DNA of 64,000 bases from Anaerolineae bacterium (GTDB taxonomy: Bacteria > Chloroflexota > Anaerolineae > Aggregatilineales > UBA3940), in contig JAFGOY010000033.1 in assembly GCA_016926255.1 (NCBI GenBank), positions 62,001-126,000 on the forward strand. The letters are read 5' to 3'. Made by a program: the position numbers and the translations under genes. Positions 1 through 64,000 of the stretch are shown piece by piece. The notes under the pieces are model-generated. The model saw only the letters and a program-made list of their open reading frames with translations. It was not told the DNA's origin and did no database searches. The first letter of the stretch is position 1. Each line of letters begins with the position of its first letter.

Positions 1-45
1 TTCTGCCTCGTCGCCACCGATTCGAGTCGCTGTCGAACAAAGAAT

Positions 46-76
46 CCGGCGGTAGGGGCTGGGCTTGTCCCTGCCC
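46..76. repeat. Dispersed repeat, family D copy 1
   Basis: A GC-rich imperfect inverted repeat of the form GTAGGGGC-GGGCTTGTCCC-GCCC. A nearly identical copy lies at 41681-41709, and more diverged relatives are at 40199-40229 and 46711-46738. It occupies the upstream flank of the DUF1385 gene. The first 45 bases may hold the end of an upstream gene, but no frame is convincing. Confidence 0.6.
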
Positions 77-176
77 ACTTTAAAGTATCTGTAGAAAGGG
101 CTGTGCATTAAGCGCCAGTTTGCACCCCTCCCCACCAGTCGATACAATCCGCCTAAACAAGCGAGGTGCTCAATCG

Positions 177-1073
177 ATGTCAAAACCCAGGTTTAACTAT
201 GGCGGTCAGGCGGTTCTCGAAGGTGTCATGATGCGTGGAAGCAAGCACGTAGCCGTTGCCGTCCGCAATCCCGATGGTGAGATCGTCGTCAAGGAAGAGG
301 AGATCAAATCCTCTCTCTATAATGGCTTCTGGAGCCGCGTTCCCTTTGTTCGTGGCCTGGGCCTGCTCTGGGATTCGCTTGGCCTCGGTATGCGTGCCCT
401 GACCTTCTCCGCCGATGTCGCTGTAGGTGATGAAGCTGAGTTCAGCGGCCCGGTCGCCTGGGGAACGATTGCCTTTTCGCTGGTATTTGGGATCGGGTTG
501 TTCTTCTTACTCCCGGCAGGAATCGCCGACGGCATCCACAAGCTGACCGGCCTGGAATCGCCCTTGATGGGCAATATCATCGAAGGCGTGATCCGCCTCT
601 TCCTTATCGTCGGTTATATCTGGGCGATTGGTAAACTTGAGGATATCCAGCGTGTTTTTGCTTATCACGGTGCCGAGCACAAAACGATCAACGCCTACGA
701 GAGTGGCGCCTCGCTGACCCCCGATCAGGTGGCGGCGTATCCCCGCGAACACGCCCGCTGCGGCACCGGCTTTCTCCTGGTTGTCGTCGTGATCTCCATT
801 CTTATTTTTGCCCTGGTAGGCCGACCGTCTCTGCTCGTTCGCCTTGGAACCCGGATCATTCTTATTCCGGTCATCGCTGGGATTGCCTACGAATATATCA
901 AGCTGATGTCGAATCATCTCGACAAACCCATCGTTCGTGCGCTGGTTGCCCCGCAACTCTGGCTTCAGCAGTTGACCACCCGTGAGCCGAGCGCCGACAT
1001 GCTCGAAGTCAGCATCGCCGCTTTGAACAGTGTCCTGCAATCCGAACAGCTTCCCGCGCCCGGCACCGATTAG
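177..1073 (+). CDS. DUF1385 family membrane protein
   Basis: A predicted integral membrane protein of the DUF1385 (YqhQ-like) family, about 298 residues; the function of the family is not established. The N-terminal block NYGGQAVLEGVMMRG and the central FAYHGAEHKTINAYE block are the family hallmarks, and hydrophobic segments flank the second block. The ATG at 177 is preferred because GAGGTG lies eight bases upstream. The longer frame from 120 begins inside low-quality upstream sequence. The stop codon lies inside the terminator hairpin at 1060-1093. In many bacteria this family is encoded near rpmE or prfA, but neither is visible here. Confidence 0.9.
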   Translation: MSKPRFNYGGQAVLEGVMMRGSKHVAVAVRNPDGEIVVKEEEIKSSLYNGFWSRVPFVRGLGLLWDSLGLGMRALTFSADVAVGDEAEFSGPVAWGTIAFSLVFGIGLFFLLPAGIADGIHKLTGLESPLMGNIIEGVIRLFLIVGYIWAIGKLEDIQRVFAYHGAEHKTINAYESGASLTPDQVAAYPREHARCGTGFLLVVVVISILIFALVGRPSLLVRLGTRIILIPVIAGIAYEYIKLMSNHLDKPIVRALVAPQLWLQQLTTREPSADMLEVSIAALNSVLQSEQLPAPGTD

Positions 1074-1093
1074 GTTATTGGTGCCGGTTTTTT
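1060..1093 (+). terminator. Intrinsic terminator of the DUF1385 gene
   Basis: The stem CCGGCACC/GGTGCCGG (1060-1067 with 1080-1087) is followed by six T residues at 1088-1093. The hairpin includes the stop codon of the DUF1385 gene, so transcription probably ends directly at the gene end. Confidence 0.8.
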
Positions 1094-1125
1094 GTCCCGG
1101 CTCTGTTCCTGGGTAGGAGGAACTG

Positions 1126-1587
1126 GTGAGTTCCCTTAAGTATCGCTATAGCCTCATCTTTCTGGTTGGCCTTATCGCCTTTCTGGGTTCCTTTGCCCTG
1201 TCTGCCATGTTGATGGCTTCGCCGTTTGCGGTCGATCTGGTAAGTTCGGCGGTTCGCGCCTTTGGCATTGGTTTGTGTGCTGTTGGGCTGACCCTGTGGA
1301 TCGTGGCCCGCCGCCGCGCTGCCGGTAAAACCGGCGGGGCGAACTTCCTTACCTACCTGTCATTCCTGGGTGCCGTTCTCCTGATCGTTGGGGTGGTATA
1401 TCCTCTCAGTGATCTGGGGGGGCTGGCTGGCCTTGTCGGGGTCGTACTCGCGATATTGGCATTCGTCGTCGCGCTGTTTCTGCTGATCTTCGTCCCCGGC
1501 GCTCGAAAAACTCCCTCGTCCCGCTGGCCGGAGGGAGCCGAACCCATGCTGACCCGCTTTGCCCGGTCAGATGAAAAACCTGATTGA
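1126..1587 (+). CDS. Small four-helix membrane protein, unknown function
   Basis: A 153-residue protein with four clear hydrophobic segments (roughly residues 8-30, 38-58, 74-93 and 97-123) and a short polar C-terminal tail. No family was recognised. The GTG start at 1126 is supported by a strong AGGAGG ribosome-binding site seven bases upstream. It lies downstream of a terminator and is followed by its own terminator at 1637-1668, so it appears to be transcribed alone or by read-through. Confidence 0.75.
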   Translation: MSSLKYRYSLIFLVGLIAFLGSFALSAMLMASPFAVDLVSSAVRAFGIGLCAVGLTLWIVARRRAAGKTGGANFLTYLSFLGAVLLIVGVVYPLSDLGGLAGLVGVVLAILAFVVALFLLIFVPGARKTPSSRWPEGAEPMLTRFARSDEKPD

Positions 1588-1636
1588 TGAATTGAGTGGA
1601 GTAAGAGCGGTTTGAAGTGTTGATCGCCTGATCATC

Positions 1637-1668
1637 GCCGCCGTCAACTATAAACGGCGGCTTAATTT
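1637..1668 (+). terminator. Intrinsic terminator after the 1126-1587 gene
   Basis: A perfect 8-bp stem GCCGCCGT/ACGGCGGC with a nine-base loop, followed by a short T-rich stretch (TTAATTTT). It separates the small membrane protein gene from the phosphoesterase gene. Confidence 0.7.
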
Positions 1669-1684
1669 TGTATCAAGGAAGACA

Positions 1685-2668
1685 ATGGACCGATTTGTAG
1701 ACTTGACGTCTGGGAAAGCGTTTGTGGTCACGGATTTGCACGGGGAATGGGAACCCTATCAGAGAATCTGTGATCGTTTTCTTGAACTGTACCATCAGGG
1801 TGAAGCGGATTATCTGATCTTCCTGGGTGATCTCATCCATCGCTACGATGCGGATCAGAAAGATTACTCTGTCCAGATTCTGCTCGATATCATGCGTTTG
1901 CAGGCGGAACTGGGGCATGATCGGGTGCTGGCACTGTTAGGGAATCACGAATTGCCTCATATCTACGGGGTCCCTCTCTCGAAAGGTGAACTGGCCTTTA
2001 CCCCCCGTTTTGAACATGCTCTCGGCAGCTATCGTGAAGCCATTGTCGACTTTTTGAAATCGCTTCCGTTCATGGTCAGAACCACTGCTGGAGTCATGCT
2101 GATCCACGCCGGGGCTTCAGCGAGAACAGCGGTTGCTTCCGCCGCCGATCTGGTGAAGACTTTTTCGCATGACGATTTTATTGCCGAGGTTGATAAACTG
2201 ATCGCCCGAGATGACATCGGCAGGCTGTTGCAGTCCACCTTTAACATGTCGCAGGAGGAATACCTGCGTCAATCCTGGTATTATCTTGCTGTTCAGAACC
2301 CCGACGATCCCCGCTATCTGGATATGCTGCGCGGGATTATTGCCTCGAACCTGGAACCGGAGTGGCCGATCCTGTGGGAGTTCTTCTTCTCCCAGTGCGA
2401 GGGTGCCGTTCCCGGTCGGTTGATGTACGGAAAGATACTCGAACGTTTCCTTGAAGTCTATTCAGCTCCCGAAGTACCCCAGCAGGTGCTTGTATCCGGT
2501 CATATCGTCGTCAAGGGGGGCTACGAAATTGTCACCGATCAACAACTCCGTCTGGCAAGCTGGGCGCATGCCCGGCCCCATGAAGCCGGTTCCTATCTGC
2601 TCTTTGACGTCGCCGAACCGGTGCAGTCCGCCTCAGATTTGAAACCGCATGTCCACCGGCTGTTTTAG
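1685..2668 (+). CDS. Calcineurin-like metallophosphoesterase
   Basis: A predicted cytoplasmic metallophosphoesterase of 327 residues with a dinuclear metal site. The diagnostic motifs are present in order: DLHG near residue 17, FLGDLIHRYD near 46-55, LGNHE at 85-89 and IHAGAS near 137. The ATG at 1685 has AAGGAAG just upstream. The last codons converge with the minus-strand M23 gene four bases away. The motif layout resembles protein Ser/Thr phosphatases (PPP) or Ap4A hydrolases, but the substrate cannot be deduced. Confidence 0.85.
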   Translation: MDRFVDLTSGKAFVVTDLHGEWEPYQRICDRFLELYHQGEADYLIFLGDLIHRYDADQKDYSVQILLDIMRLQAELGHDRVLALLGNHELPHIYGVPLSKGELAFTPRFEHALGSYREAIVDFLKSLPFMVRTTAGVMLIHAGASARTAVASAADLVKTFSHDDFIAEVDKLIARDDIGRLLQSTFNMSQEEYLRQSWYYLAVQNPDDPRYLDMLRGIIASNLEPEWPILWEFFFSQCEGAVPGRLMYGKILERFLEVYSAPEVPQQVLVSGHIVVKGGYEIVTDQQLRLASWAHARPHEAGSYLLFDVAEPVQSASDLKPHVHRLF

Positions 2669-2672
2669 TAGA

Positions 2673-4271
2673 TTATTTGAACGCTTCCGGCCCGAATGTA
2701 TTGAACGCCTCCCGGCAGGTGCAGGCTTCCCGGTATTCCTGGTTGAGCATCATCGATCCGTCGTACTCGTTGTTGAAGGTGTATGCCTGCCACCCGTCGA
2801 AGACCAGCGGCGGCGCGGTGATCGTCAGCGGGCAGCTTGTGCAGTCGGCTGGAATCCACTCTCCGTTGTAGCGCCGGGCGATGTGTAGGTGTGTCGCATA
2901 GCTGACTCCGCCCTCGCACTCCGGGTGCCCGACCGGGTCGCCCTGTTTGACGACGTCGCCTTCTTTGACCGGTCGGTCGACGCTCGTCAGGTGCAGGTAG
3001 AATACCGTCCAGCCCGTCCCCTCAAAGCCGTCACCATCCAGGTCGAGGATCACGATCCCGTATTCGCTGCGTGCGATCACCCCATCGGCCACTGCCCTTG
3101 CCCACATCGGTGAGATCGTGCAGCCCAGGTCGACCGTATCTGTCGGTACGAAGTCCAGCGCCGCCCATCCGCTGCTCGATCCCCAGCCGCCGTGTGGCCC
3201 ACCCGTGAAATACCACGTCTCGTTCTCGGTATCCCAGGGCATACTCATCTCCGGCTGTGTGAGATCGTTGGGGATCAGTGGTTCGACCGCATACTGGAAT
3301 GGATCGCCGAATAGATTGTTGTAGGTCACGAAGAATCCGTTGTGATCGCTGGCGACCTGCCAGTCGTAGTTTGTCCGCGTTTGCGCCAGCAGCACCTGAA
3401 CCCCGGCGGTTCCCGCGTTGATCGTCGGATCAAGGCCCACCCGCATCCCGTCGGCCAGCAGTGTTGCCGACAGTCCACGTTCGCGCCAACCGTAATACCC
3501 GACTGCGAGCACCTTCCCTGCCCAGTCCAGTTGTTTGTACAGGCCGTAAACCTGACCAGGCAGCTCAAGATAGCCCATTGGGTAGGAGATCGCCTCATCG
3601 CTCAACGTGGGCTGGCTCAACCACTGGCTTTCATATTCGAGCAGTGCCAGCAGCAGCCGGGGATTGATGCTCTGTTCCAGCGCCACCCGTTCGATGATCT
3701 CCGCGCCGCTCAACATCATACCGTTGAACTCTTCCTGGTAGCTTGCCAGAAAAGAATTCGGGCGCAGCGCGACGAACTCCTCGGTGCTGAAGTCTTTCAG
3801 TGCTGGCCCGTAGACCAGTTCGCTGTCGGGGAGGATTTTGAAATCGGGGCCGATAGTCTCAATTGCCGTTGGAATGATCAGCGACTGTCCCACCGACAGG
3901 ATGTTCTCGTTGGACAATCCGTTTGTTACCACGATTGCCTCGATGCTGACCCCGTATCTGATCCCGATCTGTGCCAGCGTATCCCCCGTCTGCACGATAT
4001 GTACCTGATTTTCGGTCGGGTCGATCACTGCTGTCCGTGTTGGATCGGGTGTTGGAATATATGTTGGGGTAGGGAGGTTGATCTCCACTGCGACCTCAGG
4101 GGCCGAGGCCGGTTCACCTTCTGATACTTCCGCTGTCGGGCTGTCCGGCTGGTAGATATATCCCGACGGGGTTGCTGTCACCAGGATGATATAGCTGGCG
4201 TTTCGCGAGCAGCCGGACAATATCGTCACGATCAGGAGTGCCAATAGGGTATTGCGTAATTGGGAGGTCAT
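2673..4271 (-). CDS. LysM / M23-type cell-wall lipoprotein
   Basis: A 532-residue exported lipoprotein. It has a signal peptide with lipobox LSGC (Cys21), a Thr/Pro-rich linker, a LysM peptidoglycan-binding domain at about 90-135, a helical region at 185-300, and a C-terminal M23-peptidase-like beta domain at about 350-475. The helical region contains INPRLLLALLEYES, which resembles the Glu-Ser motif of lytic transglycosylases. In the M23 domain the HLH pair (461-463) and the YLHL histidine are kept. The usual first ligand in HxxxD reads W-A-A-L-D, with His360 nearby in GGPHGGWG, so zinc binding may be altered. It is the second gene of a minus-strand pair, eight bases after the esterase. Its role is probably wall remodelling. 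Confidence 0.85.
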   Translation of the reverse strand: MTSQLRNTLLALLIVTILSGCSRNASYIILVTATPSGYIYQPDSPTAEVSEGEPASAPEVAVEINLPTPTYIPTPDPTRTAVIDPTENQVHIVQTGDTLAQIGIRYGVSIEAIVVTNGLSNENILSVGQSLIIPTAIETIGPDFKILPDSELVYGPALKDFSTEEFVALRPNSFLASYQEEFNGMMLSGAEIIERVALEQSINPRLLLALLEYESQWLSQPTLSDEAISYPMGYLELPGQVYGLYKQLDWAGKVLAVGYYGWRERGLSATLLADGMRVGLDPTINAGTAGVQVLLAQTRTNYDWQVASDHNGFFVTYNNLFGDPFQYAVEPLIPNDLTQPEMSMPWDTENETWYFTGGPHGGWGSSSGWAALDFVPTDTVDLGCTISPMWARAVADGVIARSEYGIVILDLDGDGFEGTGWTVFYLHLTSVDRPVKEGDVVKQGDPVGHPECEGGVSYATHLHIARRYNGEWIPADCTSCPLTITAPPLVFDGWQAYTFNNEYDGSMMLNQEYREACTCREAFNTFGPEAFK

Positions 4272-4279
4272 TATTCAGT

Positions 4280-5296
4280 CTAATTCCACAGAGCCTGCGT
4301 GATGATCGGCAGCGAAGTGTCGTAGCGCCAGTTGATATTCCGGTGTCCGCCATCATGTTCGAAATAGGTATGGTCGACCCCGTGCTGGTCGAGTATCTGG
4401 TGCAGACGCCGTGCGCCCAGGAACAGATTATACTCATCGCGGATGCCGCAGTCGAAGTAAACAGCCTTCATCGACCGCAGCGCATCCAGGTGATCTTCCA
4501 CAATCCTGATCGGGTCTTTTTCCTGCCACTGTTTCCACACATCCTCTTTGATCATTCCTGTGTACAGGTCGAACGGCAGATCGAAACCGTGCGGGCTGTC
4601 CGGGTTTGGCGAGTAGCAGGCGCTCATCGCCGAAATGTCGAGCGTATTGAACCAGTCCCGGCTTTTCTCCTGCGGTCGATCTATCTCTTTCAGGCTGGCG
4701 AGAAACGCGCTTACCCCGCCTGACCGTTCCAACTCCCTGACTGCGCTGCTGAAGTCCATCCAGTAGCCCTGTTCGAAGAACATATCACCGCTGTGGCTCA
4801 CTGCCGCTCCAAAAATATCGGGGTGCTTCATCGCCAGCATCAGCGCGCCGTACCCGCCGCTGCTGTGTCCCATCACCCCTCGCTGATCGCGTTGGCTGGT
4901 CGTGCGAAACGTATTGTCGACCAGCGGGATCAGTTCCGTGAGGATGTAGTCTTTGTAGTTCCCCACCGCTGGTGAGTTGACGTACTGGCTTCCGCCGAAA
5001 CTTGTGAAGCAGTCGGGAAAGGCGAGAATAGCCGGGCGTGCTTTCCCTTCGCTGACCAGTCGATCCATCCGCTGGACGATGTTCTCGTCCCAGGCTTGCA
5101 GGTTGAAGAGCCGTTCGCCCCAGCTTCCATATGGGGCCAGCACCCATATGACCGGGTACCGCTGTTCGGCCTGATCATCATAGCCCGGCGGCAGGTAGAT
5201 CGGCAGCGTCCGCTGATGTGGATCGCCCGGTGCGTTGTTTTTGAGCACTTCTGATTGGTATTCCAGCGATACGATACTGCCGAGCAAAGCAACCAT
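4280..5296 (-). CDS. Putative esterase (alpha/beta hydrolase, esterase D-like)
   Basis: A 338-residue alpha/beta hydrolase of the PF00756 putative esterase family, with the nucleophile elbow GHSSGGYGA and the family-typical segment YLPPGYDDQ followed by YPVIWVLAPYGSW. The C-terminal HDGGHRNINW segment probably supplies the catalytic His. The ATG at 5296 is chosen because AAAGGTG precedes it at about ten bases; a longer frame to 5362 is possible but runs into a hairpin region. No signal peptide is evident. It is followed eight bases later by the M23 lipoprotein gene, suggesting co-transcription. The substrate is unknown. Confidence 0.85.
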   Translation of the reverse strand: MVALLGSIVSLEYQSEVLKNNAPGDPHQRTLPIYLPPGYDDQAEQRYPVIWVLAPYGSWGERLFNLQAWDENIVQRMDRLVSEGKARPAILAFPDCFTSFGGSQYVNSPAVGNYKDYILTELIPLVDNTFRTTSQRDQRGVMGHSSGGYGALMLAMKHPDIFGAAVSHSGDMFFEQGYWMDFSSAVRELERSGGVSAFLASLKEIDRPQEKSRDWFNTLDISAMSACYSPNPDSPHGFDLPFDLYTGMIKEDVWKQWQEKDPIRIVEDHLDALRSMKAVYFDCGIRDEYNLFLGARRLHQILDQHGVDHTYFEHDGGHRNINWRYDTSLPIITQALWN

Positions 5297-5360
5297 TGAC
5301 AACCGGCACCTTTCACGGATAAAACTCTCAGGCATTGTAGCCTGCAAGTCCGGCCCCGAC

Positions 5361-5405
5361 AACCGTTAATATGCCCTTCGTAGGGCAGGAATAGAAAAAA
5401 CGGTT
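5361..5405. other. Nested inverted repeat upstream of ruvA
   Basis: The outer arms AACCGTT (5361-5367) and AACGGTT (5399-5405) enclose a small GCCC/GGGC hairpin (5373-5386). It lies between the divergent esterase and ruvA genes, about 30 bases before the ruvA start, and could be a regulatory structure or operator. No function is shown. Confidence 0.35.
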
Positions 5406-5434
5406 ATCATAAGGAAAACATGCGGGGAGAAACG

Positions 5435-6016
5435 ATGATCGCGTCAATCTCAGGTTCGCTCCAAAAAGTCGAAGAAAACGCAGTGGTGATCAATGTCAAC
5501 GGGATCGGTTTGCGGGTTTTTGTCCCGATCAGTGTGATCAACTCGGTTGGATCGGTTGGTCATCATGTTGATCTCCACACCAGCCTGATCGTCCGGGAGG
5601 ATAGTTTCACCCTGTATGGCTTTCTCACCGAGGAAGAGAAGCGGATTTTTGAGTTGCTGAAAGGTGTCTCCGGCATCGGCCCGCGTCTGGGGCTGGCTGT
5701 CCTCAACACCCTCTCGCCTGATTTGCTGGCCGGGGCCATTCAACGCGACGAACCCGATGTGATCGCCAGTGTGCCCGGAGTCGGGAAGAAGACCGCTCAA
5801 AAAATCGTGTTGGAGTTGAAGGGCAAGCTCCTTCCCGTCGATCTCCCCCCTGGTCTGGCTGCGATTTCCTCCCTCGATACCGAGATTATCGAAGCCATGA
5901 CCACGATGGGTTTCAGCATTGTCGAGGCGCAGGCGGCTTTACAATCCATCCCCGCCGATGCCCCCGACGACATCGAGGAGCGTCTCCGTCTGGCCCTCGC
6001 CTATTTCTCGCAGTAG
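5435..6016 (+). CDS. ruvA: Holliday junction DNA helicase subunit RuvA
   Basis: RuvA binds Holliday junctions and loads the RuvB branch-migration motor. The 193-residue protein begins MIASISG, typical of the family. It has the OB-fold N-terminal domain, the ELLKGVSGIGPRLGLAVL and VPGVGKKTAQKIVLELK helix-hairpin-helix repeats, and a C-terminal UBA-like domain (TMGFSIVEAQAAL). The start at 5435 is preferred over 5420 because it matches the family N-terminus and has GGGGAG upstream. ruvB and ruvC are not adjacent. The next gene, ttuB-like, starts within a few tens of bases. Confidence 0.95.
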   Translation: MIASISGSLQKVEENAVVINVNGIGLRVFVPISVINSVGSVGHHVDLHTSLIVREDSFTLYGFLTEEEKRIFELLKGVSGIGPRLGLAVLNTLSPDLLAGAIQRDEPDVIASVPGVGKKTAQKIVLELKGKLLPVDLPPGLAAISSLDTEIIEAMTTMGFSIVEAQAALQSIPADAPDDIEERLRLALAYFSQ

Positions 6017-6043
6017 TTGATGTCACCGGATACACTATCGCCC

Positions 6044-6238
6044 ATGACTGCTAAACTGACCTTCCGCGATAAAGAATTCACCGTCAAGCATGGGATGACC
6101 ATCCGCGATGCGATCATCAAGTGTGATCTCTCGCCCGAAGCCGTTCTGCCCGTGATCAATGGCGAACTCGTCACCGACGATCGGTATCTCAAGCCGGATG
6201 ATGTCATCAAACTCGTCCCTGTGATTTCTGGCGGCTAA
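6044..6238 (+). CDS. ttuB: Ubiquitin-like sulfur carrier (TtuB/ThiS/MoaD family)
   Basis: A 64-residue beta-grasp protein ending in the diagnostic Gly-Gly (VISGG). In this family that C-terminus is adenylylated and thiocarboxylated to donate sulfur. It lies between ruvA and a TtuA-type tRNA thiolase, so a TtuB role in 2-thiolation of tRNA position 54 is inferred. Length and the start MTAKLTFRDKEF match TtuB-like proteins; in-frame TTG/ATG codons at 6017/6020 would add eight or nine residues. The nearest alternative is a ThiS or MoaD partner of another pathway, but no thiamin or molybdopterin gene is adjacent. Confidence 0.75.
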   Translation: MTAKLTFRDKEFTVKHGMTIRDAIIKCDLSPEAVLPVINGELVTDDRYLKPDDVIKLVPVISGG

Positions 6239-6272
6239 CCTCGAACGGTATGGTGAATAAAAAGCTTCGTCT

Positions 6273-7202
6273 ATGAAATGTCGCAAATGTGATGCAAAAG
6301 CCGTGATCAACATGCGCCAGCACAGGCTGGCGCTTTGCCGTGATCATTTTATCGAGTGGATTGTCGAGTCAACTGCCCGTTTCATCGAAAAATACGATAT
6401 GTTCACCCTCGATGACCGGGTGCTTGTCGCCGTCTCTGGCGGCAAGGACAGCCTTGCGCTCTGGGATGTCCTTTATAAGTTAGGCTATCACGCCGACGGC
6501 CTGTACATCAATCTTGGCATTGACGGCGGCTTCGGTTATTCCAAAACCTCTCTGCAAAAGATCGAGCAGTTTATGTCCACCCGCTCCGATCTTCACCTTG
6601 AAGTTGTCGACGTTCCCGCCGTCTATGGTGCACCAGTCAACGTCGCCGCCGAAGCAACGTCACATGGCGCTGGCAAGCCTTGCTCCATCTGCGGCCTGAC
6701 CAAGCGCCATATCATGAACCGTGTTGCCAGGGAAGGGGGCTACGATGTTGTCGCCACCGGTCACAATCTTGACGACGAAGCGGCGGTTCTTCTTGGCAAT
6801 ACCCTCCGCTGGCAGATCGGCTATCTGACCCGTCAGGGGCCTGTCCTTCCGGCTTCAGAGGATGGCCTTGTGCGCAAGGTCAAGCCCTTCTGTCGATTCT
6901 ACGAACGCGAGACGGCGGCCTATTCGCTCCTGTCCGGCATTGACTATGTCGAGGACGAGTGTCCCTATGCTGTTGGCGCGCGGACGATCTATCACAAAGA
7001 AATTCTCAACCAGATGGAGGAACACAGCCGGGGGGCCAAGCTCCAGTTTTACCTGACTTTTCTCCAGGCGAAAGAGCAGGGCATTTTCCAGGCCGCTGAT
7101 GACAGTGTCGAACTCACCCCCTGTTCGAAATGCGGCCAGCCGACCACCGCCGCCGGTTACTGTGCCTTCTGCCGTCTCTGGGATAAAGTTCGCGAGGACT
7201 GA
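6273..7202 (+). CDS. ttuA: tRNA 2-thiouridine synthetase, TtuA family
   Basis: A 309-residue adenine-nucleotide alpha hydrolase that probably installs 2-thio-ribothymidine at tRNA position 54. It has an N-terminal zinc knuckle (Cys3, Cys6, Cys22, His25), a PP-loop SGGKDS at 55-60, the cysteines Cys137/Cys140 (PCSICG) and Cys230 expected to hold a [4Fe-4S] cluster, the GHNLDDEA motif at 163-170, and a C-terminal zinc finger (Cys284, 287, 297, 300). Two terminal zinc fingers with three cluster cysteines is the TtuA layout rather than TtcA or TilS. The upstream Gly-Gly carrier gene supports this. Confidence 0.85.
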   Translation: MKCRKCDAKAVINMRQHRLALCRDHFIEWIVESTARFIEKYDMFTLDDRVLVAVSGGKDSLALWDVLYKLGYHADGLYINLGIDGGFGYSKTSLQKIEQFMSTRSDLHLEVVDVPAVYGAPVNVAAEATSHGAGKPCSICGLTKRHIMNRVAREGGYDVVATGHNLDDEAAVLLGNTLRWQIGYLTRQGPVLPASEDGLVRKVKPFCRFYERETAAYSLLSGIDYVEDECPYAVGARTIYHKEILNQMEEHSRGAKLQFYLTFLQAKEQGIFQAADDSVELTPCSKCGQPTTAAGYCAFCRLWDKVRED

Positions 7203-7225
7203 TAATACTCCCGATGTACGGGTGA

Positions 7226-7266
7226 CCGCCGGTCAACACAGATCATAGCCGGCGGCTTTTGCTTTT
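7226..7266 (+). terminator. Intrinsic terminator after ttuA
   Basis: The stem CCGCCGG/CCGGCGG (7226-7232 with 7249-7255) is followed by CTTTTGCTTTTT. It ends the ruvA-ttuB-ttuA transcription unit. Confidence 0.75.
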
Positions 7267-7268
7267 TA

Positions 7269-7390
7269 ACAAATTGATGAGGTAATCGAATGTCGTGCAA
7301 AATACCACACAGTTCTGTTCCCTCCACCTTGAGGGGAGGGACAGGGAGGGGGTGAAAACGTCGGCTTCTATTGCCACACTTTCAATAACC
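7269..7390. repeat. Dispersed repeat, family A copy 1
   Basis: A GC-rich repeat with the core CCCTCCACCTTGAGGGGAGG. The similarity extends beyond the core, with about 120 bases resembling the copy at 41761-41880. It lies immediately beyond the stop codon of the minus-strand EamA gene. Confidence 0.65.
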
Positions 7391-7396
7391 CCGGGA

Positions 7397-8266
7397 TTAC
7401 CTCCCCAGCCGGTTGACAATCACCACGCCCGCAATCGCCAGCCCACCCCCGACCAGCGACAGCGGGTCCGGCACCTCTTTGATCCACACCCACGCGATCA
7501 GGATCGCCAGCACCGGGTTCACGTAAAGAAAGCTCGTCACGACCGAAGCCGGTATCCGTGACAGCGCAATCGTCCACGTCAGGTAGGCTATCGCCGCCGG
7601 GAATATCCCCAGGTATACAATCGCCAGCGTCGCATTGATCGGTGCTGTGCTGATCGCCTGCGGCAGTCCGGGCAGGAATACCAGCATGAACAGCGTCCCC
7701 GCCCAGAGCGTGTAGCACGTCATTTGCATCGCGCTGTACCGTTCGAAGAGCGGTTTCTGCCCGACGAAGTAGATGCTGGTCGCAATCGCCGCGATCAGTA
7801 TCAGCCCTGCGCCCGGATCGAATTGAAAGCCCTCGCCCTCGCCGAGTGCGATCAATGCCACGCCCGAAAAGCTGACCGCAATCCCAACCCAGCCCCATAC
7901 CTTGAGCCGCTCTTTGAGAAAAATCGTTGCAATCAGCGCCGTGATCGCCGGTACTGCCCCGATCAACAGGCTCGCGGCTCCCGCCGTCACGCTGACCTCG
8001 CCGTAGTTCAACGCCACGTGATAGACTGTGATCCCCAGGAATCCGAGCAGCGCTATCTGGGGCACGTCTTTCCATTCTGGCAAACCCAGCCGGGTGATCG
8101 TCGCGTAGATGATCAACACTGCCGATGCGACCAGGAACCGGAGCAGTGCGACGTGCCCCGGCGAATAGGCGGCTAATCCCGCACGAATCCCCGCAAACGC
8201 CGACGACCACAGCAGCATCGTTATGATCAGTGCCAGGTAGGTGCGCCCCGTTGATTGTTTCTCCAT
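7397..8266 (-). CDS. EamA/DMT-family transporter
   Basis: A 289-residue drug/metabolite-transporter-superfamily protein with ten predicted membrane helices arranged as two EamA repeats. Repeat 1 covers about residues 10-140 and includes MLLWSSAFAGIRAGL; repeat 2 covers about 150-285 and includes ASVVTSFLYVNPVLAI. The ATG at 8266 has AAGGAT upstream. The substrate is unknown; relatives export amino acids or metabolites. It stands alone on the minus strand and its 3' end abuts a family A repeat. Confidence 0.9.
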   Translation of the reverse strand: MEKQSTGRTYLALIITMLLWSSAFAGIRAGLAAYSPGHVALLRFLVASAVLIIYATITRLGLPEWKDVPQIALLGFLGITVYHVALNYGEVSVTAGAASLLIGAVPAITALIATIFLKERLKVWGWVGIAVSFSGVALIALGEGEGFQFDPGAGLILIAAIATSIYFVGQKPLFERYSAMQMTCYTLWAGTLFMLVFLPGLPQAISTAPINATLAIVYLGIFPAAIAYLTWTIALSRIPASVVTSFLYVNPVLAILIAWVWIKEVPDPLSLVGGGLAIAGVVIVNRLGR

Positions 8267-8379
8267 GAAGATGAATCCTTATGTTTTGCTGCCTGCTTGG
8301 TGATAAGCTGGTAGAATACAGGAAGCGCGAATTATAACCGCTTCATTCCGATCTGTGAAGGCCCAGGGAGAGATGATGT

Positions 8380-8799
8380 ATGGATGAAAAGACTCGTTCG
8401 CTGATCGCCGCTGTTGAACGCTGGCGATCTCAGGATGTTGACGAATATTGGATAAGTGTCAGTTACATGGGACCGGCGGTCAATCGCTTTGGCGATCATG
8501 ACCTGACCTTCATCGATGGCAAGCTGTGGCACAGTTGGGAAGGTCGCTGGCGGGAAATCGCCAACGGCTCCGATTTCTGGCTGTTTTCTGTGCCGGGTGC
8601 CCTCAGTTGGGCGCGTGACATGCTGGTGAAGGTTCTGCCTGATATTGATGGCGGCCTGGAGTCGATTGAACTCGCCTTCAACGAAATGTACGGCTATGTC
8701 GAGTTCATGCGGGTTCGGATAGGTAAGCGCGACACGCAGAATTTTACCTTCGAAGTCCGCCGGTTTGGTCTTGGCCCGCACCCCAATTTCGAGAAATGA
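8380..8799 (+). CDS. Hypothetical protein, possibly DUF6174-like
   Basis: A 139-residue soluble protein without a signal peptide. The pattern of an N-terminal WRSQDVDEYWISVSY followed by GKLWHSW and a C-terminal strand-rich part recalls DUF6174-type proteins, but this is a weak impression. The ATG at 8380 is preceded by AGGGAGAG. It is flanked by the divergent EamA gene and a family B repeat. No function is assigned. Confidence 0.6.
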   Translation: MDEKTRSLIAAVERWRSQDVDEYWISVSYMGPAVNRFGDHDLTFIDGKLWHSWEGRWREIANGSDFWLFSVPGALSWARDMLVKVLPDIDGGLESIELAFNEMYGYVEFMRVRIGKRDTQNFTFEVRRFGLGPHPNFEK

Positions 8800-8846
8800 T
8801 CGTGCTTTGTCCTTTGCCGTAAAGAATAATTCTGCAATTTCTTTAA

Positions 8847-8892
8847 GTCCCCTCGCCCTGAGGGAGGGGGGATTTAGGGGTGAGGGCAGAAT
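8847..8892. repeat. Dispersed repeat, family B copy 1
   Basis: A GC-rich repeat of the form CCCTCGCCCTGAGGGAGG followed by GGATTTAGGGGTGAGGGCAGAA. The second half matches the copy at 54746-54786 almost exactly. It supplies a spurious GTG in frame with the downstream transporter gene. Confidence 0.65.
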
Positions 8893-8930
8893 CGAAAAAT
8901 ATACTTTACAAAGCGTTGGTTAGTAATCCG

Positions 8931-9665
8931 ATGAATCAAAACGAGGTAACCCGCAGAGCATATAAATACCTTGACCTGATCATGGTGCTGTTTGTCACCG
9001 TTCTTCTGATCAGCAATATCGCGTCGTCGGCTAAAATCATCGACTGGGGGATCAGTCTCGGCCCACTTGCCCTCGCTTTCGATGGTGGTACGCTCCTTTT
9101 CCCGATCAGCTATATCTTCGGCGACGTTCTCACTGAGGTCTACGGCTACCGTCGATCCCGCCGTGTGATCTGGGCCGGGTTTGGCGCATCGGCACTGCTG
9201 GCGATCATGTTGAAGCTCATCGCCATCATGCCCGGTGAGGCCGAATGGCAGTCCTATGCCGGTCAGGGAGCCTACGACGCCATCCTGGGAGGTGTATCCA
9301 GCGGTGGGATCATTGTTGCCAGTCTTCTCGCCTACTTCGCCGGTGAATTTTCGAACAGCTACGTCATGGCGAAGATGAAAATCTGGACGCAGGGTCGCTA
9401 CCTCTGGACGCGGACGATTGGTTCCACGCTTGTCGGCGAGGGCGTCGATACCATCCTCTTTATTGTGATTGCCTGCCTGTTTGGAGTTTTTCCCTGGTCG
9501 CTTGCCGTCACTCTGATTGTTTCCAATTACATTTTCAAAGTTGGAATCGAAGCCTTGATGACCCCTCTTACCTATCAGGTTGTAAGAGCCTTGAAAAAAG
9601 TTGAGAATGAAGATTATTATGATATTGACACGGACTTTAATCCTTTCCGATTGGGTGTTGAATGA
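8931..9665 (+). CDS. Queuosine precursor transporter (YhhQ/VUT family)
   Basis: A 244-residue VUT-family inner-membrane protein, predicted to import 7-deazaguanine precursors for queuosine. Family signs are LISNIASSAKI, the segment FPISYIFGDVLTEVYGY near residue 62, and the later helices. Six or so membrane segments are visible. The ATG at 8931 is preferred over the GTG at 8880, because the latter lies in a dispersed repeat and adds a non-family extension. The stop overlaps the era start (ATGA). Queuosine genes tgt and queG occur elsewhere in the window, supporting a salvage role. Confidence 0.85.
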   Translation: MNQNEVTRRAYKYLDLIMVLFVTVLLISNIASSAKIIDWGISLGPLALAFDGGTLLFPISYIFGDVLTEVYGYRRSRRVIWAGFGASALLAIMLKLIAIMPGEAEWQSYAGQGAYDAILGGVSSGGIIVASLLAYFAGEFSNSYVMAKMKIWTQGRYLWTRTIGSTLVGEGVDTILFIVIACLFGVFPWSLAVTLIVSNYIFKVGIEALMTPLTYQVVRALKKVENEDYYDIDTDFNPFRLGVE

Positions 9666-10720
9666 CTGAACGAGACGAAAATCTGTCTGAATCCATGCAG
9701 GATGTTGATCTTGACAAGCAGGAGGAAACCCCTGAGCAGATCAGGGCTGAAAATGAGCGCCTGCTCGCCGAGTTTTTAGCTAAAGGCGATGCCGAAGCGC
9801 CCCTCGTTAAAGAGGAAGTGCCGCCCGATCACCGGTCGGGGTTTGTCGCAGTCGTCGGCAAGCCAAATGTCGGCAAGTCCACCTTGATGAACGCTTATCT
9901 GGGCGAGAAGCTGGCGATTGTTTCTCCCAAACCCCAGACCACCCGCGCCCGTCAGCTTGGCATCCTGACCCGCCCCGACGTTCAGATCGTATTTGTCGAT
10001 ACGCCGGGTATTCATAAGGCTCGCAACAAGCTTGGCGAATTCATGGTCGATGTCGCCAGAGAGTCCATCCCCGATGCCGATGTGATCCTCTTCCTGGTCG
10101 ATGTCTCCGAACTGCCAACCAAGGCCGATGAGATCATTTCCCGGCTGGTGAACAGTCACGAAGATGTCACCGCCTTTCTGGTGCTGAACAAATCCGATCT
10201 GATCGATGAGCCGCAGCTTGCCGAACATCGTACGGCATATGAAGCGCTGGTTCCTGCAGCGACCCCGATGGTGATCAGCGCCACGTGCGGCGACAATTGC
10301 GACGAACTGCTCGATCAGGTTGTCCAATCCCTGCCGCTCGGTCCGCGCTACTATCCCGAAGATCAGCTTACTGAAACCCATGTGCGCGATAACGTCACCG
10401 AGATTATCCGCGAGCACGTTTTGCGCCAGTATGAGCACGAAGTGCCGCATTCGGTTGCGGTTCAGGTCGAACAGTTCAAGGAGCAGGAAGATATCACCTA
10501 TATCTCCGCGACGATTTACGTCGAGCGCGACAGCCAGAAAGGGATCATCATCGGCAAGCAGGGATCGGCCCTGAAACAGTTGGGCCAGGATGCCCGCCAT
10601 GAGATCGAGGATTTATTAGGTTCGAAAGTCTATCTTGAGTTATGGGTAAAGGTGCTGAAGGACTGGCGTAAAAACGAAGCCGCCCTGCGCCGGTTGGGGT
10701 ACAAAGACCGGCGGCGCTGA
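9662..10720 (+). CDS. era: GTPase Era
   Basis: A ribosome-associated GTPase needed for 30S maturation. The 352-residue protein has an acidic N-terminal extension of about 58 residues, then the G domain with GKPNVGKST (66-74), DTPGIH and NKSD, and a C-terminal KH domain with the GIIIGKQGSALKQLG loop. The extension makes it about 50 residues longer than typical Era. The start overlaps the transporter stop by four bases, indicating translational coupling. era is often near ybeY and recO, which are not seen here. Confidence 0.95.
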   Translation: MTERDENLSESMQDVDLDKQEETPEQIRAENERLLAEFLAKGDAEAPLVKEEVPPDHRSGFVAVVGKPNVGKSTLMNAYLGEKLAIVSPKPQTTRARQLGILTRPDVQIVFVDTPGIHKARNKLGEFMVDVARESIPDADVILFLVDVSELPTKADEIISRLVNSHEDVTAFLVLNKSDLIDEPQLAEHRTAYEALVPAATPMVISATCGDNCDELLDQVVQSLPLGPRYYPEDQLTETHVRDNVTEIIREHVLRQYEHEVPHSVAVQVEQFKEQEDITYISATIYVERDSQKGIIIGKQGSALKQLGQDARHEIEDLLGSKVYLELWVKVLKDWRKNEAALRRLGYKDRRR

Positions 10721-10807
10721 TTGTGTTTCAGTCGATCATCTCGTTATGTTGAATCTTTGGGATTTAATAAGGCAATCATATTCAACCTCAACCTCAACCA
10801 TATCCAT

Positions 10808-10860
10808 ATTCTGCTCTCTCCACCTGGAAGGGGGAGGGCTGGGGTGGGGGGCAAAACGTT
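10808..10860. repeat. Dispersed repeat, family A copy 4
   Basis: A copy of the CTCTCCACCTGGAAGGGGGAGG / GGGTGGGGG type repeat between era and the Tat-signal gene. No other feature is seen in this 197-base gap. Confidence 0.55.
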
Positions 10861-10917
10861 GTTTTCTATTATTGTCTTGTTATTTTCTAAACCGTATAGT
10901 GTTACCGGGGTGCTGAA

Positions 10918-12039
10918 ATGTCAGACGAATCGAACGAACAACCCAAACAGATCGTAGAAGGTGAAGTCCTCGCTGAATACAGCGATACAATGTTGAATCT
11001 CCCGGAAGTCGATGACGCAACGCTGGAGTTGCACGGTAGAGATGGATCGCCGCCTGATCCCAAACGCCGCCAGTTTATCACCCGCCTCGTGCTGGGCAGC
11101 GCGGCGGCTCTCGCTGTTGGCGGCAGCGCCGCGCTGATCTACGACCGCAAACGCCGTGATGAAGAACCTCAGGTCGTGATCCTTCCCAACGAGGAAGGTG
11201 GCGAACCGTCCGCCGAACTGCTCGAGCAGCTTGGCGTGCTTGATTACGATCTCATTGCCATGACCGCCGAGCGCGATCAACTGATCTCTGACCTCGATCA
11301 GAAGCAGAAAGAGCTTGACGCGGCTCAGGCTGATCTTAATGCGGCTCAGGCCACTTTGAGTGAATATGCCGGTTTGATCGACCTGTGGCAGCAGCTTGAC
11401 GATATTGGCATCGATTCGCTGATCGCTGCTGGTCTTGCCTCTGTTAGCCTCACCCTCTCCAACGTGATGAGCCTGATCTCCCTGCTCAGCGCCGGTCTGG
11501 AATCCGGTCGTGAAGTGATCGACAATTTCCTGGCCTCCCTCCCTGGCCCCAGTGACGGGATCAAGTGGCTGAAAACCCAGGTCACCGCACTGGCCGAAAG
11601 CATCGATTGGGTCGTCGAGCAGGTTCAAAAAGCCGTTGACCCGGTGCAGCCTGTCGCCAGGCAGATTGCCAACTTCGTCGTCTGGGTGCTGGATCGCCTG
11701 CCCTTTGGCATCGGCGCTAAGGCTAAGGACGGCCTTGAGGCCATGCAGGACCTGATCTCTGACCTCCCCGACCTGGTCGAAGGAGTCAACGACTCGGTAC
11801 TTGATCCTCTCGCTGACTGGTTCGGTGACGATGAGAAAGTCAGTCTGGTTGGTATTCTGATCAACCCCGTCGAGAAGAAAGTCGTTGAACCGAGTGATGA
11901 AGTCGTCACGGGCGTCTCGGATTTCGAGGATACGTATCTGGACAAGCTCGTCACGCCCATTGATAACGCACTTGAACAGCGTGCCGCCCTGCGTGCTCAA
12001 ATCGAAGAAGCGCAGGCTCGGTTGGGTCTTCATGCTTGA
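10918..12039 (+). CDS. Tat-signal coiled-coil protein, unknown function
   Basis: A 373-residue protein with a 48-residue acidic cytoplasmic N-terminus, then a twin-arginine-like motif KRRQFITR (49-56) before a hydrophobic segment (57-76). A strongly heptad-patterned coiled coil follows at about 113-150, then a largely helical region with a hydrophobic stretch near 165-200. The protein may be anchored in the membrane or exported by Tat; the unusual distance of the Arg pair from the N-terminus suggests an anchor. It is followed 15 bases later by a Clp-N domain gene, so the two are probably co-translated. No family is recognised. Confidence 0.75.
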   Translation: MSDESNEQPKQIVEGEVLAEYSDTMLNLPEVDDATLELHGRDGSPPDPKRRQFITRLVLGSAAALAVGGSAALIYDRKRRDEEPQVVILPNEEGGEPSAELLEQLGVLDYDLIAMTAERDQLISDLDQKQKELDAAQADLNAAQATLSEYAGLIDLWQQLDDIGIDSLIAAGLASVSLTLSNVMSLISLLSAGLESGREVIDNFLASLPGPSDGIKWLKTQVTALAESIDWVVEQVQKAVDPVQPVARQIANFVVWVLDRLPFGIGAKAKDGLEAMQDLISDLPDLVEGVNDSVLDPLADWFGDDEKVSLVGILINPVEKKVVEPSDEVVTGVSDFEDTYLDKLVTPIDNALEQRAALRAQIEEAQARLGLHA

Positions 12040-12054
12040 TTTCGGATCAAACCA

Positions 12055-12993
12055 ATGACCGAATCGCAGAAATCAGGGGAAGAATCGGCACCCGCGCCGC
12101 TGCCCACCGAGCGTTTTCAGCGCGTTCTGGCCTTCGCCTCAGATGAGGCTGATGGGTTGGGGCACGGCTTCGTGACCTGCCAGCATTTGCTCTATGCTCT
12201 CTCCCGCGAGAGTAAGGGGCTTGCTTCCGCCGTGTTGGAGAAGCTGTCGATCACCCCCGACGTTCTCCATACGTTTCTGATCGATGAGGATGCGAGCCAT
12301 GATCGCACCTCGTTTGGACGTATCGATCTCGCTGACGAAGCCCGCGATGCCATTGAAAGGGCCGTCTCCGCCGCTGCTGAGTGGAAGCATCGTGTTCTGG
12401 ATACCGAGCACCTGCTCTACGGTGTGATCGCCGTCCCGACCTCGGCTGACGACATTCTATCTGCCTTGCAGATCGACCCCGGCGACATTCTCAACCAGCT
12501 TTACGCATATCAGCAGTCGGCCCCCTCTACTGAAATCCGCGAGGAGGCGACCCACGCTTACCGTTTTGCCCTGGAAAGTGCCTGGCTCCTCAGCCTCTCC
12601 ACCGATATTGCCCGCCGTCATGCCGCCAGCCGGGTGACTGGCCTTCACGTTCTCGCTGCGCTTGTCTCGCTGCCCAATCCCTCGCGCGATGTTCTGGTCG
12701 ATACGCTTGGCCTGTCGGTCGATGCCCTCTGGCCTTTGATCCCCTCCGGCTCACTGCCCGGCCATAAAAAAGGACGCCTTCCGCTGGCGGAAGACGTCCA
12801 GATGATTTTAGGTTATGCCATCGGCGAAGCCTGGAACCGGGGGCATCTATCCGTCACCCCGATGCACCTCGCGATGGGCCTTGCCCGGTCGGAGCGAAAC
12901 CCGGCCCTCGATACCCTCGCCGATCTGGGTATTTCCCAGGCCGCGCTGATCGACGCGCTTGAACGGGCTATGCCGCCCGCGACCGGGTCTTGA
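12055..12993 (+). CDS. Clp N-terminal-domain protein without ATPase module
   Basis: A 312-residue protein made of Clp_N-type helical repeats. A first domain covers about 18-155 (GHGFVTCQHLLYAL and HRVLDTEHLLYGV), and a second covers about 165-305 (ASRVTGLHVLAAL and RGHLSVTPMHLAMGL). There is no Walker motif, so it cannot be a ClpC/ClpA unfoldase by itself. In ClpC these domains bind adaptors and substrates, so an adaptor or substrate-recognition role is inferred. It follows the Tat-signal coiled-coil gene by 15 bases. Its stop abuts that of the convergent mutarotase-like gene. Confidence 0.8.
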   Translation: MTESQKSGEESAPAPLPTERFQRVLAFASDEADGLGHGFVTCQHLLYALSRESKGLASAVLEKLSITPDVLHTFLIDEDASHDRTSFGRIDLADEARDAIERAVSAAAEWKHRVLDTEHLLYGVIAVPTSADDILSALQIDPGDILNQLYAYQQSAPSTEIREEATHAYRFALESAWLLSLSTDIARRHAASRVTGLHVLAALVSLPNPSRDVLVDTLGLSVDALWPLIPSGSLPGHKKGRLPLAEDVQMILGYAIGEAWNRGHLSVTPMHLAMGLARSERNPALDTLADLGISQAALIDALERAMPPATGS

Positions 12994-13902
12994 TCAGCCG
13001 CTGATCTTTCGGATGATCGGCAGGATGTTCTTTTCGACATCCGCTTCGCTTTGCGGCGCGTCCATATCGCCGAATAGGTACCAGTTCTCGACGTGCTCGA
13101 CTGTCTCGCCCGCGCCAACCGGAGCCAGTGGCCCAACTGTCTCTACTTCGAGAATGTCCGCATTTGTGAACATTTCCACCGACGCGCCCATGTCGGGGTA
13201 GGTGACCCCTTCGATCTTCTTGAAGGTCTTCACGAACATCGTGTTTGCCACGACGTAAGCTGCCCAGCCCTTCGTGTCGCTGATCCCGATCTTCTGCGGG
13301 GTCGTCGCTGCCGGGTCCTGCCGCAGCAGGATGTATTCTTTTCCCCACGTCCAGCGTGGATCGCTCATGTCGGTGTAGGCCCACGTCGCCAGCGCCGATA
13401 CCGGCAGCATGTTTTCGGGATGAGTGCCGCGTGGGGGCAGGGGGGCGACGGCTACGCCGCCGGTGGTCATCACCGACAGTGCCCAGGGAGCAAACTCGAC
13501 CGCCCATAGATTCGTGTTCGTCAGCCGGTGCTTGATGACGACATGCGCGTCTTTCTTGCTCAGGCTGATCTCGATTTCTTTCTTGATTCCGGTTGTCGTT
13601 TCGGTCGGCTGTGAGATCGTCACAACGCCATTCTTCTCGGATGCTTCCACCGGTGTATTGTCGGGGAAATACGTACGCGGAATCATTTCGGGCGCGTGCC
13701 ACAGCCGGTGACCCCCGTAATTCCGCCATTCGTCGCCGCCTGTCTGTCCCGCGTCCCCTTCCAGAACGCAGAAAACATTCTCGCCATCCAGCAGGCTGAA
13801 GTGGATAACACGCGGCCCGACGTCGGTTGTAACGATCAGTTCTGCCTTTTTGTTTGCCAGCCTGACACAGTTTGGCCATCCTCGGTATGATACGGTTTCC
13901 AT
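12994..13902 (-). CDS. Galactose-mutarotase-like protein (DUF4380-like)
   Basis: A 302-residue all-beta protein resembling aldose-1-epimerase-fold proteins of the DUF4380 type. The N-terminal ELIVTTDVGPRVIHFSL and the segment YGGHRLWHAPE are characteristic, and the C-terminal WYLFGDMDAP closes the sandwich. No signal peptide is seen, so it is probably cytoplasmic and carbohydrate-binding. The ATG at 13902 is accepted although no strong ribosome-binding site was noted. It is converging with the Clp-N gene. Epimerase activity is not established for this branch. Confidence 0.7.
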   Translation of the reverse strand: METVSYRGWPNCVRLANKKAELIVTTDVGPRVIHFSLLDGENVFCVLEGDAGQTGGDEWRNYGGHRLWHAPEMIPRTYFPDNTPVEASEKNGVVTISQPTETTTGIKKEIEISLSKKDAHVVIKHRLTNTNLWAVEFAPWALSVMTTGGVAVAPLPPRGTHPENMLPVSALATWAYTDMSDPRWTWGKEYILLRQDPAATTPQKIGISDTKGWAAYVVANTMFVKTFKKIEGVTYPDMGASVEMFTNADILEVETVGPLAPVGAGETVEHVENWYLFGDMDAPQSEADVEKNILPIIRKISG

Positions 13903-13980
13903 GTAGTATGAGACTCCTTTTTGATCGTGAATGTCTTATTCTCAGTCTATCCAAAAATCACTTCGGATGATTCGATTATG

Positions 13981-14020
13981 TATCTATCCGAAATGAACGA
14001 AGTGAATTTGCGGATAGATA
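13981..14020 (-). other. Perfect inverted repeat downstream of thyX
   Basis: The 10-bp arms TATCTATCCG (13981-13990) and CGGATAGATA (14011-14020) are separated by 20 bases. It lies a few bases beyond the thyX stop codon and upstream of the mutarotase-like gene. It may act as a 3' stabilising hairpin or terminator, although no strong T-tract follows on the minus strand. Confidence 0.5.
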
Positions 14021-14026
14021 GTGAAA

Positions 14027-14782
14027 TCATCGACGCACATACTTGTCGAATGCCCCAGCAGTCCAGGGCATGTATTCTCTAAAGATACTGTGCATTGCAT
14101 TAGCATACTGTCGAATTTCGAATTGTGCATCGTCGGCCATCCGGAGCCGCAGGAAGTGCATCAGGTTCCACGCATCGACCTTGCACACGGCGATATAGTA
14201 GCAGCACCAGCCGGGAAGGAAGAATCGTGCCAGTTCTTTCGCCACCCCGTCGTCGAGCGCCTCCTGGTAGGTTTGATACGCCTCCCCGATCACGGCCCGC
14301 AGTTTGTTTTCATAATCACGGCTTTGATCGGGCAGCATCGATCCGGCGCTGCCCTGTTTGTTCGACTCGCTTTGCTCGCGCCACTCTGTTGGGATGTAGA
14401 AATCCCCGGCTTCGAAGGGCAGGTAGCGCCCCGACTGGAAATTATAGTGCCACGTGCGATGTCGCACCCACTGCCACCACACCACCACCGGGGCGCGCAC
14501 CCGGAACTTGAATTCCACCTGCTCGAAAGGCGAGGTGTGTCGATGTTCCATCAGGTACATCAGCAGTTTTTTGTCCTGATCATCCCCCTTGCTGTGCCCT
14601 AGAAACGATACCCGCGCTGCATTGATCACGCTGATATCCGGCGATATGCCGCTCGATGGGTGCGGCAGCATGTCCTGGAGTTCCACCCAGGATTTCCCGT
14701 CTCCGAGAATGTTATCTTTGATCGCAAGGCTGGCGGGGTCGGGCTGTCTTGGGTTTGCACCCTGATTGTCGCTGTCTGGCAT
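14027..14782 (-). CDS. thyX: FAD-dependent thymidylate synthase ThyX
   Basis: Converts dUMP to dTMP using methylene-tetrahydrofolate and FAD/NADPH. The 251-residue protein carries the ThyX signature RHRTWHYNFQSGRY at 107-120, which fits RHR-x7-S, together with the flavin-site region SPFEQVEFKFRVRAPVVVWWQ upstream of it. An N-terminal extension of about 30 residues is present. The ATG at 14782 has GAGGGAT just upstream. No thyA is seen in the window. It lies between the mutarotase-like gene and the oxidoreductase operon as an apparently independent unit. Confidence 0.95.
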   Translation of the reverse strand: MPDSDNQGANPRQPDPASLAIKDNILGDGKSWVELQDMLPHPSSGISPDISVINAARVSFLGHSKGDDQDKKLLMYLMEHRHTSPFEQVEFKFRVRAPVVVWWQWVRHRTWHYNFQSGRYLPFEAGDFYIPTEWREQSESNKQGSAGSMLPDQSRDYENKLRAVIGEAYQTYQEALDDGVAKELARFFLPGWCCYYIAVCKVDAWNLMHFLRLRMADDAQFEIRQYANAMHSIFREYMPWTAGAFDKYVRR

Positions 14783-14862
14783 ATCCCTCGTTTTTCCTGT
14801 CGTGTTTTGCTGGGGCAGAATGCCTCAATTTATCTGAAAACGTAAACTATATTCCCGATTTT

Positions 14863-14884
14863 AGCCCGGTGCTTTAGCGCCGGG
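14863..14884. repeat. Dispersed repeat, family C copy 1
   Basis: A 22-base imperfect palindrome AGCCCGGTGCTT...GCGCCGGG. Identical or near-identical copies are at 27490-27511 and 40237-40258, with a truncated copy at 41733-41745. Confidence 0.75.
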
Positions 14885-14983
14885 AAAGACAGTCATACCT
14901 TATCCAGGGTATCACCATTGAGCGAGATGCCGGGGGGTGATCGGCAATATAACTGAACAACTCAAAACGGAAACAGGCTGCGG

Positions 14984-15529
14984 CTATCCCATCGCGTTGA
15001 CGTACTCCGCGCCGCGTGCCAGCGCGGAGAAGTTGATCTCCAGCAGGTTCCGTCGGTGTTTAGGCAGGTGCCCCTCCAGCGCGGCCTTGACCCGCTCGAT
15101 TGGTATGACCGGCAGCGCCGTTAGCAGTGCCCCCAGCATCACGATATTCGCTACCCGCACCGATCCGACTTCTTCCGCCAGGCTGGTTGCCGGGACTTCC
15201 AGCGCGTTGATATCGGTTCGGGTGCATTTATCCTCGATCAGCGCCGAGTTGATCGCTATCAGCCCATCCGGTTTCACCAACGATTCGTATTTCTCGAATG
15301 ATGGAAGGTTGAACACCACCGCCGTTTTTGGATTCCTCACGATTGGCGATCCGATCGGCTGGTCGGCGATGACGACCGTGCAGTGCGCCGTTCCGCCGCG
15401 CATTTCTGGCCCATAGCTGGGAATCCAGGTCACTTCAAGCCCTTCGTCCATCGCCGCATACGCGAGCAGCTGTCCGAGGAACATCACACCCTGACCACCA
15501 AAGCCGGAAAACACAAACTCTTCCTGCAT
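14984..15529 (-). CDS. 2-oxoacid:ferredoxin oxidoreductase, gamma subunit
   Basis: The gamma subunit of a CoA-dependent 2-oxoacid:ferredoxin oxidoreductase, 181 residues. The N-terminal FSGFGGQGVMFLGQLLA and SYGPEMRGGTAHC are family hallmarks. It is the last gene of the minus-strand operon ferredoxin-alpha-beta-gamma, 23 bases after the beta subunit. The complex oxidises 2-oxoglutarate or branched-chain 2-oxoacids to acyl-CoA and reduces ferredoxin; which substrate is used cannot be told from sequence alone. Confidence 0.9.
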   Translation of the reverse strand: MQEEFVFSGFGGQGVMFLGQLLAYAAMDEGLEVTWIPSYGPEMRGGTAHCTVVIADQPIGSPIVRNPKTAVVFNLPSFEKYESLVKPDGLIAINSALIEDKCTRTDINALEVPATSLAEEVGSVRVANIVMLGALLTALPVIPIERVKAALEGHLPKHRRNLLEINFSALARGAEYVNAMG

Positions 15530-15552
15530 GATTTTGCCCTTTTTGTTGTCGT

Positions 15553-16329
15553 CTATAGATTCTTAACAGCCTCGATGACTTTGTAGTCTTCAAGTGGGTA
15601 GTAGGGAACCATGTGTTCCTCGATCCATTGCAGCGCTTCGTTCGGCTGGATTCCCCAGTTGGTCGGACACGATGACAGCAGTTCGACCATGCTGAAGCCC
15701 AACCCGGCTTCCTGCACTTTCAGCGCCGTGATGATCGCCTTTTTCGCCTTGCGGATATTCTTGACGTCGTGCATCGACCGCCGGACGATATAGGCTGCCC
15801 CCGGCAGAGTCGCCAGAACCTCGCTCATTCTGATCGGGAAACCGGCGATCTCGACATCTCGCCCATCCGGTGATGACCGTGTTTTCTGTCCGGGAAGGGT
15901 TGTCGGGGCCATCTGCCCGCCGGTCATGCCGTAGATCGCATTATTGATAAATATCGTCGTGATCTGTTCGCCGCGTGCCGCCGCGTGGATGATCTCCGCC
16001 GTGCCGATTGCCGCCAGGTCGCCATCGCCCTGGTAGGTGACTACAATGTTGTCCGGGCGGGTGCGTTTTACCCCGGTTGCCATTGCCGGGGCGCGTCCAT
16101 GTGCGGCTTCGCACGCATCGGTATCGAAATAGTTGTAGGCAAACACCGAGCAGCCGACCGGGGCAACCAGGATCGTTCGTTCCCGCATGCCGAGTTCGTC
16201 CAGTGCTTCGCCGAGTAGCCGGTGCGCGATTCCGTGTGTGCAGCCGGGGCAGTAATGTGTATGCATCTCGGCCAGTGATTCTGGCCGTGAGTAGATCAGT
16301 TCCATACCTTCGGGCGCTTGAATAGTCAT
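15553..16329 (-). CDS. 2-oxoacid:ferredoxin oxidoreductase, beta (TPP) subunit
   Basis: The thiamine-diphosphate-binding subunit, about 258 residues. The N-terminal YCPGCTHGI and the TPP motif GDGDLAAIG followed by [12 protein letters not shown] are present. The ATG at 16329 has GGAG eight bases upstream; a GTG directly before it could also serve. It is encoded between the alpha and gamma subunits in one operon. The size and motifs fit the KorB/VorA class. Confidence 0.92.
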
Positions 16330-16378
16330 CACAATCTCCGTTGAAAGGGGTCGTCTGTCTCTGGTTGTCGACCGCTTC

Positions 16379-17452
16379 TTACTTGGGCGTGTGTATCGTT
16401 AACTTCTCGTAGGTATCTTCAATCGCTTCCAGGATTTCATCCGGCAGGGGGACAATCCCCCCCATCCGGCCATAGAAACTTACCGGAATCTGTCCGCCGA
16501 CTGCCAGCCGCACGTCGTCGACCATCTGTCCGGCGTTCATTTCGACCACCAGACAGCCCTCGGTGTAGTCGGCCAGCTCAGAGATGCGGTCATCTGGGAA
16601 TGGGTAAAGGGTTTGCGGGCGCAGCAGCCCGACCTTCAGTCCCTTCTCTCGCGCCGCTTCCACCGCCGACCGGGCGATGCGCCCCGCTGTCCCATAACCG
16701 ATCACCAGCAGCACGCAGTCATCGGTATAGAGTTCTGCCCAGCGCTGCTCGTTGAGTTTGATCTCCACCAGCCGGTCCTGGATTTTCTGGTTGAAGGTTT
16801 CCATTTCTTCGCCGCTCAGGTAGATCGAGGTGATGATCCGTTTTCCGCGGCCATTCGCGCCTGTCAGTGCCCAATCCGGGCGAACTTTGTTGATTGGTTT
16901 CATCTCCGGCAGTTCTGCCGGTTCCATCATCTGCCCGATCTGCCCGTCGGCGGCGATGATCACCATGTGCCGGTATTTTTCCGCCAGGTCGAAAGCCAGC
17001 ACCGTGAAGTCGATCGCTTCCTGTACCGATGCCGGGGCCAGGACGATTGGGTGAAAGTCGCCGTGTCCCGCCGACCGGGTGACCTGGAAATAGTCGCCTT
17101 GTGCCGGGAGGATGTTCCCCAGGCCGGGTCCGCCCCGCATGACGTCGACGATCACGACCGGCAGTTCTGACCCGGCAATGTACGACATCCCCTCCTGCAT
17201 CAGGCTGATTCCGGGGCTGGATGAGGAGGTCATCACCCGTGCCCCTGTTGACGCCGCTCCATAGACCATATTGATCGCAGCGACTTCGCTTTCCGCCTGT
17301 AGAAAAACCCTGCCTTCGTCGACCATCCGTTTTGATAGGTGTTCGAGGAGTTCCGTTTGTGGGGTGATCGGGTAGCCGAAGTATGCCTCAAGTCCGGCTC
17401 GAAGAGCGGCTTCGGCAATGGCGATATTGCCTTTTAGCATTTGTTTAGCCAT
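16379..17452 (-). CDS. 2-oxoacid:ferredoxin oxidoreductase, alpha subunit
   Basis: The pyrimidine/CoA-domain subunit, about 357 residues. Diagnostic stretches are [37 protein letters not shown] and [15 protein letters not shown]. The start MAKQMLKGN at 17452 is preferred over 17488 because GGAG lies 11 bases upstream and family proteins begin close to this point. The ferredoxin gene precedes it by 93 bases. It is part of a KorA/VorB-like four-subunit enzyme used for reductive or fermentative carbon metabolism. Confidence 0.92.
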
Positions 17453-17545
17453 CGTGTCGTTTACTCCAACATCCTTGTCGACAGGCATTCTTGTCGACTA
17501 TCCTGCTGTATGGTGTGGTTACAGTGGTACCCGTCTAAAGTGCCA

Positions 17546-17797
17546 TCACGCTGGTGCCGGGGCACGCTTTTTATCTGGAATTTCTCTGAAAACAGTAATA
17601 CATATATCGGGGCAGATGACCGCGCATATCGCGCAGCCGGTGCATTCACCATCGGGGTCGGCGAGTACGGCAGGGTGGTAGCCTTTGGCGTTGAGTAGTG
17701 TCTCTTCCATAACGATGATTTGTTTCGGGCAAACTTCAGGGCATAAGCCGCACCCCTTACACCGATCCTGATCGATGATTATTGTACCTCTTGCCAT
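17546..17797 (-). CDS. 2-oxoacid:ferredoxin oxidoreductase, delta (ferredoxin) subunit
   Basis: An 83-residue 2x[4Fe-4S] ferredoxin-like subunit that accepts electrons from the TPP site. Two cluster motifs, CKGCGLCPEVCP and CTGCAICAVICP, are spaced by about 30 residues. The start at 17797 (MARGTIII) is supported by AAAGGGAG upstream; the open frame extends to 17911 without family similarity. As the first gene of the operon it probably lies closest to the promoter. A TGATC-type inverted repeat sits at 17864-17880. Confidence 0.92.
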   Translation of the reverse strand: MARGTIIIDQDRCKGCGLCPEVCPKQIIVMEETLLNAKGYHPAVLADPDGECTGCAICAVICPDICITVFREIPDKKRAPAPA

Positions 17798-18083
17798 GAA
17801 AGGTCTCCCTTTGAAAATCTGATCTGATAGCCGTTGTCCGCCGTGATAGGTATTCGTGTGTATTGATCGTACGTTGATCAGGTAGGGTATTTTAAGTGCA
17901 AAATTTCCCAACCCGGCATGCCAGTTGTCATTGTACGGGGTGGCAAACGTCTGGTGGGTGTGATGAGGGGGGGAGGGGCATCCAGCCGTTTACAACACAT
18001 GATCCTTTCGTTGGTTGCTCTCTCGCCCTCTGATCGGTGGCGAACAGGTCCGGTAAATTCGGTTCAAAGTTGCCAAAAATTGG

Positions 18084-18112
18084 TTGCTAATTTGTAAGCA
18101 CCATGCTATACT
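18084..18112 (+). promoter_or_regulatory. Promoter of the nusA-infB operon
   Basis: A TTGCTA -35 box (18084-18089), a 17-bp spacer and a TATACT -10 box (18107-18112), a good match to sigma-70-type promoters. Transcription would begin about 18119, giving a leader of about 130 bases. Confidence 0.75.
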
Positions 18113-18148
18113 ATTTACGCCTGTAAGTATTGTGATAGATGACACCTC

Positions 18149-18179
18149 GAAACGTGGGCAAGTCCCACGTTTCATTTTT
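18149..18179 (+). terminator. Leader terminator/attenuator hairpin of the nusA operon
   Basis: A perfect 10-bp stem GAAACGTGGG/CCCACGTTTC with a five-base loop, followed by ATTTTT. It lies between the promoter and the nusA start, so it would terminate most transcripts unless read through. Similar GTGGG/CCCAC hairpins precede nusA operons in other bacteria and fit autoregulation by NusA; regulation here is inferred. Confidence 0.75.
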
Positions 18180-18250
18180 AACATGCTGGTTGGGTGTGAT
18201 GCGTAAATGCTTGCGGCGATAGTATAAGAATCTCGGAGAACCGCTGTATC

Positions 18251-20284
18251 ATGGCGAAAAGTGAATTAATTCTGGCATTTAACGAAATCGCGGAAATGCG
18301 TAAGCTCCCGCGTGATGTCATCATCGAGGCGCTGAAAGCAGCGCTTGTTTCGGCTTACCGCCGGAACGCTGGCATCAGCTCTGCCCAGTACGTCGAAGCC
18401 CGCGTCGATGACCTGACCGGAGATCCAACTATTTGGGTCGAAAAAGAGGTTGTCGAAGACGTGCAAAGTCCACAGACGGAAGTCATTCTGGCCGATGCGC
18501 GTAAAGTCGATCCCGATGTCGAACTGGGTGATATGGCGCTGGTTGAGGACACCCCCGAAGACTTCGGGCGAATTGCCGCGCAAACGGCAAAACAGGTGAT
18601 CCTCCAGCGTATGCGCGAAGCGGAGCGCGAGGCGCAGTACCAGGAATACCAGGATCGCGTTGGCGACCTGGTCACCGGTACTGTTCAGAGCGCAACCAGC
18701 GATGTGGTTACCATTGGCCTGGGCCGTACCGAGGCTATCCTTCCACGCAGTCAGCAGGTTCCCGGTGAGCGTTACAAGACGCATGACAAGGTCCGCGCTT
18801 ACGTCATGGAAGTGCGCCGAACCAATCGCGGCCCGCAGATTGTTGTCAGCCGCACACACCGCAACATGCTCCGTCGATTGTTGGAATACGAAGTGCCGGA
18901 GATTTACAACGGGACGGTCGAGATAAAGAGCATCGCCCGTGAGCCAGGTGCGCGATCGAAAGTTGCCGTCGCTGCCCTTCAGCCGGGCGCTGACCCGGTT
19001 GGTGCCTGTGTCGGTATGCGTGGCGTCCGCATCCAGTCGATTGTCCGCGAGTTGAATAACGAAAAAATCGACGTGATCGAATGGAACGAAGACGACGCCG
19101 TATTCATTTCGAAAGCCCTCAGTCCGGCACGTGTGAGCGCTGTCTTTCTTGATGAAGACCTGGCAGGCAGTCGAACCGCAACGGTGATGGTTCCCGACGA
19201 TCAATTGTCTCTGGCAATCGGGCGTGAAGGTCAGAATGCCCGGCTTGGAGCCAAGCTGACCGGCTGGCGGATCGATATCAAGAGCGTCTCTGAGGCCGCC
19301 CAGGAAATATTCGAAAACCTCCCCGGCGATGACGAAATTGCCGAAATAATCGAAGCCAATCAGGAGATGGTCGAGAAGGTCGGCCTGATCATTGAAAAGA
19401 AAACTGCCGGGCGTCCGATCATGCCCGAAGATTATCAACTGCTGGTCGATTTCGTTAAACTGACTGAAGGATTCCGGCATCGGCAGCGTGATGTTGAACG
19501 TGCAGAGATGCGCCAGCAGCTCCAGGCCGCCCGCGAACAGGTACCCGGTGCTGCCTATCTGCATCCACTGGAAGATACCGACCTGCCGCTGCGTGTCTAT
19601 AATCTGCTGGCCGATGCGGGCTTGACAACGGTCGGCGAAATGATGGAACTCTATTACTACAATCCCGATGAACTGCTGGCAATCGACGGCTTTGGGCCTT
19701 CCGCGCTCGAAGAGGTCGAATCGGTCATTAATTCAATCGAGTTTGAAGAGCCGGAGCCGGTCGAAGAAGTCGCCGCTGCCGTGGGTGATGAAGTTGAACT
19801 CGAAGCGATTGAAGAACTGGATGAAGCTGGTGAGCCGGTCGCTGAGGGTGAACTGGCTGCGGAGCCGGTCGCCGAATCCGCCGCCGATGGTTGGGTAGAT
19901 GAAGAAGCAGAGGCGCGGGCAAGGCGTGCTCAGTTGATCGCAGAACTCGACAGCGCGCTGGGTGCTGAAGCGGTGGAGACACCTTCTGCTGAACTGCCTG
20001 CTGCTGAAGCCGTCGAGGGCGAGGCCCCCGTTCTCGCTGAAGCGGCAGAAGGCGCACCGCAGGTTCGCCCAGACTGGCTTGACGTTGATTTCGCAGAAGA
20101 AAGCCCCTATGACTACGAGGGGATGACCGATGAAGAGAAGGAAGAACTGGCCCGGAAGCGGGCCAAGGCGCGTCGCCGCCAGTTGGTCTACGATGAGGAT
20201 GCTGGCCGCGTGATTGCCAAACGGCGTCGTAAGCAAAGTCGTCACGACTGGGAAGACGAAGTCGACGACTATTTGGATAAGTAG
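18251..20284 (+). CDS. nusA: Transcription termination/antitermination factor NusA
   Basis: An RNA polymerase-associated pausing and antitermination factor. The 677-residue protein has the N-terminal RNAP-binding domain (1-125), an S1 domain at about 135-200, and two KH domains at about 205-345 ([16 protein letters not shown] and [19 protein letters not shown]). A helix-hairpin-helix segment follows at about 440-500 ([22 protein letters not shown]), then a long Glu/Ala-rich acidic region at about 500-610 and a basic tail. It is much longer than standard NusA (about 350-500 residues). The ATG at 18251 follows CTCGGAGAA. It is the first gene of the operon. Confidence 0.95.
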
Positions 20285-20320
20285 CTATACCGGCATTTTA
20301 TTGAGTAGACTGCTGTAAAT

Positions 20321-20350
20321 TTGGGCTCCGTGAATGCATTTGCAGCCCAA
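20321..20350 (+). other. Nested inverted repeat between nusA and ylxR
   Basis: The arms TTGGGCT (20321-20327) and AGCCCAA (20344-20350) enclose the palindrome AATGCATT. There is no T-tract, so RNA processing or translational control is more likely than termination. Confidence 0.4.
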
Positions 20351-20389
20351 TTCGCCGGTGGACGTTGGATTTGAGTGGTACAGGTAACC

Positions 20390-20677
20390 GTGAAAAAGAA
20401 GCATATCCCGCAAAGAACCTGTGTCATTTGTCGGCGGGTTGCCGGTAAACGTTCGCTGATCCGCCTGGTGCGAACGGCTGATGGAATAGCAGTGGATCGC
20501 ACCGGCAAAGCCGCCGGGCGCGGGGCTTATCTTTGTGATGACCCTCACTGCTGGCAGCAGGCGTCGGAAAACGATATGTTGAACCATGCGTTACATACCG
20601 TACTCACTAAAGAAGATCGTGAGATGATTGCTGAGTTTGGCACAGCTCTTGTGCCCTTAAACGAGAATAATCCATGA
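20390..20677 (+). CDS. ylxR: YlxR family RNA-binding protein
   Basis: A 95-residue YlxR (RnpM-type) protein, which binds RNA and, in studied bacteria, modulates RNase P. The hallmark PQRTCVICRRVAGKRSLIRLV and the segment AAGRGAYLC are present. The GTG at 20390 (MKKKHIPQRT) matches the family start and has AGGT upstream; a GTG at 20375 is also in frame. It sits in the conventional slot between nusA and infB. Confidence 0.88.
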   Translation: MKKKHIPQRTCVICRRVAGKRSLIRLVRTADGIAVDRTGKAAGRGAYLCDDPHCWQQASENDMLNHALHTVLTKEDREMIAEFGTALVPLNENNP

Positions 20678-20787
20678 CCCCCCGCCTGTTCGTTTTTCGA
20701 GGAGGGTGCTTGGCCTAACCAGTACTGTATCGTTCGCTGCCGGGCACACTCTTTCACAGGCTGTCAATATTGCAGTGGAGGTGTACA

Positions 20788-22587
20788 TTGCCCGAAGCAA
20801 CCGATCAAAAAGCACTGGAGTTGCCGGAGTTTCTAACCGTCCGTGAACTGGCTGATAAAATGAATGCCAGCCCGATCGACGTCATCAAAGAGTTGATGGG
20901 GAATGGCATCATGGCCAGCATCAACCAGCAGATTGACTACGAGACGGCGGCCATCGTTGCCAGTGAGATGGGGTTTGAACCCCGCGCCATAGTTGTCGAG
21001 GTCGAAGAAGAGGCCACGCGGCAGGAAGACGTCCAGCGCTGGCGTCAGCTTTACGCTGGTGAAGACCCCAAGAACCTCGTTGATCGTCCCCCGGTAGTAA
21101 CCTTTTTAGGCCACGTTGATCACGGAAAGACCAGTCTGCTCGATGCCATACGTGAAACGAATGTGCAGGGCGGCGAGGCTGGTGGAATCACCCAGCACAT
21201 CGGTGCTTATCAGATTGAACTCGAAGGCGGCAAGATTACCTTCCTCGATACCCCCGGTCACGAGGCATTTACCGCCATGCGCGCCCGTGGCGCGCAGGGA
21301 GCCGACATTGCCGTCCTGGTCGTCGCCGCCGATGACGGCGTGATGCCCCAGACCCGTGAAGCCATCTCGCATGTCAAGGCCGCCAATGTCCCGATCATCG
21401 TTGCTTTGAACAAAATGGATCGCAAGCAGGCCAATCCTGAACAGGCGAAACAGCAGCTTGCCGACCTTGAACTGGTTCCTGACGAATGGGATGGCGACAC
21501 GATTGTTGTACCTGTCTCTGCGAAAACCGGTGAAGGTCTCGACGACCTCCTCCAGGCGATTCTTCTGGTTGCCGACGATATCGAGATCAAAGCCAACCCG
21601 AATGGCGCGATTGGCGGCACCGTTCTTGACGCCGAGATTGACCGTGCCCGGGGCGTCATGACTACCCTCCTGGTACAGAATGGAACCCTCCGGCTGGGCG
21701 ATACCGTTTTGGCTGGAGAAGCCTATGGCCGGATCAAAGCCATGTTCAACGAGTGGGGCGAGGAAGTTCAGGAGGCCGAGCCATCCAAACCGGTGCAGGT
21801 AATGGGCTTGAACGAGGCCCCGCATGCCGGGCAGTTATTCGAAGTTGTCAAGAGCGAGAAGGAAGCGCGGGCAATTGTTGAAGAAATAAAAGTAGCCCAA
21901 ACGCAAACCAGCGTTGAAAGCCGTCCCTTCACCCTCGAAGACTTGTATGCACGCTTTCAGGCCGGTGAAGCCAAAGAACTCAACCTTATTATCAAGGCCG
22001 ATGTTCAGGGATCGCTTGAACCGATCATTTCTTCGCTGGAAAAACTGGCAATCGAAGAGAATGAGCGCGAGTTGAAAGTCAGAATTCTCCACTCCGATAT
22101 CGGCAATATCTCCGATTCTGACGTGATGCTGGCCTCGGCTTCCGGGGCGATTATTGTTGGCTTCCATGTAGGCATCGAACCGGCTGCACGGCGGCGTGCC
22201 GATAGCGAAGTCATCGAAATCCGCCTGTACAAGATCATCTACAAGCTGATCGAAGATGTTCAGCAGGCCCTTGAAGGTCTCCTTGAACCGGTCTATGAGG
22301 ACAAAGTGATCGGTGTCGCCGAAGTTCGCCAGGTGTTCCACATCCCGAAGCTGGGGCCGGTTGCAGGCAGCTTTATCCGTGAAGGCGAAGCGCGCCGCGA
22401 TGCCCAGGCCAGGGTTGTTCGTGACCGTAAGATTATCCATCAGGGAAGCGTCTCTTCGTTGAAGCGTTTCCAGGAAGACGTCAGGGAAGTGCGCACCGGC
22501 TTCGAATGTGGCATCAACGTCACCGGTTTCGATGATTTCGAAGTGGGAGATCTGATCCAGTTCACCGTTCGTGAACGGGTGAGTTGA
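20788..22587 (+). CDS. infB: Translation initiation factor IF-2
   Basis: A GTPase that positions initiator tRNA on the ribosome. At about 599 residues it is a short form, with one IF2_N domain (residues 12-65, VRELADKMNASPIDVIKEL) directly followed by the G domain (GHVDHGKTSLLD, DTPGHEAF, NKMD) and the C1/C2 domains. The start is assigned to TTG at 20788 because GGAGGTG precedes it at six bases; the frame upstream to 20770 has no signal. The long charged N-terminal region common in other bacteria is missing. Confidence 0.95.
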   Translation: MPEATDQKALELPEFLTVRELADKMNASPIDVIKELMGNGIMASINQQIDYETAAIVASEMGFEPRAIVVEVEEEATRQEDVQRWRQLYAGEDPKNLVDRPPVVTFLGHVDHGKTSLLDAIRETNVQGGEAGGITQHIGAYQIELEGGKITFLDTPGHEAFTAMRARGAQGADIAVLVVAADDGVMPQTREAISHVKAANVPIIVALNKMDRKQANPEQAKQQLADLELVPDEWDGDTIVVPVSAKTGEGLDDLLQAILLVADDIEIKANPNGAIGGTVLDAEIDRARGVMTTLLVQNGTLRLGDTVLAGEAYGRIKAMFNEWGEEVQEAEPSKPVQVMGLNEAPHAGQLFEVVKSEKEARAIVEEIKVAQTQTSVESRPFTLEDLYARFQAGEAKELNLIIKADVQGSLEPIISSLEKLAIEENERELKVRILHSDIGNISDSDVMLASASGAIIVGFHVGIEPAARRRADSEVIEIRLYKIIYKLIEDVQQALEGLLEPVYEDKVIGVAEVRQVFHIPKLGPVAGSFIREGEARRDAQARVVRDRKIIHQGSVSSLKRFQEDVREVRTGFECGINVTGFDDFEVGDLIQFTVRERVS

Positions 22588-22612
22588 TACAATTACAGGT
22601 TGGAGAACAATC

Positions 22613-23014
22613 ATGCGATCAAAGAAACAGGGGCGTGTCGCCGATCTGATCCAGAAAAACCTGAGCGATATCCTTCAATTCGAAACATCCGATCCGCGTT
22701 TGGGAGGAGTGACGATTATCGATGTCGATATCGACCGGGAGTTGATGTACGCCACGATCTATGTCACCTCGTATGGTGGTGAAGACGACCGTGAAGAAGT
22801 CCTTGCTGGCTTAGAATCGGCTTCCGGGTTTCTTCGCCGAGAACTGGCGGGGCGTGTCGACCTGCGCCATGTGCCCGAACTGCGTTTCAAGTGGGACGAG
22901 ACGGTCGCCTATGCTGCGCGTATTGATGCGCTTCTCGATTCCCTCGATCTGTCCCAGGCCGAAGATGACCTGTCCCAGCCTGAAGATGAACTGGATGATG
23001 ACGAATACGACTGA
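22613..23014 (+). CDS. rbfA: Ribosome-binding factor A
   Basis: A 30S maturation factor binding 16S rRNA helix 1. The 133-residue protein has the KH-like core (VADLIQKNLSDIL, VTIIDVDIDRELMYATIYVT, RHVPELRFKWDET). A Glu/Asp-rich tail with the repeated unit LSQ-E-D-LSQPEDE extends past the usual end. The ATG at 22613 follows TTGGAGAACAATC. The 3' end overlaps the nrnA start by about 20 bases. Confidence 0.92.
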   Translation: MRSKKQGRVADLIQKNLSDILQFETSDPRLGGVTIIDVDIDRELMYATIYVTSYGGEDDREEVLAGLESASGFLRRELAGRVDLRHVPELRFKWDETVAYAARIDALLDSLDLSQAEDDLSQPEDELDDDEYD

Positions 23015-23984
23015 ACTTCGTGAGGCCCTCGACAACGTACAACGGATAGCCATTGCCACCCATGTCGATCCCGACCCGGACGCGATTGGCTCGGCGACGG
23101 CGCTCGGGTTGGCCCTGCGTGCGATGGGTAAGGACATCGTTCTTCTATGCGATGGCCCACCATCGCCCCGATCCTGGTTTCTTCCCCTCGCCAATGAGAT
23201 AACCACCGCTGTCCCATCCGGTTTTGAGCCTGAACTGCTCGTCGCCCTCGATTCGAGCGACCGTGAGCGTCTGGGGGTCGCTGCCGCACCCTTATTGGAA
23301 GCCGGTATCCCGATCATCAATATCGATCACCACGTCACGAATCTGCAATATGGCTCGATCAATATCGTCAATGTCGAATCCTCGGCAACGGCGGAACTGC
23401 TGGTCTCTCTGATTGACGCTTTGGGTGTCGAAATTACCCTCGATATTGCCCGCTGTCTGATGGCCGGTCTGGTCGGTGATACCCGTGCTTTCTCAACCCC
23501 CAGTGTCACCCCGAAGACCTTTGCCATTGCAGCGCGGCTGGTTGAGGTTGGCGTCGACATTGCCGATATCGTTGACCGGGTGCATACGCGCATGTCGTTT
23601 GATCAGTTGAGGCTGTGGGGACTGGCTCTTGCCGATCTCCATTTACAGGATGGTGTCATCTGGGTGTCTGTTCCGCAGCAGGGTAGGGAGATGCTGGGGG
23701 TGAATCGCCTGACCGAGAACGGCCTCTCGAGTTTGCTGCTGAATGCAAAAGAGGCCTGTGTATCTGCTTCTTTCATCGAGAAGGATGGTGGGCAGATCGA
23801 GATCAGCTTTCGCGCCCGTCCTGGCTACAACGTCGCCGATATCGCCCTTTCGCTTGGCGGCGGTGGCCATGCCCTCGCTTCGGGCTGCACCATCGCCGGG
23901 CCGCTCGATCAGGCCGTCCACGATGTTGTCTACCGGCTCCGCAAACATGTCATCAAAGTATCTAAGTCGACAGGGGTAAGTTGA
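22995..23984 (+). CDS. nrnA: DHH-family oligoribonuclease / pAp phosphatase (NrnA-like)
   Basis: A predicted bifunctional enzyme that degrades short oligoribonucleotides and pAp. About 329 residues with the DHH motifs THVDPDPDAIGSA, ALDSSDRERLG and NIDHHVTN, and a C-terminal DHHA1 domain with LGGGGHALASGC. The start is taken at 22995/22998 (MMTNTTEL), where homology begins; the frame upstream is the rbfA region read out of phase. nrnA between rbfA and truB is a common arrangement. Confidence 0.92.
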   Translation: MMTNTTELREALDNVQRIAIATHVDPDPDAIGSATALGLALRAMGKDIVLLCDGPPSPRSWFLPLANEITTAVPSGFEPELLVALDSSDRERLGVAAAPLLEAGIPIINIDHHVTNLQYGSINIVNVESSATAELLVSLIDALGVEITLDIARCLMAGLVGDTRAFSTPSVTPKTFAIAARLVEVGVDIADIVDRVHTRMSFDQLRLWGLALADLHLQDGVIWVSVPQQGREMLGVNRLTENGLSSLLLNAKEACVSASFIEKDGGQIEISFRARPGYNVADIALSLGGGGHALASGCTIAGPLDQAVHDVVYRLRKHVIKVSKSTGVS

Positions 23985-24875
23985 TTGGTCTTTGGACTGC
24001 TAAATGTCGACAAGCCATCTGGCCCAACTTCTCATGATATCGTGCTGGCGGTTCGCCGGGGAACCGGCGAAAAGCGAATCGGCCACGCCGGTACCCTCGA
24101 TCCTCTCGCCAGGGGAGTTCTCGTTCTGGCGTTGGGGCAGGCCACCCGCCTCGTCGAATATCTCGTCGCCTCGCAAAAATCCTATCTTGCCGAAATAACC
24201 CTCGGCATCGAAACCGCCACCTACGACGCGGAGGGCGATGTTGTCGCCCAGTATCCGCTGCCTGATGATCTGTCGATAGAAGCCTTCAGGCCGATTCTCC
24301 AACGTTTTACCGGTCAGATCGAACAGGTTCCCCCCGTATATTCAGCCATAAAAATCCAGGGCAAGGCGGCCTATGCCCGTGTCCGAAAAGGCGAACGGGT
24401 TGATCTCCCCCCCCGTTCTGTTGAAATTAAACGCCTTGACTTGATAGAATTTGATCCGCCAATACTGCGTATTTCGGTCGATTGTTCGCCGGGAACCTAC
24501 ATTCGCAGTCTGGCAAGTGATATCGGTAAAGCGTTGGGCTGCGGTGCGATGCTGTCCGGCCTGGTGCGCACCGCCAGCGGCGGTTTTTCACAGGAGGATG
24601 CGGTATCCTGGGAGGAATTGCAGCAGTCGTTTGAGGATCGAACCTGGATGAAACACCTGCTCCCTGCCGATGCTGCCCTTGATGGTTTCCCGCGCCTCGA
24701 CCTGACCGCCGATCAGGTTAAGGTGGTGATGAACGGCGGCCCTGTTGGTGATGACCGTGTATCGACCGGTATCGCCCGCGCCTATTCGTCGGAAGGCAGA
24801 TTCATTGCTGTGATGGTCGGTGACCCGGATCGGCAAATCTGGAAGCCCAAAAAGGTGTTTACTCAGGTAGAATAG
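23985..24875 (+). CDS. truB: tRNA pseudouridine(55) synthase TruB
   Basis: Forms pseudouridine 55 in the T-loop of tRNA. The 296-residue protein has the N-terminal GLLNVDKPSGPTSHDIV, the catalytic HAGTLDPLARGVLVL (Asp in GTLD), VPPVYSAIKIQGKAAY and SPGTYIRSLASDIG. The start appears to be TTG at 23985, directly after the nrnA stop, with AGGGGTAAG upstream. The C-terminal PUA-like domain is short but present. Confidence 0.95.
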   Translation: MVFGLLNVDKPSGPTSHDIVLAVRRGTGEKRIGHAGTLDPLARGVLVLALGQATRLVEYLVASQKSYLAEITLGIETATYDAEGDVVAQYPLPDDLSIEAFRPILQRFTGQIEQVPPVYSAIKIQGKAAYARVRKGERVDLPPRSVEIKRLDLIEFDPPILRISVDCSPGTYIRSLASDIGKALGCGAMLSGLVRTASGGFSQEDAVSWEELQQSFEDRTWMKHLLPADAALDGFPRLDLTADQVKVVMNGGPVGDDRVSTGIARAYSSEGRFIAVMVGDPDRQIWKPKKVFTQVE

Positions 24876-24917
24876 CTATCGGACTCCCGACAATTATATA
24901 AAGCAGCCAGGAGACCC

Positions 24918-25850
24918 ATGCAGCACATCACCTCGCTCGACAATGTGAACCTCACCCGGCCATCGGTTGTCACCATTGGCTCTTTCGATGGTGTGCATCG
25001 CGGTCATCAGTACTTGGTCAGGCATCTGGTCAAACATGCGCGTGAAACCGGCCACCTGCCTGTTGTATTTACGTTCTACCCTCATCCCCGAACCGTCCTC
25101 GGTGATGTCGGCCCTGGGTTCTACCTGACCCTTCCCGATGACAAGGCCCGCCTGTTTACCCAGATGGGTGTTGAACTGGTCATCACCCAGCCTTTCACCG
25201 AGGAGTTTCGCCGGATCCGCGCCGCTTACTTCGTTGATCAACTGCTCACCCACCTTTCGATGCGTGCCCTGTGGGTTGGCGCGGATTTTGCCCTGGGTTA
25301 TCAGCGCGAAGGCGATGTCGAGTTTCTCCGCAAACAGGGAGAAGAGAAGGGCTTCTCGCTTAAAGTAGTCGACCTCATGGATGCCGGTGATGAGCGAGTT
25401 AGCAGCAGCCGCATTCGCCACGCGCTTGAGCTGGGCCATGTCGCTGAGGCGGCCCGGCTGCTTGGGCGAAAGTATTCCATCTTTGGCGAGGTCGTTCCCG
25501 GCGATGGGCGGGGCCGCACCCTTGGCTTCCCGACCGCCAACCTGTCGATCTCGCCTGAACTGTGTCTGCCTTCGCGGGGAGTGTACGTTGCCTGGGCCGA
25601 TGTCGCCGATTCACGCTATACAGCGGTGGTCAATATTGGGACGCGCCCGACTTTTGATAGCGATCAGGAACAGACGGTCGAAGCCCATCTCCTCGATTAC
25701 TCCGGTTCGCTCTATGACGAAACGGTCTACCTGCATTTCCTGGCCCGCCTGCGTGAAGAGCGTAAATTTGACTCGGTCGATGCTCTCACCACTCAGATTC
25801 GCACCGACATCACCCAGGCAAAGCAGATCATCGCTAACCGGAATATGTAA
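24918..25850 (+). CDS. ribF: Bifunctional riboflavin kinase / FAD synthetase RibF
   Basis: Makes FMN and FAD from riboflavin. The 310-residue protein has an N-terminal FAD synthetase domain (TIGSFDGVHRGHQYLV, SSSRIRHALELGHV) and a C-terminal flavokinase domain (GDGRGRTLGFPTANL, GTRPTF, VEAHLLDY). The ATG at 24918 has AGGAGA upstream. It is the last recognisable gene of the operon that begins with nusA. No FMN riboswitch is seen upstream, and the 99-base gap after it holds nothing recognisable. Confidence 0.95.
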   Translation: MQHITSLDNVNLTRPSVVTIGSFDGVHRGHQYLVRHLVKHARETGHLPVVFTFYPHPRTVLGDVGPGFYLTLPDDKARLFTQMGVELVITQPFTEEFRRIRAAYFVDQLLTHLSMRALWVGADFALGYQREGDVEFLRKQGEEKGFSLKVVDLMDAGDERVSSSRIRHALELGHVAEAARLLGRKYSIFGEVVPGDGRGRTLGFPTANLSISPELCLPSRGVYVAWADVADSRYTAVVNIGTRPTFDSDQEQTVEAHLLDYSGSLYDETVYLHFLARLREERKFDSVDALTTQIRTDITQAKQIIANRNM

Positions 25851-25949
25851 CCCTGCGGAAACCCGATACGGGCTAATTCCCGAAGGATGGAGGGCCAGGG
25901 TAGAGTGGAACCAGCACCTGTCTAATCTGGTTGTTTACCTCGCCCCGCT

Positions 25950-27410
25950 TCACTCCTCCGCCTCCGGCGTCCCAACCCCCGCATCGAATTCGTACGGTGC
26001 CCCCTCGACGTTCGGTGTCGGAGTCGGCTGATCTTCCCCGCTCCGCGCGATCAATTCGACCATCGCCTCGATCTGCGGGCGGTACGGATCGTTCTCTGGG
26101 GACGCGTCGAGATAGGCATAGAGCACTTCCTCAGCACCGTTTAAATCGCCTTTCCGGTATTTTGCTTCTGCCAGTCCCAGCAAAACCCGGTATTCATCCG
26201 GATTCACTTCTCGATATGCCTCGTAATCCGCAATGGCATCATCGTACCGCTGGAGGTTCAGGTAAAGCGTTGCCCGGAGCAGTCGCACCCGGACGTTTCC
26301 CGGTGAATAGTCCAGCGCGGTGTTGGCCTCGACCAGCGCAAAATATACCTGATCCGTCTCAAGCAGCGCGGCGCTTTTCCAGTAATGAGTCTGGTACTGA
26401 TCCGGTGACTGTTCGACGGCCTGTTCGAAGACTTCCAACGCCTTTTCCGCCTCATCCCTGATCAGGTACACCTGCCCCAGTTCCAACAGGAGGCCGGTAT
26501 CGGTGACCCCGTTCTCAATCGCCGCCTGGTAATCCTCGGCGGCCAGTTCGTATGCGCCGGTCAGGGCATGGTATCGCGCTCTGAGGGCGTACGTGTCACC
26601 CCGCTGCGGGTCGATTGTCAGCGCGATGTTCATATCCGTCAGTGCAAAATCGAAATTCCCCTGTGCGAAGTGATACGCCCCCCGGTAGTGATAGACTTCC
26701 GCGTTGTCCGGCATCAGCAGTGCCGCTTTGTGATACTCTTCCAGCGCCCTCGGTGATGGATTCCCCACGCCGTCAATTGCCTCGTAGAGCCGTCCCCGCA
26801 GCAGGTAAATCCCGCCGATGTTCACATCCAGCGTTTCGGCCTGTGCTAAATCCGACAGTGCCGCATCGAACTCGCCCTCCTCGAATAGTATCTGCGCCCG
26901 GGCCAGGTATGAGCCCGGTCTGTACGGGTAAAGCCTGATGCTCTCGTTGAGATCATCGAGTGCCGACTCGATATCCCCATACCCAATGAACGACAGCCCT
27001 CGCAGGTAATAGCATTCCGAGCACTGCTTGTCGACCACAACTGCGTATGAAAAGTCGTTCAGCGCGGCGACGTAATCACCCTCTTCGTAGTTGCCCCATC
27101 CGGCCTCAAGATAGAGGACAATCACGTCTGTGTAGGTGGCTGTTGGAGTAGGCCCATCTAATGGCATCGGCGAGGTCGTGACCGTCGGTGCGGGTGTCGA
27201 ACTGGTCACTGCGGTCGCGGCTGGCGGTTGCGGTGATGGCATCGACGAGGATACCACCGGGCTTGGTGAGGGCGTCCGTGTGTCCGTCGGCGTGATTGGG
27301 GCCGGTGATGCACATGCTGCGATCCCCATCACGGCGACTACACATCCTGTCAATCCCTTCAGCTTGGATATAATCTGTTTTCCGGTTTGTTCTGGCATAC
27401 CTACAAGCAT
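25950..27410 (-). CDS. TPR-repeat lipoprotein
   Basis: A 486-residue exported protein with a signal peptide and a probable lipobox near GIAAC at residue 33. A Thr/Ser/Pro linker to about residue 90 follows, then about nine to ten tetratricopeptide repeats (for example YYLRGLSFIGYGDIESAL, YALRARYHALTGAYELA, RVRLLRATLYLNLQRYDDA). Such proteins are surface protein-interaction scaffolds; the partner is unknown. The start is uncertain (27410 or 27398) because neither has a good ribosome-binding site. It is flanked by ribF on the convergent strand and by a family C repeat. Confidence 0.85.
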   Translation of the reverse strand: MLVGMPEQTGKQIISKLKGLTGCVVAVMGIAACASPAPITPTDTRTPSPSPVVSSSMPSPQPPAATAVTSSTPAPTVTTSPMPLDGPTPTATYTDVIVLYLEAGWGNYEEGDYVAALNDFSYAVVVDKQCSECYYLRGLSFIGYGDIESALDDLNESIRLYPYRPGSYLARAQILFEEGEFDAALSDLAQAETLDVNIGGIYLLRGRLYEAIDGVGNPSPRALEEYHKAALLMPDNAEVYHYRGAYHFAQGNFDFALTDMNIALTIDPQRGDTYALRARYHALTGAYELAAEDYQAAIENGVTDTGLLLELGQVYLIRDEAEKALEVFEQAVEQSPDQYQTHYWKSAALLETDQVYFALVEANTALDYSPGNVRVRLLRATLYLNLQRYDDAIADYEAYREVNPDEYRVLLGLAEAKYRKGDLNGAEEVLYAYLDASPENDPYRPQIEAMVELIARSGEDQPTPTPNVEGAPYEFDAGVGTPEAEE

Positions 27411-27489
27411 ACCGCAGAAACCACCCCATCAGGCAACCAATTGCCAGCCTGCTGCGCCCACAGGTCGCCGCAAACATCATGTCGTTTTT

Positions 27490-27511
27490 AGCCCGGTGCT
27501 TCAGCGCCGGG
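27490..27511. repeat. Dispersed repeat, family C copy 2
   Basis: A near-exact copy of the 14863-14884 palindrome with one base change in the centre (TTC for TTT). It lies between the divergent TPR-lipoprotein and PrsW-like genes. Confidence 0.75.
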
Positions 27512-27617
27512 AATATTTTTTCCCCTTTCTCCTGTGTTGCACGCCATTTGTGAGTGGTGTAAGCTTGCCATCAGGTGCCTTTGCAGCCTGTCTCAAGTTG
27601 TATCCAGGAGGACTTAC

Positions 27618-29039
27618 GTGGAAGATTTATCCATCCGTAGAAGTGTCTGGCGATCCAGCCTGATCACGCTCGTCGTGCTGGCGGTCTACATCGGCATTTC
27701 TGCGCTGATCCCCCAGCCCGGTGCCCCGACCGGTCTGCTGTTGTTGAGTCTTTTTCTGGCCTTGATCCCGGCCCTGGTCTGGATGGTTTTTTTCTACCAG
27801 CAGGATCGTGATGAGCCAGAACCCAAGCAGTTGGTGATCCGGATGTTCCTCTTCGGCTCGCTGGCGGCTGTACTGGCAGTGATCCTGGAGCATGCATTCG
27901 TCTCCCAGACCCTCAAGCTGTTTCAGGGCATCATTCTGTCGGGTATTCTGACTTTGCTGACCGTTTCCCTGATGCAGGAAACCCTCAAAGTGATGATGGT
28001 TCGCTATGTAGTTCTGGGAACCAACGAATTCGACCGTCATCCTGATGGTATCGTCTATGGCATGGCCTCCGGGCTTGGCTTCTCGACCGTTCTGACCATC
28101 GCTTTCGTCCTCCAATCCGGCGGTGTCATCCCGTTAGCCGGGGCCATTCGCGCCGTTGACAACGCCCTGATACAGGGTGCCCTGGGCGCAGTGAGTGGAT
28201 ACTACATAGGCCGCATCAAGATCGATGGCAAAAAGCTGCCCTGGCTGTTCGAAGGGCTTGGCCTTGTGACCGCCGTCAATGCGATTTATCAGGTCGTCAG
28301 CAATGAATTCTCAAGCCGCCTCGTATTCAATCCCTGGTATGGTCTGATTATCGCCGTCGTTCTCTCGATTCTGGTCGTCCTGGTGCTGTTCTACTTCTTC
28401 CGCCGTGCGCTGCTTCGCGCAGTAGGCGACCTCACCACCATCTCCATCCAGGCGCATGCCCGTTCTCTGAAAATGCCCTGGGATATCAAGACACGCTACG
28501 ATTATGTTCTGCTCGGTGCGCTGCTTCTCTCGCTGGTGGTTGGGCTGGGCGTTGGGGCAATATTCGATGCTCGTATGGTGCCCTATCAGGGTGATGCCCT
28601 TGCCCTGTCCTTCGATTATCCGGCGCGGTGGGCAGTGGAGGGCGGGCAGATCGGTGGGTTCTCCGCGCGGGATTTGTCGTCTGCCGGGATATTCAACACG
28701 CAGATTTCCATCATCGATGAGAAAATACGCGATGAAACCAACCTCGATCTGCTGGTTGCCGAGCGTGTCACCCGGCACGCCTTGCAGGATGACCTGTTCA
28801 TCGAGTTGGACCGCCAGTCGGGTGTTGAGGTCGGTGGCTACCCGGCGATCCGCTCCGAATACCAGTATTCTGACGAAACAGCCGCCGGTCTCGCCGTCGT
28901 TCATGGTGTCGATACATACGTTCTGGCCGAATCCAGGTTGTATGTATTTACCTACGAAGCCGGGGATGAGGAATTTGATCGTCAGACAAGCCGGTATGAT
29001 CGACTCTTACGATCCGTTAGTTTTGAAGGTGGGCAGTAA
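27618..29039 (+). CDS. PrsW-like membrane protein, likely protease-dead, with C-terminal exported domain
   Basis: A 473-residue multi-pass membrane protein. Residues 15-300 match the PrsW intramembrane metalloprotease fold, with FFYQQDRDEPEPKQ (58-71), QETLK (120-124) and FDRHPDGIVYGMASGLGF (138-155). Expected catalytic residues look altered: the first Glu of EExxK is Gln120, the ExN helix position after GLGF reads L-T, and the last-helix His is replaced (QGALGAVSGYY). A final TM at about 325-345 precedes an extracytoplasmic domain of about 125 residues. The GTG start at 27618 has a strong AGGAGG. It precedes the serine protease gene by two bases. Confidence 0.8.
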   Translation: MEDLSIRRSVWRSSLITLVVLAVYIGISALIPQPGAPTGLLLLSLFLALIPALVWMVFFYQQDRDEPEPKQLVIRMFLFGSLAAVLAVILEHAFVSQTLKLFQGIILSGILTLLTVSLMQETLKVMMVRYVVLGTNEFDRHPDGIVYGMASGLGFSTVLTIAFVLQSGGVIPLAGAIRAVDNALIQGALGAVSGYYIGRIKIDGKKLPWLFEGLGLVTAVNAIYQVVSNEFSSRLVFNPWYGLIIAVVLSILVVLVLFYFFRRALLRAVGDLTTISIQAHARSLKMPWDIKTRYDYVLLGALLLSLVVGLGVGAIFDARMVPYQGDALALSFDYPARWAVEGGQIGGFSARDLSSAGIFNTQISIIDEKIRDETNLDLLVAERVTRHALQDDLFIELDRQSGVEVGGYPAIRSEYQYSDETAAGLAVVHGVDTYVLAESRLYVFTYEAGDEEFDRQTSRYDRLLRSVSFEGGQ

Positions 29040-29041
29040 GC

Positions 29042-30673
29042 ATGCAGCGGAGAATAATGAGGTACTCGCATGGTCGTCGTGTTATTGTTGTATTGCTGGT
29101 GCTGGTTTTATCCGCGTTGGCCTGCAATGCCGGTGGGTCGCCGTCGCCGGATTTGAACCCGGTAGAACCCACCAGGTCATCTGTTGAGCCGCTGCCCACA
29201 GCGCAGCCGACCGATGTGCCACCGGAGGAAGATACCGGTGTCGAAGAAGAAACGCCGCCCATCGATACGGTTGAGCGTCCCACTGCACTTTCAGCCGAAC
29301 GCATCGCCCAGATCACCAAGGCCTCTGTGCAGATTTGGGCCGGGGAGGGCATCGGTTCGACCTTTGAACCGTATTGGAGCGGATCGGGCACGCTGATCTC
29401 GCCGACCGGCGAAATCCTTACTAACTGTCATGTCGCCTGTGGTGCGCCCGTGCTGGTCATCTCGATGACCGAATCAGCCGACCAGCCGCCCGAAGATCGC
29501 TACATCGGTGAGGTGACCCACTACGACGAGCTTCTTGACCTGGCGATCATTCAAATCAGGAAAGACATCGACGGCAACCCGGTCAGTCCCACCGATCTGC
29601 CTTATCTCGAAATGGGCAATTCCAACGATCTCATGCTGGGAGACGCCATTTACATCTTTGGCTATCCGGGGGTAGGGGGCAGTACGATCACCTTTACCAC
29701 CGGGGCGGTCAGTGGCTTCGAAAGCGCCGAGATCGAAGGAGGCAGCCAGCGCGTGATCGTCAAGACCGATGCCGAGATTGCGAGCGGCAACAGCGGCGGC
29801 ACCGCCGTCGACCTGTGGGGAAATCTGGTTGCCGTCCCGACCGCCGTCAATCCCGATGTCCGCGAAGGGATCACCCTTGCCGAGCTGGGAATCCTCAGGC
29901 CGGTCAACCTGGTCAATATCATCCGCAATCATCCCGGCACGCCGCCCTCTCTCGCCGAGGAGGGCCTGCCGCCCGCCGATGATCCCGATCCCTATGAACC
30001 GAATGACGATCTTGACTATGCCTATGGCCCGATTAGCCCCGGTGAGACTATCTCCGCCTATATCTCCTGGATCGAAGATGTCGATGTGTTCTGGTTCACT
30101 GCAAATACAACCCACCCGATTGAGATCGATCTGTCCGGCCCCTTTGGTGCTGACTACGATCTCTATCTGGTCGACTGGTACGGCGAACTGCTGGCCTATT
30201 CCGAGAATGATTCATCTGAAGAAGCCATAACCTATAATCCAACCTCGTCGGGCGATTTCTACGTCGCTGTCGTCTCCTACTATGGTGCCAGTACCTCGTC
30301 GCCCTATACGCTGTCGATTGTCTACGATGGCGGCGAAGGCGGCACATCGACCGCCGGGGGAGTCACGCTCACCGGCCAGGCTGTTGATGCCTACAACGGG
30401 CAGCCCCTCAGCGGTGGCCTGTTCGGTATCCTCAGTCCGGGGTCGACCTGTTCCCAGTTCTTTGCCGGTTCTGCCCCGGATATGAGTCTGGTTTCTACCA
30501 GTGGCGAAACCAATTCGCGAGGCGTGTTTACCCTGAACGGCGTACCTCGTGGAAATACGTATACCGCCTTCTTCATTCACGACATGGGTTACATCTGTGA
30601 AGAGAACTGGCTTGAAGTGCCCGCCGATGCCGTTGATGCCGATCTTGGGGCGATTGAGATGACATTTAACTGA
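29042..30673 (+). CDS. Secreted trypsin-like serine protease with PPC and carboxypeptidase-regulatory-like domains
   Basis: A 543-residue lipoprotein with a signal peptide and lipobox ALAC (Cys28) after a basic N-region. A Pro/Glu-rich linker leads to an S1-type protease domain at about 85-300, with catalytic His in NCHVACG, Asp in LLDLAIIQI and Ser in SGNSGG. A bacterial pre-peptidase C-terminal (PPC) beta domain follows at about 315-430 (DPYEPNDDLDYA, DVDVFWF, DYDLYLVDWYGE), then a C-terminal carboxypeptidase-regulatory-like Ig-type domain (GQAVDAYNGQPLSGG). It starts two bases after the PrsW-like stop, so the two are probably co-expressed and act at the cell surface. Confidence 0.9.
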   Translation: MQRRIMRYSHGRRVIVVLLVLVLSALACNAGGSPSPDLNPVEPTRSSVEPLPTAQPTDVPPEEDTGVEEETPPIDTVERPTALSAERIAQITKASVQIWAGEGIGSTFEPYWSGSGTLISPTGEILTNCHVACGAPVLVISMTESADQPPEDRYIGEVTHYDELLDLAIIQIRKDIDGNPVSPTDLPYLEMGNSNDLMLGDAIYIFGYPGVGGSTITFTTGAVSGFESAEIEGGSQRVIVKTDAEIASGNSGGTAVDLWGNLVAVPTAVNPDVREGITLAELGILRPVNLVNIIRNHPGTPPSLAEEGLPPADDPDPYEPNDDLDYAYGPISPGETISAYISWIEDVDVFWFTANTTHPIEIDLSGPFGADYDLYLVDWYGELLAYSENDSSEEAITYNPTSSGDFYVAVVSYYGASTSSPYTLSIVYDGGEGGTSTAGGVTLTGQAVDAYNGQPLSGGLFGILSPGSTCSQFFAGSAPDMSLVSTSGETNSRGVFTLNGVPRGNTYTAFFIHDMGYICEENWLEVPADAVDADLGAIEMTFN

Positions 30674-30723
30674 TGCGCGGCAGTCACGGTAGTTCGTCTT
30701 GATTTTCGCTGTTTCCTGTATCT

Positions 30724-30756
30724 GGGCTGCCGATCCTGGTCGGCAGCCCTTATCTT
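30724..30756 (+). terminator. Intrinsic terminator after the serine protease gene
   Basis: A perfect 10-bp stem GGGCTGCCGA/TCGGCAGCCC with a six-base loop and a TTATCTT tail. It ends the PrsW-like/protease unit. Confidence 0.75.
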
Positions 30757-30773
30757 GTACCTGGTGAATTCAC

Positions 30774-31886
30774 ATGCAAATCCAAAAAGTAGAAACTAAA
30801 GCTGACCTTCGCCGATTTCTTAATTTTCCATATAAGCACTACCAGAATGACCCTGTCTGGGTTCCGCCCCTCCGGGCCGAACAGCGCGGCCTTTACAAAC
30901 CCCGCACCAACCCGATGCTCGAACACTGCGAATATGATCTCTTTCTGCTGGTGGATGGCAAGGAAGTCATAGGCCGTGTGACCGCTTTCTTTGATCACCT
31001 GGCGATCAAGAACTGGGGTGCGCCGATTGGCCTTTTCGGTGCCTATGAATGCATTGACGATCCCGCTGCCTCTCGTCTGCTGCTCGATGCCTCTGCGGAC
31101 TGGCTCAAGAGCCGGGGCATGACCGCCATGCGCGGCCCCTGGAGTTTTGCTTCCCAGGAGTGGGGAGCCGTCCTGGAGGGCTTCGAGCCGCCCCCGGTGA
31201 TCCTCGCTCCCTACAATCCATCCTACTACAACGACCAGTTCGACGCTTATGGTCTTGAGAAAGTCAAAGACCTGCTGGTCTACTATGTTGATGTCGACGA
31301 GGGATACGAGTTCCCCGAACGCTTCCTGACCATCACCGACGCGGTGCGGGAGCGCTACGGTGTCACGATTCGTGCGATAGACATGGGTGATTTTGAAGCG
31401 GAAGTCCAGCGTATTATTGATGTGATCAATAGTTCCCTGATCCACAACTGGGGCTATTATGAAGTGACCGAGGCGGAAGCTGATCAGGTGGCGGCTGATC
31501 TCAAATTGCTGGTCAGACCCGATATCGTCCTCATTGCCGATGACTCCGACGGTAATCCCATCGGCTTTATCATCCCCCTTCCTGATATCAACCTGCTTTT
31601 ACGTGGTCTGAATGGTCGGCTGCTCCCGTTCGCGCTGCCTCGCTTGCTGTGGGGGGTCAAAAAGCTCACCCAGTACCGTCTGTGGGCGCTGGGCGTCGTT
31701 CCTGAATATCAGGGCAAGGCCGTCGATGCGCTGATGTATCGTCGGCTCTACGAAGTGCTGTATGACAAAGGTCTGCGGATCGAAATCAACTACGTTCTGG
31801 AAGATAACTACAACATGATCAACGCGCTCAAACGCCTGGAAGTCAAACCGCTGCGCCGCTATCGTGTCTACGAAATGCCGATTTGA
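30774..31886 (+). CDS. GNAT-superfamily acyltransferase-like protein (YghO-like)
   Basis: A 370-residue protein related to the E. coli YghO-type group of GNAT-like proteins. Recognisable regions are the N-terminal FPYKHYQNDPVWVPPLR, GRVTAFFDH, and a central MRGPWSFASQEWGAVLEGF. The C-terminal acetyl-CoA-fold region reads ALGVVPEYQGKAVDALMYRRLYE. It is soluble and its substrate is unknown. The ATG at 30774 is the first in frame after the terminator. It stands alone and is followed by a terminator at 31942-31971. Confidence 0.8.
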   Translation: MQIQKVETKADLRRFLNFPYKHYQNDPVWVPPLRAEQRGLYKPRTNPMLEHCEYDLFLLVDGKEVIGRVTAFFDHLAIKNWGAPIGLFGAYECIDDPAASRLLLDASADWLKSRGMTAMRGPWSFASQEWGAVLEGFEPPPVILAPYNPSYYNDQFDAYGLEKVKDLLVYYVDVDEGYEFPERFLTITDAVRERYGVTIRAIDMGDFEAEVQRIIDVINSSLIHNWGYYEVTEAEADQVAADLKLLVRPDIVLIADDSDGNPIGFIIPLPDINLLLRGLNGRLLPFALPRLLWGVKKLTQYRLWALGVVPEYQGKAVDALMYRRLYEVLYDKGLRIEINYVLEDNYNMINALKRLEVKPLRRYRVYEMPI

Positions 31887-31941
31887 TTGACGCTGTCCGG
31901 GCGCTATGCTACAATCGCGCCGACCTGACCAAATACCATAT

Positions 31942-31971
31942 CGCCCGCGTTCATACGCAGGGCGTTTTTTT
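31942..31971 (+). terminator. Intrinsic terminator before aspS
   Basis: The bulged stem CGCCCGCGT/ACGCAGGGCG is followed by seven T residues (31965-31971). It separates the acyltransferase-like gene from aspS. Confidence 0.75.
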
Positions 31972-32070
31972 CACTTATCCTGAGTTTTGATCAAGCTTTT
32001 TCGAAAGTTTGCGGGGTTCCAGAGGTGGAGCCCCTGGAATAGCGCGATATTAAAGGGGAGTACCAATTCT

Positions 32071-33849
32071 ATGCTCAAGTCTCACACCTGTGGAGAACTG
32101 CGGGCCGAACATATCGGCCAGGAAGTGAAGTTGGCCGGGTGGGTCAACCGCCGTCGTGATTATGGCAGCCTCGTCTTCGTCGACCTGCGTGACCGTTGGG
32201 GGGTCACCCAGGTTGTTGTCGATGCAGGCCGTTCGCCGGAAGCTAAGGAAACCGTCGCCCGTATCGGGCATGAATATGTCCTCCAGATCGAGGGCGAAGT
32301 CGTCGCCCGTTCGCCGGAAAGCGTCAACGATAAACTGGCAACCGGCGAGATCGAAATCCAGGCCAGACAGGTACGCATACTGAACCCGGCCAAGACGCCG
32401 CCCTTCGAAATTTCTGGTGATATCGAACCGGGTGAAGAAACCCGGATGCGTTGGCGCTATCTTGATCTTCGCCGTGAGCGGATGCAGCGCAACATCATTC
32501 TCCGCCACAATGCGATCTGGTTCATCAGGCGCTATCTCAACGAGCGCGGGTTTGTCGAGATCGAAACGCCCATCCTTTTCAAGAGCACCCCTGAAGGTGC
32601 CCGCGACTATCTGGTGCCGTCTCGTGTCCATCCTGGCAAGTTCTACGCGCTTCCTCAAAGTCCGCAGCAGTTGAAGCAGCTTCTCATGGTCGCCGGTTAT
32701 GAAAAGTATTTCCAGATCGCCCGCTGCTTCCGTGATGAAGACCAGCGCGGCGACCGCCAGCCTGAGTTCACCCAGCTTGACATGGAGATGAGCTTCGTCG
32801 AACGCGACGATGTCCTCGATTTGATCGAGAGCCTGATGACCGCGATGATCGAGGAAGTGTCGGGTAGGGGGGTGGCGAAGAAGCCCTTCCCCCGTTTGAG
32901 CTATGCTGAGGTGATTGACCGTTTTGGCACCGACCGTCCCGACATTCGTTTTGGCCTCGAACTGACCGACATTGGTAAAATTGTCGCCCGCAGCGATTTC
33001 AAGGTTTTTACCAGCACCATCGAAGTCGGTAACAAAGTTCGTGCGATTGTCGCCCCCAACTGTGCTGGCTATTCCCGCAAAGACATCGCCGACCTCGAAG
33101 AAATCGTCAAAGATGCTGGCGCCAAAGGGTTGGCGACCATTGCCGTTCAGGAAGATGGCACTCCTAAATCATCGATTGCCAAGTTCTTCGCCGACGATCT
33201 GATGCAGGAACTCATTGCAGCGGTTGGAGCCTCGCCCGGCGATCTGATCCTGATGGTTGCCGATGTCCCCTCGGTCGTCAACGAGGCACTGTCCGCGCTT
33301 CGTACCGAGTTTGGCAAGCGTCTGAATCTTGTCGCCAACGGTGATCTGAGCTTCTGCTGGGTGATCGACTTCCCCCTCTTTGAGTGGAATGCCGACGAAG
33401 ATCGCTGGGACCCTTCCCATCACATGTTTACGTCGCCAAAGCCGGAGCATGTCGCTCTGCTCGATACCGACCCCGGAAAAGTCCTGAGCCAGCAGTACGA
33501 CCTTGTCTGCAACGGCTACGAAGTCGCCGGTGGTAGCATCCGTATCCATGATCGGAATGTCCAGGAGAAGATATTCGCCCTGATCGGATTGGATGTCGAG
33601 CAGGCGAAAGAGCGCTTTGGTCACATGCTTGAAGCCTTCGAGTACGGTGCGCCGCCGCACGGCGGCATCGCTCCTGGCATTGACCGTCTGGTGATGTTGA
33701 TGGCCGGTGAGCCGAATATTCGTGAAGTGATCGCCTTCCCAAAGAGCCAGCGTGCCGCCGATCTGATGGCCGGTGCGCCCAGCGAGGTCGATCAGCAGCA
33801 GCTCGACGATCTTCACATCAAATTGGCCGACGATATCAAGCCGGACTGA
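32071..33849 (+). CDS. aspS: Aspartyl-tRNA synthetase
   Basis: Charges tRNA-Asp with aspartate. About 592 residues, the usual bacterial length, with an N-terminal OB-fold anticodon domain (AGWVNRRRDYGSLVFVDLRDRWG), class II motif 2 (FRDEDQRGDRQPEFTQLD), a GAD insertion domain and motif 3 (GGIAPGIDRLVMLM). The start at 32071 (MLKSHTCGEL) is preferred over the frame from 31987 because it matches the family N-terminus and GGGGAG precedes it. Whether it also charges tRNA-Asn cannot be told. It is followed by repeats and a 624-base gap. Confidence 0.95.
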   Translation: MLKSHTCGELRAEHIGQEVKLAGWVNRRRDYGSLVFVDLRDRWGVTQVVVDAGRSPEAKETVARIGHEYVLQIEGEVVARSPESVNDKLATGEIEIQARQVRILNPAKTPPFEISGDIEPGEETRMRWRYLDLRRERMQRNIILRHNAIWFIRRYLNERGFVEIETPILFKSTPEGARDYLVPSRVHPGKFYALPQSPQQLKQLLMVAGYEKYFQIARCFRDEDQRGDRQPEFTQLDMEMSFVERDDVLDLIESLMTAMIEEVSGRGVAKKPFPRLSYAEVIDRFGTDRPDIRFGLELTDIGKIVARSDFKVFTSTIEVGNKVRAIVAPNCAGYSRKDIADLEEIVKDAGAKGLATIAVQEDGTPKSSIAKFFADDLMQELIAAVGASPGDLILMVADVPSVVNEALSALRTEFGKRLNLVANGDLSFCWVIDFPLFEWNADEDRWDPSHHMFTSPKPEHVALLDTDPGKVLSQQYDLVCNGYEVAGGSIRIHDRNVQEKIFALIGLDVEQAKERFGHMLEAFEYGAPPHGGIAPGIDRLVMLMAGEPNIREVIAFPKSQRAADLMAGAPSEVDQQQLDDLHIKLADDIKPD

Positions 33850-33858
33850 TCGCTGGGC

Positions 33859-33930
33859 GTATCAAACAAAGCCAATCGCTTGCCCCCTCTAAGGGGGAAA
33901 TGTCCCGAAGGGACAAAGGGGGTGGATCGT
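33859..33930. repeat. Dispersed repeat, family E copy 1
   Basis: The unit starts TATCAAACAAAGCCAA and contains GCCCCCTCTAAGGGGG, then TGTCCCGAAGGGACAAAGGG. Related units lie at 37442-37520 and 43109-43165. It sits directly after the aspS stop. Confidence 0.7.
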
Positions 33931-34071
33931 CGCCGTATCGGACGGGAACATTCGCCCCCGGTGGGGGCGGCCCTATGCGACTGAAGGTTGCCGGTCGCTC
34001 CCTGGTGTTGTACCATGCGGCCAAAAACCGCCGGGCTAAAGGTTTAGTCCCGGGTTTCTGATAACCTTTGT

Positions 34072-34097
34072 ATACCCCCTGATGGGGGTATCTTTTT
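34072..34097 (+). terminator. Intrinsic terminator downstream of aspS
   Basis: A perfect 8-bp stem ATACCCCC/GGGGGTAT with a four-base loop, then CTTTTT. It lies about 220 bases after aspS, beyond the inserted repeats, which suggests the repeats expanded between the gene and its terminator. Confidence 0.75.
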
Positions 34098-34473
34098 GCA
34101 GCCTTGCTGTCCATATGGTAAAAACGGGTTGCCTTGCCATGTGTGTGTTGGTACAACGCTTGAGAGCCAACAGTTTGTGAGAAGGGTTCAAATGTTTACC
34201 GGTTTATGCGAGGCTTTTCAGCCACCGTTGCCCCGGTAGCATCGAACCCACCTGTGAAAACGGGACTCTCAAACCGGTTCCACACCACATGGCACGGTCT
34301 TTGTGGAAAGATTGTGTTAAAAGCACACTAATAGTTGCGCCTTGACCGGTGTATGTGCTATTCTCGTTTCAGCACGATTTGTCTGCAAATGTATTGATCA
34401 TCCGGTGGGCTGATGATAACGAAGAGTGCAGTCTGGTGACCGCCAATTGCCCGCGTGAAGAGACTCCCATCCT

Positions 34474-35322
34474 ATGCTCCGTGAGCTTGTTGCCAACAAT
34501 ATATTTGTCTTCTCAAGTGAGTATTATGCCCAGGTGACTGCCAGCGCTGTGATCACGTCTGCCGGGGCAGTTGTGTTTGATACCCTTCCGTTTCCCCTTG
34601 AGTCGCGGCAGGTTGCCCAGTTCGTTGAAGAGCGGCAGGCTGTCCCGGTGAAGTATGTCATCAATTCACACTATCATGCTGACCATACCTACGGGACATG
34701 CTTCTTCCCAAAGGCACTCGTTGTCGGTCATCGCCTGTGCAGAGAACATCTTGACGGTCCCGGTCGTGACGGGCTTGAAAATGTCAAACGTTCCTCTCGT
34801 GAACTCTCATCCATCGATCTCATCCTTCCTGATATCGTGTTCGACGAAGGCGAGATAAGCATCCTTTTGGGCGGAGTCAGTCTCCGATTGTGGCATACGC
34901 CCGGCCACAGCCCCGATTCAATTGTCTGCCTTGTCGAGAATGAGGGGATACTCCTCGCTGCTGACACGATGATGCCGGTTCCCTTCTTCGCCGATGGCAG
35001 CTGGCAGGATTTTATCAACTCTCTTGAGGCACTGCGTGATGTGCCAATTGAGAGTATTGTCCAGGGGCATGGCGAGGTCATCTTGCGCGGTGAAGTGCCG
35101 GTCAGAATTGACAATGATCTGGCATATCTTTATGCACTGCGTGAAAAAGTTGAGGCGCTCGTTGATCGCAATCTTGGGCCGGAGTCAGTCGATACCATCG
35201 ATATCGAGGACTGTGGCAAAAGCCGTATTGCTTTGAACGGCCTTGTCCAGCAATTGCACCGAACCAACGCTGAGGTGCTCTATTGGGAAGTCCGCCGCGA
35301 GCGTGAAGGCGAGCCCGGCTGA
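34474..35322 (+). CDS. MBL-fold metallo-hydrolase
   Basis: A 282-residue metallo-beta-lactamase-fold hydrolase with the zinc motifs NSHYHADHTYG (HxHxDH), WHTPGHSPDS, the AADTMMP aspartate and a QGHGE histidine. It is cytoplasmic, with no signal peptide. The ATG at 34474 is the likely start, but its ribosome-binding site is weak. The motif set is shared by glyoxalase II-like and many other hydrolases, so the substrate is open. It stands alone. Confidence 0.85.
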   Translation: MLRELVANNIFVFSSEYYAQVTASAVITSAGAVVFDTLPFPLESRQVAQFVEERQAVPVKYVINSHYHADHTYGTCFFPKALVVGHRLCREHLDGPGRDGLENVKRSSRELSSIDLILPDIVFDEGEISILLGGVSLRLWHTPGHSPDSIVCLVENEGILLAADTMMPVPFFADGSWQDFINSLEALRDVPIESIVQGHGEVILRGEVPVRIDNDLAYLYALREKVEALVDRNLGPESVDTIDIEDCGKSRIALNGLVQQLHRTNAEVLYWEVRREREGEPG

Positions 35323-35387
35323 CTTCTTCACTGGCTCAACTAAGGGATATTTGGTCAACTTGATGGGGCAGCTATAAACTCCTAATC

Positions 35388-35436
35388 GCTCCCTCCACCT
35401 TGAGGGGGAGGGTTGGGGTGGGGGTGAAAACATTGC
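35388..35436. repeat. Dispersed repeat, family A copy 3
   Basis: The core CCCTCCACCTTGAGGGGGAG followed by GGGTGGGGGTGAAAAC. It lies about 20 bases beyond the stop codon of the minus-strand SCO1664-like gene, as family A copies also do after EamA and queG. Confidence 0.7.
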
Positions 35437-35456
35437 TTGCAGAATTGTTTTTTTTA

Positions 35457-36230
35457 TTATACCGGCGGCCAGGGGAGAATATGATCGGGGCCGGGGAACG
35501 GGAATCGTTCCATCTCTCCGATCTCCCCGACTCGCTTTATCAGTGCCTCGATCTCTTCCGCGCACAGCAGTTCGTCCAATTGCTTGCGCAGCCCCTGTTG
35601 ATCCCCCAGCTTTGTCTCCAGCCCCTTGATCGCGTCGATTAACTCCTCCGGGATAGCCTGCCCCGCGAAATCCCAGATCACCGTCCGCAGTTTTGGCTCC
35701 TCGTGGAAACATATCCCGTGATCGATTGCCCAGATTTTCCCGTTTGAATCGAGCAGGCAGTGCCCGCCTTTCCGGTCGGCATTGTTGATGATCAGGTCGA
35801 GCAGCACAACGCGCCGGAGTTGTTCCGCCTGAGCATCGCCGAAAGTGAAAGTGTTTTCTTCGGGATCGTGTTCGATATAAACCTGAACGCTTCCAAGTCC
35901 CAGCGGTCCATTGGTCAGGACAGTTGCCGGAACCAGGTGCCACCCCAGCGCCTCATCGATCAGAAAAGCGGCCCGTTCGCGCAGTGCCAGCGTCCCCCTG
36001 GCGAAGTCCCACAGGGTGCGCTCTCCCTTGATCGGCTTGTAGACTGCATACGCGGCCTGTTCGCCCCGGCTGACTTTGACCAGGAACGTGTAGTTCGATC
36101 CCCACGAGAAATACCCGAATAGTTCGGTGACCTCCCCCTCAGTCAGCAGTTCGAGCGCCTCCTGATGGGTGAGTTCCGGCTGTTCGATCTTGAGTGCTGC
36201 GGTGTCGTCGTTTTGATTATCGGCAGGCAT
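35457..36230 (-). CDS. SCO1664-family protein (phosphatidylinositol-kinase-like fold)
   Basis: A 257-residue protein of the SCO1664 family, related to the PI3/PI4-kinase-like or HipA-like kinase fold. Visible elements are YAVYKPIKGERTLWDF (a Lys for nucleotide binding), a catalytic-loop-like NADRKGGHCLL, and a metal-binding-loop-like IWAIDHGICFH. The presence of the Asp-Arg and Asp-His pairs suggests catalytic competence; the substrate is unknown. It is the third gene of a minus-strand trio, 17 bases after DUF3090. The ATG at 36230 is used. Confidence 0.88.
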   Translation of the reverse strand: MPADNQNDDTAALKIEQPELTHQEALELLTEGEVTELFGYFSWGSNYTFLVKVSRGEQAAYAVYKPIKGERTLWDFARGTLALRERAAFLIDEALGWHLVPATVLTNGPLGLGSVQVYIEHDPEENTFTFGDAQAEQLRRVVLLDLIINNADRKGGHCLLDSNGKIWAIDHGICFHEEPKLRTVIWDFAGQAIPEELIDAIKGLETKLGDQQGLRKQLDELLCAEEIEALIKRVGEIGEMERFPFPGPDHILPWPPV

Positions 36231-36247
36231 GTGATCGGTAGTGGCGA

Positions 36248-36781
36248 CTACGCCCAGGGCACCGGTTTCCGGTTGCCGTTGCTTTTCGGACAGAAATGTC
36301 CTTCCTCATCGATTGGCTGATCGCAGTGCGGGCAGATCGGTCGTCCCTGCTCGACAACTATCCCGGTGTTCTCGGACAGTGCCCGCATCATTTCTCGTGA
36401 TGCCAGCAGTCGAAGCACCTGTGGATCGTCTTCCTGTTCTTCGAGCAGGAGTTCGCTGAGCAGCATCAAAACCCCGTCATTGGCCTCGTCGTATCCAAGG
36501 CCGATCTGCCCGACCCGGAACATTGGCAGGATCGGTTCTTTCAACTCGAAATCAAAATTGGTCAGGTCGACTTCGGGTGTTATCTTGCCGAACTCCTCGG
36601 TGATCGTGTCGAGCAGCGTTACGATCCCTTCCGAGATCGCGATTGCCTGCACCTTTTCGATGATCACCGTCACCAGGAGTTCGTCCTCCTTCGCTTGCAG
36701 GTGGAAAACGCGTTTGCCCGGAGCGCCAATCGTTCCGATGGTTATGAAATCTACTTCCAGCAGTCCCTTCTCATCTGCCAT
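36248..36781 (-). CDS. DUF3090 family protein
   Basis: A 177-residue protein of the DUF3090 family with the typical N-terminus ITIGTIGAPGKRVFHLQA and a C-terminal zinc-ribbon-like CPHCDQPIDEEGHFCP. It has no known enzymatic function. It lies six bases after the phosphomutase-like gene and 17 bases before the SCO1664-like gene, in an arrangement conserved in Actinobacteria. Here the three are clearly one operon. Confidence 0.88.
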   Translation of the reverse strand: MADEKGLLEVDFITIGTIGAPGKRVFHLQAKEDELLVTVIIEKVQAIAISEGIVTLLDTITEEFGKITPEVDLTNFDFELKEPILPMFRVGQIGLGYDEANDGVLMLLSELLLEEQEDDPQVLRLLASREMMRALSENTGIVVEQGRPICPHCDQPIDEEGHFCPKSNGNRKPVPWA

Positions 36782-36787
36782 AATGCT

Positions 36788-37414
36788 CTATCCTTCGTCT
36801 GGACGTTGATATGTATAGTGGCTCGTATCGTTTATTTGCAGGATCATCGGGCCGTGTTGTCCCAGGTACACTGTCGATATCGATGCGGGTGAGATGATCA
36901 ATCGCTGGAACATGTCCAGGTGCATTCCGGCATAATACGCGATAGCCGCTTTGATGACATCCGAATGCGAGACGACCGCGATCTTGCCGCTGCCGTGTCT
37001 GCTGGCGATGCTTTCCAACGTATTGATCAGGCGGTTCTGCATATCGCGGAACGCTTCACCGCCGGGGAAAATCGCCCGGCTGGGGGTGTGCTGGACGGTT
37101 TGCCACAACCGTCGTCGGCTGAGTTTTCTCAACCTTTGCCCTGACCACGCGCCAAAATCGACCTCGGTCAACCCTTCCTCGATTGCTACCGTCAATTCCG
37201 GGTGATGGTCGGCGATTGCCTCTGCGGTTTCACGTGCCCTCTCCAGTGGACTTGAGTATATCGCCTGGAGTTTAACCGGTTCAAGCCGCGTGCCGAGCGC
37301 TTCTGCCTGTTTTTTACCTTCCTCGTTCAGATGCACTCCCGGAGTCCTGCCCGCTAGTCGTCCGCTTTTCACCCAGTCGTTTTGTGCATGCCGTATCAAT
37401 AAAAGTTCTACCAC
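36788..37414 (-). CDS. Histidine phosphatase / phosphoglycerate-mutase-like protein (MSMEG_4193 family)
   Basis: A 208-residue histidine-phosphatase-superfamily protein with the active-site LLIRHAQNDW (His9 nucleophile; RHA rather than the usual RHG), VHLNEEGKKQAEAL, IYSSPLERARETAEAI and the second histidine in VVSHSDVI. The GTG at 37414 is chosen, with GAGG six bases upstream. The longer frame to 37516 is an extension made by the family E repeat. Its neighbours assign it to the MSMEG_4193 group; the substrate is unknown. Confidence 0.85.
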   Translation of the reverse strand: MVELLLIRHAQNDWVKSGRLAGRTPGVHLNEEGKKQAEALGTRLEPVKLQAIYSSPLERARETAEAIADHHPELTVAIEEGLTEVDFGAWSGQRLRKLSRRRLWQTVQHTPSRAIFPGGEAFRDMQNRLINTLESIASRHGSGKIAVVSHSDVIKAAIAYYAGMHLDMFQRLIISPASISTVYLGQHGPMILQINDTSHYTYQRPDEG

Positions 37415-37441
37415 ACGTCCATCCTCGATGATCGTTCCTCC

Positions 37442-37520
37442 AGCAAAGCCAACCCTGATCGCCCCCTGTGGGGGAGATGTCTCCGTAGGAGACAGAGGGG
37501 GTGCTCCGCCACGCACAAAA
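37442..37520. repeat. Dispersed repeat, family E copy 2
   Basis: A related unit with AGCAAAGCCAA, GCCCCCTGTGGGGGAGATG and TCTCCGTAGGAGACAGAGGG. It lies immediately upstream of the phosphomutase-like start and adds a false reading-frame extension. Confidence 0.7.
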
Positions 37521-37582
37521 ATTGATATCTACCTGCCTTGTTGACGTTTAACCCCAGAACTCTTCTCCCTGACTACAACGAT

Positions 37583-37614
37583 GTCGGGTGACCACGATCA
37601 ACAGGTCACCCGAC
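37583..37614 (-). terminator. Hairpin downstream of the aldolase gene
   Basis: A perfect 11-bp stem GTCGGGTGACC/GGTCACCCGAC with a ten-base loop. It lies about 50 bases beyond the minus-strand aldolase stop. No T-tract follows, so it may stabilise the 3' end rather than terminate. Confidence 0.5.
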
Positions 37615-37663
37615 GATAATGTGCTTTCACTTGGCTGATACAGGGCAGTATTCCGCCAGGAAG

Positions 37664-38617
37664 CTAGATTCCAAGCACCTTCTTGACTTCAGCCAGTTGA
37701 CCCGCCGAACCCAGCTTCTCGTTCTTGTGGGCAATGAACTTCGCGTATTCCTGCACGAAGATGACGCCGGGCTTACGGAAGTCGAATGCTTCTGGATGAT
37801 CGCGGAAGAATTCCCGGTGGACACGCGTCCACACCAGGCGGCCATCGGTGTCGATGTTGACCTTGGTCACGCCCAGCGGCACGGCCTTGATAAATTCGTT
37901 CTCGTCGACGCCCTTCGCTGATGGGTCGATTGCCCCACCTGCCGCGTTGATCCGGGCAACTTCTTCTGCCGGAACGCTCGATGAGCCGTGCATCACCAGT
38001 GGGAACTTTGGCAGCAGCTTTTGAATCTCGGCGATCCGGTCGAAGTGCAGTCCCTGCGTACCGGAGAATTTGAATGCGCCGTGGCTGGTGCCGATTGCAA
38101 CGGCCAGTGAATCGCAGCCGGTCAGTTCGACGAACTCTTTCGCCTGGCCTGGGTCGGTGAGGTTGGCATTGGCTTCGTCGACCTTGATGTCTTCCTCGAC
38201 CCCACCCAGGCGGCCCAGCTCTGCCTCGACGCTGATGCCTTTGGCGTGAGCGGCATCGACCACCCGCTTGGTGATCGCCACGTTCTCGTCAAAGTCCTCG
38301 TGCGAAGCGTCGATCATCACCGAGCTGTAGAACCCTGATTCGATAGCGTCATAGCAGGTCGGCTCATCGCCGTGATCGATGTGGACGGCGAAGATGGCTT
38401 CGGGGAAGTCTGCTTCGGCGGCGCGAATGATCGCCTCAATCATCGAGACGTGTGCGTACTTCCGTGAACCTTTCGAAATCTGGACAATGAATGGAGCCTG
38501 TGAGTCGACGTTGCCCTGGAACAAACCCAGTGCCTGCTCCATATTGTTGATGTTGTATGCACCCACAGCAAACTTGCCGTAAGCTACTTTGAATAGATCA
38601 TCGGTGGTAACAATCAT
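37664..38617 (-). CDS. fba: Class II fructose-bisphosphate aldolase
   Basis: A 317-residue zinc-dependent aldolase of glycolysis/gluconeogenesis. Characteristic segments are VGAYNINNMEQ, AVHIDHGDEP (metal histidine), MIDASHEDFDENV, EAELGRLGG, AIGTSHGAFKF and LVMHGSSSV. The size is close to that of the FbaA/B-type family. The ATG at 38617 is used. It stands as its own unit upstream of the phosphomutase trio. Tagatose-bisphosphate aldolase activity cannot be excluded from sequence alone. Confidence 0.92.
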   Translation of the reverse strand: MIVTTDDLFKVAYGKFAVGAYNINNMEQALGLFQGNVDSQAPFIVQISKGSRKYAHVSMIEAIIRAAEADFPEAIFAVHIDHGDEPTCYDAIESGFYSSVMIDASHEDFDENVAITKRVVDAAHAKGISVEAELGRLGGVEEDIKVDEANANLTDPGQAKEFVELTGCDSLAVAIGTSHGAFKFSGTQGLHFDRIAEIQKLLPKFPLVMHGSSSVPAEEVARINAAGGAIDPSAKGVDENEFIKAVPLGVTKVNIDTDGRLVWTRVHREFFRDHPEAFDFRKPGVIFVQEYAKFIAHKNEKLGSAGQLAEVKKVLGI

Positions 38618-38682
38618 GTTTTTTCTCCACAGCTGATAGGATAAGTTAGTCGTGTATTATTATCCGCAATTATGATGTTTGG

Positions 38683-40029
38683 TCAACCGGAAACCAGTTC
38701 TCCCTGCATGCTGAACGGCCCGGTCCAGGTGATTTTTGTGCTGGCGATCCGTCCCAGCCAGTCCTCGTCGCTTTCGAAGAATACCAGCTTGTTTTGTGGG
38801 GTTCGCCCCCGCCACTTCTCCCGATTCTTCCCTTCGATGAGGATTTCAATCCTCTGCCCGACATACTGCTGGTTGATCTCGCCCACGATCCGCTGTTGCA
38901 GTTCTTCCAGCAGGCGGAGCCGCCGTTTTTTCTCGTCGTGTGGAACGTCATCGATCATTTTTCGCGCCGATACCGTCTTGGGCCGCGGGCTGTACATCGC
39001 CAGGTGTGCCTTGTCGAACCGCAGTTCTTCCAGCAGCCGGTGCGATTCCATGAACTGCTCGTCCGTCTCACCCGGAAACCCGACGATCACGTCCGTGTGG
39101 ATCGCCACCTCCGGGATGTGATCCCGTATCTCCGCAATCAACCGCCGGTAGTCTGCCTGCGTATACCCGCGCCGCATTCTCTCCAGCACTTCGTCATCCC
39201 CTGCCTGGAACGGCACCTCGATGTGCGGCATCACTTTCGGCAGTGACGCTACCGTCTCCATCAGTTTGACCGTCATCCAGTTCGGGTGTGACGTCAGGAA
39301 CCGTATTCGTTCGATATCGTCGATCTCGTGAATCTGGTGCAGCAGGTCGGCCAGGTCTGGTCCATCCTCGAAATCGCAGCCGTACCGGTCGACGATCTGC
39401 CCCAGCAGTGTGACTTCTTTCACGCCCTGCGCCGACAATGCTTGCGCGTCCTTGACGATCTCGTCCGCGTCCCGGCTTCGCTCCGGCCCCCGCCTGAACG
39501 GGATCACGCAGTATGAGCAGGCAAACGAGCAGCCATGCACGATTGGAATGTGTGCGCTGATCAGTTCGCCCCGTTCGTAGGTGGGCAGAACAAGATCGCC
39601 GTCTTGCAGCGCATATCGCTCCCTGACCGCCTGATCGTCGATCACCCGTGCTTCAAGGTCTTTCCGCTCTTCCAGGTAGTCGACCAGTGGGCCGGGTTCG
39701 CTGGGCGGCATGAACACGTCGACGAATGGGAACCGTCGCTGAAGCGGCAGCGGACTGCGCTGCCCGACCAGGCACCCCATCAACCCGATTACCTTATCAG
39801 GGTGCTGTTCTTTCAATACTTTTAGCTGTCCAAGCCGACCGTAAACCCGGTCTTCCGCGCTCTGCCTGACCACGCACGTATTCAGAACGATCACGTCGGC
39901 GTCGTCGGCATCGTCCGTATGCCGCAGCCCGATCTGTTCCAGCGTGCTTGCCAGCCGCTGCGAATCCGCCTCGTTCATCTGGCATCCCCACGTGCGGATA
40001 TGATAGGTATGTTTGGAATTGTGTGTCAT
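38683..40029 (-). CDS. miaB: tRNA (2-methylthio)-modifying enzyme MiaB
   Basis: A radical-SAM methylthiotransferase that converts N6-isopentenyl-A37 to its 2-methylthio form. The 448-residue protein has the N-terminal UPF0004 domain (RTWGCQMNEADSQR and NTCVVRQSAEDRV), the radical SAM cluster motif CSFACSYC and a C-terminal TRAM-like domain near 395-448. Family length is about 440. The ATG at 40029 follows the terminator for an unrelated gene. MiaA is not in the window. Confidence 0.92.
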   Translation of the reverse strand: MTHNSKHTYHIRTWGCQMNEADSQRLASTLEQIGLRHTDDADDADVIVLNTCVVRQSAEDRVYGRLGQLKVLKEQHPDKVIGLMGCLVGQRSPLPLQRRFPFVDVFMPPSEPGPLVDYLEERKDLEARVIDDQAVRERYALQDGDLVLPTYERGELISAHIPIVHGCSFACSYCVIPFRRGPERSRDADEIVKDAQALSAQGVKEVTLLGQIVDRYGCDFEDGPDLADLLHQIHEIDDIERIRFLTSHPNWMTVKLMETVASLPKVMPHIEVPFQAGDDEVLERMRRGYTQADYRRLIAEIRDHIPEVAIHTDVIVGFPGETDEQFMESHRLLEELRFDKAHLAMYSPRPKTVSARKMIDDVPHDEKKRRLRLLEELQQRIVGEINQQYVGQRIEILIEGKNREKWRGRTPQNKLVFFESDEDWLGRIASTKITWTGPFSMQGELVSG

Positions 40030-40089
40030 TCACAACTTCTCGTAAAACTTCGGTCTGAATATTGTCTTTGTCGGACGAACGGTCGAGGC

Positions 40090-40125
40090 AAAAAAGAACG
40101 GCGAGAGTTATTTTTTCCCCTCGCC
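40090..40125 (-). terminator. Intrinsic terminator for the 40266-40649 gene
   Basis: On the minus strand a 6-bp stem GGCGAG/CTCGCC (14-base loop) is followed by GTTCTTTTTT. It lies between the unknown gene at 40266 and miaB, so miaB must have its own promoter or depend on read-through. Confidence 0.65.
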
Positions 40126-40198
40126 TGTCCGCGACTCTGTTAAAACCTGACCGATCGTTCGTCACTTTGTCTTGACTTACCGCATTACCTGATCGGAT

Positions 40199-40258
40199 GT
40201 CGTAAGGGCGCAGCGTGCTGCGCCCGTTAGGTACTTAGCCCGGTGCTTTAGCGCCGGG
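40199..40258. repeat. Fused dispersed repeats, family D copy 3 and family C copy 3
   Basis: A GTAAGGGCGCAGCGTGCTGCG-type palindrome (40199-40229) is directly followed by an exact family C copy (40237-40258). It lies a few bases beyond the stop of the minus-strand unknown gene. Confidence 0.7.
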
Positions 40259-40265
40259 CTGATGA

Positions 40266-40649
40266 TTAATTCTCGCTGAATACAGGGTCTTCGGGTACCG
40301 TGTGCGAGACGATCTGCACCAGCGTGAATTCTGCCATCTCGCAGATGATCTGCCACACCGAATCATGCCGGATGTAATCTTCTTTATCGATTATATCTCC
40401 AGGCACAACGTCGATCAGGTTGTCCAGTTGAATATCGAACTCAATCACAATCGACAGAATATCGTTCGATAGTCCGGTATTGAGCAACCCAACGCCGCCC
40501 TGGAAGGTATTGTCCCAACGGTCTAGCAGGTTGTCGGGAACAAACTGTGTGGGCTGGCTGACCTGTGCAACCACCTGGAGTTCGACATCGCTCATTTCTT
40601 CCAGGATCGAGAGCATCAGCCCCCACCGTTTCAAATTTTCAAAGTCCAT
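40266..40649 (-). CDS. Hypothetical protein
   Basis: A 127-residue acidic cytoplasmic protein without a recognised domain. The start MDFENLKRWGLML at 40649 is chosen over 40721 because GAGG precedes it at five bases. The C-terminal half is hydrophobic and acidic in alternation (FDIQLDNLIDVVPGDIIDKEDY), suggesting a compact alpha/beta fold. Its 3' end abuts the D/C repeats. The function is unknown. Confidence 0.6.
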   Translation of the reverse strand: MDFENLKRWGLMLSILEEMSDVELQVVAQVSQPTQFVPDNLLDRWDNTFQGGVGLLNTGLSNDILSIVIEFDIQLDNLIDVVPGDIIDKEDYIRHDSVWQIICEMAEFTLVQIVSHTVPEDPVFSEN

Positions 40650-40806
40650 TGTGCCTCTTTGTTCTGGCCGATTCACCATCGGCGTTTGGCGGATTCTACC
40701 GTGCATCGGGTGGGCGATCAATAGCCCGGCTGGTTGTATAAGCCTTTGTTATTGATCGTAGCTGTCATATGAATAATAAGGCAATTACAAGAGATCAAGA
40801 GGGGAT

Positions 40807-41586
40807 TCAGGAAATTTCCTTCCTGCCGATAATGACCCCCTCGAACAACCTGAATACCAGTCTTGATCCCACCGTTTTGGGTGAAAGCCATTCCTGCACA
40901 TTTTCCGGTGCCTGCACGAGCAGCGCTTGCAAACGAGTCAGGTCGTCGCTTGTTATGCCCATCCTCACCGCCCAATCGTTGAAGTCCATCTCTTTGTCAA
41001 ACGTCTCGATTGCCGTGATCGTCAACCCGGCTGACTGGAAGAAAGTCTCCCAATCGGCTGGCGCATACGCCCATTGATGCGATGGATCGCGCAGTTTCTC
41101 GAACGTGTTGACGTACTGCGCGATTTTCGGTTCCCCGCTGACGACGTTGTCGGCGACCCCCAGCACGCCGCCCGGCTTGAGAACTCGCACCGCCTCCGCG
41201 ACGAACGCCGGGACGCTCGAAAAGTGATGCGGGGCGATCCGGCACGTTACGCAGTCGAAAGTCCCGTCGGCGAACGGCAGATGCTCGGCGTCATGCTGGC
41301 ACATCGACACGTTCCGCCGCCCCTGCTCCTCGCAGAACTTCCCCGCCGCGATCAGCATCCTGTGAGTCAGATCAGATGCAGTTACCCACTCCGCGATCTG
41401 CGCGAAGGCCAGCGCCGTGTGCCCGCCGCCTGTCGCAATATCCAGTACGCGCCAATCCGATTCGGGTTGTATCAACTCGATCAGCCGTTGTAGGCTGTAC
41501 CCTTTGGCGTGTACCTTGCTGCTGACATATTTCTCGGCATGCGCCCCGAATTGATTTTGAACCAGTCGTTTGTTTTCTTGAGTCAT
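40807..41586 (-). CDS. SAM-dependent methyltransferase (UbiE-like class I)
   Basis: A 259-residue class I methyltransferase with the SAM motif VLDIATGGGHTALAFA, acidic motif ASDLTH, PFADGTFDCVTCRIAPHHF and a later ALRVLKPGG-like EAVRVLKPGGVLGVAD. The start at 41586 matches the region where homology begins; 41628 is also in frame and neither has a strong ribosome-binding site. The substrate cannot be inferred. It stands alone on the minus strand. Confidence 0.85.
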   Translation of the reverse strand: MTQENKRLVQNQFGAHAEKYVSSKVHAKGYSLQRLIELIQPESDWRVLDIATGGGHTALAFAQIAEWVTASDLTHRMLIAAGKFCEEQGRRNVSMCQHDAEHLPFADGTFDCVTCRIAPHHFSSVPAFVAEAVRVLKPGGVLGVADNVVSGEPKIAQYVNTFEKLRDPSHQWAYAPADWETFFQSAGLTITAIETFDKEMDFNDWAVRMGITSDDLTRLQALLVQAPENVQEWLSPKTVGSRLVFRLFEGVIIGRKEIS

Positions 41587-41680
41587 GCGCGCAATGATAC
41601 CACAAACTTCTTGCCGTTGGGATGTCATGTTAATAAATTGCAGACTTCATTGATACGGAACGATGTCAAGCAGGGATACC

Positions 41681-41880
41681 GGCGGTAGGGGCAGGGCTTG
41701 TCCCCGCCCTCTGGGGCTGCATGTAGGTCATTTAGCCCGGTGCTTTTGTTCTTTTACGAATAAACAAGGTAAGCGAATCACCATACGATTCTGTTCCCTC
41801 CACCTTGAGGGGGAGGGACAGGTAGGGGGTGAAAAAGATCGCTTCCTATTGCCTCACTATTTCGTGAATCTTCAACAGCA
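41681..41880. repeat. Stacked dispersed repeats: D copy 2, truncated C copy 4, A copy 2
   Basis: Within 200 bases are a family D unit (41681-41709), a truncated family C unit (41733-41745) and a long family A unit (41761-41880). The family A unit matches the 7269-7390 copy over about 120 bases. The cluster lies between the methyltransferase start and the queG stop. Confidence 0.75.
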
Positions 41881-41890
41881 CCGGGGAAGG

Positions 41891-43039
41891 CTATCCTTCC
41901 AATACCAGCGATATTTCCTCCCGCACACCCTGATCAATCTCCCCCGCCAGCGCCTTCCGAAGCGCTTCCTGCCCGATCCCCAGCCTGCCCAGTGCCCACA
42001 CTGCGTGCCCCCGCACAATCGGACTTTCATCACTCAGCAGTGCAATCAAATATTCCCCCAGTGCTCGATCCTCGCTGTTGCCCGCCGCGACACACGCATT
42101 CCGCACCAGCCGCTCTCGTTTGATCCGGTAGATCGCCGATCCTCTGAACATCGCCTCGAACTCCCCCGCTGACAGTCTCAGCAGGGCAGGGAGGGGCGGC
42201 AGCGCCCGGTCGATATCGGCAGCAGCGAAAGTCTCCTGTTGTGGCGTTCCCTCCGCGAACCGCTGCCAGGGGCAAACCATCTGACAGATGTCGCACCCGT
42301 ATACCCATCTGCCCATTGATGGCCGAAGTTCACGCGGAATCGATCCTTTCAACTCGATGGTCAGGTACGAGATGCACCGCCGCGCATCGATCACGTACGG
42401 CGCGATGATCGCCCCCGTTGGGCATTGATCGGTGCACCGCGTGCATGTGCCGCAGTCCGGCATTTGCTTTTTGTCGATCCCCTGATGGTCGACCAGTTCC
42501 GCCGTTGTGATCGCCACTCCCAGGAAAAAGAAGCTTCCCATTCGTGGATTGATCAACATCGTGTTCTTTCCAATAAATCCCAGCCCGGCCTGTTCCCCGT
42601 GACCCCGTTCCAGTATCGCCCCCGTATCGACGTAGGCCCGTGTCCTGACCTCTCCCGCCGCCACCTCTTGCTCTATGAACTGTCCCAGTTCTTCGAGCTT
42701 TGGCAGCATCACGTCATGATAATCCTGCTCCCATGCGTAATTCGATATCCGCCCGCGTGATTCGTTCCCAACCGCCTGATCGACTCCGCCGGTGTAGTAG
42801 TTCATCCCGACCACCACCAGCGATTTCGCCCCCGGCAGGATGACGTTCAAGTCCTTTCGCCGTGCGACGCGGTCGGGGCGTGCCATGTAGCCCATCTCCC
42901 CGTGATACCCCGCCTCGATCCACCGCAGGTAAGCATCGAGCGTCGGGCTTGCCACCGCCGGGGCGATCCCCGCCAGTTCGAACCCCAGTCTATGTGCCCT
43001 CTCGATGATTCTCTGCCCGGTGCCGTTGATCATTGCCAT
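41891..43039 (-). CDS. queG: Epoxyqueuosine reductase QueG
   Basis: A cobalamin- and [4Fe-4S]-dependent enzyme for the last step of queuosine formation in tRNA. The 382-residue protein has the N-terminal domain with PGAKSLVVVGMNYY, two ferredoxin-type motifs (CGTCTRCTDQCPTGA and YGCDICQMVCPW) and C-terminal HEAT-like repeats. The ATG at 43039 (MAMINGTG) is used. Together with tgt (56458-57564) and the precursor transporter (8931-9665) it indicates functional queuosine. The 3' end abuts a family A repeat. Confidence 0.93.
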   Translation of the reverse strand: MAMINGTGQRIIERAHRLGFELAGIAPAVASPTLDAYLRWIEAGYHGEMGYMARPDRVARRKDLNVILPGAKSLVVVGMNYYTGGVDQAVGNESRGRISNYAWEQDYHDVMLPKLEELGQFIEQEVAAGEVRTRAYVDTGAILERGHGEQAGLGFIGKNTMLINPRMGSFFFLGVAITTAELVDHQGIDKKQMPDCGTCTRCTDQCPTGAIIAPYVIDARRCISYLTIELKGSIPRELRPSMGRWVYGCDICQMVCPWQRFAEGTPQQETFAAADIDRALPPLPALLRLSAGEFEAMFRGSAIYRIKRERLVRNACVAAGNSEDRALGEYLIALLSDESPIVRGHAVWALGRLGIGQEALRKALAGEIDQGVREEISLVLEG

Positions 43040-43108
43040 AAATCAATCGGGTGGGCCTTGATATTGCCCGCCCCATAAACAAAGTCGATGGTGATGCTTA
43101 AACAAACC

Positions 43109-43250
43109 GTATCAAACAAAGTTGGTCTGATTCCCTCAACTCTAGGGAACATGACGGGGGGCCTGTTTGTATCCGGGGCTTACGATTCGTGCCCCACCTG
43201 CCCCTTGGGGGGGAAGTGGCGGGGCGCAGCCCCGTCGAAGGGGGTTAAAG
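43109..43250. repeat. Dispersed repeat, family E copy 3
   Basis: Begins TATCAAACAAAG like the unit at 33859. A GC-rich second half (43191-43250) has CCCCTTGGGGGGGAAGTGGCG and GGGGCGCAGCCCCGTCG. It lies between queG and the glutamate-synthase-like gene, in a 214-base gap with nothing else recognised. Confidence 0.65.
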
Positions 43251-43253
43251 GAT

Positions 43254-44711
43254 CTATCCCTCACCCATCAGCGATTCATGGATCGCCCGCGCCGCCACCT
43301 TCGCCGACGCAATCGCCACGTTCACCAATGCTGGCCCGGTCACATTGTCCCCGCCCGCATAGATTTCTTTCCGGCTCGTCTGCCCGGTATCCCGGTGAAC
43401 CTCGATCAGCCCGTACTTGTGTGTTTTCAGGTCTTTCGTCCCCTCACTCACGCTCGGATCGGGCCAGTAGCCGATTGCCAGGATCACGTCATCCACCTCG
43501 ACGATATACTCTGATCCCTCAATCGGCACCGGTCGCCGTCGTCCTGATGTGTCCGGTTCGCCCAGTTCCATCCGGATCATCTTCATCGCGTCGACATTGC
43601 CGTCCCCGTTCTGGTCGAGTATCTCGACCGGCGCGGTGAGATATTCGATGATCGCCCCTTCTTCAATACCGAGTCTCCGCTCGACTGTGCTACCCGGCAT
43701 TTCCGCCTCTGTCCGCCGGTAGTAGCAGGTGACCTCGTCGGCTCCCATCCGCAGTGCCGACCGGATGCAGTCGGTTGCTGTGTCCCCCCCGCCGATCACG
43801 CCTATCCGCTTCCCGATAGTCAGCGGTTCCCGCAGCGATTCGGGCAGCATATCGGGCGGCAGGTTTGCCCTGACCAGGAACTGCGTCGATCCGTAAACAC
43901 GCCCCAGGTTTTCGCCGGGGATGTTCATCCGTGCCTCGACCCCTGCCCCGGTGCCCAGAAAAACCGCGTCGAACTGCTCCGTCTCGATCAAGTCGTCGAT
44001 GGTGACCGCTTCGCCGACTCGTGTGTTCGTCACGAACCTGATCCCCATTTCCTTCAACTGGTCGATTTTCCAGAAGACGGTTTCCTTTTCCAGTTTGAAG
44101 GTTGGAATGCCGTAGACGAGTAGCCCACCGGGGTAGGGCCAGGCTTCATAGACGACCACTTCGTGGCCCAACCGGGCAAGCACTTCGGCAACGGTTAATC
44201 CTGCCGGGCCTGCGCCGATCACCCCCACCTTCTTGCCGGTTGATGGTGCGATTTCCGGCAGCCAGTGATGTCCCGATGCGCGTTGATAGTCGGCGACGAA
44301 CAATTCCAGTCCGCGTGTGTTGATGCCTTTGCCCTGTTTCGCCAGCACGCATCCACTCGCGCAGGTCAATTCTGCGGGGCACACCCGCCCACAGATAGCA
44401 GGCAGTGTATTCGACTCTTTGTAAAGCGCCGCCGCCGTCAGGAAATCGCCCTGTTCGATATGCCACAGCGCCTCGGAGATCGGGTTGTTGATCGGGCAGG
44501 CTTTTTCGCAGGGCGGATCGGGGCAGTGAATGCAGCGAGTTGCCTCTGCCATTGCCTGTTCCGGTGTCATCGCCACACGGCATTCGTTCCAGTCGTCGAT
44601 CCGTTCCTCTGGATCGCGGTAGCTGTACGGAATGGCTTCAAGTTTGATTCGTTCTCTTGCTGAGGGTTCCAGCTCTTTCCGGTCGAATGGAAGGTCTTTC
44701 TTTTGTGTCAT
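43254..44711 (-). CDS. gltD: Glutamate synthase small subunit-like NADPH oxidoreductase
   Basis: A 485-residue flavoprotein of the GltD family that passes NADPH electrons to a partner. It has an N-terminal Cys-rich [4Fe-4S] region (CIHCPDPPCEKACPI, CGRVCPAELTC), an FAD-binding GAGPAGLTVAEVLARLG and an NADPH-binding GGGDTATDC. No gltB-type large subunit is adjacent, so it may work with another partner or act as an NADPH:acceptor oxidoreductase. The ATG at 44711 is used. Confidence 0.88.
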   Translation of the reverse strand: MTQKKDLPFDRKELEPSARERIKLEAIPYSYRDPEERIDDWNECRVAMTPEQAMAEATRCIHCPDPPCEKACPINNPISEALWHIEQGDFLTAAALYKESNTLPAICGRVCPAELTCASGCVLAKQGKGINTRGLELFVADYQRASGHHWLPEIAPSTGKKVGVIGAGPAGLTVAEVLARLGHEVVVYEAWPYPGGLLVYGIPTFKLEKETVFWKIDQLKEMGIRFVTNTRVGEAVTIDDLIETEQFDAVFLGTGAGVEARMNIPGENLGRVYGSTQFLVRANLPPDMLPESLREPLTIGKRIGVIGGGDTATDCIRSALRMGADEVTCYYRRTEAEMPGSTVERRLGIEEGAIIEYLTAPVEILDQNGDGNVDAMKMIRMELGEPDTSGRRRPVPIEGSEYIVEVDDVILAIGYWPDPSVSEGTKDLKTHKYGLIEVHRDTGQTSRKEIYAGGDNVTGPALVNVAIASAKVAARAIHESLMGEG

Positions 44712-44780
44712 AGGGCCTGCTCTAAAACCGCGTTCTTGACGAGGTAAATATCACACAGTGCCGGATGGCGCACAGTGATT

Positions 44781-46517
44781 TTATGGTTTTCGTTTGCGAA
44801 ATACAACTGTCAGCCACGCTATACCCGCCAGACTCCAGCCGACGATCCCCGGAACGGTGTATCCGTTGACGTAGAGATAGGTTCCCGCCGCCAGAAAGCT
44901 GGCAAAGAACACCGCGCGCACGACGCTGTTGAGTGTCGATACGATAGTCCCGATGCCGCGTTCCAGGTCGTCGCTCGTGCGCAGTCGTATTTCGACGTTG
45001 CCGTGCTGGAACCGGCCTAACACGTCTTTTAACTGGGTGGGGATCGAGATCGCCGTCTGCGTCAACCGGATCGCTTCCTGCACCCAGCTTTCGAGTTGTT
45101 CGGTTGCTTCGTCGGCGACCAGCTTTTGCGCATACTCGGCGATCTGCGCCCAGGGGTTGAATTCGGCATCGAGTTGGATGCACATCCCCGACAGAATCCC
45201 AATCGCTCGCCCCAGGTAGATGAAATCCTGCGGCACCTGGAAAGGCAGTTCATAGAGCAGGTCGCGGTATTTACCAGTCATCGCCAGCATATCTGAATGC
45301 TTCATCTGGGCAAGTTCCGGCACGCTCTTCCCCCAGATGAAGTCCAGCATCTCTGATTCTGCCTCCTCTATGCGTTCGAGATCGGCCCCCGGCAGCAGGA
45401 TTCCCAGCATCTGGTATGACTTGATGATCCGCGCCGAATCACGTGTCCCGGCGGCAATCAGCGCTTCTCTCAGCCCTGCTTTTACCTGCGGTGTGATCCG
45501 CCCCACCATCCCAAAATCGACGAATACGAGGTAGTAAGGAACGCCGCCTTCTGCCGAATCTGTGGACTCTCCCAGCGGGTGGACGAACAGGTTCCCGGGA
45601 TGCGGGTCGGCGTGGAAGAACCCGAATATAAATATCATCTGCAAGTAAAGATCAAACAGCCGGTATGCCACCTCCGATCGGTCGATCCCTGCCGCATCTA
45701 TCGCCTCGTGATCGGCGATCTTGATGCTTGTCACATCCTCCATCGTCAGCACGCGTTGGGTGGAATACGCGTCATAGATATCCGGGACATAAACTCGTGG
45801 ATCGTCGGCAAACAGTTCGGCGAAACGCTTCGCGTTTTCAGCCTCTTTGATGTAGTCCACCTCTTCCCACAGCGTCCTGCCAAACTCGTCCATCAGTGCC
45901 GGTACGTCGGCCCGTTTCCTTATCACTTTCCAGTACATCGTCCACCGTGCAACGACCGCCAGCGCCTTCAAGTCTGTTGCGACGACCGTCTCGATCCCGG
46001 GCCGCAGCACTTTCACCGCGACCATTTCGCCGCTCTTCAACTGCCCCCGGTGAACCTGTCCCAGCGACGCAGCGGCCTGTGTATCTCTTGAAAACTCGCT
46101 AAAAGTCTCGCCGAGTGGTGCGCCCAGTTCGTCCTCGATCACCTTGATGATGTCGGCGGTGTCCTCCGGAGGTACTTCGTCTTGAAGTCCGGCCAGCTCG
46201 CTGGTGATCGCCTCCGGCATCACATCGACCCTGGCGCTGATGAACTGCCCCAGTTTGATCATCACCCCGCCCATGTCGATAGCCAGCGTGCGGAAGCGTG
46301 TTGCATAGCGTTGTAACCGTCGATCTCGTCCGCGCCCGGCAAACCGCCTGCCAAGCAGGTACCGGATGATTACCTCTCGCCAGATGACGTTCAAAGCGAT
46401 CCCGGCAAAAAACGTCATCACTTTTCGATACCTGCGACGATCTACATGGTAGTCTCTCTCGTCCAACTGCGGCCTGTTTGGGCTGGCTTCTGTCATCTTG
46501 AATGGCTTTCTGAACAT
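44781..46517 (-). CDS. UbiB/ABC1 family protein kinase-like protein
   Basis: A 578-residue protein of the ABC1/UbiB atypical kinase family, associated in other organisms with quinone or lipid biology. Signature elements are KLGQFISARVDVMPEAIT, SLGQVHRG, VAVKVLRPGI (ATP-binding Lys), FHADPHPGNLF and FVDFGMVGRI. Two C-terminal hydrophobic helices (about 525-575) suggest membrane association. The start at 46517 is uncertain, with an alternative at 46496. It is transcribed alone, away from the VTC operon. Confidence 0.9.
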   Translation of the reverse strand: MFRKPFKMTEASPNRPQLDERDYHVDRRRYRKVMTFFAGIALNVIWREVIIRYLLGRRFAGRGRDRRLQRYATRFRTLAIDMGGVMIKLGQFISARVDVMPEAITSELAGLQDEVPPEDTADIIKVIEDELGAPLGETFSEFSRDTQAAASLGQVHRGQLKSGEMVAVKVLRPGIETVVATDLKALAVVARWTMYWKVIRKRADVPALMDEFGRTLWEEVDYIKEAENAKRFAELFADDPRVYVPDIYDAYSTQRVLTMEDVTSIKIADHEAIDAAGIDRSEVAYRLFDLYLQMIFIFGFFHADPHPGNLFVHPLGESTDSAEGGVPYYLVFVDFGMVGRITPQVKAGLREALIAAGTRDSARIIKSYQMLGILLPGADLERIEEAESEMLDFIWGKSVPELAQMKHSDMLAMTGKYRDLLYELPFQVPQDFIYLGRAIGILSGMCIQLDAEFNPWAQIAEYAQKLVADEATEQLESWVQEAIRLTQTAISIPTQLKDVLGRFQHGNVEIRLRTSDDLERGIGTIVSTLNSVVRAVFFASFLAAGTYLYVNGYTVPGIVGWSLAGIAWLTVVFRKRKP

Positions 46518-46879
46518 GATGATAAATGAACTGCCGGGTAAGCCTACTGGATGTTGTTTCCCATGTCAATGCTCTTCGGCCTAAAACCCGGATTTCGTAT
46601 GGTGACTATCAACCTGAAAGGTGAAGTCATTCCACTCCTGGGAACACACCTCTTTTTAGCAGGTTATGAAATTGGCTGATCCTTGTGAAACTCATTGACT
46701 ATTTCGATCTCGTAAGGGGCAACCCTCGCGGTCGCCCAGGCTTTACAAAGCGATGTGGTAAAAGACACATGATTCATTAATAAGTCATTTATAGTTTGTG
46801 AACATCTCTTGGCTATTCTTTGGGCAAGTCTTGGCTGTACAGGCATGAGACATCAACAATCGTACAGAATGGAAATTCT
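46518..46879. other. Intergenic region upstream of the VTC-DUF4956-CotH operon
   Basis: A 362-base divergent region. A diverged family D repeat lies at 46711-46738 (CGTAAGGGGCAACCCTCGCG-type). No confident -35/-10 pair or gene was found. A TGGAA ribosome-binding-like site precedes the 46880 start. Confidence 0.5.
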
Positions 46880-47716
46880 ATGGTAACAGTGGATAGACAG
46901 CTAACAACACAACGTCAGCCTGCCAGCGTATTCGAGAATCCGGCATGGCGCACGAAGTATCTGGTCGATGGCTGCGACCCGATCTCTCTGTCCGAGATGG
47001 CCCGCGTGTCGCTTCTCGACCGGGTTGATACGAAGTATATCTTCGGGGTGAGCCAGCTCTATGAAGTATTACCTCGGCTTGCGGGGCACTATCGCGTATT
47101 GGAGATCGAGGGGATGAGCCTGAACCGGTATCAAACGGTCTATTTTGATACCTCCGATTTCTGGCTTTACCGGCAGCATCATAATGGTTCGAATACTCGT
47201 TACAAGGTTCGTACTCGCAGGTATGTCGATTCGGATTTGAACTTCTTCGAGATCAAGCATAAGACCGGGTTCCGGACGGTTAAAACGCGCTTCCAGATTC
47301 CAAAAATGAAGCTGGAACTGGATAGAGATGCCGATGAGTTTGTTGTTTCGCATACCCCCCTTAAAGGGGATCAATTGGAGCCAAAGCTGTGGAATCAATA
47401 TATGCGGACAACGCTCGTCAGCAAGCACCGCCAGGAGCGTCTGACCATTGATATAAATCTTGCCTTCGGCTGGGGAAATATGTGCATGGAACTGCCCGGT
47501 ATTGTCATTGCCGAAGTGAAGCAGGAACGCCTCTCGATGGACTCTGAATTCATCCAGCAGATGCGGGCGCTGGGTATCCACCCGACCTCCTTCAGCAAGT
47601 ATTGTATGGGAGCCTGTATGCTCTATGACGATCTGAAGAGCAACAACTTTAAACCAAATCTGCGGCAGGTGCAGAAAGTGTTACAAGGAGAATTAGTGCA
47701 TGACTTCGTTCATTGA
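46880..47716 (+). CDS. VTC-domain (polyphosphate-polymerase-like) protein
   Basis: A 278-residue protein with the VTC tunnel-fold domain, related to triphosphate tunnel enzymes and yeast polyphosphate polymerase. Diagnostic parts are LLDRVDTKYIF (44-55), the tunnel segments TVYFDTSDFWLYRQHHNG and RYKVRTRRYV, FFEIKHKT, and near the C-terminus IAEVKQER and FSKYCMGAC. It is cytoplasmic, with no TM. The start at 46880 is preferred over 46820 because it has a site at TGGAA. It is followed by DUF4956, overlapping by 17 bases. Whether it makes polyphosphate or another product is not known. Confidence 0.88.
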   Translation: MVTVDRQLTTQRQPASVFENPAWRTKYLVDGCDPISLSEMARVSLLDRVDTKYIFGVSQLYEVLPRLAGHYRVLEIEGMSLNRYQTVYFDTSDFWLYRQHHNGSNTRYKVRTRRYVDSDLNFFEIKHKTGFRTVKTRFQIPKMKLELDRDADEFVVSHTPLKGDQLEPKLWNQYMRTTLVSKHRQERLTIDINLAFGWGNMCMELPGIVIAEVKQERLSMDSEFIQQMRALGIHPTSFSKYCMGACMLYDDLKSNNFKPNLRQVQKVLQGELVHDFVH

Positions 47717-48335
47717 TCCACTGGTGAGGTTCGCGATCAACTTTATCGTTGTCTTTGTGATCGTGAGATTCATCTACTACCCGCAGCGGCGGGATAAAAG
47801 CTATGTCTTTACGTTCATCGCATTCAATACGATCATCTTCTTTGTGATGGGGTTGTTGAACAGCACCGATATCAGCATCGGGGTGGGATTTGGCCTGTTC
47901 GCCATTTTCTCTATCCTGCGCTACCGCACCGATACAATCCCGATCCGGGAGATGACCTACCTGTTCATTGTGACGGCGCTCCCGGTGCTCAATGCCGTCC
48001 TGCTTGACAATCAGCAGTTCGCAGAACTCGCTGTCACCAACCTCGTCGTGATCGGGGTGCTGTATGTGTTGGAGCGCGGCTGGGGATTCAAATATGAAAC
48101 CCGCAAAACGATCAACTACGAACGTATTGATATGATCCGCCCTGAGAATTGGCCACTTTTGCTTGAAGATTTACAGCAGCGTACCGGCCTGCCAATCCAG
48201 CGAATCGAGATCGGTAAGCTGAACTTCCTCCGCGATTCGGCAGTGATCCATATCTACTATGATGCGAGCCTGCTCGATTCCGATCAAGTCAGGTTTACGG
48301 CAAACGACAATGATGAGTATGTTGAAGATAAGTGA
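47700..48335 (+). CDS. DUF4956 membrane protein
   Basis: A 211-residue membrane protein of the DUF4956 family. About four transmembrane helices (residues 8-24, 35-52, 58-70, 85-135) precede a cytoplasmic domain (MIRPENWPLLLEDLQQRTGLP). The conserved GVGFGLFAIFSILRYRTDTIP segment is the family mark. The start overlaps the VTC gene end by 17 bases, so the two are tightly coupled. It probably forms a membrane partner for the VTC protein; the role is not established. Confidence 0.88.
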   Translation: MTSFIDPLVRFAINFIVVFVIVRFIYYPQRRDKSYVFTFIAFNTIIFFVMGLLNSTDISIGVGFGLFAIFSILRYRTDTIPIREMTYLFIVTALPVLNAVLLDNQQFAELAVTNLVVIGVLYVLERGWGFKYETRKTINYERIDMIRPENWPLLLEDLQQRTGLPIQRIEIGKLNFLRDSAVIHIYYDASLLDSDQVRFTANDNDEYVEDK

Positions 48336-48363
48336 CTCAAGGACTTTTGAGAAAGTAATCACT

Positions 48364-49989
48364 ATGGGAGTAAAGAAATCCTCTGGCCTGCTGTGGATCG
48401 TCGGTCTGGCTGTGATAATCACCCTGTCGGGTTGCAGTCAGGTGCAGGATATATCCGTTCAAACCGGGGCTGAGATACAGGAAGTTAGTGAAACAGTCGT
48501 TGTTCAAGCAGATACAGAACAGTCGGTGGACACATCAGATGAGACCGTCAGATCAGATGAATGGGACGACTATTCTCACGGGAAGTCCACCGAACCGGAT
48601 TACGATGTGGTCTTTCCTCAGGACGAGGTGAACTCTATCACCATTGCTATTAGTCCGGAGAACTGGCAGTTGATGCAGGATAACCTGATCGAGCTTATAG
48701 GCGAATTTGGAACCCGTCAGGGTGGCGGCGGTAGGCCCGGTCAGGGTGTCGCTGGTGGCGAAAGGCCGGAGGGTGAACCGCCCGAAGGTTTTGAACCTCC
48801 CGCTGATGGAGAGGGTATGGGTGGGAGACCGGATGGAGCTGGTGGGCCGGGCGGTGGTGGGCTTGATATGCTTGCTGAAAATCCCATCTGGGTGACCGCC
48901 GACATTGAGTTTGACGGCCAATCCTGGGCGAACGTGGGAATGCGCTTCAAGGGCAATTCTAGCCTGACCGGTGCCTGGGGCAGCGGCATCCTCAAGATGG
49001 GTTTTAAACTGGATTTCGATGAGTTTGAAGATGACTACCCGGAAATTGAGGATCAGCGCTTCTATGGCTTCCAACAGTTGAGTTTTTCCAGCAATTTCAA
49101 TGACTCCTCACTGCTGTGGGAGAAGGTTGCCGCCGATATTTTCCGCGAGGCGGGTGTGCCGTCGGCGAATACCGCGTTCTATGCCGTTTACATTGATTAT
49201 GGCGAAGGCCCGGTCTACTTTGGGTTGTATACAGTCCTTGAAATGATTGATGATACTGTCATTGAAACCCAGTTCGACGATGATAGTGGGAATGTCTACA
49301 AGCCGGAGGGCAATGCCGCTTCCTTTGCCGAAGGCACCTATGATGAGACGGACTTCGATAAAGAAACCAATCAGGACGAAGCCGATTACAGCGATGTTCT
49401 CGCGCTCTATGAAGCACTGAATGCAGATACCCGTACCACCGATCCGGAAACGTGGCGCAGCGACCTGGAAGCCGTGTTCGACGTTGATGATTTTCTGAAC
49501 TGGCTGGCGGTCAATTCCATCATTCAGAACTGGGATACCTATGGACAGATGGCCCACAACTACTATCTCTACAATGATCCTGCAACAGGGCAGTTGACCT
49601 GGATGCCCTGGGATAACAACGAGGCATTGACTGATCGTGACGGTGGTAGAGGCGGACGGGAGAACGCTGGTTCCTCCTCTCTTGATCAGGATGATGTGGG
49701 TGAAAACTGGCCCCTGATCCGCTATCTGCTCGATGATCCGGTCTATCATGAACGCTATGTTGGATATGTAGAGAACACGATCACTAGTGTTTTTGTGCCG
49801 GACGATATGGTCGAGCGATACACCGCGCTCCACGATATGATCGCTCCGTATGTGATTGGCGAAAATGGCGAAATTGATGGGTATACCTATCTCACCACCG
49901 AAGATGAATTCGATACCGCGCTGGCCGAGTTGATTGACCACGTCTACAGCCGTTATGAGGTAGCCCAGGAGTATCTCGACACCCAATAA
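48364..49989 (+). CDS. CotH-family kinase-like lipoprotein
   Basis: A 541-residue extracytoplasmic protein with a signal peptide and lipobox LSGC (Cys24). The CotH domain (about 85-500) has RFKGNSS (194-200), the Lys-containing KMGFKLDF (211-218), FGLYTVLE (286-293), NWDTYGQMAHNYY (389-401) and the DFG-like PWDNNEA (415-421). A Gly/Pro/Glu-rich insertion of about 50 residues (116-166) splits the N-lobe. CotH proteins in Bacillus spores phosphorylate coat proteins. It follows DUF4956 by 28 bases. The start at 48364 is chosen for the signal peptide; upstream ATGs would mask it. Confidence 0.88.
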   Translation: MGVKKSSGLLWIVGLAVIITLSGCSQVQDISVQTGAEIQEVSETVVVQADTEQSVDTSDETVRSDEWDDYSHGKSTEPDYDVVFPQDEVNSITIAISPENWQLMQDNLIELIGEFGTRQGGGGRPGQGVAGGERPEGEPPEGFEPPADGEGMGGRPDGAGGPGGGGLDMLAENPIWVTADIEFDGQSWANVGMRFKGNSSLTGAWGSGILKMGFKLDFDEFEDDYPEIEDQRFYGFQQLSFSSNFNDSSLLWEKVAADIFREAGVPSANTAFYAVYIDYGEGPVYFGLYTVLEMIDDTVIETQFDDDSGNVYKPEGNAASFAEGTYDETDFDKETNQDEADYSDVLALYEALNADTRTTDPETWRSDLEAVFDVDDFLNWLAVNSIIQNWDTYGQMAHNYYLYNDPATGQLTWMPWDNNEALTDRDGGRGGRENAGSSSLDQDDVGENWPLIRYLLDDPVYHERYVGYVENTITSVFVPDDMVERYTALHDMIAPYVIGENGEIDGYTYLTTEDEFDTALAELIDHVYSRYEVAQEYLDTQ

Positions 49990-50152
49990 TCCGGTTTGGC
50001 TTTGATCCTTTTGTCTCCTTTTTCCTGGAGCCAAGCGTTCGGCAGTTGAACGTATGGCTTCAGTTTCTTCCCTACACAAAGACTCTTTATCATCGATTTT
50101 TACCTCCGGCTGTTTTATCGGCAGGATTTCCTGATTTTTTAAGACAAAAAAG

Positions 50153-50181
50153 TTGATCGAGCCTGTAATGCGAGGTAGAAT
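50153..50181 (+). promoter_or_regulatory. Promoter of uvrA
   Basis: A TTGATC -35 box (50153-50158), a 17-bp spacer and a TAGAAT -10 box (50176-50181). A palindrome lies just downstream at 50186-50204. Confidence 0.65.
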
Positions 50182-50185
50182 AAAT

Positions 50186-50204
50186 GTTCGGTTATTTATC
50201 GAAC
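50186..50204. promoter_or_regulatory. Palindromic operator candidate upstream of uvrA
   Basis: GTTCG-N9-CGAAC, the half-sites related to but in the opposite order from the Bacillus-type LexA box CGAAC-N4-GTTCG. It covers the likely transcription start. A role in DNA-damage control is a possibility only. Confidence 0.4.
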
Positions 50205-50269
50205 TCAGACGGTCATTTTGACGTGAAAAGCGGTAGTTCAGACTATTTTAAGCGAGGGTTTTTGGAATT

Positions 50270-53173
50270 ATGGCGCAGGACAAGATCGTTGTGCGTGGTG
50301 CCCGTGAGCATAACCTGAAGAACATTGATGTCGAGATTCCGCGTGATCAACTGGTTGTTATCACCGGGCTGTCCGGTTCGGGGAAATCGTCTCTGGCCTT
50401 CGATACCATTTTTGCCGAAGGCCAGCGTCGTTATGTCGAATCCCTTTCGGCCTACGCCCGCCAGTTTCTTGGCCGCATGGACAAACCCGATGTCGACCAG
50501 ATCGAAGGGCTAAGCCCGGCAGTCTCCATCGACCAGAAGGGAGTCAGCCGAAACCCGCGTTCGACGGTAGGCACTGTCACCGAGGTTTATGACTATCTGC
50601 GTCTGCTCTTTGCGCGGGTTGGGACTCCTCACTGCCCCGAATGTGGCCGCGAAGTAGGCCGCCAGAGTGCCCAGCAGATCGTCGATTTGATCCGCGAATT
50701 GCCTGATGGCACCCGCATCCAGATTCTTGCCCCGCTGGTCAAAGATCGTAAGGGCCATCATCAGCGAGTTCTGGAAGATGTGCAGAAGGCCGGGTTTGTC
50801 CGCGTTCGCATTGATGGCGAGGTCTATGACGCCGACACCCAGGTTGAATTAGCGCGTTACGAAACCCACACAATAGAAGTGGTGGTCGACCGTTTAGTTG
50901 TCCGCCATTATGCTGATGAAGTCTCTGAAGAATCGACTTCAGCCGTCTACCGCCTCACCGACAGTGTCGAAACCGCTCTCGAAATGGGTGATGGAATCGT
51001 CATCGTCAACCTGCCCGAAAAAGAGGAAGACACGCTCTATTCGGAGCATCTATCCTGTGCTCACTGTGGCCTGAGTTTCCCCGAATTGGAACCCCGGTCG
51101 TTTTCGTTCAACAGCCCCCACGGGGCCTGCCCCGGCTGTGAAGGATTGGGTTTCCAGCAGGAGATCGACCCCGAACTTGTCGTTCCCGATCGGGATGTGA
51201 CGCTCCGCGAAGGGCCGTTCAGTGCCTCCGGTTGGAACACCTGGGATAGCAATGGCTGGGCACGCCAGATCGTGATCTCCCTCGCCGATTTCTATCAGAT
51301 GGATTTGGATGCACCCTGGCGTGACCTGTCCGAGGAAGCCCGCCAGATTTTGCTGTATGGATCGGGTGATCAGTACATCCCGGTCGATTATATCGGCTCC
51401 GATGGACGGCAGCTCCGGCACAGCACCCGTTACGAAGGGATTGTCCGCAACCTCGAACGCCGCTACCGCGAAACCACGTCTGATTATATTCGCCAGTCAA
51501 TCGAAGAATTCATGTCCGAGCGTCCCTGCCCGGTCTGTGAGGGTGAGCGTGTCAACCCGGTTGCCCGTGCTGTGACGATTGCTGATCAGAATATCACCCA
51601 GATCACGAAACTGCCGGTCAACCGTCTTCTCGATTGGGTTTCCGCACTGAAAGGCTTGAACGGCGGTCCGTCCCTCCTCTCCGAACGAGACCTGACCATT
51701 GCCCACCAGGTCTTGAAAGAGATCGAGTCCCGCTTGCAATTCATGGTCAATGTCGGTTTGGATTACCTCACCCTGGATCGATCCGCCGGGTCACTGTCCG
51801 GTGGTGAAGGGCAGCGAATCCGTCTTGCCACGCAGATCGGCTCCCGCTTGATGGGCGTCCTCTATGTACTTGACGAACCCAGTATCGGCCTGCATCAGCG
51901 CGATAACCTGCGCCTGATCCAGACCCTTGAAGGCATGCGCGATCTGGGTAACACGCTCCTCGTCGTCGAACACGACGAGGAAACTATCCAGCATGCCGAC
52001 TGGATCATTGACCTGGGGCCTGGGGCAGGGGAGCACGGCGGTGAAATCGTTGCCGAAGGGACAGTTGAAGATATCCTCAACCATCCCGAATCGCTTACCG
52101 GTGCTTATCTCTCCGGTCGGCGCTGTATTCCTGTCCCCGAAAAGCGTCGAAATGGCAACGGCCAGGCGATCACCGTCAGGGGTGCGCGTGAGAACAATCT
52201 TAAGAGTATCGACGTTCGTATCCCCCTCGGTCGTCTGGTCTGCATCACCGGTGTATCCGGGAGTGGAAAGAGCAGCCTGCTCATCGAAGTGCTCTACAAC
52301 CGGCTCGCCCAGATAGTCAATGGAAGTCGTATCCGGGCCGGTGATCACGATTCCATCGAGGGGGTCGAATACATCGACAAGATCATCAATATCGACCAGT
52401 CCCCCATTGGCCGGACTCCGCGCAGCAACCCGGCTACCTATACCAAGCTCTTCGATCCAATCCGCGACCTGTTTGCCGAACTCCCCGAAAGCAAGATCAG
52501 GGGATACAAAACCGGTCGTTTTAGCTTCAATGTCAAGGGTGGTCGCTGCGAAGCCTGTGCCGGGCATGGGATGATCAAAGTCGAGATGCAGTTCCTCCCC
52601 GATGTCTATGTTCCCTGTGATGTCTGTCACGGTAAACGTTACAATCGGGAGACGCTCCAGGTGCGCCTCAAAGGGCGCAGTATCGCTGATGTTCTGTCGA
52701 TGACGGTCAGTGAAGGACTGGAGTTCTTCGACGCTTTTCCGAGTATTATGAGCAAGCTGGAAACCCTCGGTGCCGTTGGGCTGGGTTATATTCGTCTTGG
52801 CCAGTCGGCGACGACCCTCTCCGGCGGTGAGGCGCAGCGTGTCAAATTGAGCCGCGAATTGGCGAAACGTTCGACCGGCCAGACCCTCTATGTGCTCGAT
52901 GAGCCGTCAGTTGGCCTGCATGCCGCCGATGTCGCCCGCCTGATCGATGTCTTGCAGCAGTTGGTCGACCAGGGCAACACAGTGCTGATAATTGAGCACC
53001 AGCCTGATATCATCAAAGTGGCTGATTATATCATTGACCTCGGCCCGGAAGGTGGCGAGGCCGGTGGAGAGGTTGTGGCGGAAGGCACCCCCGAAGAAGT
53101 CGCCGCCGTGCCGGAGAGCTACACGGGTCAATTCTTGAAAGAAATATTGGAGACGCAGGCCCAGCGCGCCTGA
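50270..53173 (+). CDS. uvrA: Excinuclease ABC subunit A
   Basis: The damage-recognition ATPase of nucleotide excision repair. The 967-residue protein has two ABC modules, with Walker A motifs GLSGSGKSS and GVSGSGKSS and signatures [18 protein letters not shown] and [18 protein letters not shown], and zinc fingers (CPECG and [17 protein letters not shown]...CDVC). The ATG at 50270 ([18 protein letters not shown]) is canonical. It is preceded by a promoter and a palindrome and followed 14 bases later by the PIG-L gene, so these may be co-transcribed. Confidence 0.96.
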
Positions 53174-53187
53174 TAACTGGATAATCG

Positions 53188-54075
53188 ATGGTTGAATTGA
53201 GCAAAAACAAAAGAATGCTGATCGTCACCGCGCATCCCGATGACGAGTCATTTGCAATGGCAGGTTCGATAGCTCGGTATGTCAACGAAGGCGTTAGCGT
53301 ATACCTGATCTGTGCCACAAACGGCGATGTCGGGGAAGTCGCCCCGGTGTTTATGGAAGGCTTCGACACGGTCGCCGAACTTCGTCTCGCCGAACTCTCC
53401 TGCGCTGCCGAAACACTTGGCCTTTCCGGTCTGACCCTTCTTGGTTACCGCGATTCGGGCATGGCAGGTACAGAAGATAATCGTCACCCCGACAGTCTCT
53501 GTTCGGCCAGCCTCGATGAGGTTTCCGGGCGTATCACTCATGTCATCCGCGAACTGCGCCCTCAGGTCGTCGTGACCTTCGATCCCTACGGCGGGTACGG
53601 TCATCCCGACCATATTGTGGTTCATGACGCCACTGTTCAGGCATTCGACGCCGCCGGTGATCCAGATCAGTATCCCGACCAGTTAAATGATGGCCTGCTC
53701 CCTTATCAGCCGCAGAAGCTCTATTATCATACATTTGACCGTCGGTTGGTGAGCCTGACCATCAACCTGATGCCTCTCTTTGGCACCGACCCCGAACGGA
53801 TGGGCAAAAATGGCGATATCAACTTCCGGGAAATTACCGCTCACTCCTATCCGATCCACGCCCGCATCAATACCCGTATGGTCGAGGAGCAGGCACAGCA
53901 GGCACGGGAGTGTCATGCCAGCCAGTTGGGCGGGCTGACCCGACCAGGGCTGTTACAGCGATTGATGGTGCTTTTCCAGAATCAACACGTCGATACCTAT
54001 ATGCGGGCCTATCCGCCTGTGAACGGTTCCCGTGTTCGTGAGCGCGATCTGTTTGAAGATGTAGTGCTGAATTGA
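53188..54075 (+). CDS. PIG-L/LmbE family deacetylase
   Basis: A 295-residue zinc deacetylase of the PIG-L (LmbE) family with LIVTAHPDDES and YGGYGHPDHIVVHDAT. Members remove N-acetyl groups from GlcNAc-linked substrates such as mycothiol or bacillithiol precursors and antibiotic intermediates. No thiol-pathway gene is adjacent, so the substrate is open. The ATG at 53188 is used. It is part of a run uvrA - deacetylase - MBL hydrolase with gaps of 14 and 10 bases. Confidence 0.88.
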   Translation: MVELSKNKRMLIVTAHPDDESFAMAGSIARYVNEGVSVYLICATNGDVGEVAPVFMEGFDTVAELRLAELSCAAETLGLSGLTLLGYRDSGMAGTEDNRHPDSLCSASLDEVSGRITHVIRELRPQVVVTFDPYGGYGHPDHIVVHDATVQAFDAAGDPDQYPDQLNDGLLPYQPQKLYYHTFDRRLVSLTINLMPLFGTDPERMGKNGDINFREITAHSYPIHARINTRMVEEQAQQARECHASQLGGLTRPGLLQRLMVLFQNQHVDTYMRAYPPVNGSRVRERDLFEDVVLN

Positions 54076-54085
54076 TGAGGCTCCG

Positions 54086-54706
54086 ATGAAGATCGATGTT
54101 CTTCCGGTTGGGTGGATCGAAACCAACTGCTATCTCGTCACCTGCGGGGAAACCCGCGAGGCCATCCTGATCGACCCCGGCTGGCCGGATGATTCGATCG
54201 CGCACCGTATAGCCGAACGGCAGGCGCAGGTTAAATTGATTGTCAACACCCATGCTCATTTCGACCATATCGGTGGAAACGCCGCCTTCGTTGAGTCTAC
54301 CGGGGCACCGCTGGCGATTCACGAATTGGAAGTTCCGTTGCTCGAAAGCGGCGGCGCGGCATCGGTGTTCGATCTCCACATCGACCCCAGCCCGCCCCCT
54401 GATCGTCTCCTCGAACCCGGCGAGGTGTTGAAGATCGGCAGTCTCAATCTAAAGGTTCTTTTCGTTCCCGGCCATACGCCCGGTCATATCGCCCTGTACG
54501 AACCCGATCACAAAGTCGTGTTTGTCGGCGACGCGCTGTTCCGGGATGGCGTTGGTCGCACCGATCTCCCCGGCGGCAGCACCCCGACCCTGCTCGCATC
54601 GATTCGAAACGAACTGCTTACCCTCCCCGATGATGTCACCGTCTATTCCGGCCACGGCTCCGAAACCACCATCGGTGATGAGCGCCTGAACAACCCCTGG
54701 CTCTGA
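54086..54706 (+). CDS. MBL-fold hydrolase (glyoxalase II-like)
   Basis: A 206-residue metallo-beta-lactamase-fold protein with NTHAHFDHIGG, LFVPGHTPGHI, FVGDALFRDGVGRTDL and the end motif YSGHGSETTIGDE. The motif order is that of glyoxalase II-like (GloB-type) hydrolases, which are short and lack the C-terminal substrate domain in this case. It lies ten bases downstream of the PIG-L gene and is followed by a family B repeat. Confidence 0.9.
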   Translation: MKIDVLPVGWIETNCYLVTCGETREAILIDPGWPDDSIAHRIAERQAQVKLIVNTHAHFDHIGGNAAFVESTGAPLAIHELEVPLLESGGAASVFDLHIDPSPPPDRLLEPGEVLKIGSLNLKVLFVPGHTPGHIALYEPDHKVVFVGDALFRDGVGRTDLPGGSTPTLLASIRNELLTLPDDVTVYSGHGSETTIGDERLNNPWL

Positions 54707-54745
54707 CAATACAATAGGTACGCTGTAAACTTGGATTTTATAAGA

Positions 54746-54786
54746 TCCCTCGCCATAGGGAGAGGGGATTTAGGGGTGAGGGCAGA
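54746..54786. repeat. Dispersed repeat, family B copy 2
   Basis: The unit CCCTCGCCATAGGGAGAGGG followed by GATTTAGGGGTGAGGGCAGAA; the second half is almost identical to the copy at 8847-8892. It lies just beyond the stop of the minus-strand binding-protein gene (54803). Confidence 0.65.
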
Positions 54787-54802
54787 ACCGTCAGGTAAAC
54801 AA

Positions 54803-55597
54803 CTAATTGTCGCTGGTCCCTGGCATCATCAACTTCACCACGTTCTGCCCATCCCTGCTGAGAATCCAGTCGAGCAGCGACGCCAGATCATCTTCTGGTT
54901 CACTCTGACACACAAAAACCACCGATGTTGTCAGTGGGTAGTGATTCGTTGAGACGTTCTCCAGGGTAGGGGAGACGCCCTTATAGGCGAGTACCTTCAC
55001 GTCTTCGTTCAGAGCGTGATGCGGAATGTAGCCGATTGCCCCCGGTGTATTGCCCACGACATGAAGCTCGTTTGAATCACTGGTCGCTATCTGCGCGGTC
55101 GATGATATGCCTGATCCCCTCAATATCAGTTCCTCGAAAGCGATCTGCGCTGAACTGTTGCCTTCCCGTACGACCGGCAGATATTGGACTGTTTCGTTCT
55201 GAACTGGCTGATCGCCAAAGATCGCCCGCGCTGTTTGCCGATCGATATCGATCAACTCGCTGCTGGGATGGGTAATGAATACAAGATACTCGTATCCAAT
55301 GACGACTTGATATAGTTCCGGGTCCGTCGATGGGTGGAAAAGCAGGGCGGCGTCGACCTCGCCGCTTTTTACAGCTTCAATGGCGGTGCTTCTGCTGCTG
55401 GGGATCAGCGCAAGCACGGCATCGGGTCTTTCTGTTTCGTAGGCGTTCAGCAGCCGCTCGCCAAGCTGCTGAGTCGATCCGTCCGTCGCCAGGCTGATAC
55501 TCGTCGTTGTTACCTGTGGATCGGCCAGGGTTGAACAGCCCGATACAATTAGTATTGCCAACAGTATAATGATGCTTCCCGGCCTCGAATGTTCCAC
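54803..55597 (-). CDS. PstS-like substrate-binding lipoprotein
   Basis: A 264-residue exported protein with a signal peptide and lipobox VSGC near residue 21. The rest resembles type 2 periplasmic-binding proteins of the phosphate-binding PstS kind (STAIEAVKSGEVDAALLF, GNTPGAIGYIPHHAL). No pst transporter genes are adjacent. It starts one base after the uppP stop, so the two are co-transcribed. The ligand is unknown; a phosphate-related or regulatory role is possible. Confidence 0.8.
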   Translation of the reverse strand: MEHSRPGSIIILLAILIVSGCSTLADPQVTTTSISLATDGSTQQLGERLLNAYETERPDAVLALIPSSRSTAIEAVKSGEVDAALLFHPSTDPELYQVVIGYEYLVFITHPSSELIDIDRQTARAIFGDQPVQNETVQYLPVVREGNSSAQIAFEELILRGSGISSTAQIATSDSNELHVVGNTPGAIGYIPHHALNEDVKVLAYKGVSPTLENVSTNHYPLTTSVVFVCQSEPEDDLASLLDWILSRDGQNVVKLMMPGTSDN

Positions 55598-55598
55598 A

Positions 55599-56435
55599 TC
55601 ACCTCCTGAAAAAGTAGACAGCCAGACTGATCAAGGATGCGACAATGCAGTAGATGGCAAACGGGTTTGTAGACCGCGTCCTGAGATAGTTCAACAGCCA
55701 TTTGATCACGAAGTAGGTGCTGGCCAACGCTGTGATGAAACCGGCCACCAGCGAACCAACCGCCACCGGCTCGATTCCATTCGCTGCCAGTTCGATGATC
55801 AGCACGATCCCGGTTCCGATGATCAAAGGGGCAGATAGCAGGAAGCTGAACCGTGCCGCGTCTTCCCGGCGGATGTTCCGGAATCTTGCGGCGGCAATCG
55901 TTGCCCCTGATCGACTGACGCCGGGGAAGATCGCCAGTACCTGCATCAACCCGATGATCGCTCCGTCTTTCCAGATCATCTCCGGGATGCGGCGCATCTG
56001 TTTGCCGATTCGTTCGCTACTGAACAACAGTGCGGCTGTGACGAGCAGCATCAGTGCAGCGACAAGCGGAACCTGGAACACTTCTTCGAAGAAGCTCTGG
56101 AAAAGCCCTCCAATAACGGCGGCGGGGATCGTTCCCAGGATGATCAACATGATCAGCCGCAGGTTTTCATCTTCGTCAATGGATACGCGTTTTTCCGGGC
56201 TGAACAGTCCGCCGATCCAGCGCAGCAGGCTGGTGATCATATCGAGCCATTCCCTGTAGAAAAAGATCAGTATACCGCTGACCGTACCGATATGGACGAT
56301 GACCGTGAAGGTCAGTCCTGGTGATTCCCATCCGAGCAGCCAGGGTATCAGGATAAGGTGCCCTGAGCTTGAAACCGGGATGAATTCGGTTGCTCCTTGA
56401 ATGAGTCCGAGGATGATGGATTGAATGATAGTCAA
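55599..56435 (-). CDS. uppP: Undecaprenyl-diphosphatase UppP/BacA
   Basis: A membrane enzyme that regenerates the undecaprenyl phosphate carrier for peptidoglycan and glycan export. The 278-residue protein has about eight TM helices and the two family motifs, GATEFIPVSSSGHL and GVSRSGATIAA. The ATG at 56435 is used. It is the first gene of a pair with the binding-protein lipoprotein, with the stop and next start separated by one base. tgt lies 22 bases upstream, so all three may share a transcript. Confidence 0.93.
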   Translation of the reverse strand: MTIIQSIILGLIQGATEFIPVSSSGHLILIPWLLGWESPGLTFTVIVHIGTVSGILIFFYREWLDMITSLLRWIGGLFSPEKRVSIDEDENLRLIMLIILGTIPAAVIGGLFQSFFEEVFQVPLVAALMLLVTAALLFSSERIGKQMRRIPEMIWKDGAIIGLMQVLAIFPGVSRSGATIAAARFRNIRREDAARFSFLLSAPLIIGTGIVLIIELAANGIEPVAVGSLVAGFITALASTYFVIKWLLNYLRTRSTNPFAIYCIVASLISLAVYFFRR

Positions 56436-56457
56436 GTTGTAGATTCCTTATGTCGTC

Positions 56458-57579
<1,122 letters not shown>

Positions 57580-57669
57580 TTATACCACTGCCCTGCTTGA
57601 GGAAGCGATACGGGGACAAAATCTGTGTTTATTGATCTGGTTTCTTATGAACGGTGACAGAACCGCCAT

Positions 57670-58284
57670 TTATGCATGCAAATAGGTATCGTCGATATAG
57701 TCGATGACCCGTCTGGCAGGTTTGGCTGCCCACAACTGACTGATTTTACTCAGTTTTTCGAGTGACGGTTCGTCTAGCCGCAGCTTACCCGGCTCAATGG
57801 CATCCGACATGGTAAAGAGTGCCTGCGCTGCTTTTTGTGCGTCCAGTATCTCTGCGACATGGGCCAGGTATAGAAATGGATCATGTTCCTGGAAGTCGGT
57901 GATCTTACATTGAGCGATTGTGCTGCGGGACCACCACACCAGTGATTCTGGTATCCGTCCCCGGTCGAACTCAGCTAACCCGGCAACGGAGTAGAGGCGG
58001 TATTTCCTGGGGCACTTGGGGATGGCTTCTACCGCGACCTCAAGCGCTTCGTCGGCGAATTTCCGCTGATAATAGATATAGGCGATCATGAATGGGATAA
58101 GATCGTTATCCGGGTACATCTTCATCAGCGACTTGGCGTATTCAATGGCATCCATCACATTGCCGGTGTCTCGCAGTTCGGCGATGTGGACAAGCTCAGG
58201 GATACTCCGTTCGTCCCGGTTATCCTTGATCTCCTCAAAGGGAAGACTGATGCACATATTATAGAATTTTTCTTCTCGATCCAT
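57670..58284 (-). CDS. TPR-like helical protein, unknown function
   Basis: A 204-residue soluble protein. The central part (about 35-110) has TPR-like patterns (AIEYAKSLMKMYPDNDLIPFMIAYIYYQRKFADEALEVAVEAIP), and the rest is helical. There is no signal peptide. The ATG at 58284 is used. It stands alone upstream of a divergent region with the gcv promoter. No family is recognised. Confidence 0.65.
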   Translation of the reverse strand: MDREEKFYNMCISLPFEEIKDNRDERSIPELVHIAELRDTGNVMDAIEYAKSLMKMYPDNDLIPFMIAYIYYQRKFADEALEVAVEAIPKCPRKYRLYSVAGLAEFDRGRIPESLVWWSRSTIAQCKITDFQEHDPFLYLAHVAEILDAQKAAQALFTMSDAIEPGKLRLDEPSLEKLSKISQLWAAKPARRVIDYIDDTYLHA

Positions 58285-58444
58285 CTTCTGCTATCCTCAA
58301 ATTACGGCTGGTGATGCGCATCAAAGTTGTGCTGTCTTAGAATAGCATATCCTGTCGGCTACGAAAAGGGCAGCAATTCCTATCAGGTAAAATAGCAGCC
58401 TGTGAACGATGAAAAATGTCATTACTGCATAGTACAGAATGGCA

Positions 58445-58472
58445 TTGACTACAATTACCGGTATGCTACAAT
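58445..58472 (+). promoter_or_regulatory. Promoter of the gcvH gene/gcv operon
   Basis: A TTGACT -35 box (58445-58450), a 16-bp spacer and a TACAAT -10 box (58467-58472), close to the sigma-70 consensus. Confidence 0.7.
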
Positions 58473-58484
58473 TGGGTTGAAGAC

Positions 58485-58500
58485 CATTCGTGTACGAATG
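58485..58500. promoter_or_regulatory. Palindromic operator candidate after the gcv promoter
   Basis: CATTCG-TGTA-CGAATG, with 6-bp perfect arms beginning 13 bases after the -10 box, around +7 to +21 of the transcript. It could bind a repressor or form a small hairpin. Confidence 0.45.
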
Positions 58501-58605
58501 CTTGGCCCCTGATTAAGCATAAGCCATTTAGCTGTTAACTCTTCTAACTGATTTAGATTTTTGATTGACTACCAGTTTTATCTCAGTGAAAGTGAGGCAG
58601 GTCAC

Positions 58606-59007
58606 ATGGGTGAATGGAAAACTCCAGATGATTGTAAATATACCAGAACCGATGAATGGATCAGGGTTGAAGGTGACGAAGCTGTAATCGGTATTACCGA
58701 TTACGCCCAGGATCAGCTTTCCGATCTGGTTTATGTTGATCTGGATGACTCGGAAATTGGCGCTTCGATAGCCAGGGGCAGCGCTTTTGCCGAAGTGGAA
58801 TCGGTCAAGGCCACGTCCGAAGTGGCGGCTCCGGCCTCCGGTGAAGTGATCGCCGTCAACGAGCAGTTGAGCGATACGCCGGAAACGATCAACGAAGACC
58901 CTTACGGTGAAGGGTGGCTGGTGCGCATCAGGCTGTCCGATCCTTCAGAATTATCCGATTTGATGGATGCTGCCGCCTATGAAGCTTACTGCGCCGGGCG
59001 TGAATAG
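58606..59007 (+). CDS. gcvH: Glycine cleavage system H protein
   Basis: The lipoyl carrier of the glycine cleavage complex. It is 133 residues from the preferred start at 58606 (MGEWKTPDDCKYT), with a lipoylation site in VESVKATSEVAAPASG. AGG-rich sequence precedes the start at suitable spacing; the frame back to 58561 adds non-family residues. A terminator at 59092-59126 lies between it and gcvPA, so the three genes may be only partly co-expressed. No lipoate-attachment gene is nearby. Confidence 0.92.
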   Translation: MGEWKTPDDCKYTRTDEWIRVEGDEAVIGITDYAQDQLSDLVYVDLDDSEIGASIARGSAFAEVESVKATSEVAAPASGEVIAVNEQLSDTPETINEDPYGEGWLVRIRLSDPSELSDLMDAAAYEAYCAGRE

Positions 59008-59091
59008 CGTGGCGTGATCCGCTGGTCATACGAGCGAGTCGGCTGATCGCAGCAGGCACGGTTTCTGTATTCTAACACTTCTCTCATCATG

Positions 59092-59126
59092 CCGGGCTGA
59101 TGGCATAGCCCGGTTTTGTGGTTTTT
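59092..59126 (+). terminator. Intrinsic terminator between gcvH and gcvPA
   Basis: The stem CCGGGCT/AGCCCGG (59092-59098 with 59107-59113) is followed by TTTTGTGGTTTTT. It would reduce read-through into gcvPA, perhaps setting H protein above P protein. Confidence 0.75.
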
Positions 59127-59164
59127 AATGGCAAAGTGCCATCGCTGGCAATGGAGGTCATGAC

Positions 59165-60508
59165 ATGGGGTATCTGCCACACACAGTCCAGGATATAAAA
59201 AAGATGTTGGATGCTGTTGGGGTGGAACGTGTTGAAGATTTATTCGAGGATGTTCCCGAATCGGTTCGCTACCCGTCGATCTTACTTCCCGACGGCCTTT
59301 CCCAGATGGAGGTTGCCGGGCTGCTTGAAGCCGTGAGCCAGGAGAATGTGCCGGGTGCGAAGACGGCCAATTTCCTGGGGGCCGGGGCTTACAATCATTT
59401 TGTGCCGCCGGTCGTCGATCACGTCCTGAGTCGTGGAGAGTTCTACACAGCCTACACGCCTTACCAGCCGGAAGTCAGCCAGGGGACGCTTCAAGCTGTT
59501 TTTGAGTATCAAAGCATGATCTGCGCCCTGACCGGCATGGAAGTCTCGAATGCCAGCCACTATGACGGGGCCACTGCCCTCGCCGAAGCGGTCATTCTCG
59601 CCCTCAACCAGTTCCGGGGCAAACGCAGGAAGATCGTCCTGTGCCCCGGCGTTCATCCCGAATACCGGCAGGTGGTTCACACTTATACACAGGGTATGGG
59701 CCTTGTTATCGTCGGCGAGTCGGATTGCTATGTTGATGTAGGCCGCATCACCGGCAGCATCGACGAAAACACGGCATTGGTCGCCGTGCAGGTTCCCGAT
59801 TTCTTCGGCGAAGTCAATCCGCTAACCCCGGTCGTCGATGCTGCTCACGCGCATGGTGCGCTCGTTTGTGTCGTCGCCGACCCCATCAGCCTGGGCATGT
59901 TGAAGCCGCCCGGCTGGTACGGGGTCGATATCGTCGTCGGTGAAGGCCAGGGATTGGGCATCCCACTCAGTTTTGGTGGGCCGTATCTTGGGTTTTTTAC
60001 CACGCGTGAGAAATATGTCCGCCGGATGGCCGGGCGGCTGGTCGGTGAAACCACCGACCGTGACGGCGAACCCGGCTACGTCCTGACGCTTTCTACCCGC
60101 GAGCAGCACATCAAGCGTGACCGGGCATCGAGCAATATTTGTACCAACCAGGGCCTGATGGCGCTGGCAGCGGCAGTCTATCTGAGTGTGATGGGCAAGT
60201 ACGGCCTGCGTGAAGTCGCTGAACTCTGTTATCACAAATCTCACTACGCCGCTGGGGAGATCGACAAGCTGGCTGGTTACGAACTGCTTTCAAGGAATCC
60301 ATTCGTCAAAGAGTTTGTGATCCAGTGCCCGATCCCGGTTGAGGAGATCAACCATCACCTGCTGCATGAATACGACATCGTTGGTGGCTTCGATCTCGAA
60401 CAGATTTACCCGGATCGGGTAAACCAGATGCTGGTCGCTGTCACCGAAATGAACTCAAAACTGGAAATAGATGACCTTGTTCAGGGGTTGTCGGAGGTGT
60501 CCGGATGA
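59165..60508 (+). CDS. gcvPA: Glycine decarboxylase subunit 1 (GcvPA)
   Basis: The N-terminal subunit of the split P protein that decarboxylates glycine with PLP. The 447-residue protein starts MGYLPHTVQDIKKMLDAVGV and has YTPYQPEVSQGTLQAVFEYQ, which are typical. The ATG at 59165 is preceded by GGAGG. The last codons overlap gcvPB by four bases. gcvT, the aminomethyltransferase, is not in the window. Confidence 0.93.
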   Translation: MGYLPHTVQDIKKMLDAVGVERVEDLFEDVPESVRYPSILLPDGLSQMEVAGLLEAVSQENVPGAKTANFLGAGAYNHFVPPVVDHVLSRGEFYTAYTPYQPEVSQGTLQAVFEYQSMICALTGMEVSNASHYDGATALAEAVILALNQFRGKRRKIVLCPGVHPEYRQVVHTYTQGMGLVIVGESDCYVDVGRITGSIDENTALVAVQVPDFFGEVNPLTPVVDAAHAHGALVCVVADPISLGMLKPPGWYGVDIVVGEGQGLGIPLSFGGPYLGFFTTREKYVRRMAGRLVGETTDRDGEPGYVLTLSTREQHIKRDRASSNICTNQGLMALAAAVYLSVMGKYGLREVAELCYHKSHYAAGEIDKLAGYELLSRNPFVKEFVIQCPIPVEEINHHLLHEYDIVGGFDLEQIYPDRVNQMLVAVTEMNSKLEIDDLVQGLSEVSG

Positions 60509-61983
60509 AAGAGCCTTTGATCTACGACCTGAGTTCTCCAGGACGGCATGGTGTTACGATGCCGGAACCGGACGTTCCGTTAACCGAACTGCCCGCCGAT
60601 CTTCTCCGCGACGATCTCGACCTCCCGGAGGTCAGCGAGATCGACGTGGTGCGCCACTATCTCCGGTTGTCCCAGCGGAATTACGCCGTTGACCGGGGAT
60701 TCTACCCGCTTGGCTCCTGTACCATGAAATACAATCCCAAGCTGAACGAAGACATGGCCCGACTGCCGGGCTTCGCGGCGGTGCATCCCTATCAGCCCCT
60801 TGAGACGATCCAGGGTGCCCTTGCGGTGATGTACGAAGTTCAGCAGTGGCTGGGCGAGCTGAGCGGCTTCGACGGTATCTCCTTACAGCCCGCTGCCGGT
60901 GCGCATGGCGAGCTGACCGGTGTCCTGATGATGCGTCGCTATCACCTCGACCGGGGCGATGAGAAGCGGACCAAAATCCTGATCCCCGATTCGGCGCATG
61001 GTACCAACCCCGCCAGCACGACCATGAGCGGCCTCAATGTCGTTGAAATCCCGTCAGATGATCGCGGCAACATCGATCTTGGTGCGCTACGGGCCGAATG
61101 TGACAACACTGTTGCCGGGATCATGATCACCAATCCCTCCACGCTGGGCCTGTTCGATGAAAACCTCGAAGCCGTCATTGCCATGATTCATGACTGCGGT
61201 GGCCTGGTTTATGGGGACGGTGCGAATTTCAACGCGCTTATGGGAATCGTCAGGCCGGGCGATCTCGGTTTCGACGTTATGCACTTCAACCTGCACAAGA
61301 CCTTCGCCACACCGCACGGGGGAGGGGGGCCGGGTTCGGGGCCGGTTGGCTGCCTCGCGCACCTGTCGCCTTATCTGCCCGGCCCGATTGTTGGGGCGAA
61401 CCTCGACGAGAACGGCGAACATATGCCGGGTGACTACTATCTGACGATGCCCCAAAAGACGATAGGTCGTGTCAAGGCGTTCTATGGCCAATTTGGCGTG
61501 ATCGTCCGTGCATTTGCCTACGTGCTCGTCTGTGGCAGCGATGGTCTCAGGCATGCCAGCGAGATGGCTGTCCTCGCCGCCAACTACCTTCGTGTGCGCC
61601 TGCGCGATACCTATCATGTGCCCTATGATCGCGTCTCGATGCATGAGTTCGTTGCCGAGGGTCATTTTGCCGACGCGCCGGACATTCACGCGCTCGATAT
61701 TTCCAAGCGGCTGATCGACTACGGCTTCCACCCACCGACCAACTACTTTCCGCTGATCGTCCCTGAGGCGCTGATGATCGAGCCGACTGAGACGGAAAGC
61801 ATCGAGACGCTCGATGCTTTCGCCGAGGCGATGCTGGCCATTGCCCGCGAAGCCCGCGAGCAGCCGGAACTGCTCCACGACGCGCCGCATTCGGCACCGG
61901 TTAAACGTCTCGATGAGGTGGCGGCGGCCAAGAACCTGATTCTCTGCTGCCGACCTGTGTTCAATGTCGATGAAGGTAAGTAG
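60505..61983 (+). CDS. gcvPB: Glycine decarboxylase subunit 2 (GcvPB)
   Basis: The PLP-binding half of the P protein. The 492-residue protein has YPLGSCTMKYNPKLNED, the catalytic lysine in HFNLHKTFATPHGGGGPGSG and the C-terminal MIEPTETESIETLDAF. The ATG at 60505 overlaps the gcvPA stop (ATGA), which ensures 1:1 synthesis. The split form is typical of Gram-positives, Chloroflexota and archaea. Confidence 0.94.
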   Translation: MKEPLIYDLSSPGRHGVTMPEPDVPLTELPADLLRDDLDLPEVSEIDVVRHYLRLSQRNYAVDRGFYPLGSCTMKYNPKLNEDMARLPGFAAVHPYQPLETIQGALAVMYEVQQWLGELSGFDGISLQPAAGAHGELTGVLMMRRYHLDRGDEKRTKILIPDSAHGTNPASTTMSGLNVVEIPSDDRGNIDLGALRAECDNTVAGIMITNPSTLGLFDENLEAVIAMIHDCGGLVYGDGANFNALMGIVRPGDLGFDVMHFNLHKTFATPHGGGGPGSGPVGCLAHLSPYLPGPIVGANLDENGEHMPGDYYLTMPQKTIGRVKAFYGQFGVIVRAFAYVLVCGSDGLRHASEMAVLAANYLRVRLRDTYHVPYDRVSMHEFVAEGHFADAPDIHALDISKRLIDYGFHPPTNYFPLIVPEALMIEPTETESIETLDAFAEAMLAIAREAREQPELLHDAPHSAPVKRLDEVAAAKNLILCCRPVFNVDEGK

Positions 61984-62098
61984 CCAGAAGCTCTGTGTTT
62001 GCTGACTTGCCTTCTGGGTAAACTGTGTTAAAACAGAAAAACGACCCGTCCGAGAAGAGCGTTTGCCGGTGCCAACCGATCAGTAGGAGTGGGAGCAC

Positions 62099-63250
62099 AT
62101 GTCTGATGAAGATTTGCTGCTGGTAATGCCGATCAAAAGTGACGGCCTTCAGGTCATGAGTGGGCCGGGAACACAGCATGCCGTTATGACAACCGTCTAT
62201 ATTGGCGACAATCTGGTTGTCATCGAGCCGAAGGACAAGGCGCTGGGTAAAATCGGGCGGCAGGATCTGTGGATAGAAATCCGCACGCGGGATGGCGTTT
62301 CAGGTTTCATCAATGCGCAGTTCGTGCAGAAGGTCACCACTGCCCCGGCTGGCACCGAGCCAGAATACACGCCAATCGAAGAACCGATCACCTACATGAC
62401 GTCACCGGTCGGCCATGCACTGGCCGGAATTCACGGCCCCGCCGATCCCGATGCCTGGGCCTGGGATGGGACGGCCTTCAGCATTGTCCGTGATTCGCGG
62501 ATGGAAGCGGTCAAGCTGATGGGCGGCGGGGACGTGGGGGCCAATATCGTCAATCCCCTGCGTTCACTCGGCGTGAGGTTCATCCTGGCCCGGCTCTACG
62601 CCAAGTTCCACGAAAACCGAACGGTTGAGAGTTTCGTCGATGAAGTGCTTCGCTCTGTCAGCCAGCTTTACGGAGCCGGAGTTCGTTACTTCGAAGTCCA
62701 CAACGAGCCGAACATCCGCCAGGACGAAGGGATGTGGATCGCCTGGCAGAATGGCCGCGAGTTCGGCGATTTCTTCGTCAAGGCCCGCGTCCAGCTCAAG
62801 CGCCACTTCCCCGACGCCCTGTTCGGTTGGCCCGGTGTTTCCGATGGGCCGGATGCCTCTTACCCGGATGGCACCCCGGTTCGCTATGAAGGCGCGCGTT
62901 TCAGAAAAGAAGCCGACTTCGCCATGCAGAAAGCCGATTTTATCTGCATGCACACCTACTGGGGGCACTTCGGCCTGACCTATCAGGATTCGCTGAACGA
63001 TGTCAAGCGCTACGCCGATCAGTTCCCCGACAAGGAAATCTTCGTCACCGAGTTCAGCAACAACAATCCTGATGTCGACAAAGCTGACAAAGGCCGCGAG
63101 TACATCAAGTTTTACACGCAGGCTAAACGACAGCTTCCGTCGAATGTCGGTGCCCTGTTCTCGTTTGTGCTCTCGTCCTCTTACGGGTACCCGCACGAAA
63201 CCTGGCGCGATAGTCCGATCCCCTGGGTGGTCGGGCAGCGTACTGGCTAA
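62099..63250 (+). CDS. SH3-like plus glycoside-hydrolase-like protein
   Basis: A 383-residue protein. An N-terminal bacterial SH3-like domain (about 8-80, GLQVMSGPGTQHAVMTTVY and WIEIRTRDGVSGFINAQFV) is joined to a TIM-barrel glycosidase-like domain. The barrel has the catalytic pattern of clan A enzymes, YFEVHNEPN (acid/base Glu) and IFVTEFSNN (nucleophile Glu), so it may hydrolyse a glycan. No signal peptide or TM is visible, so its site of action is unclear. GGGAG precedes the ATG at 62099. A terminator follows at 63272. Confidence 0.8.
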   Translation: MSDEDLLLVMPIKSDGLQVMSGPGTQHAVMTTVYIGDNLVVIEPKDKALGKIGRQDLWIEIRTRDGVSGFINAQFVQKVTTAPAGTEPEYTPIEEPITYMTSPVGHALAGIHGPADPDAWAWDGTAFSIVRDSRMEAVKLMGGGDVGANIVNPLRSLGVRFILARLYAKFHENRTVESFVDEVLRSVSQLYGAGVRYFEVHNEPNIRQDEGMWIAWQNGREFGDFFVKARVQLKRHFPDALFGWPGVSDGPDASYPDGTPVRYEGARFRKEADFAMQKADFICMHTYWGHFGLTYQDSLNDVKRYADQFPDKEIFVTEFSNNNPDVDKADKGREYIKFYTQAKRQLPSNVGALFSFVLSSSYGYPHETWRDSPIPWVVGQRTG

Positions 63251-63271
63251 ATTCTGATATTCAGATGTATG

Positions 63272-63304
63272 AAAGCGGTTCGCCGAGTGCGGGCCGCTTT
63301 TGTT
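63272..63304 (+). terminator. Intrinsic terminator after the SH3/glycosidase gene
   Basis: The stem AAAGCGG/CCGCTTT (63272-63278 with 63294-63300) is followed by TGTT. The T-run is modest. Confidence 0.6.
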
Positions 63305-63330
63305 GTCTCTTCATCGCGGCCTGCTATACT
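63303..63330 (+). promoter_or_regulatory. Promoter before the 63373 gene
   Basis: A TTGTCT -35 box (63303-63308), a 16-bp spacer and a TATACT -10 box (63325-63330). Confidence 0.6.
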
Positions 63331-63372
63331 ATGTCACTCGATAATCCTATTGAATTCGATTGTGAGTAGAAA

Positions 63373-63624
63373 ATGTCAGGTGAGGAATCGGCAAAAGATC
63401 GGAAAACCGGCTGGCTCGACAACCTGATCATCACCAAGCGCATGCTTGGCATCGCCTTGATCGCGCTGGGTATGGTGATTGTAATCGGGACGTTTGCTGT
63501 CGATCTGTTTGGAGTCGGCAAGTGGGGCGGGATCGGCCCGTCGCAGCGATTGGCGATTGCCGGGGGAGTTCTGATTGCGCTGGTTGGTGTGACACTCATC
63601 CCGCTCGGTGATCGCCCTGCCTGA
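63373..63624 (+). CDS. Small two-helix membrane protein
   Basis: An 83-residue protein with two hydrophobic segments (about 22-42 and 54-76) and a charged N-terminus. No family is recognised. The ATG at 63373 follows a promoter by about 40 bases. It precedes the membrane glycosyltransferase-like gene by 36 bases and may be its partner. Confidence 0.65.
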   Translation: MSGEESAKDRKTGWLDNLIITKRMLGIALIALGMVIVIGTFAVDLFGVGKWGGIGPSQRLAIAGGVLIALVGVTLIPLGDRPA

Positions 63625-63660
63625 CGCCCGCCGAATCAACAGAAAGTTCACTCCCAGCTT

Positions 63661-64000
63661 ATGAGTATTTCAGCCGGAAACGCGAAACCTAACCCACTCG
63701 ATCTGATCCTCCTCTGGCTTGGCCGCATCCTGATGGGCCTCGCCGTGCTTGCGCTCGTTTTCCTGTTTGTCGTCTTTGTGATTCTGGCTATCAACCTGAT
63801 CCAGTTCCCTTTTGATTACGATCAGGGCGAGGGCTTCGAGCTGTGGAACGCGGTGCTGTTCAGCCAGGGGCGCTGGATTTATACCGACAACGAGGTCTAC
63901 CCCTTTTATTCATCGCTCTACGGCCCGGTCTACCCGCTTCTGATGACTCCACTGGTCGCGCTGTTCGGCCCCCATATCGCCGTTGGCCGGGCACTGACCT
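63661..64000 (+). CDS. Membrane glycosyltransferase-like protein (GT39/GT-C type), partial
   Basis: An open frame from ATG at 63661 to the window edge encodes at least 113 residues. It begins with a hydrophobic helix (about 17-47), then FPFDYDQGEGFELWNAVLF, a motif arrangement seen in GT-C membrane glycosyltransferases, and a later helix. The C-terminus is outside the window. The exact family cannot be settled from this fragment. Confidence 0.7.
   Translation, partial: MSISAGNAKPNPLDLILLWLGRILMGLAVLALVFLFVVFVILAINLIQFPFDYDQGEGFELWNAVLFSQGRWIYTDNEVYPFYSSLYGPVYPLLMTPLVALFGPHIAVGRALT

Follow-up and report, generated by a model that had tools for sequence, protein, structure and literature searches.

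The yeast VTC complex (Vtc4/Vtc3/Vtc1; PDB 3g3r, 7ytj and 8i6v) is a polyphosphate polymerase coupled to vacuolar import, in which the chain is translocated, as it is made, through a channel with basic residues along its walls (PMC9911596). VTC-type polymerases are treated as eukaryotic in the accessible portions of reviews. In Gram-positive bacteria, the genes cotH-PPP-DUF4956(-DUF4832) have been described as accessory to Pel clusters and left without explanation, although a regulatory role was suggested for CotH (PMC7112168), and NELoc-2 of Clostridium perfringens carries the gene combination (PMC2879425). The accessible text of these two papers gives no mechanism for the set and makes no connection between DUF4956 and MgtC. 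The first-pass annotation of the DNA analysed here had assigned the operon an unknown biological role; the gene set itself had already been published. A search of literature outside subscription found no account of a stand-alone modular system, of the MgtC link or of a synthase-exporter reading.

The locus lies in a 64,000-nucleotide stretch of an Anaerolineae bacterium genome (contig JAFGOY010000033.1), referred to here as the window. Three genes on the same strand encode a VTC-domain protein, a DUF4956 membrane protein and a CotH-family lipoprotein (Table 1), each with a Pfam score well over the curated cut-off. The open frames and Pfam matches bear out the order and spacing given in the first-pass annotation, with the start of CotH 28 nt past DUF4956. 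The VTC frame opens with an ATG, and a longer frame from a TTG at 46820 is possible. The overlap of the VTC and DUF4956 frames suggests that the two are translationally coupled. The genes on either side of the trio, uvrA and a minus-strand ABC1-type kinase-like gene, belong to other functions.

Table 1. Features of the VTC, DUF4956 and CotH operon, in window positions.
Feature	Position	Strand	Length	Basis
VTC-domain protein	46880..47716	+	278 aa	Pfam PF09359 E 8.4e-31, AlphaFold2/Foldseek, tunnel residues
DUF4956 membrane protein	47700..48335	+	211 aa	Pfam PF16316 E 5.6e-56
VTC/DUF4956 reading-frame overlap, 17 nt	47700..47716	+		open frames
CotH-family kinase-like lipoprotein	48364..49989	+	541 aa from ATG 48364	Pfam PF08757 E 2.7e-65

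The VTC and DUF4956 genes form a conserved module. Conserved co-occurrence had been set beforehand as a test of the grouping, and it is near perfect in Chloroflexota. In an even sample of 151 genomes from the phylum, DUF4956 is found in 15, VTC in 16 and both in 14 (Fisher p 9e-17, or ~3e-11 by genus, tests that correct only partly for relatedness). All nine genomes with CotH also carry VTC and DUF4956. Three of 14 named control genomes have DUF4956, and the same three have VTC: Bacteroides, Corynebacterium glutamicum and Methanosarcina acetivorans (Bacteroidota, Actinomycetota and Archaea). A scan of GTDB genomes, run on a narrower alignment because the wide one was too diverse and thus leaning to close relatives, found VTC immediately before DUF4956 in 77 of 80 further loci; two of the remaining three are cut by a contig end. 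The two frames overlap in 67 of the 74 loci in which this could be measured, most commonly by 17 nt (20/74), as in the window. Co-occurrence and the conserved overlap together rule out chance neighbours. Solitary VTC genes also occur, one in genome G123 and two in G065.

The co-occurrence recurs in Deinococcota, Bacillota, Pseudomonadota and Acidobacteriota, and the linkage evidence from other phyla comes from plasmid records and the three control genomes rather than from random sampling. A Deinococcus plasmid record carries CotH-VTC-DUF4956. Rhizobiales plasmid records carry DUF4956-VTC with a phytase-like protein and, once, a PHO4 phosphate transporter, and Planococcus and Pseudobutyrivibrio plasmid loci carry the module with CotH and adjoining glycosyltransferases. 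On a Pseudoalteromonas plasmid (L139:5147-7525), a gene for a phosphate-selective Porin_O_P protein lies directly 3' of DUF4956; VTC is present there only as a C-terminal remnant, upstream of DUF4956 and beside a lamin-tail lipoprotein fragment. No VTC homologue was found in phage records. Genes for an OmpR-type response regulator and a histidine kinase adjoin the module in 27 of the 80 loci (e.g. L049, L082, L091 and L101), most regularly where the module carries Cthe_2159. None lie beside the operon in the window.

The secreted partner of the module can be exchanged. CotH stands beside it in 34 of the 80 loci and Cthe_2159, a polyanion-binding beta-helix family with cellulose and acid sugars (polygalacturonate) as known ligands, in 27; the two never occur together, and some loci showed no partner. 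In three Bryobacterales (L133:7596-10385, L136 and L137), the third slot holds a phosphotransferase-like protein with a PPDK_N domain, EF-hands and a signal-like N-terminus. A simple motif search found a signal-like N-terminus in 33 of 34 CotH and 26 of 27 Cthe_2159 proteins, and most have a lipobox. A tree built from concatenated VTC and DUF4956 sequences implies a minimum of eight switches between CotH and Cthe_2159 among 58 loci. The closest relative of the window module, L058 (70% identity over VTC and DUF4956, 99% support), holds Cthe_2159 in the slot that CotH occupies in the window. VTC and DUF4956 are therefore the core of the system, to which different secreted partners can be joined.

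The VTC protein is, on its predicted structure, a cytosolic tunnel-fold enzyme resembling polyphosphate polymerases. It consists of the tunnel domain only, and SPX and C-terminal transmembrane domains are absent. Its AlphaFold2 model (pLDDT 92.5) has yeast Vtc4 (3g3r) as its best PDB match (Foldseek E 1e-11), with a VIA Z of 17.0 to Vtc4 that is level with the tunnel domains of Vtc2 and Vtc3. The equivalents of Vtc4 R196, K200, R266, K281, K294, R361, R373, E426, K428, S457 and K458 are kept in 45 or 46 of 46 VTC proteins, and so is the lysine that replaces R264 in the bacterial proteins. Nearly all of the Vtc4 tunnel residues are also kept in ten divergent VTCs from other phyla or distant Chloroflexota. 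Hydrolytic tunnel enzymes carry the glutamates of an acidic patch (PMC4641920). When three of the four patch positions were matched to the bacterial proteins, the R196 and K428 equivalents proved basic, as in Vtc4, whereas the T198 position holds aspartate or glutamate, as in the hydrolytic enzymes. Since two patch positions are basic and one is still acidic, the protein is probably, though not certainly, a polymerase.

DUF4956 is a family with, to our knowledge, no known function, and MgtC is a virulence factor whose mechanism is unclear. Judged by profile comparison, DUF4956 belongs to the MgtC/SapB superfamily, a membership proposed here for the first time. A diverse DUF4956 set aligned with MgtC over 127 columns in hhalign (95.6%, E 1.3e-8); the reversed profile gave E 0.07, and column-shuffled controls 0.18 or worse. 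A larger set made up mostly of close relatives of the window protein gave 86% and E 4.9e-6. The window protein itself has no match to PF02308 at E values up to 10. One Chloroflexota protein (L050) exceeds the Pfam cut-offs of both families, and another (L051) exceeds that of MgtC and matches DUF4956 below the cut-off. In both of these loci (L050:6088-9142 and L051:7810-10943), the MgtC/DUF4956-like gene has no VTC gene beside it and is followed by two thymidylate-kinase-like P-loop genes, the second of which is fused to a Ppx/GppA domain III in L051; perhaps a different phosphate enzyme is paired here with the same membrane protein.

The AlphaFold2 model of DUF4956 (pLDDT 85.7) has five predicted helices and a C-terminal beta-alpha-beta-beta domain, which is predicted to be ACT/ferredoxin-like and has weak Foldseek matches to the ACT domains of aspartate kinases (E about 1). 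If that domain is cytosolic, the conserved arginines R23, R74, R76 and R83 would lie at cytosolic helix ends by the positive-inside rule. A search of the PDB with the whole model gave no relevant match and none proving a channel. The search bears neither for nor against the relation to MgtC because no full-length MgtC structure was among the matches. An annotation as a "tubulin/FtsZ GTPase", which by gene order appears to refer to DUF4956 in the accessible part of an earlier report (PMC2879425), finds no support, given the five predicted helices and the MgtC homology.

The N-terminus of the window CotH, MGVKKSSGLLWIVGLAVIITLSGC, is a signal peptide with the lipobox LSGC, in agreement with its earlier description as a secreted lipoprotein. 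The protein matches the Bacillus cereus CotH structure 5jd9 (E 7e-15). The catalytic residues named in the first-pass annotation are present, both in the VTC tunnel and in CotH (K196, D391 and D417, numbered from ATG 48364), so that neither enzyme is catalytically dead in sequence. D391, D417 and E293 occur in 32 of 32 CotH proteins and K196 in 30 of 32. The retained residues and the match to the solved B. cereus protein make kinase activity plausible. Its lipoprotein signal makes a spore-coat role unlikely. The N-terminal half of CotH also contains a Gly/Pro-rich low-complexity insert (48679-48880), which is present in all relatives compared, hardly conserved in sequence and poor in Ser/Thr.

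A possible explanation of these findings, which we tentatively favour, is that the two genes of the core act in bacteria as the VTC machine does in yeast, together with an effector on the cell surface. VTC would polymerise the gamma-phosphates of ATP into polyphosphate in the cytosol. DUF4956 would bind VTC through its predicted ACT-like domain on the cytosolic side and pass the lengthening anionic chain into the membrane or through it, by means of conserved arginines that ring the cytosolic opening. The polymer would then reach the cell surface, where the secreted partner encoded in the operon would use or hold it. In the window, the CotH lipoprotein may phosphorylate a protein or glycan of the cell surface, and polyphosphate could be the donor, as ATP is scarce outside the cell; in sister loci, the Cthe_2159 beta-helix would bind the polymer. 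In favour of this explanation are the linkage of VTC and DUF4956, the fold and tunnel residues that VTC has in common with Vtc4, the coupling of synthesis to translocation in yeast, the signal-like N-termini of the partners, the phosphate-related neighbours (PHO4, phytase-like, Porin_O_P and PPDK_N proteins) and the gene content of the window genome (G000, an assembly ~96% complete), which has two PPK2 genes and no match to PPK1 or the Ppx family. Counting against it are the loci without a partner, the solitary VTC genes, the lack of a PDB match to the full DUF4956 model that would prove a channel, the known ligands of Cthe_2159, which are cellulose and acid sugars and not polyphosphate, and the D/E at the T198 position, by which the acidic patch appears only partly replaced. 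We know of no MgtC protein that conducts polyphosphate. The fuller proposal, that VTC and an MgtC-like DUF4956 form a synthase-exporter supplying polyphosphate as phosphoryl donor to an extracellular kinase, whose place other secreted proteins that handle phosphate or bind polyanions could take, is improbable as a whole.

Other explanations fit parts of the same evidence. The trio might modify or regulate a Pel-like exopolysaccharide, CotH phosphorylating matrix or synthase proteins or sugars, Cthe_2159 binding acidic polysaccharide and VTC/DUF4956 supplying or sensing phosphate. Such a matrix role would account for the affinity of Cthe_2159 for cellulose and polygalacturonate, for the glycosyltransferases in the Pseudobutyrivibrio and Planococcus plasmid loci and for the position of cotH, PPP and DUF4956 next to pelDEADAFG in streptococci, clostridia and bifidobacteria, as given in the accessible part of the report on Pel clusters (PMC7112168). 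It is nevertheless unlikely: the window genome has no PelG, which rules out dependence on Pel there, no Pel genes are among the immediate neighbours of the trio that were examined, and the window has no glycan genes next to the trio (in the Chloroflexota loci, neighbours were clustered and annotated in part). To a similar degree, it is doubtful that the system is a regulator of phosphate or magnesium homeostasis, in which DUF4956 would act like MgtC on Mg2+/phosphate balance or transport, with VTC as a nucleotide- or polyphosphate-handling partner, the surface protein as sensor or scavenger and a two-component system reading the signal. The MgtC homology, the predicted ACT-like domain as a typical regulatory fold, the regulator and kinase genes beside 27 of 80 loci and the PHO4, Porin_O_P and phytase-like neighbours all suit a regulator, whereas VTC keeps the catalytic tunnel residues of an active polymerase, beyond the need of a pure regulator, and the window operon is without adjoining two-component genes.

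The phosphate-uptake proteins among the neighbours (Porin_O_P, phytase-like and PHO4) would also be expected if transport ran inwards, with VTC a tri- or polyphosphate hydrolase and DUF4956 importing external polyphosphate for breakdown; phosphate porins and surface partners of phytase- or kinase-like type would take part as well. The acidic residue that the bacterial VTCs share with tunnel hydrolases where Vtc4 has T198 points the same way. Against this stand the R196 and K428 equivalents, which are basic as in Vtc4 and not glutamate, and a fold nearest to Vtc4/Vtc2, and the hydrolase reading is the least probable of those considered here. The operon had originally been proposed to form a cell-surface polyphosphate or phosphorylation system, and this may still be its best reading, with the amendment that CotH is one of several interchangeable partners and not a fixed part.

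Should the synthase-exporter explanation be true, bacteria of several phyla would couple polyphosphate synthesis to export by means of an MgtC-like protein. This would suggest a route by which polyphosphate could reach bacterial surfaces, as well as a purpose for secreted CotH kinases and what might fuel them. It would also place MgtC in a family with testable biochemistry. The swapping of partners makes the VTC and DUF4956 core a clear target for reconstitution.

The system shares features with each of the described systems and differs from all of them. Like the CotH spore-coat kinases of Bacillus (PDB 5jd9), the window CotH has the fold family and catalytic residues; unlike them, it is a secreted lipoprotein in a non-spore context with a large Gly/Pro-rich insert. 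DUF4956 resembles MgtC/SapB (PF02308) in its alignable membrane core, in the several DUF4956-like proteins that match both families and perhaps in its C-terminal domain, which is predicted to be ACT-like. It differs in that the window protein does not match the MgtC model, in its gene context and in its motif (FGLFAIFS..RYRT versus GIGFLGAG...TTAA in MgtC). The same three families are adjacent in the accessory genes of Pel clusters (PMC7112168) and in NELoc-2 (PMC2879425), to judge from the accessible parts of both sources, whereas the window module is stand-alone, with no Pel genes among the immediate neighbours examined and no PelG in the genome, and its CotH can be replaced by Cthe_2159. 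With the yeast VTC complex it shares a cytosolic tunnel domain of the same predicted fold, with the same catalytic residues, and a tie to a membrane protein whose basic residues are conserved. It differs in that the bacterial VTC has neither SPX nor a three-helix membrane domain at its C-terminus; the membrane component is instead DUF4956, a distinct protein belonging to a different family, and a secreted partner has been added.
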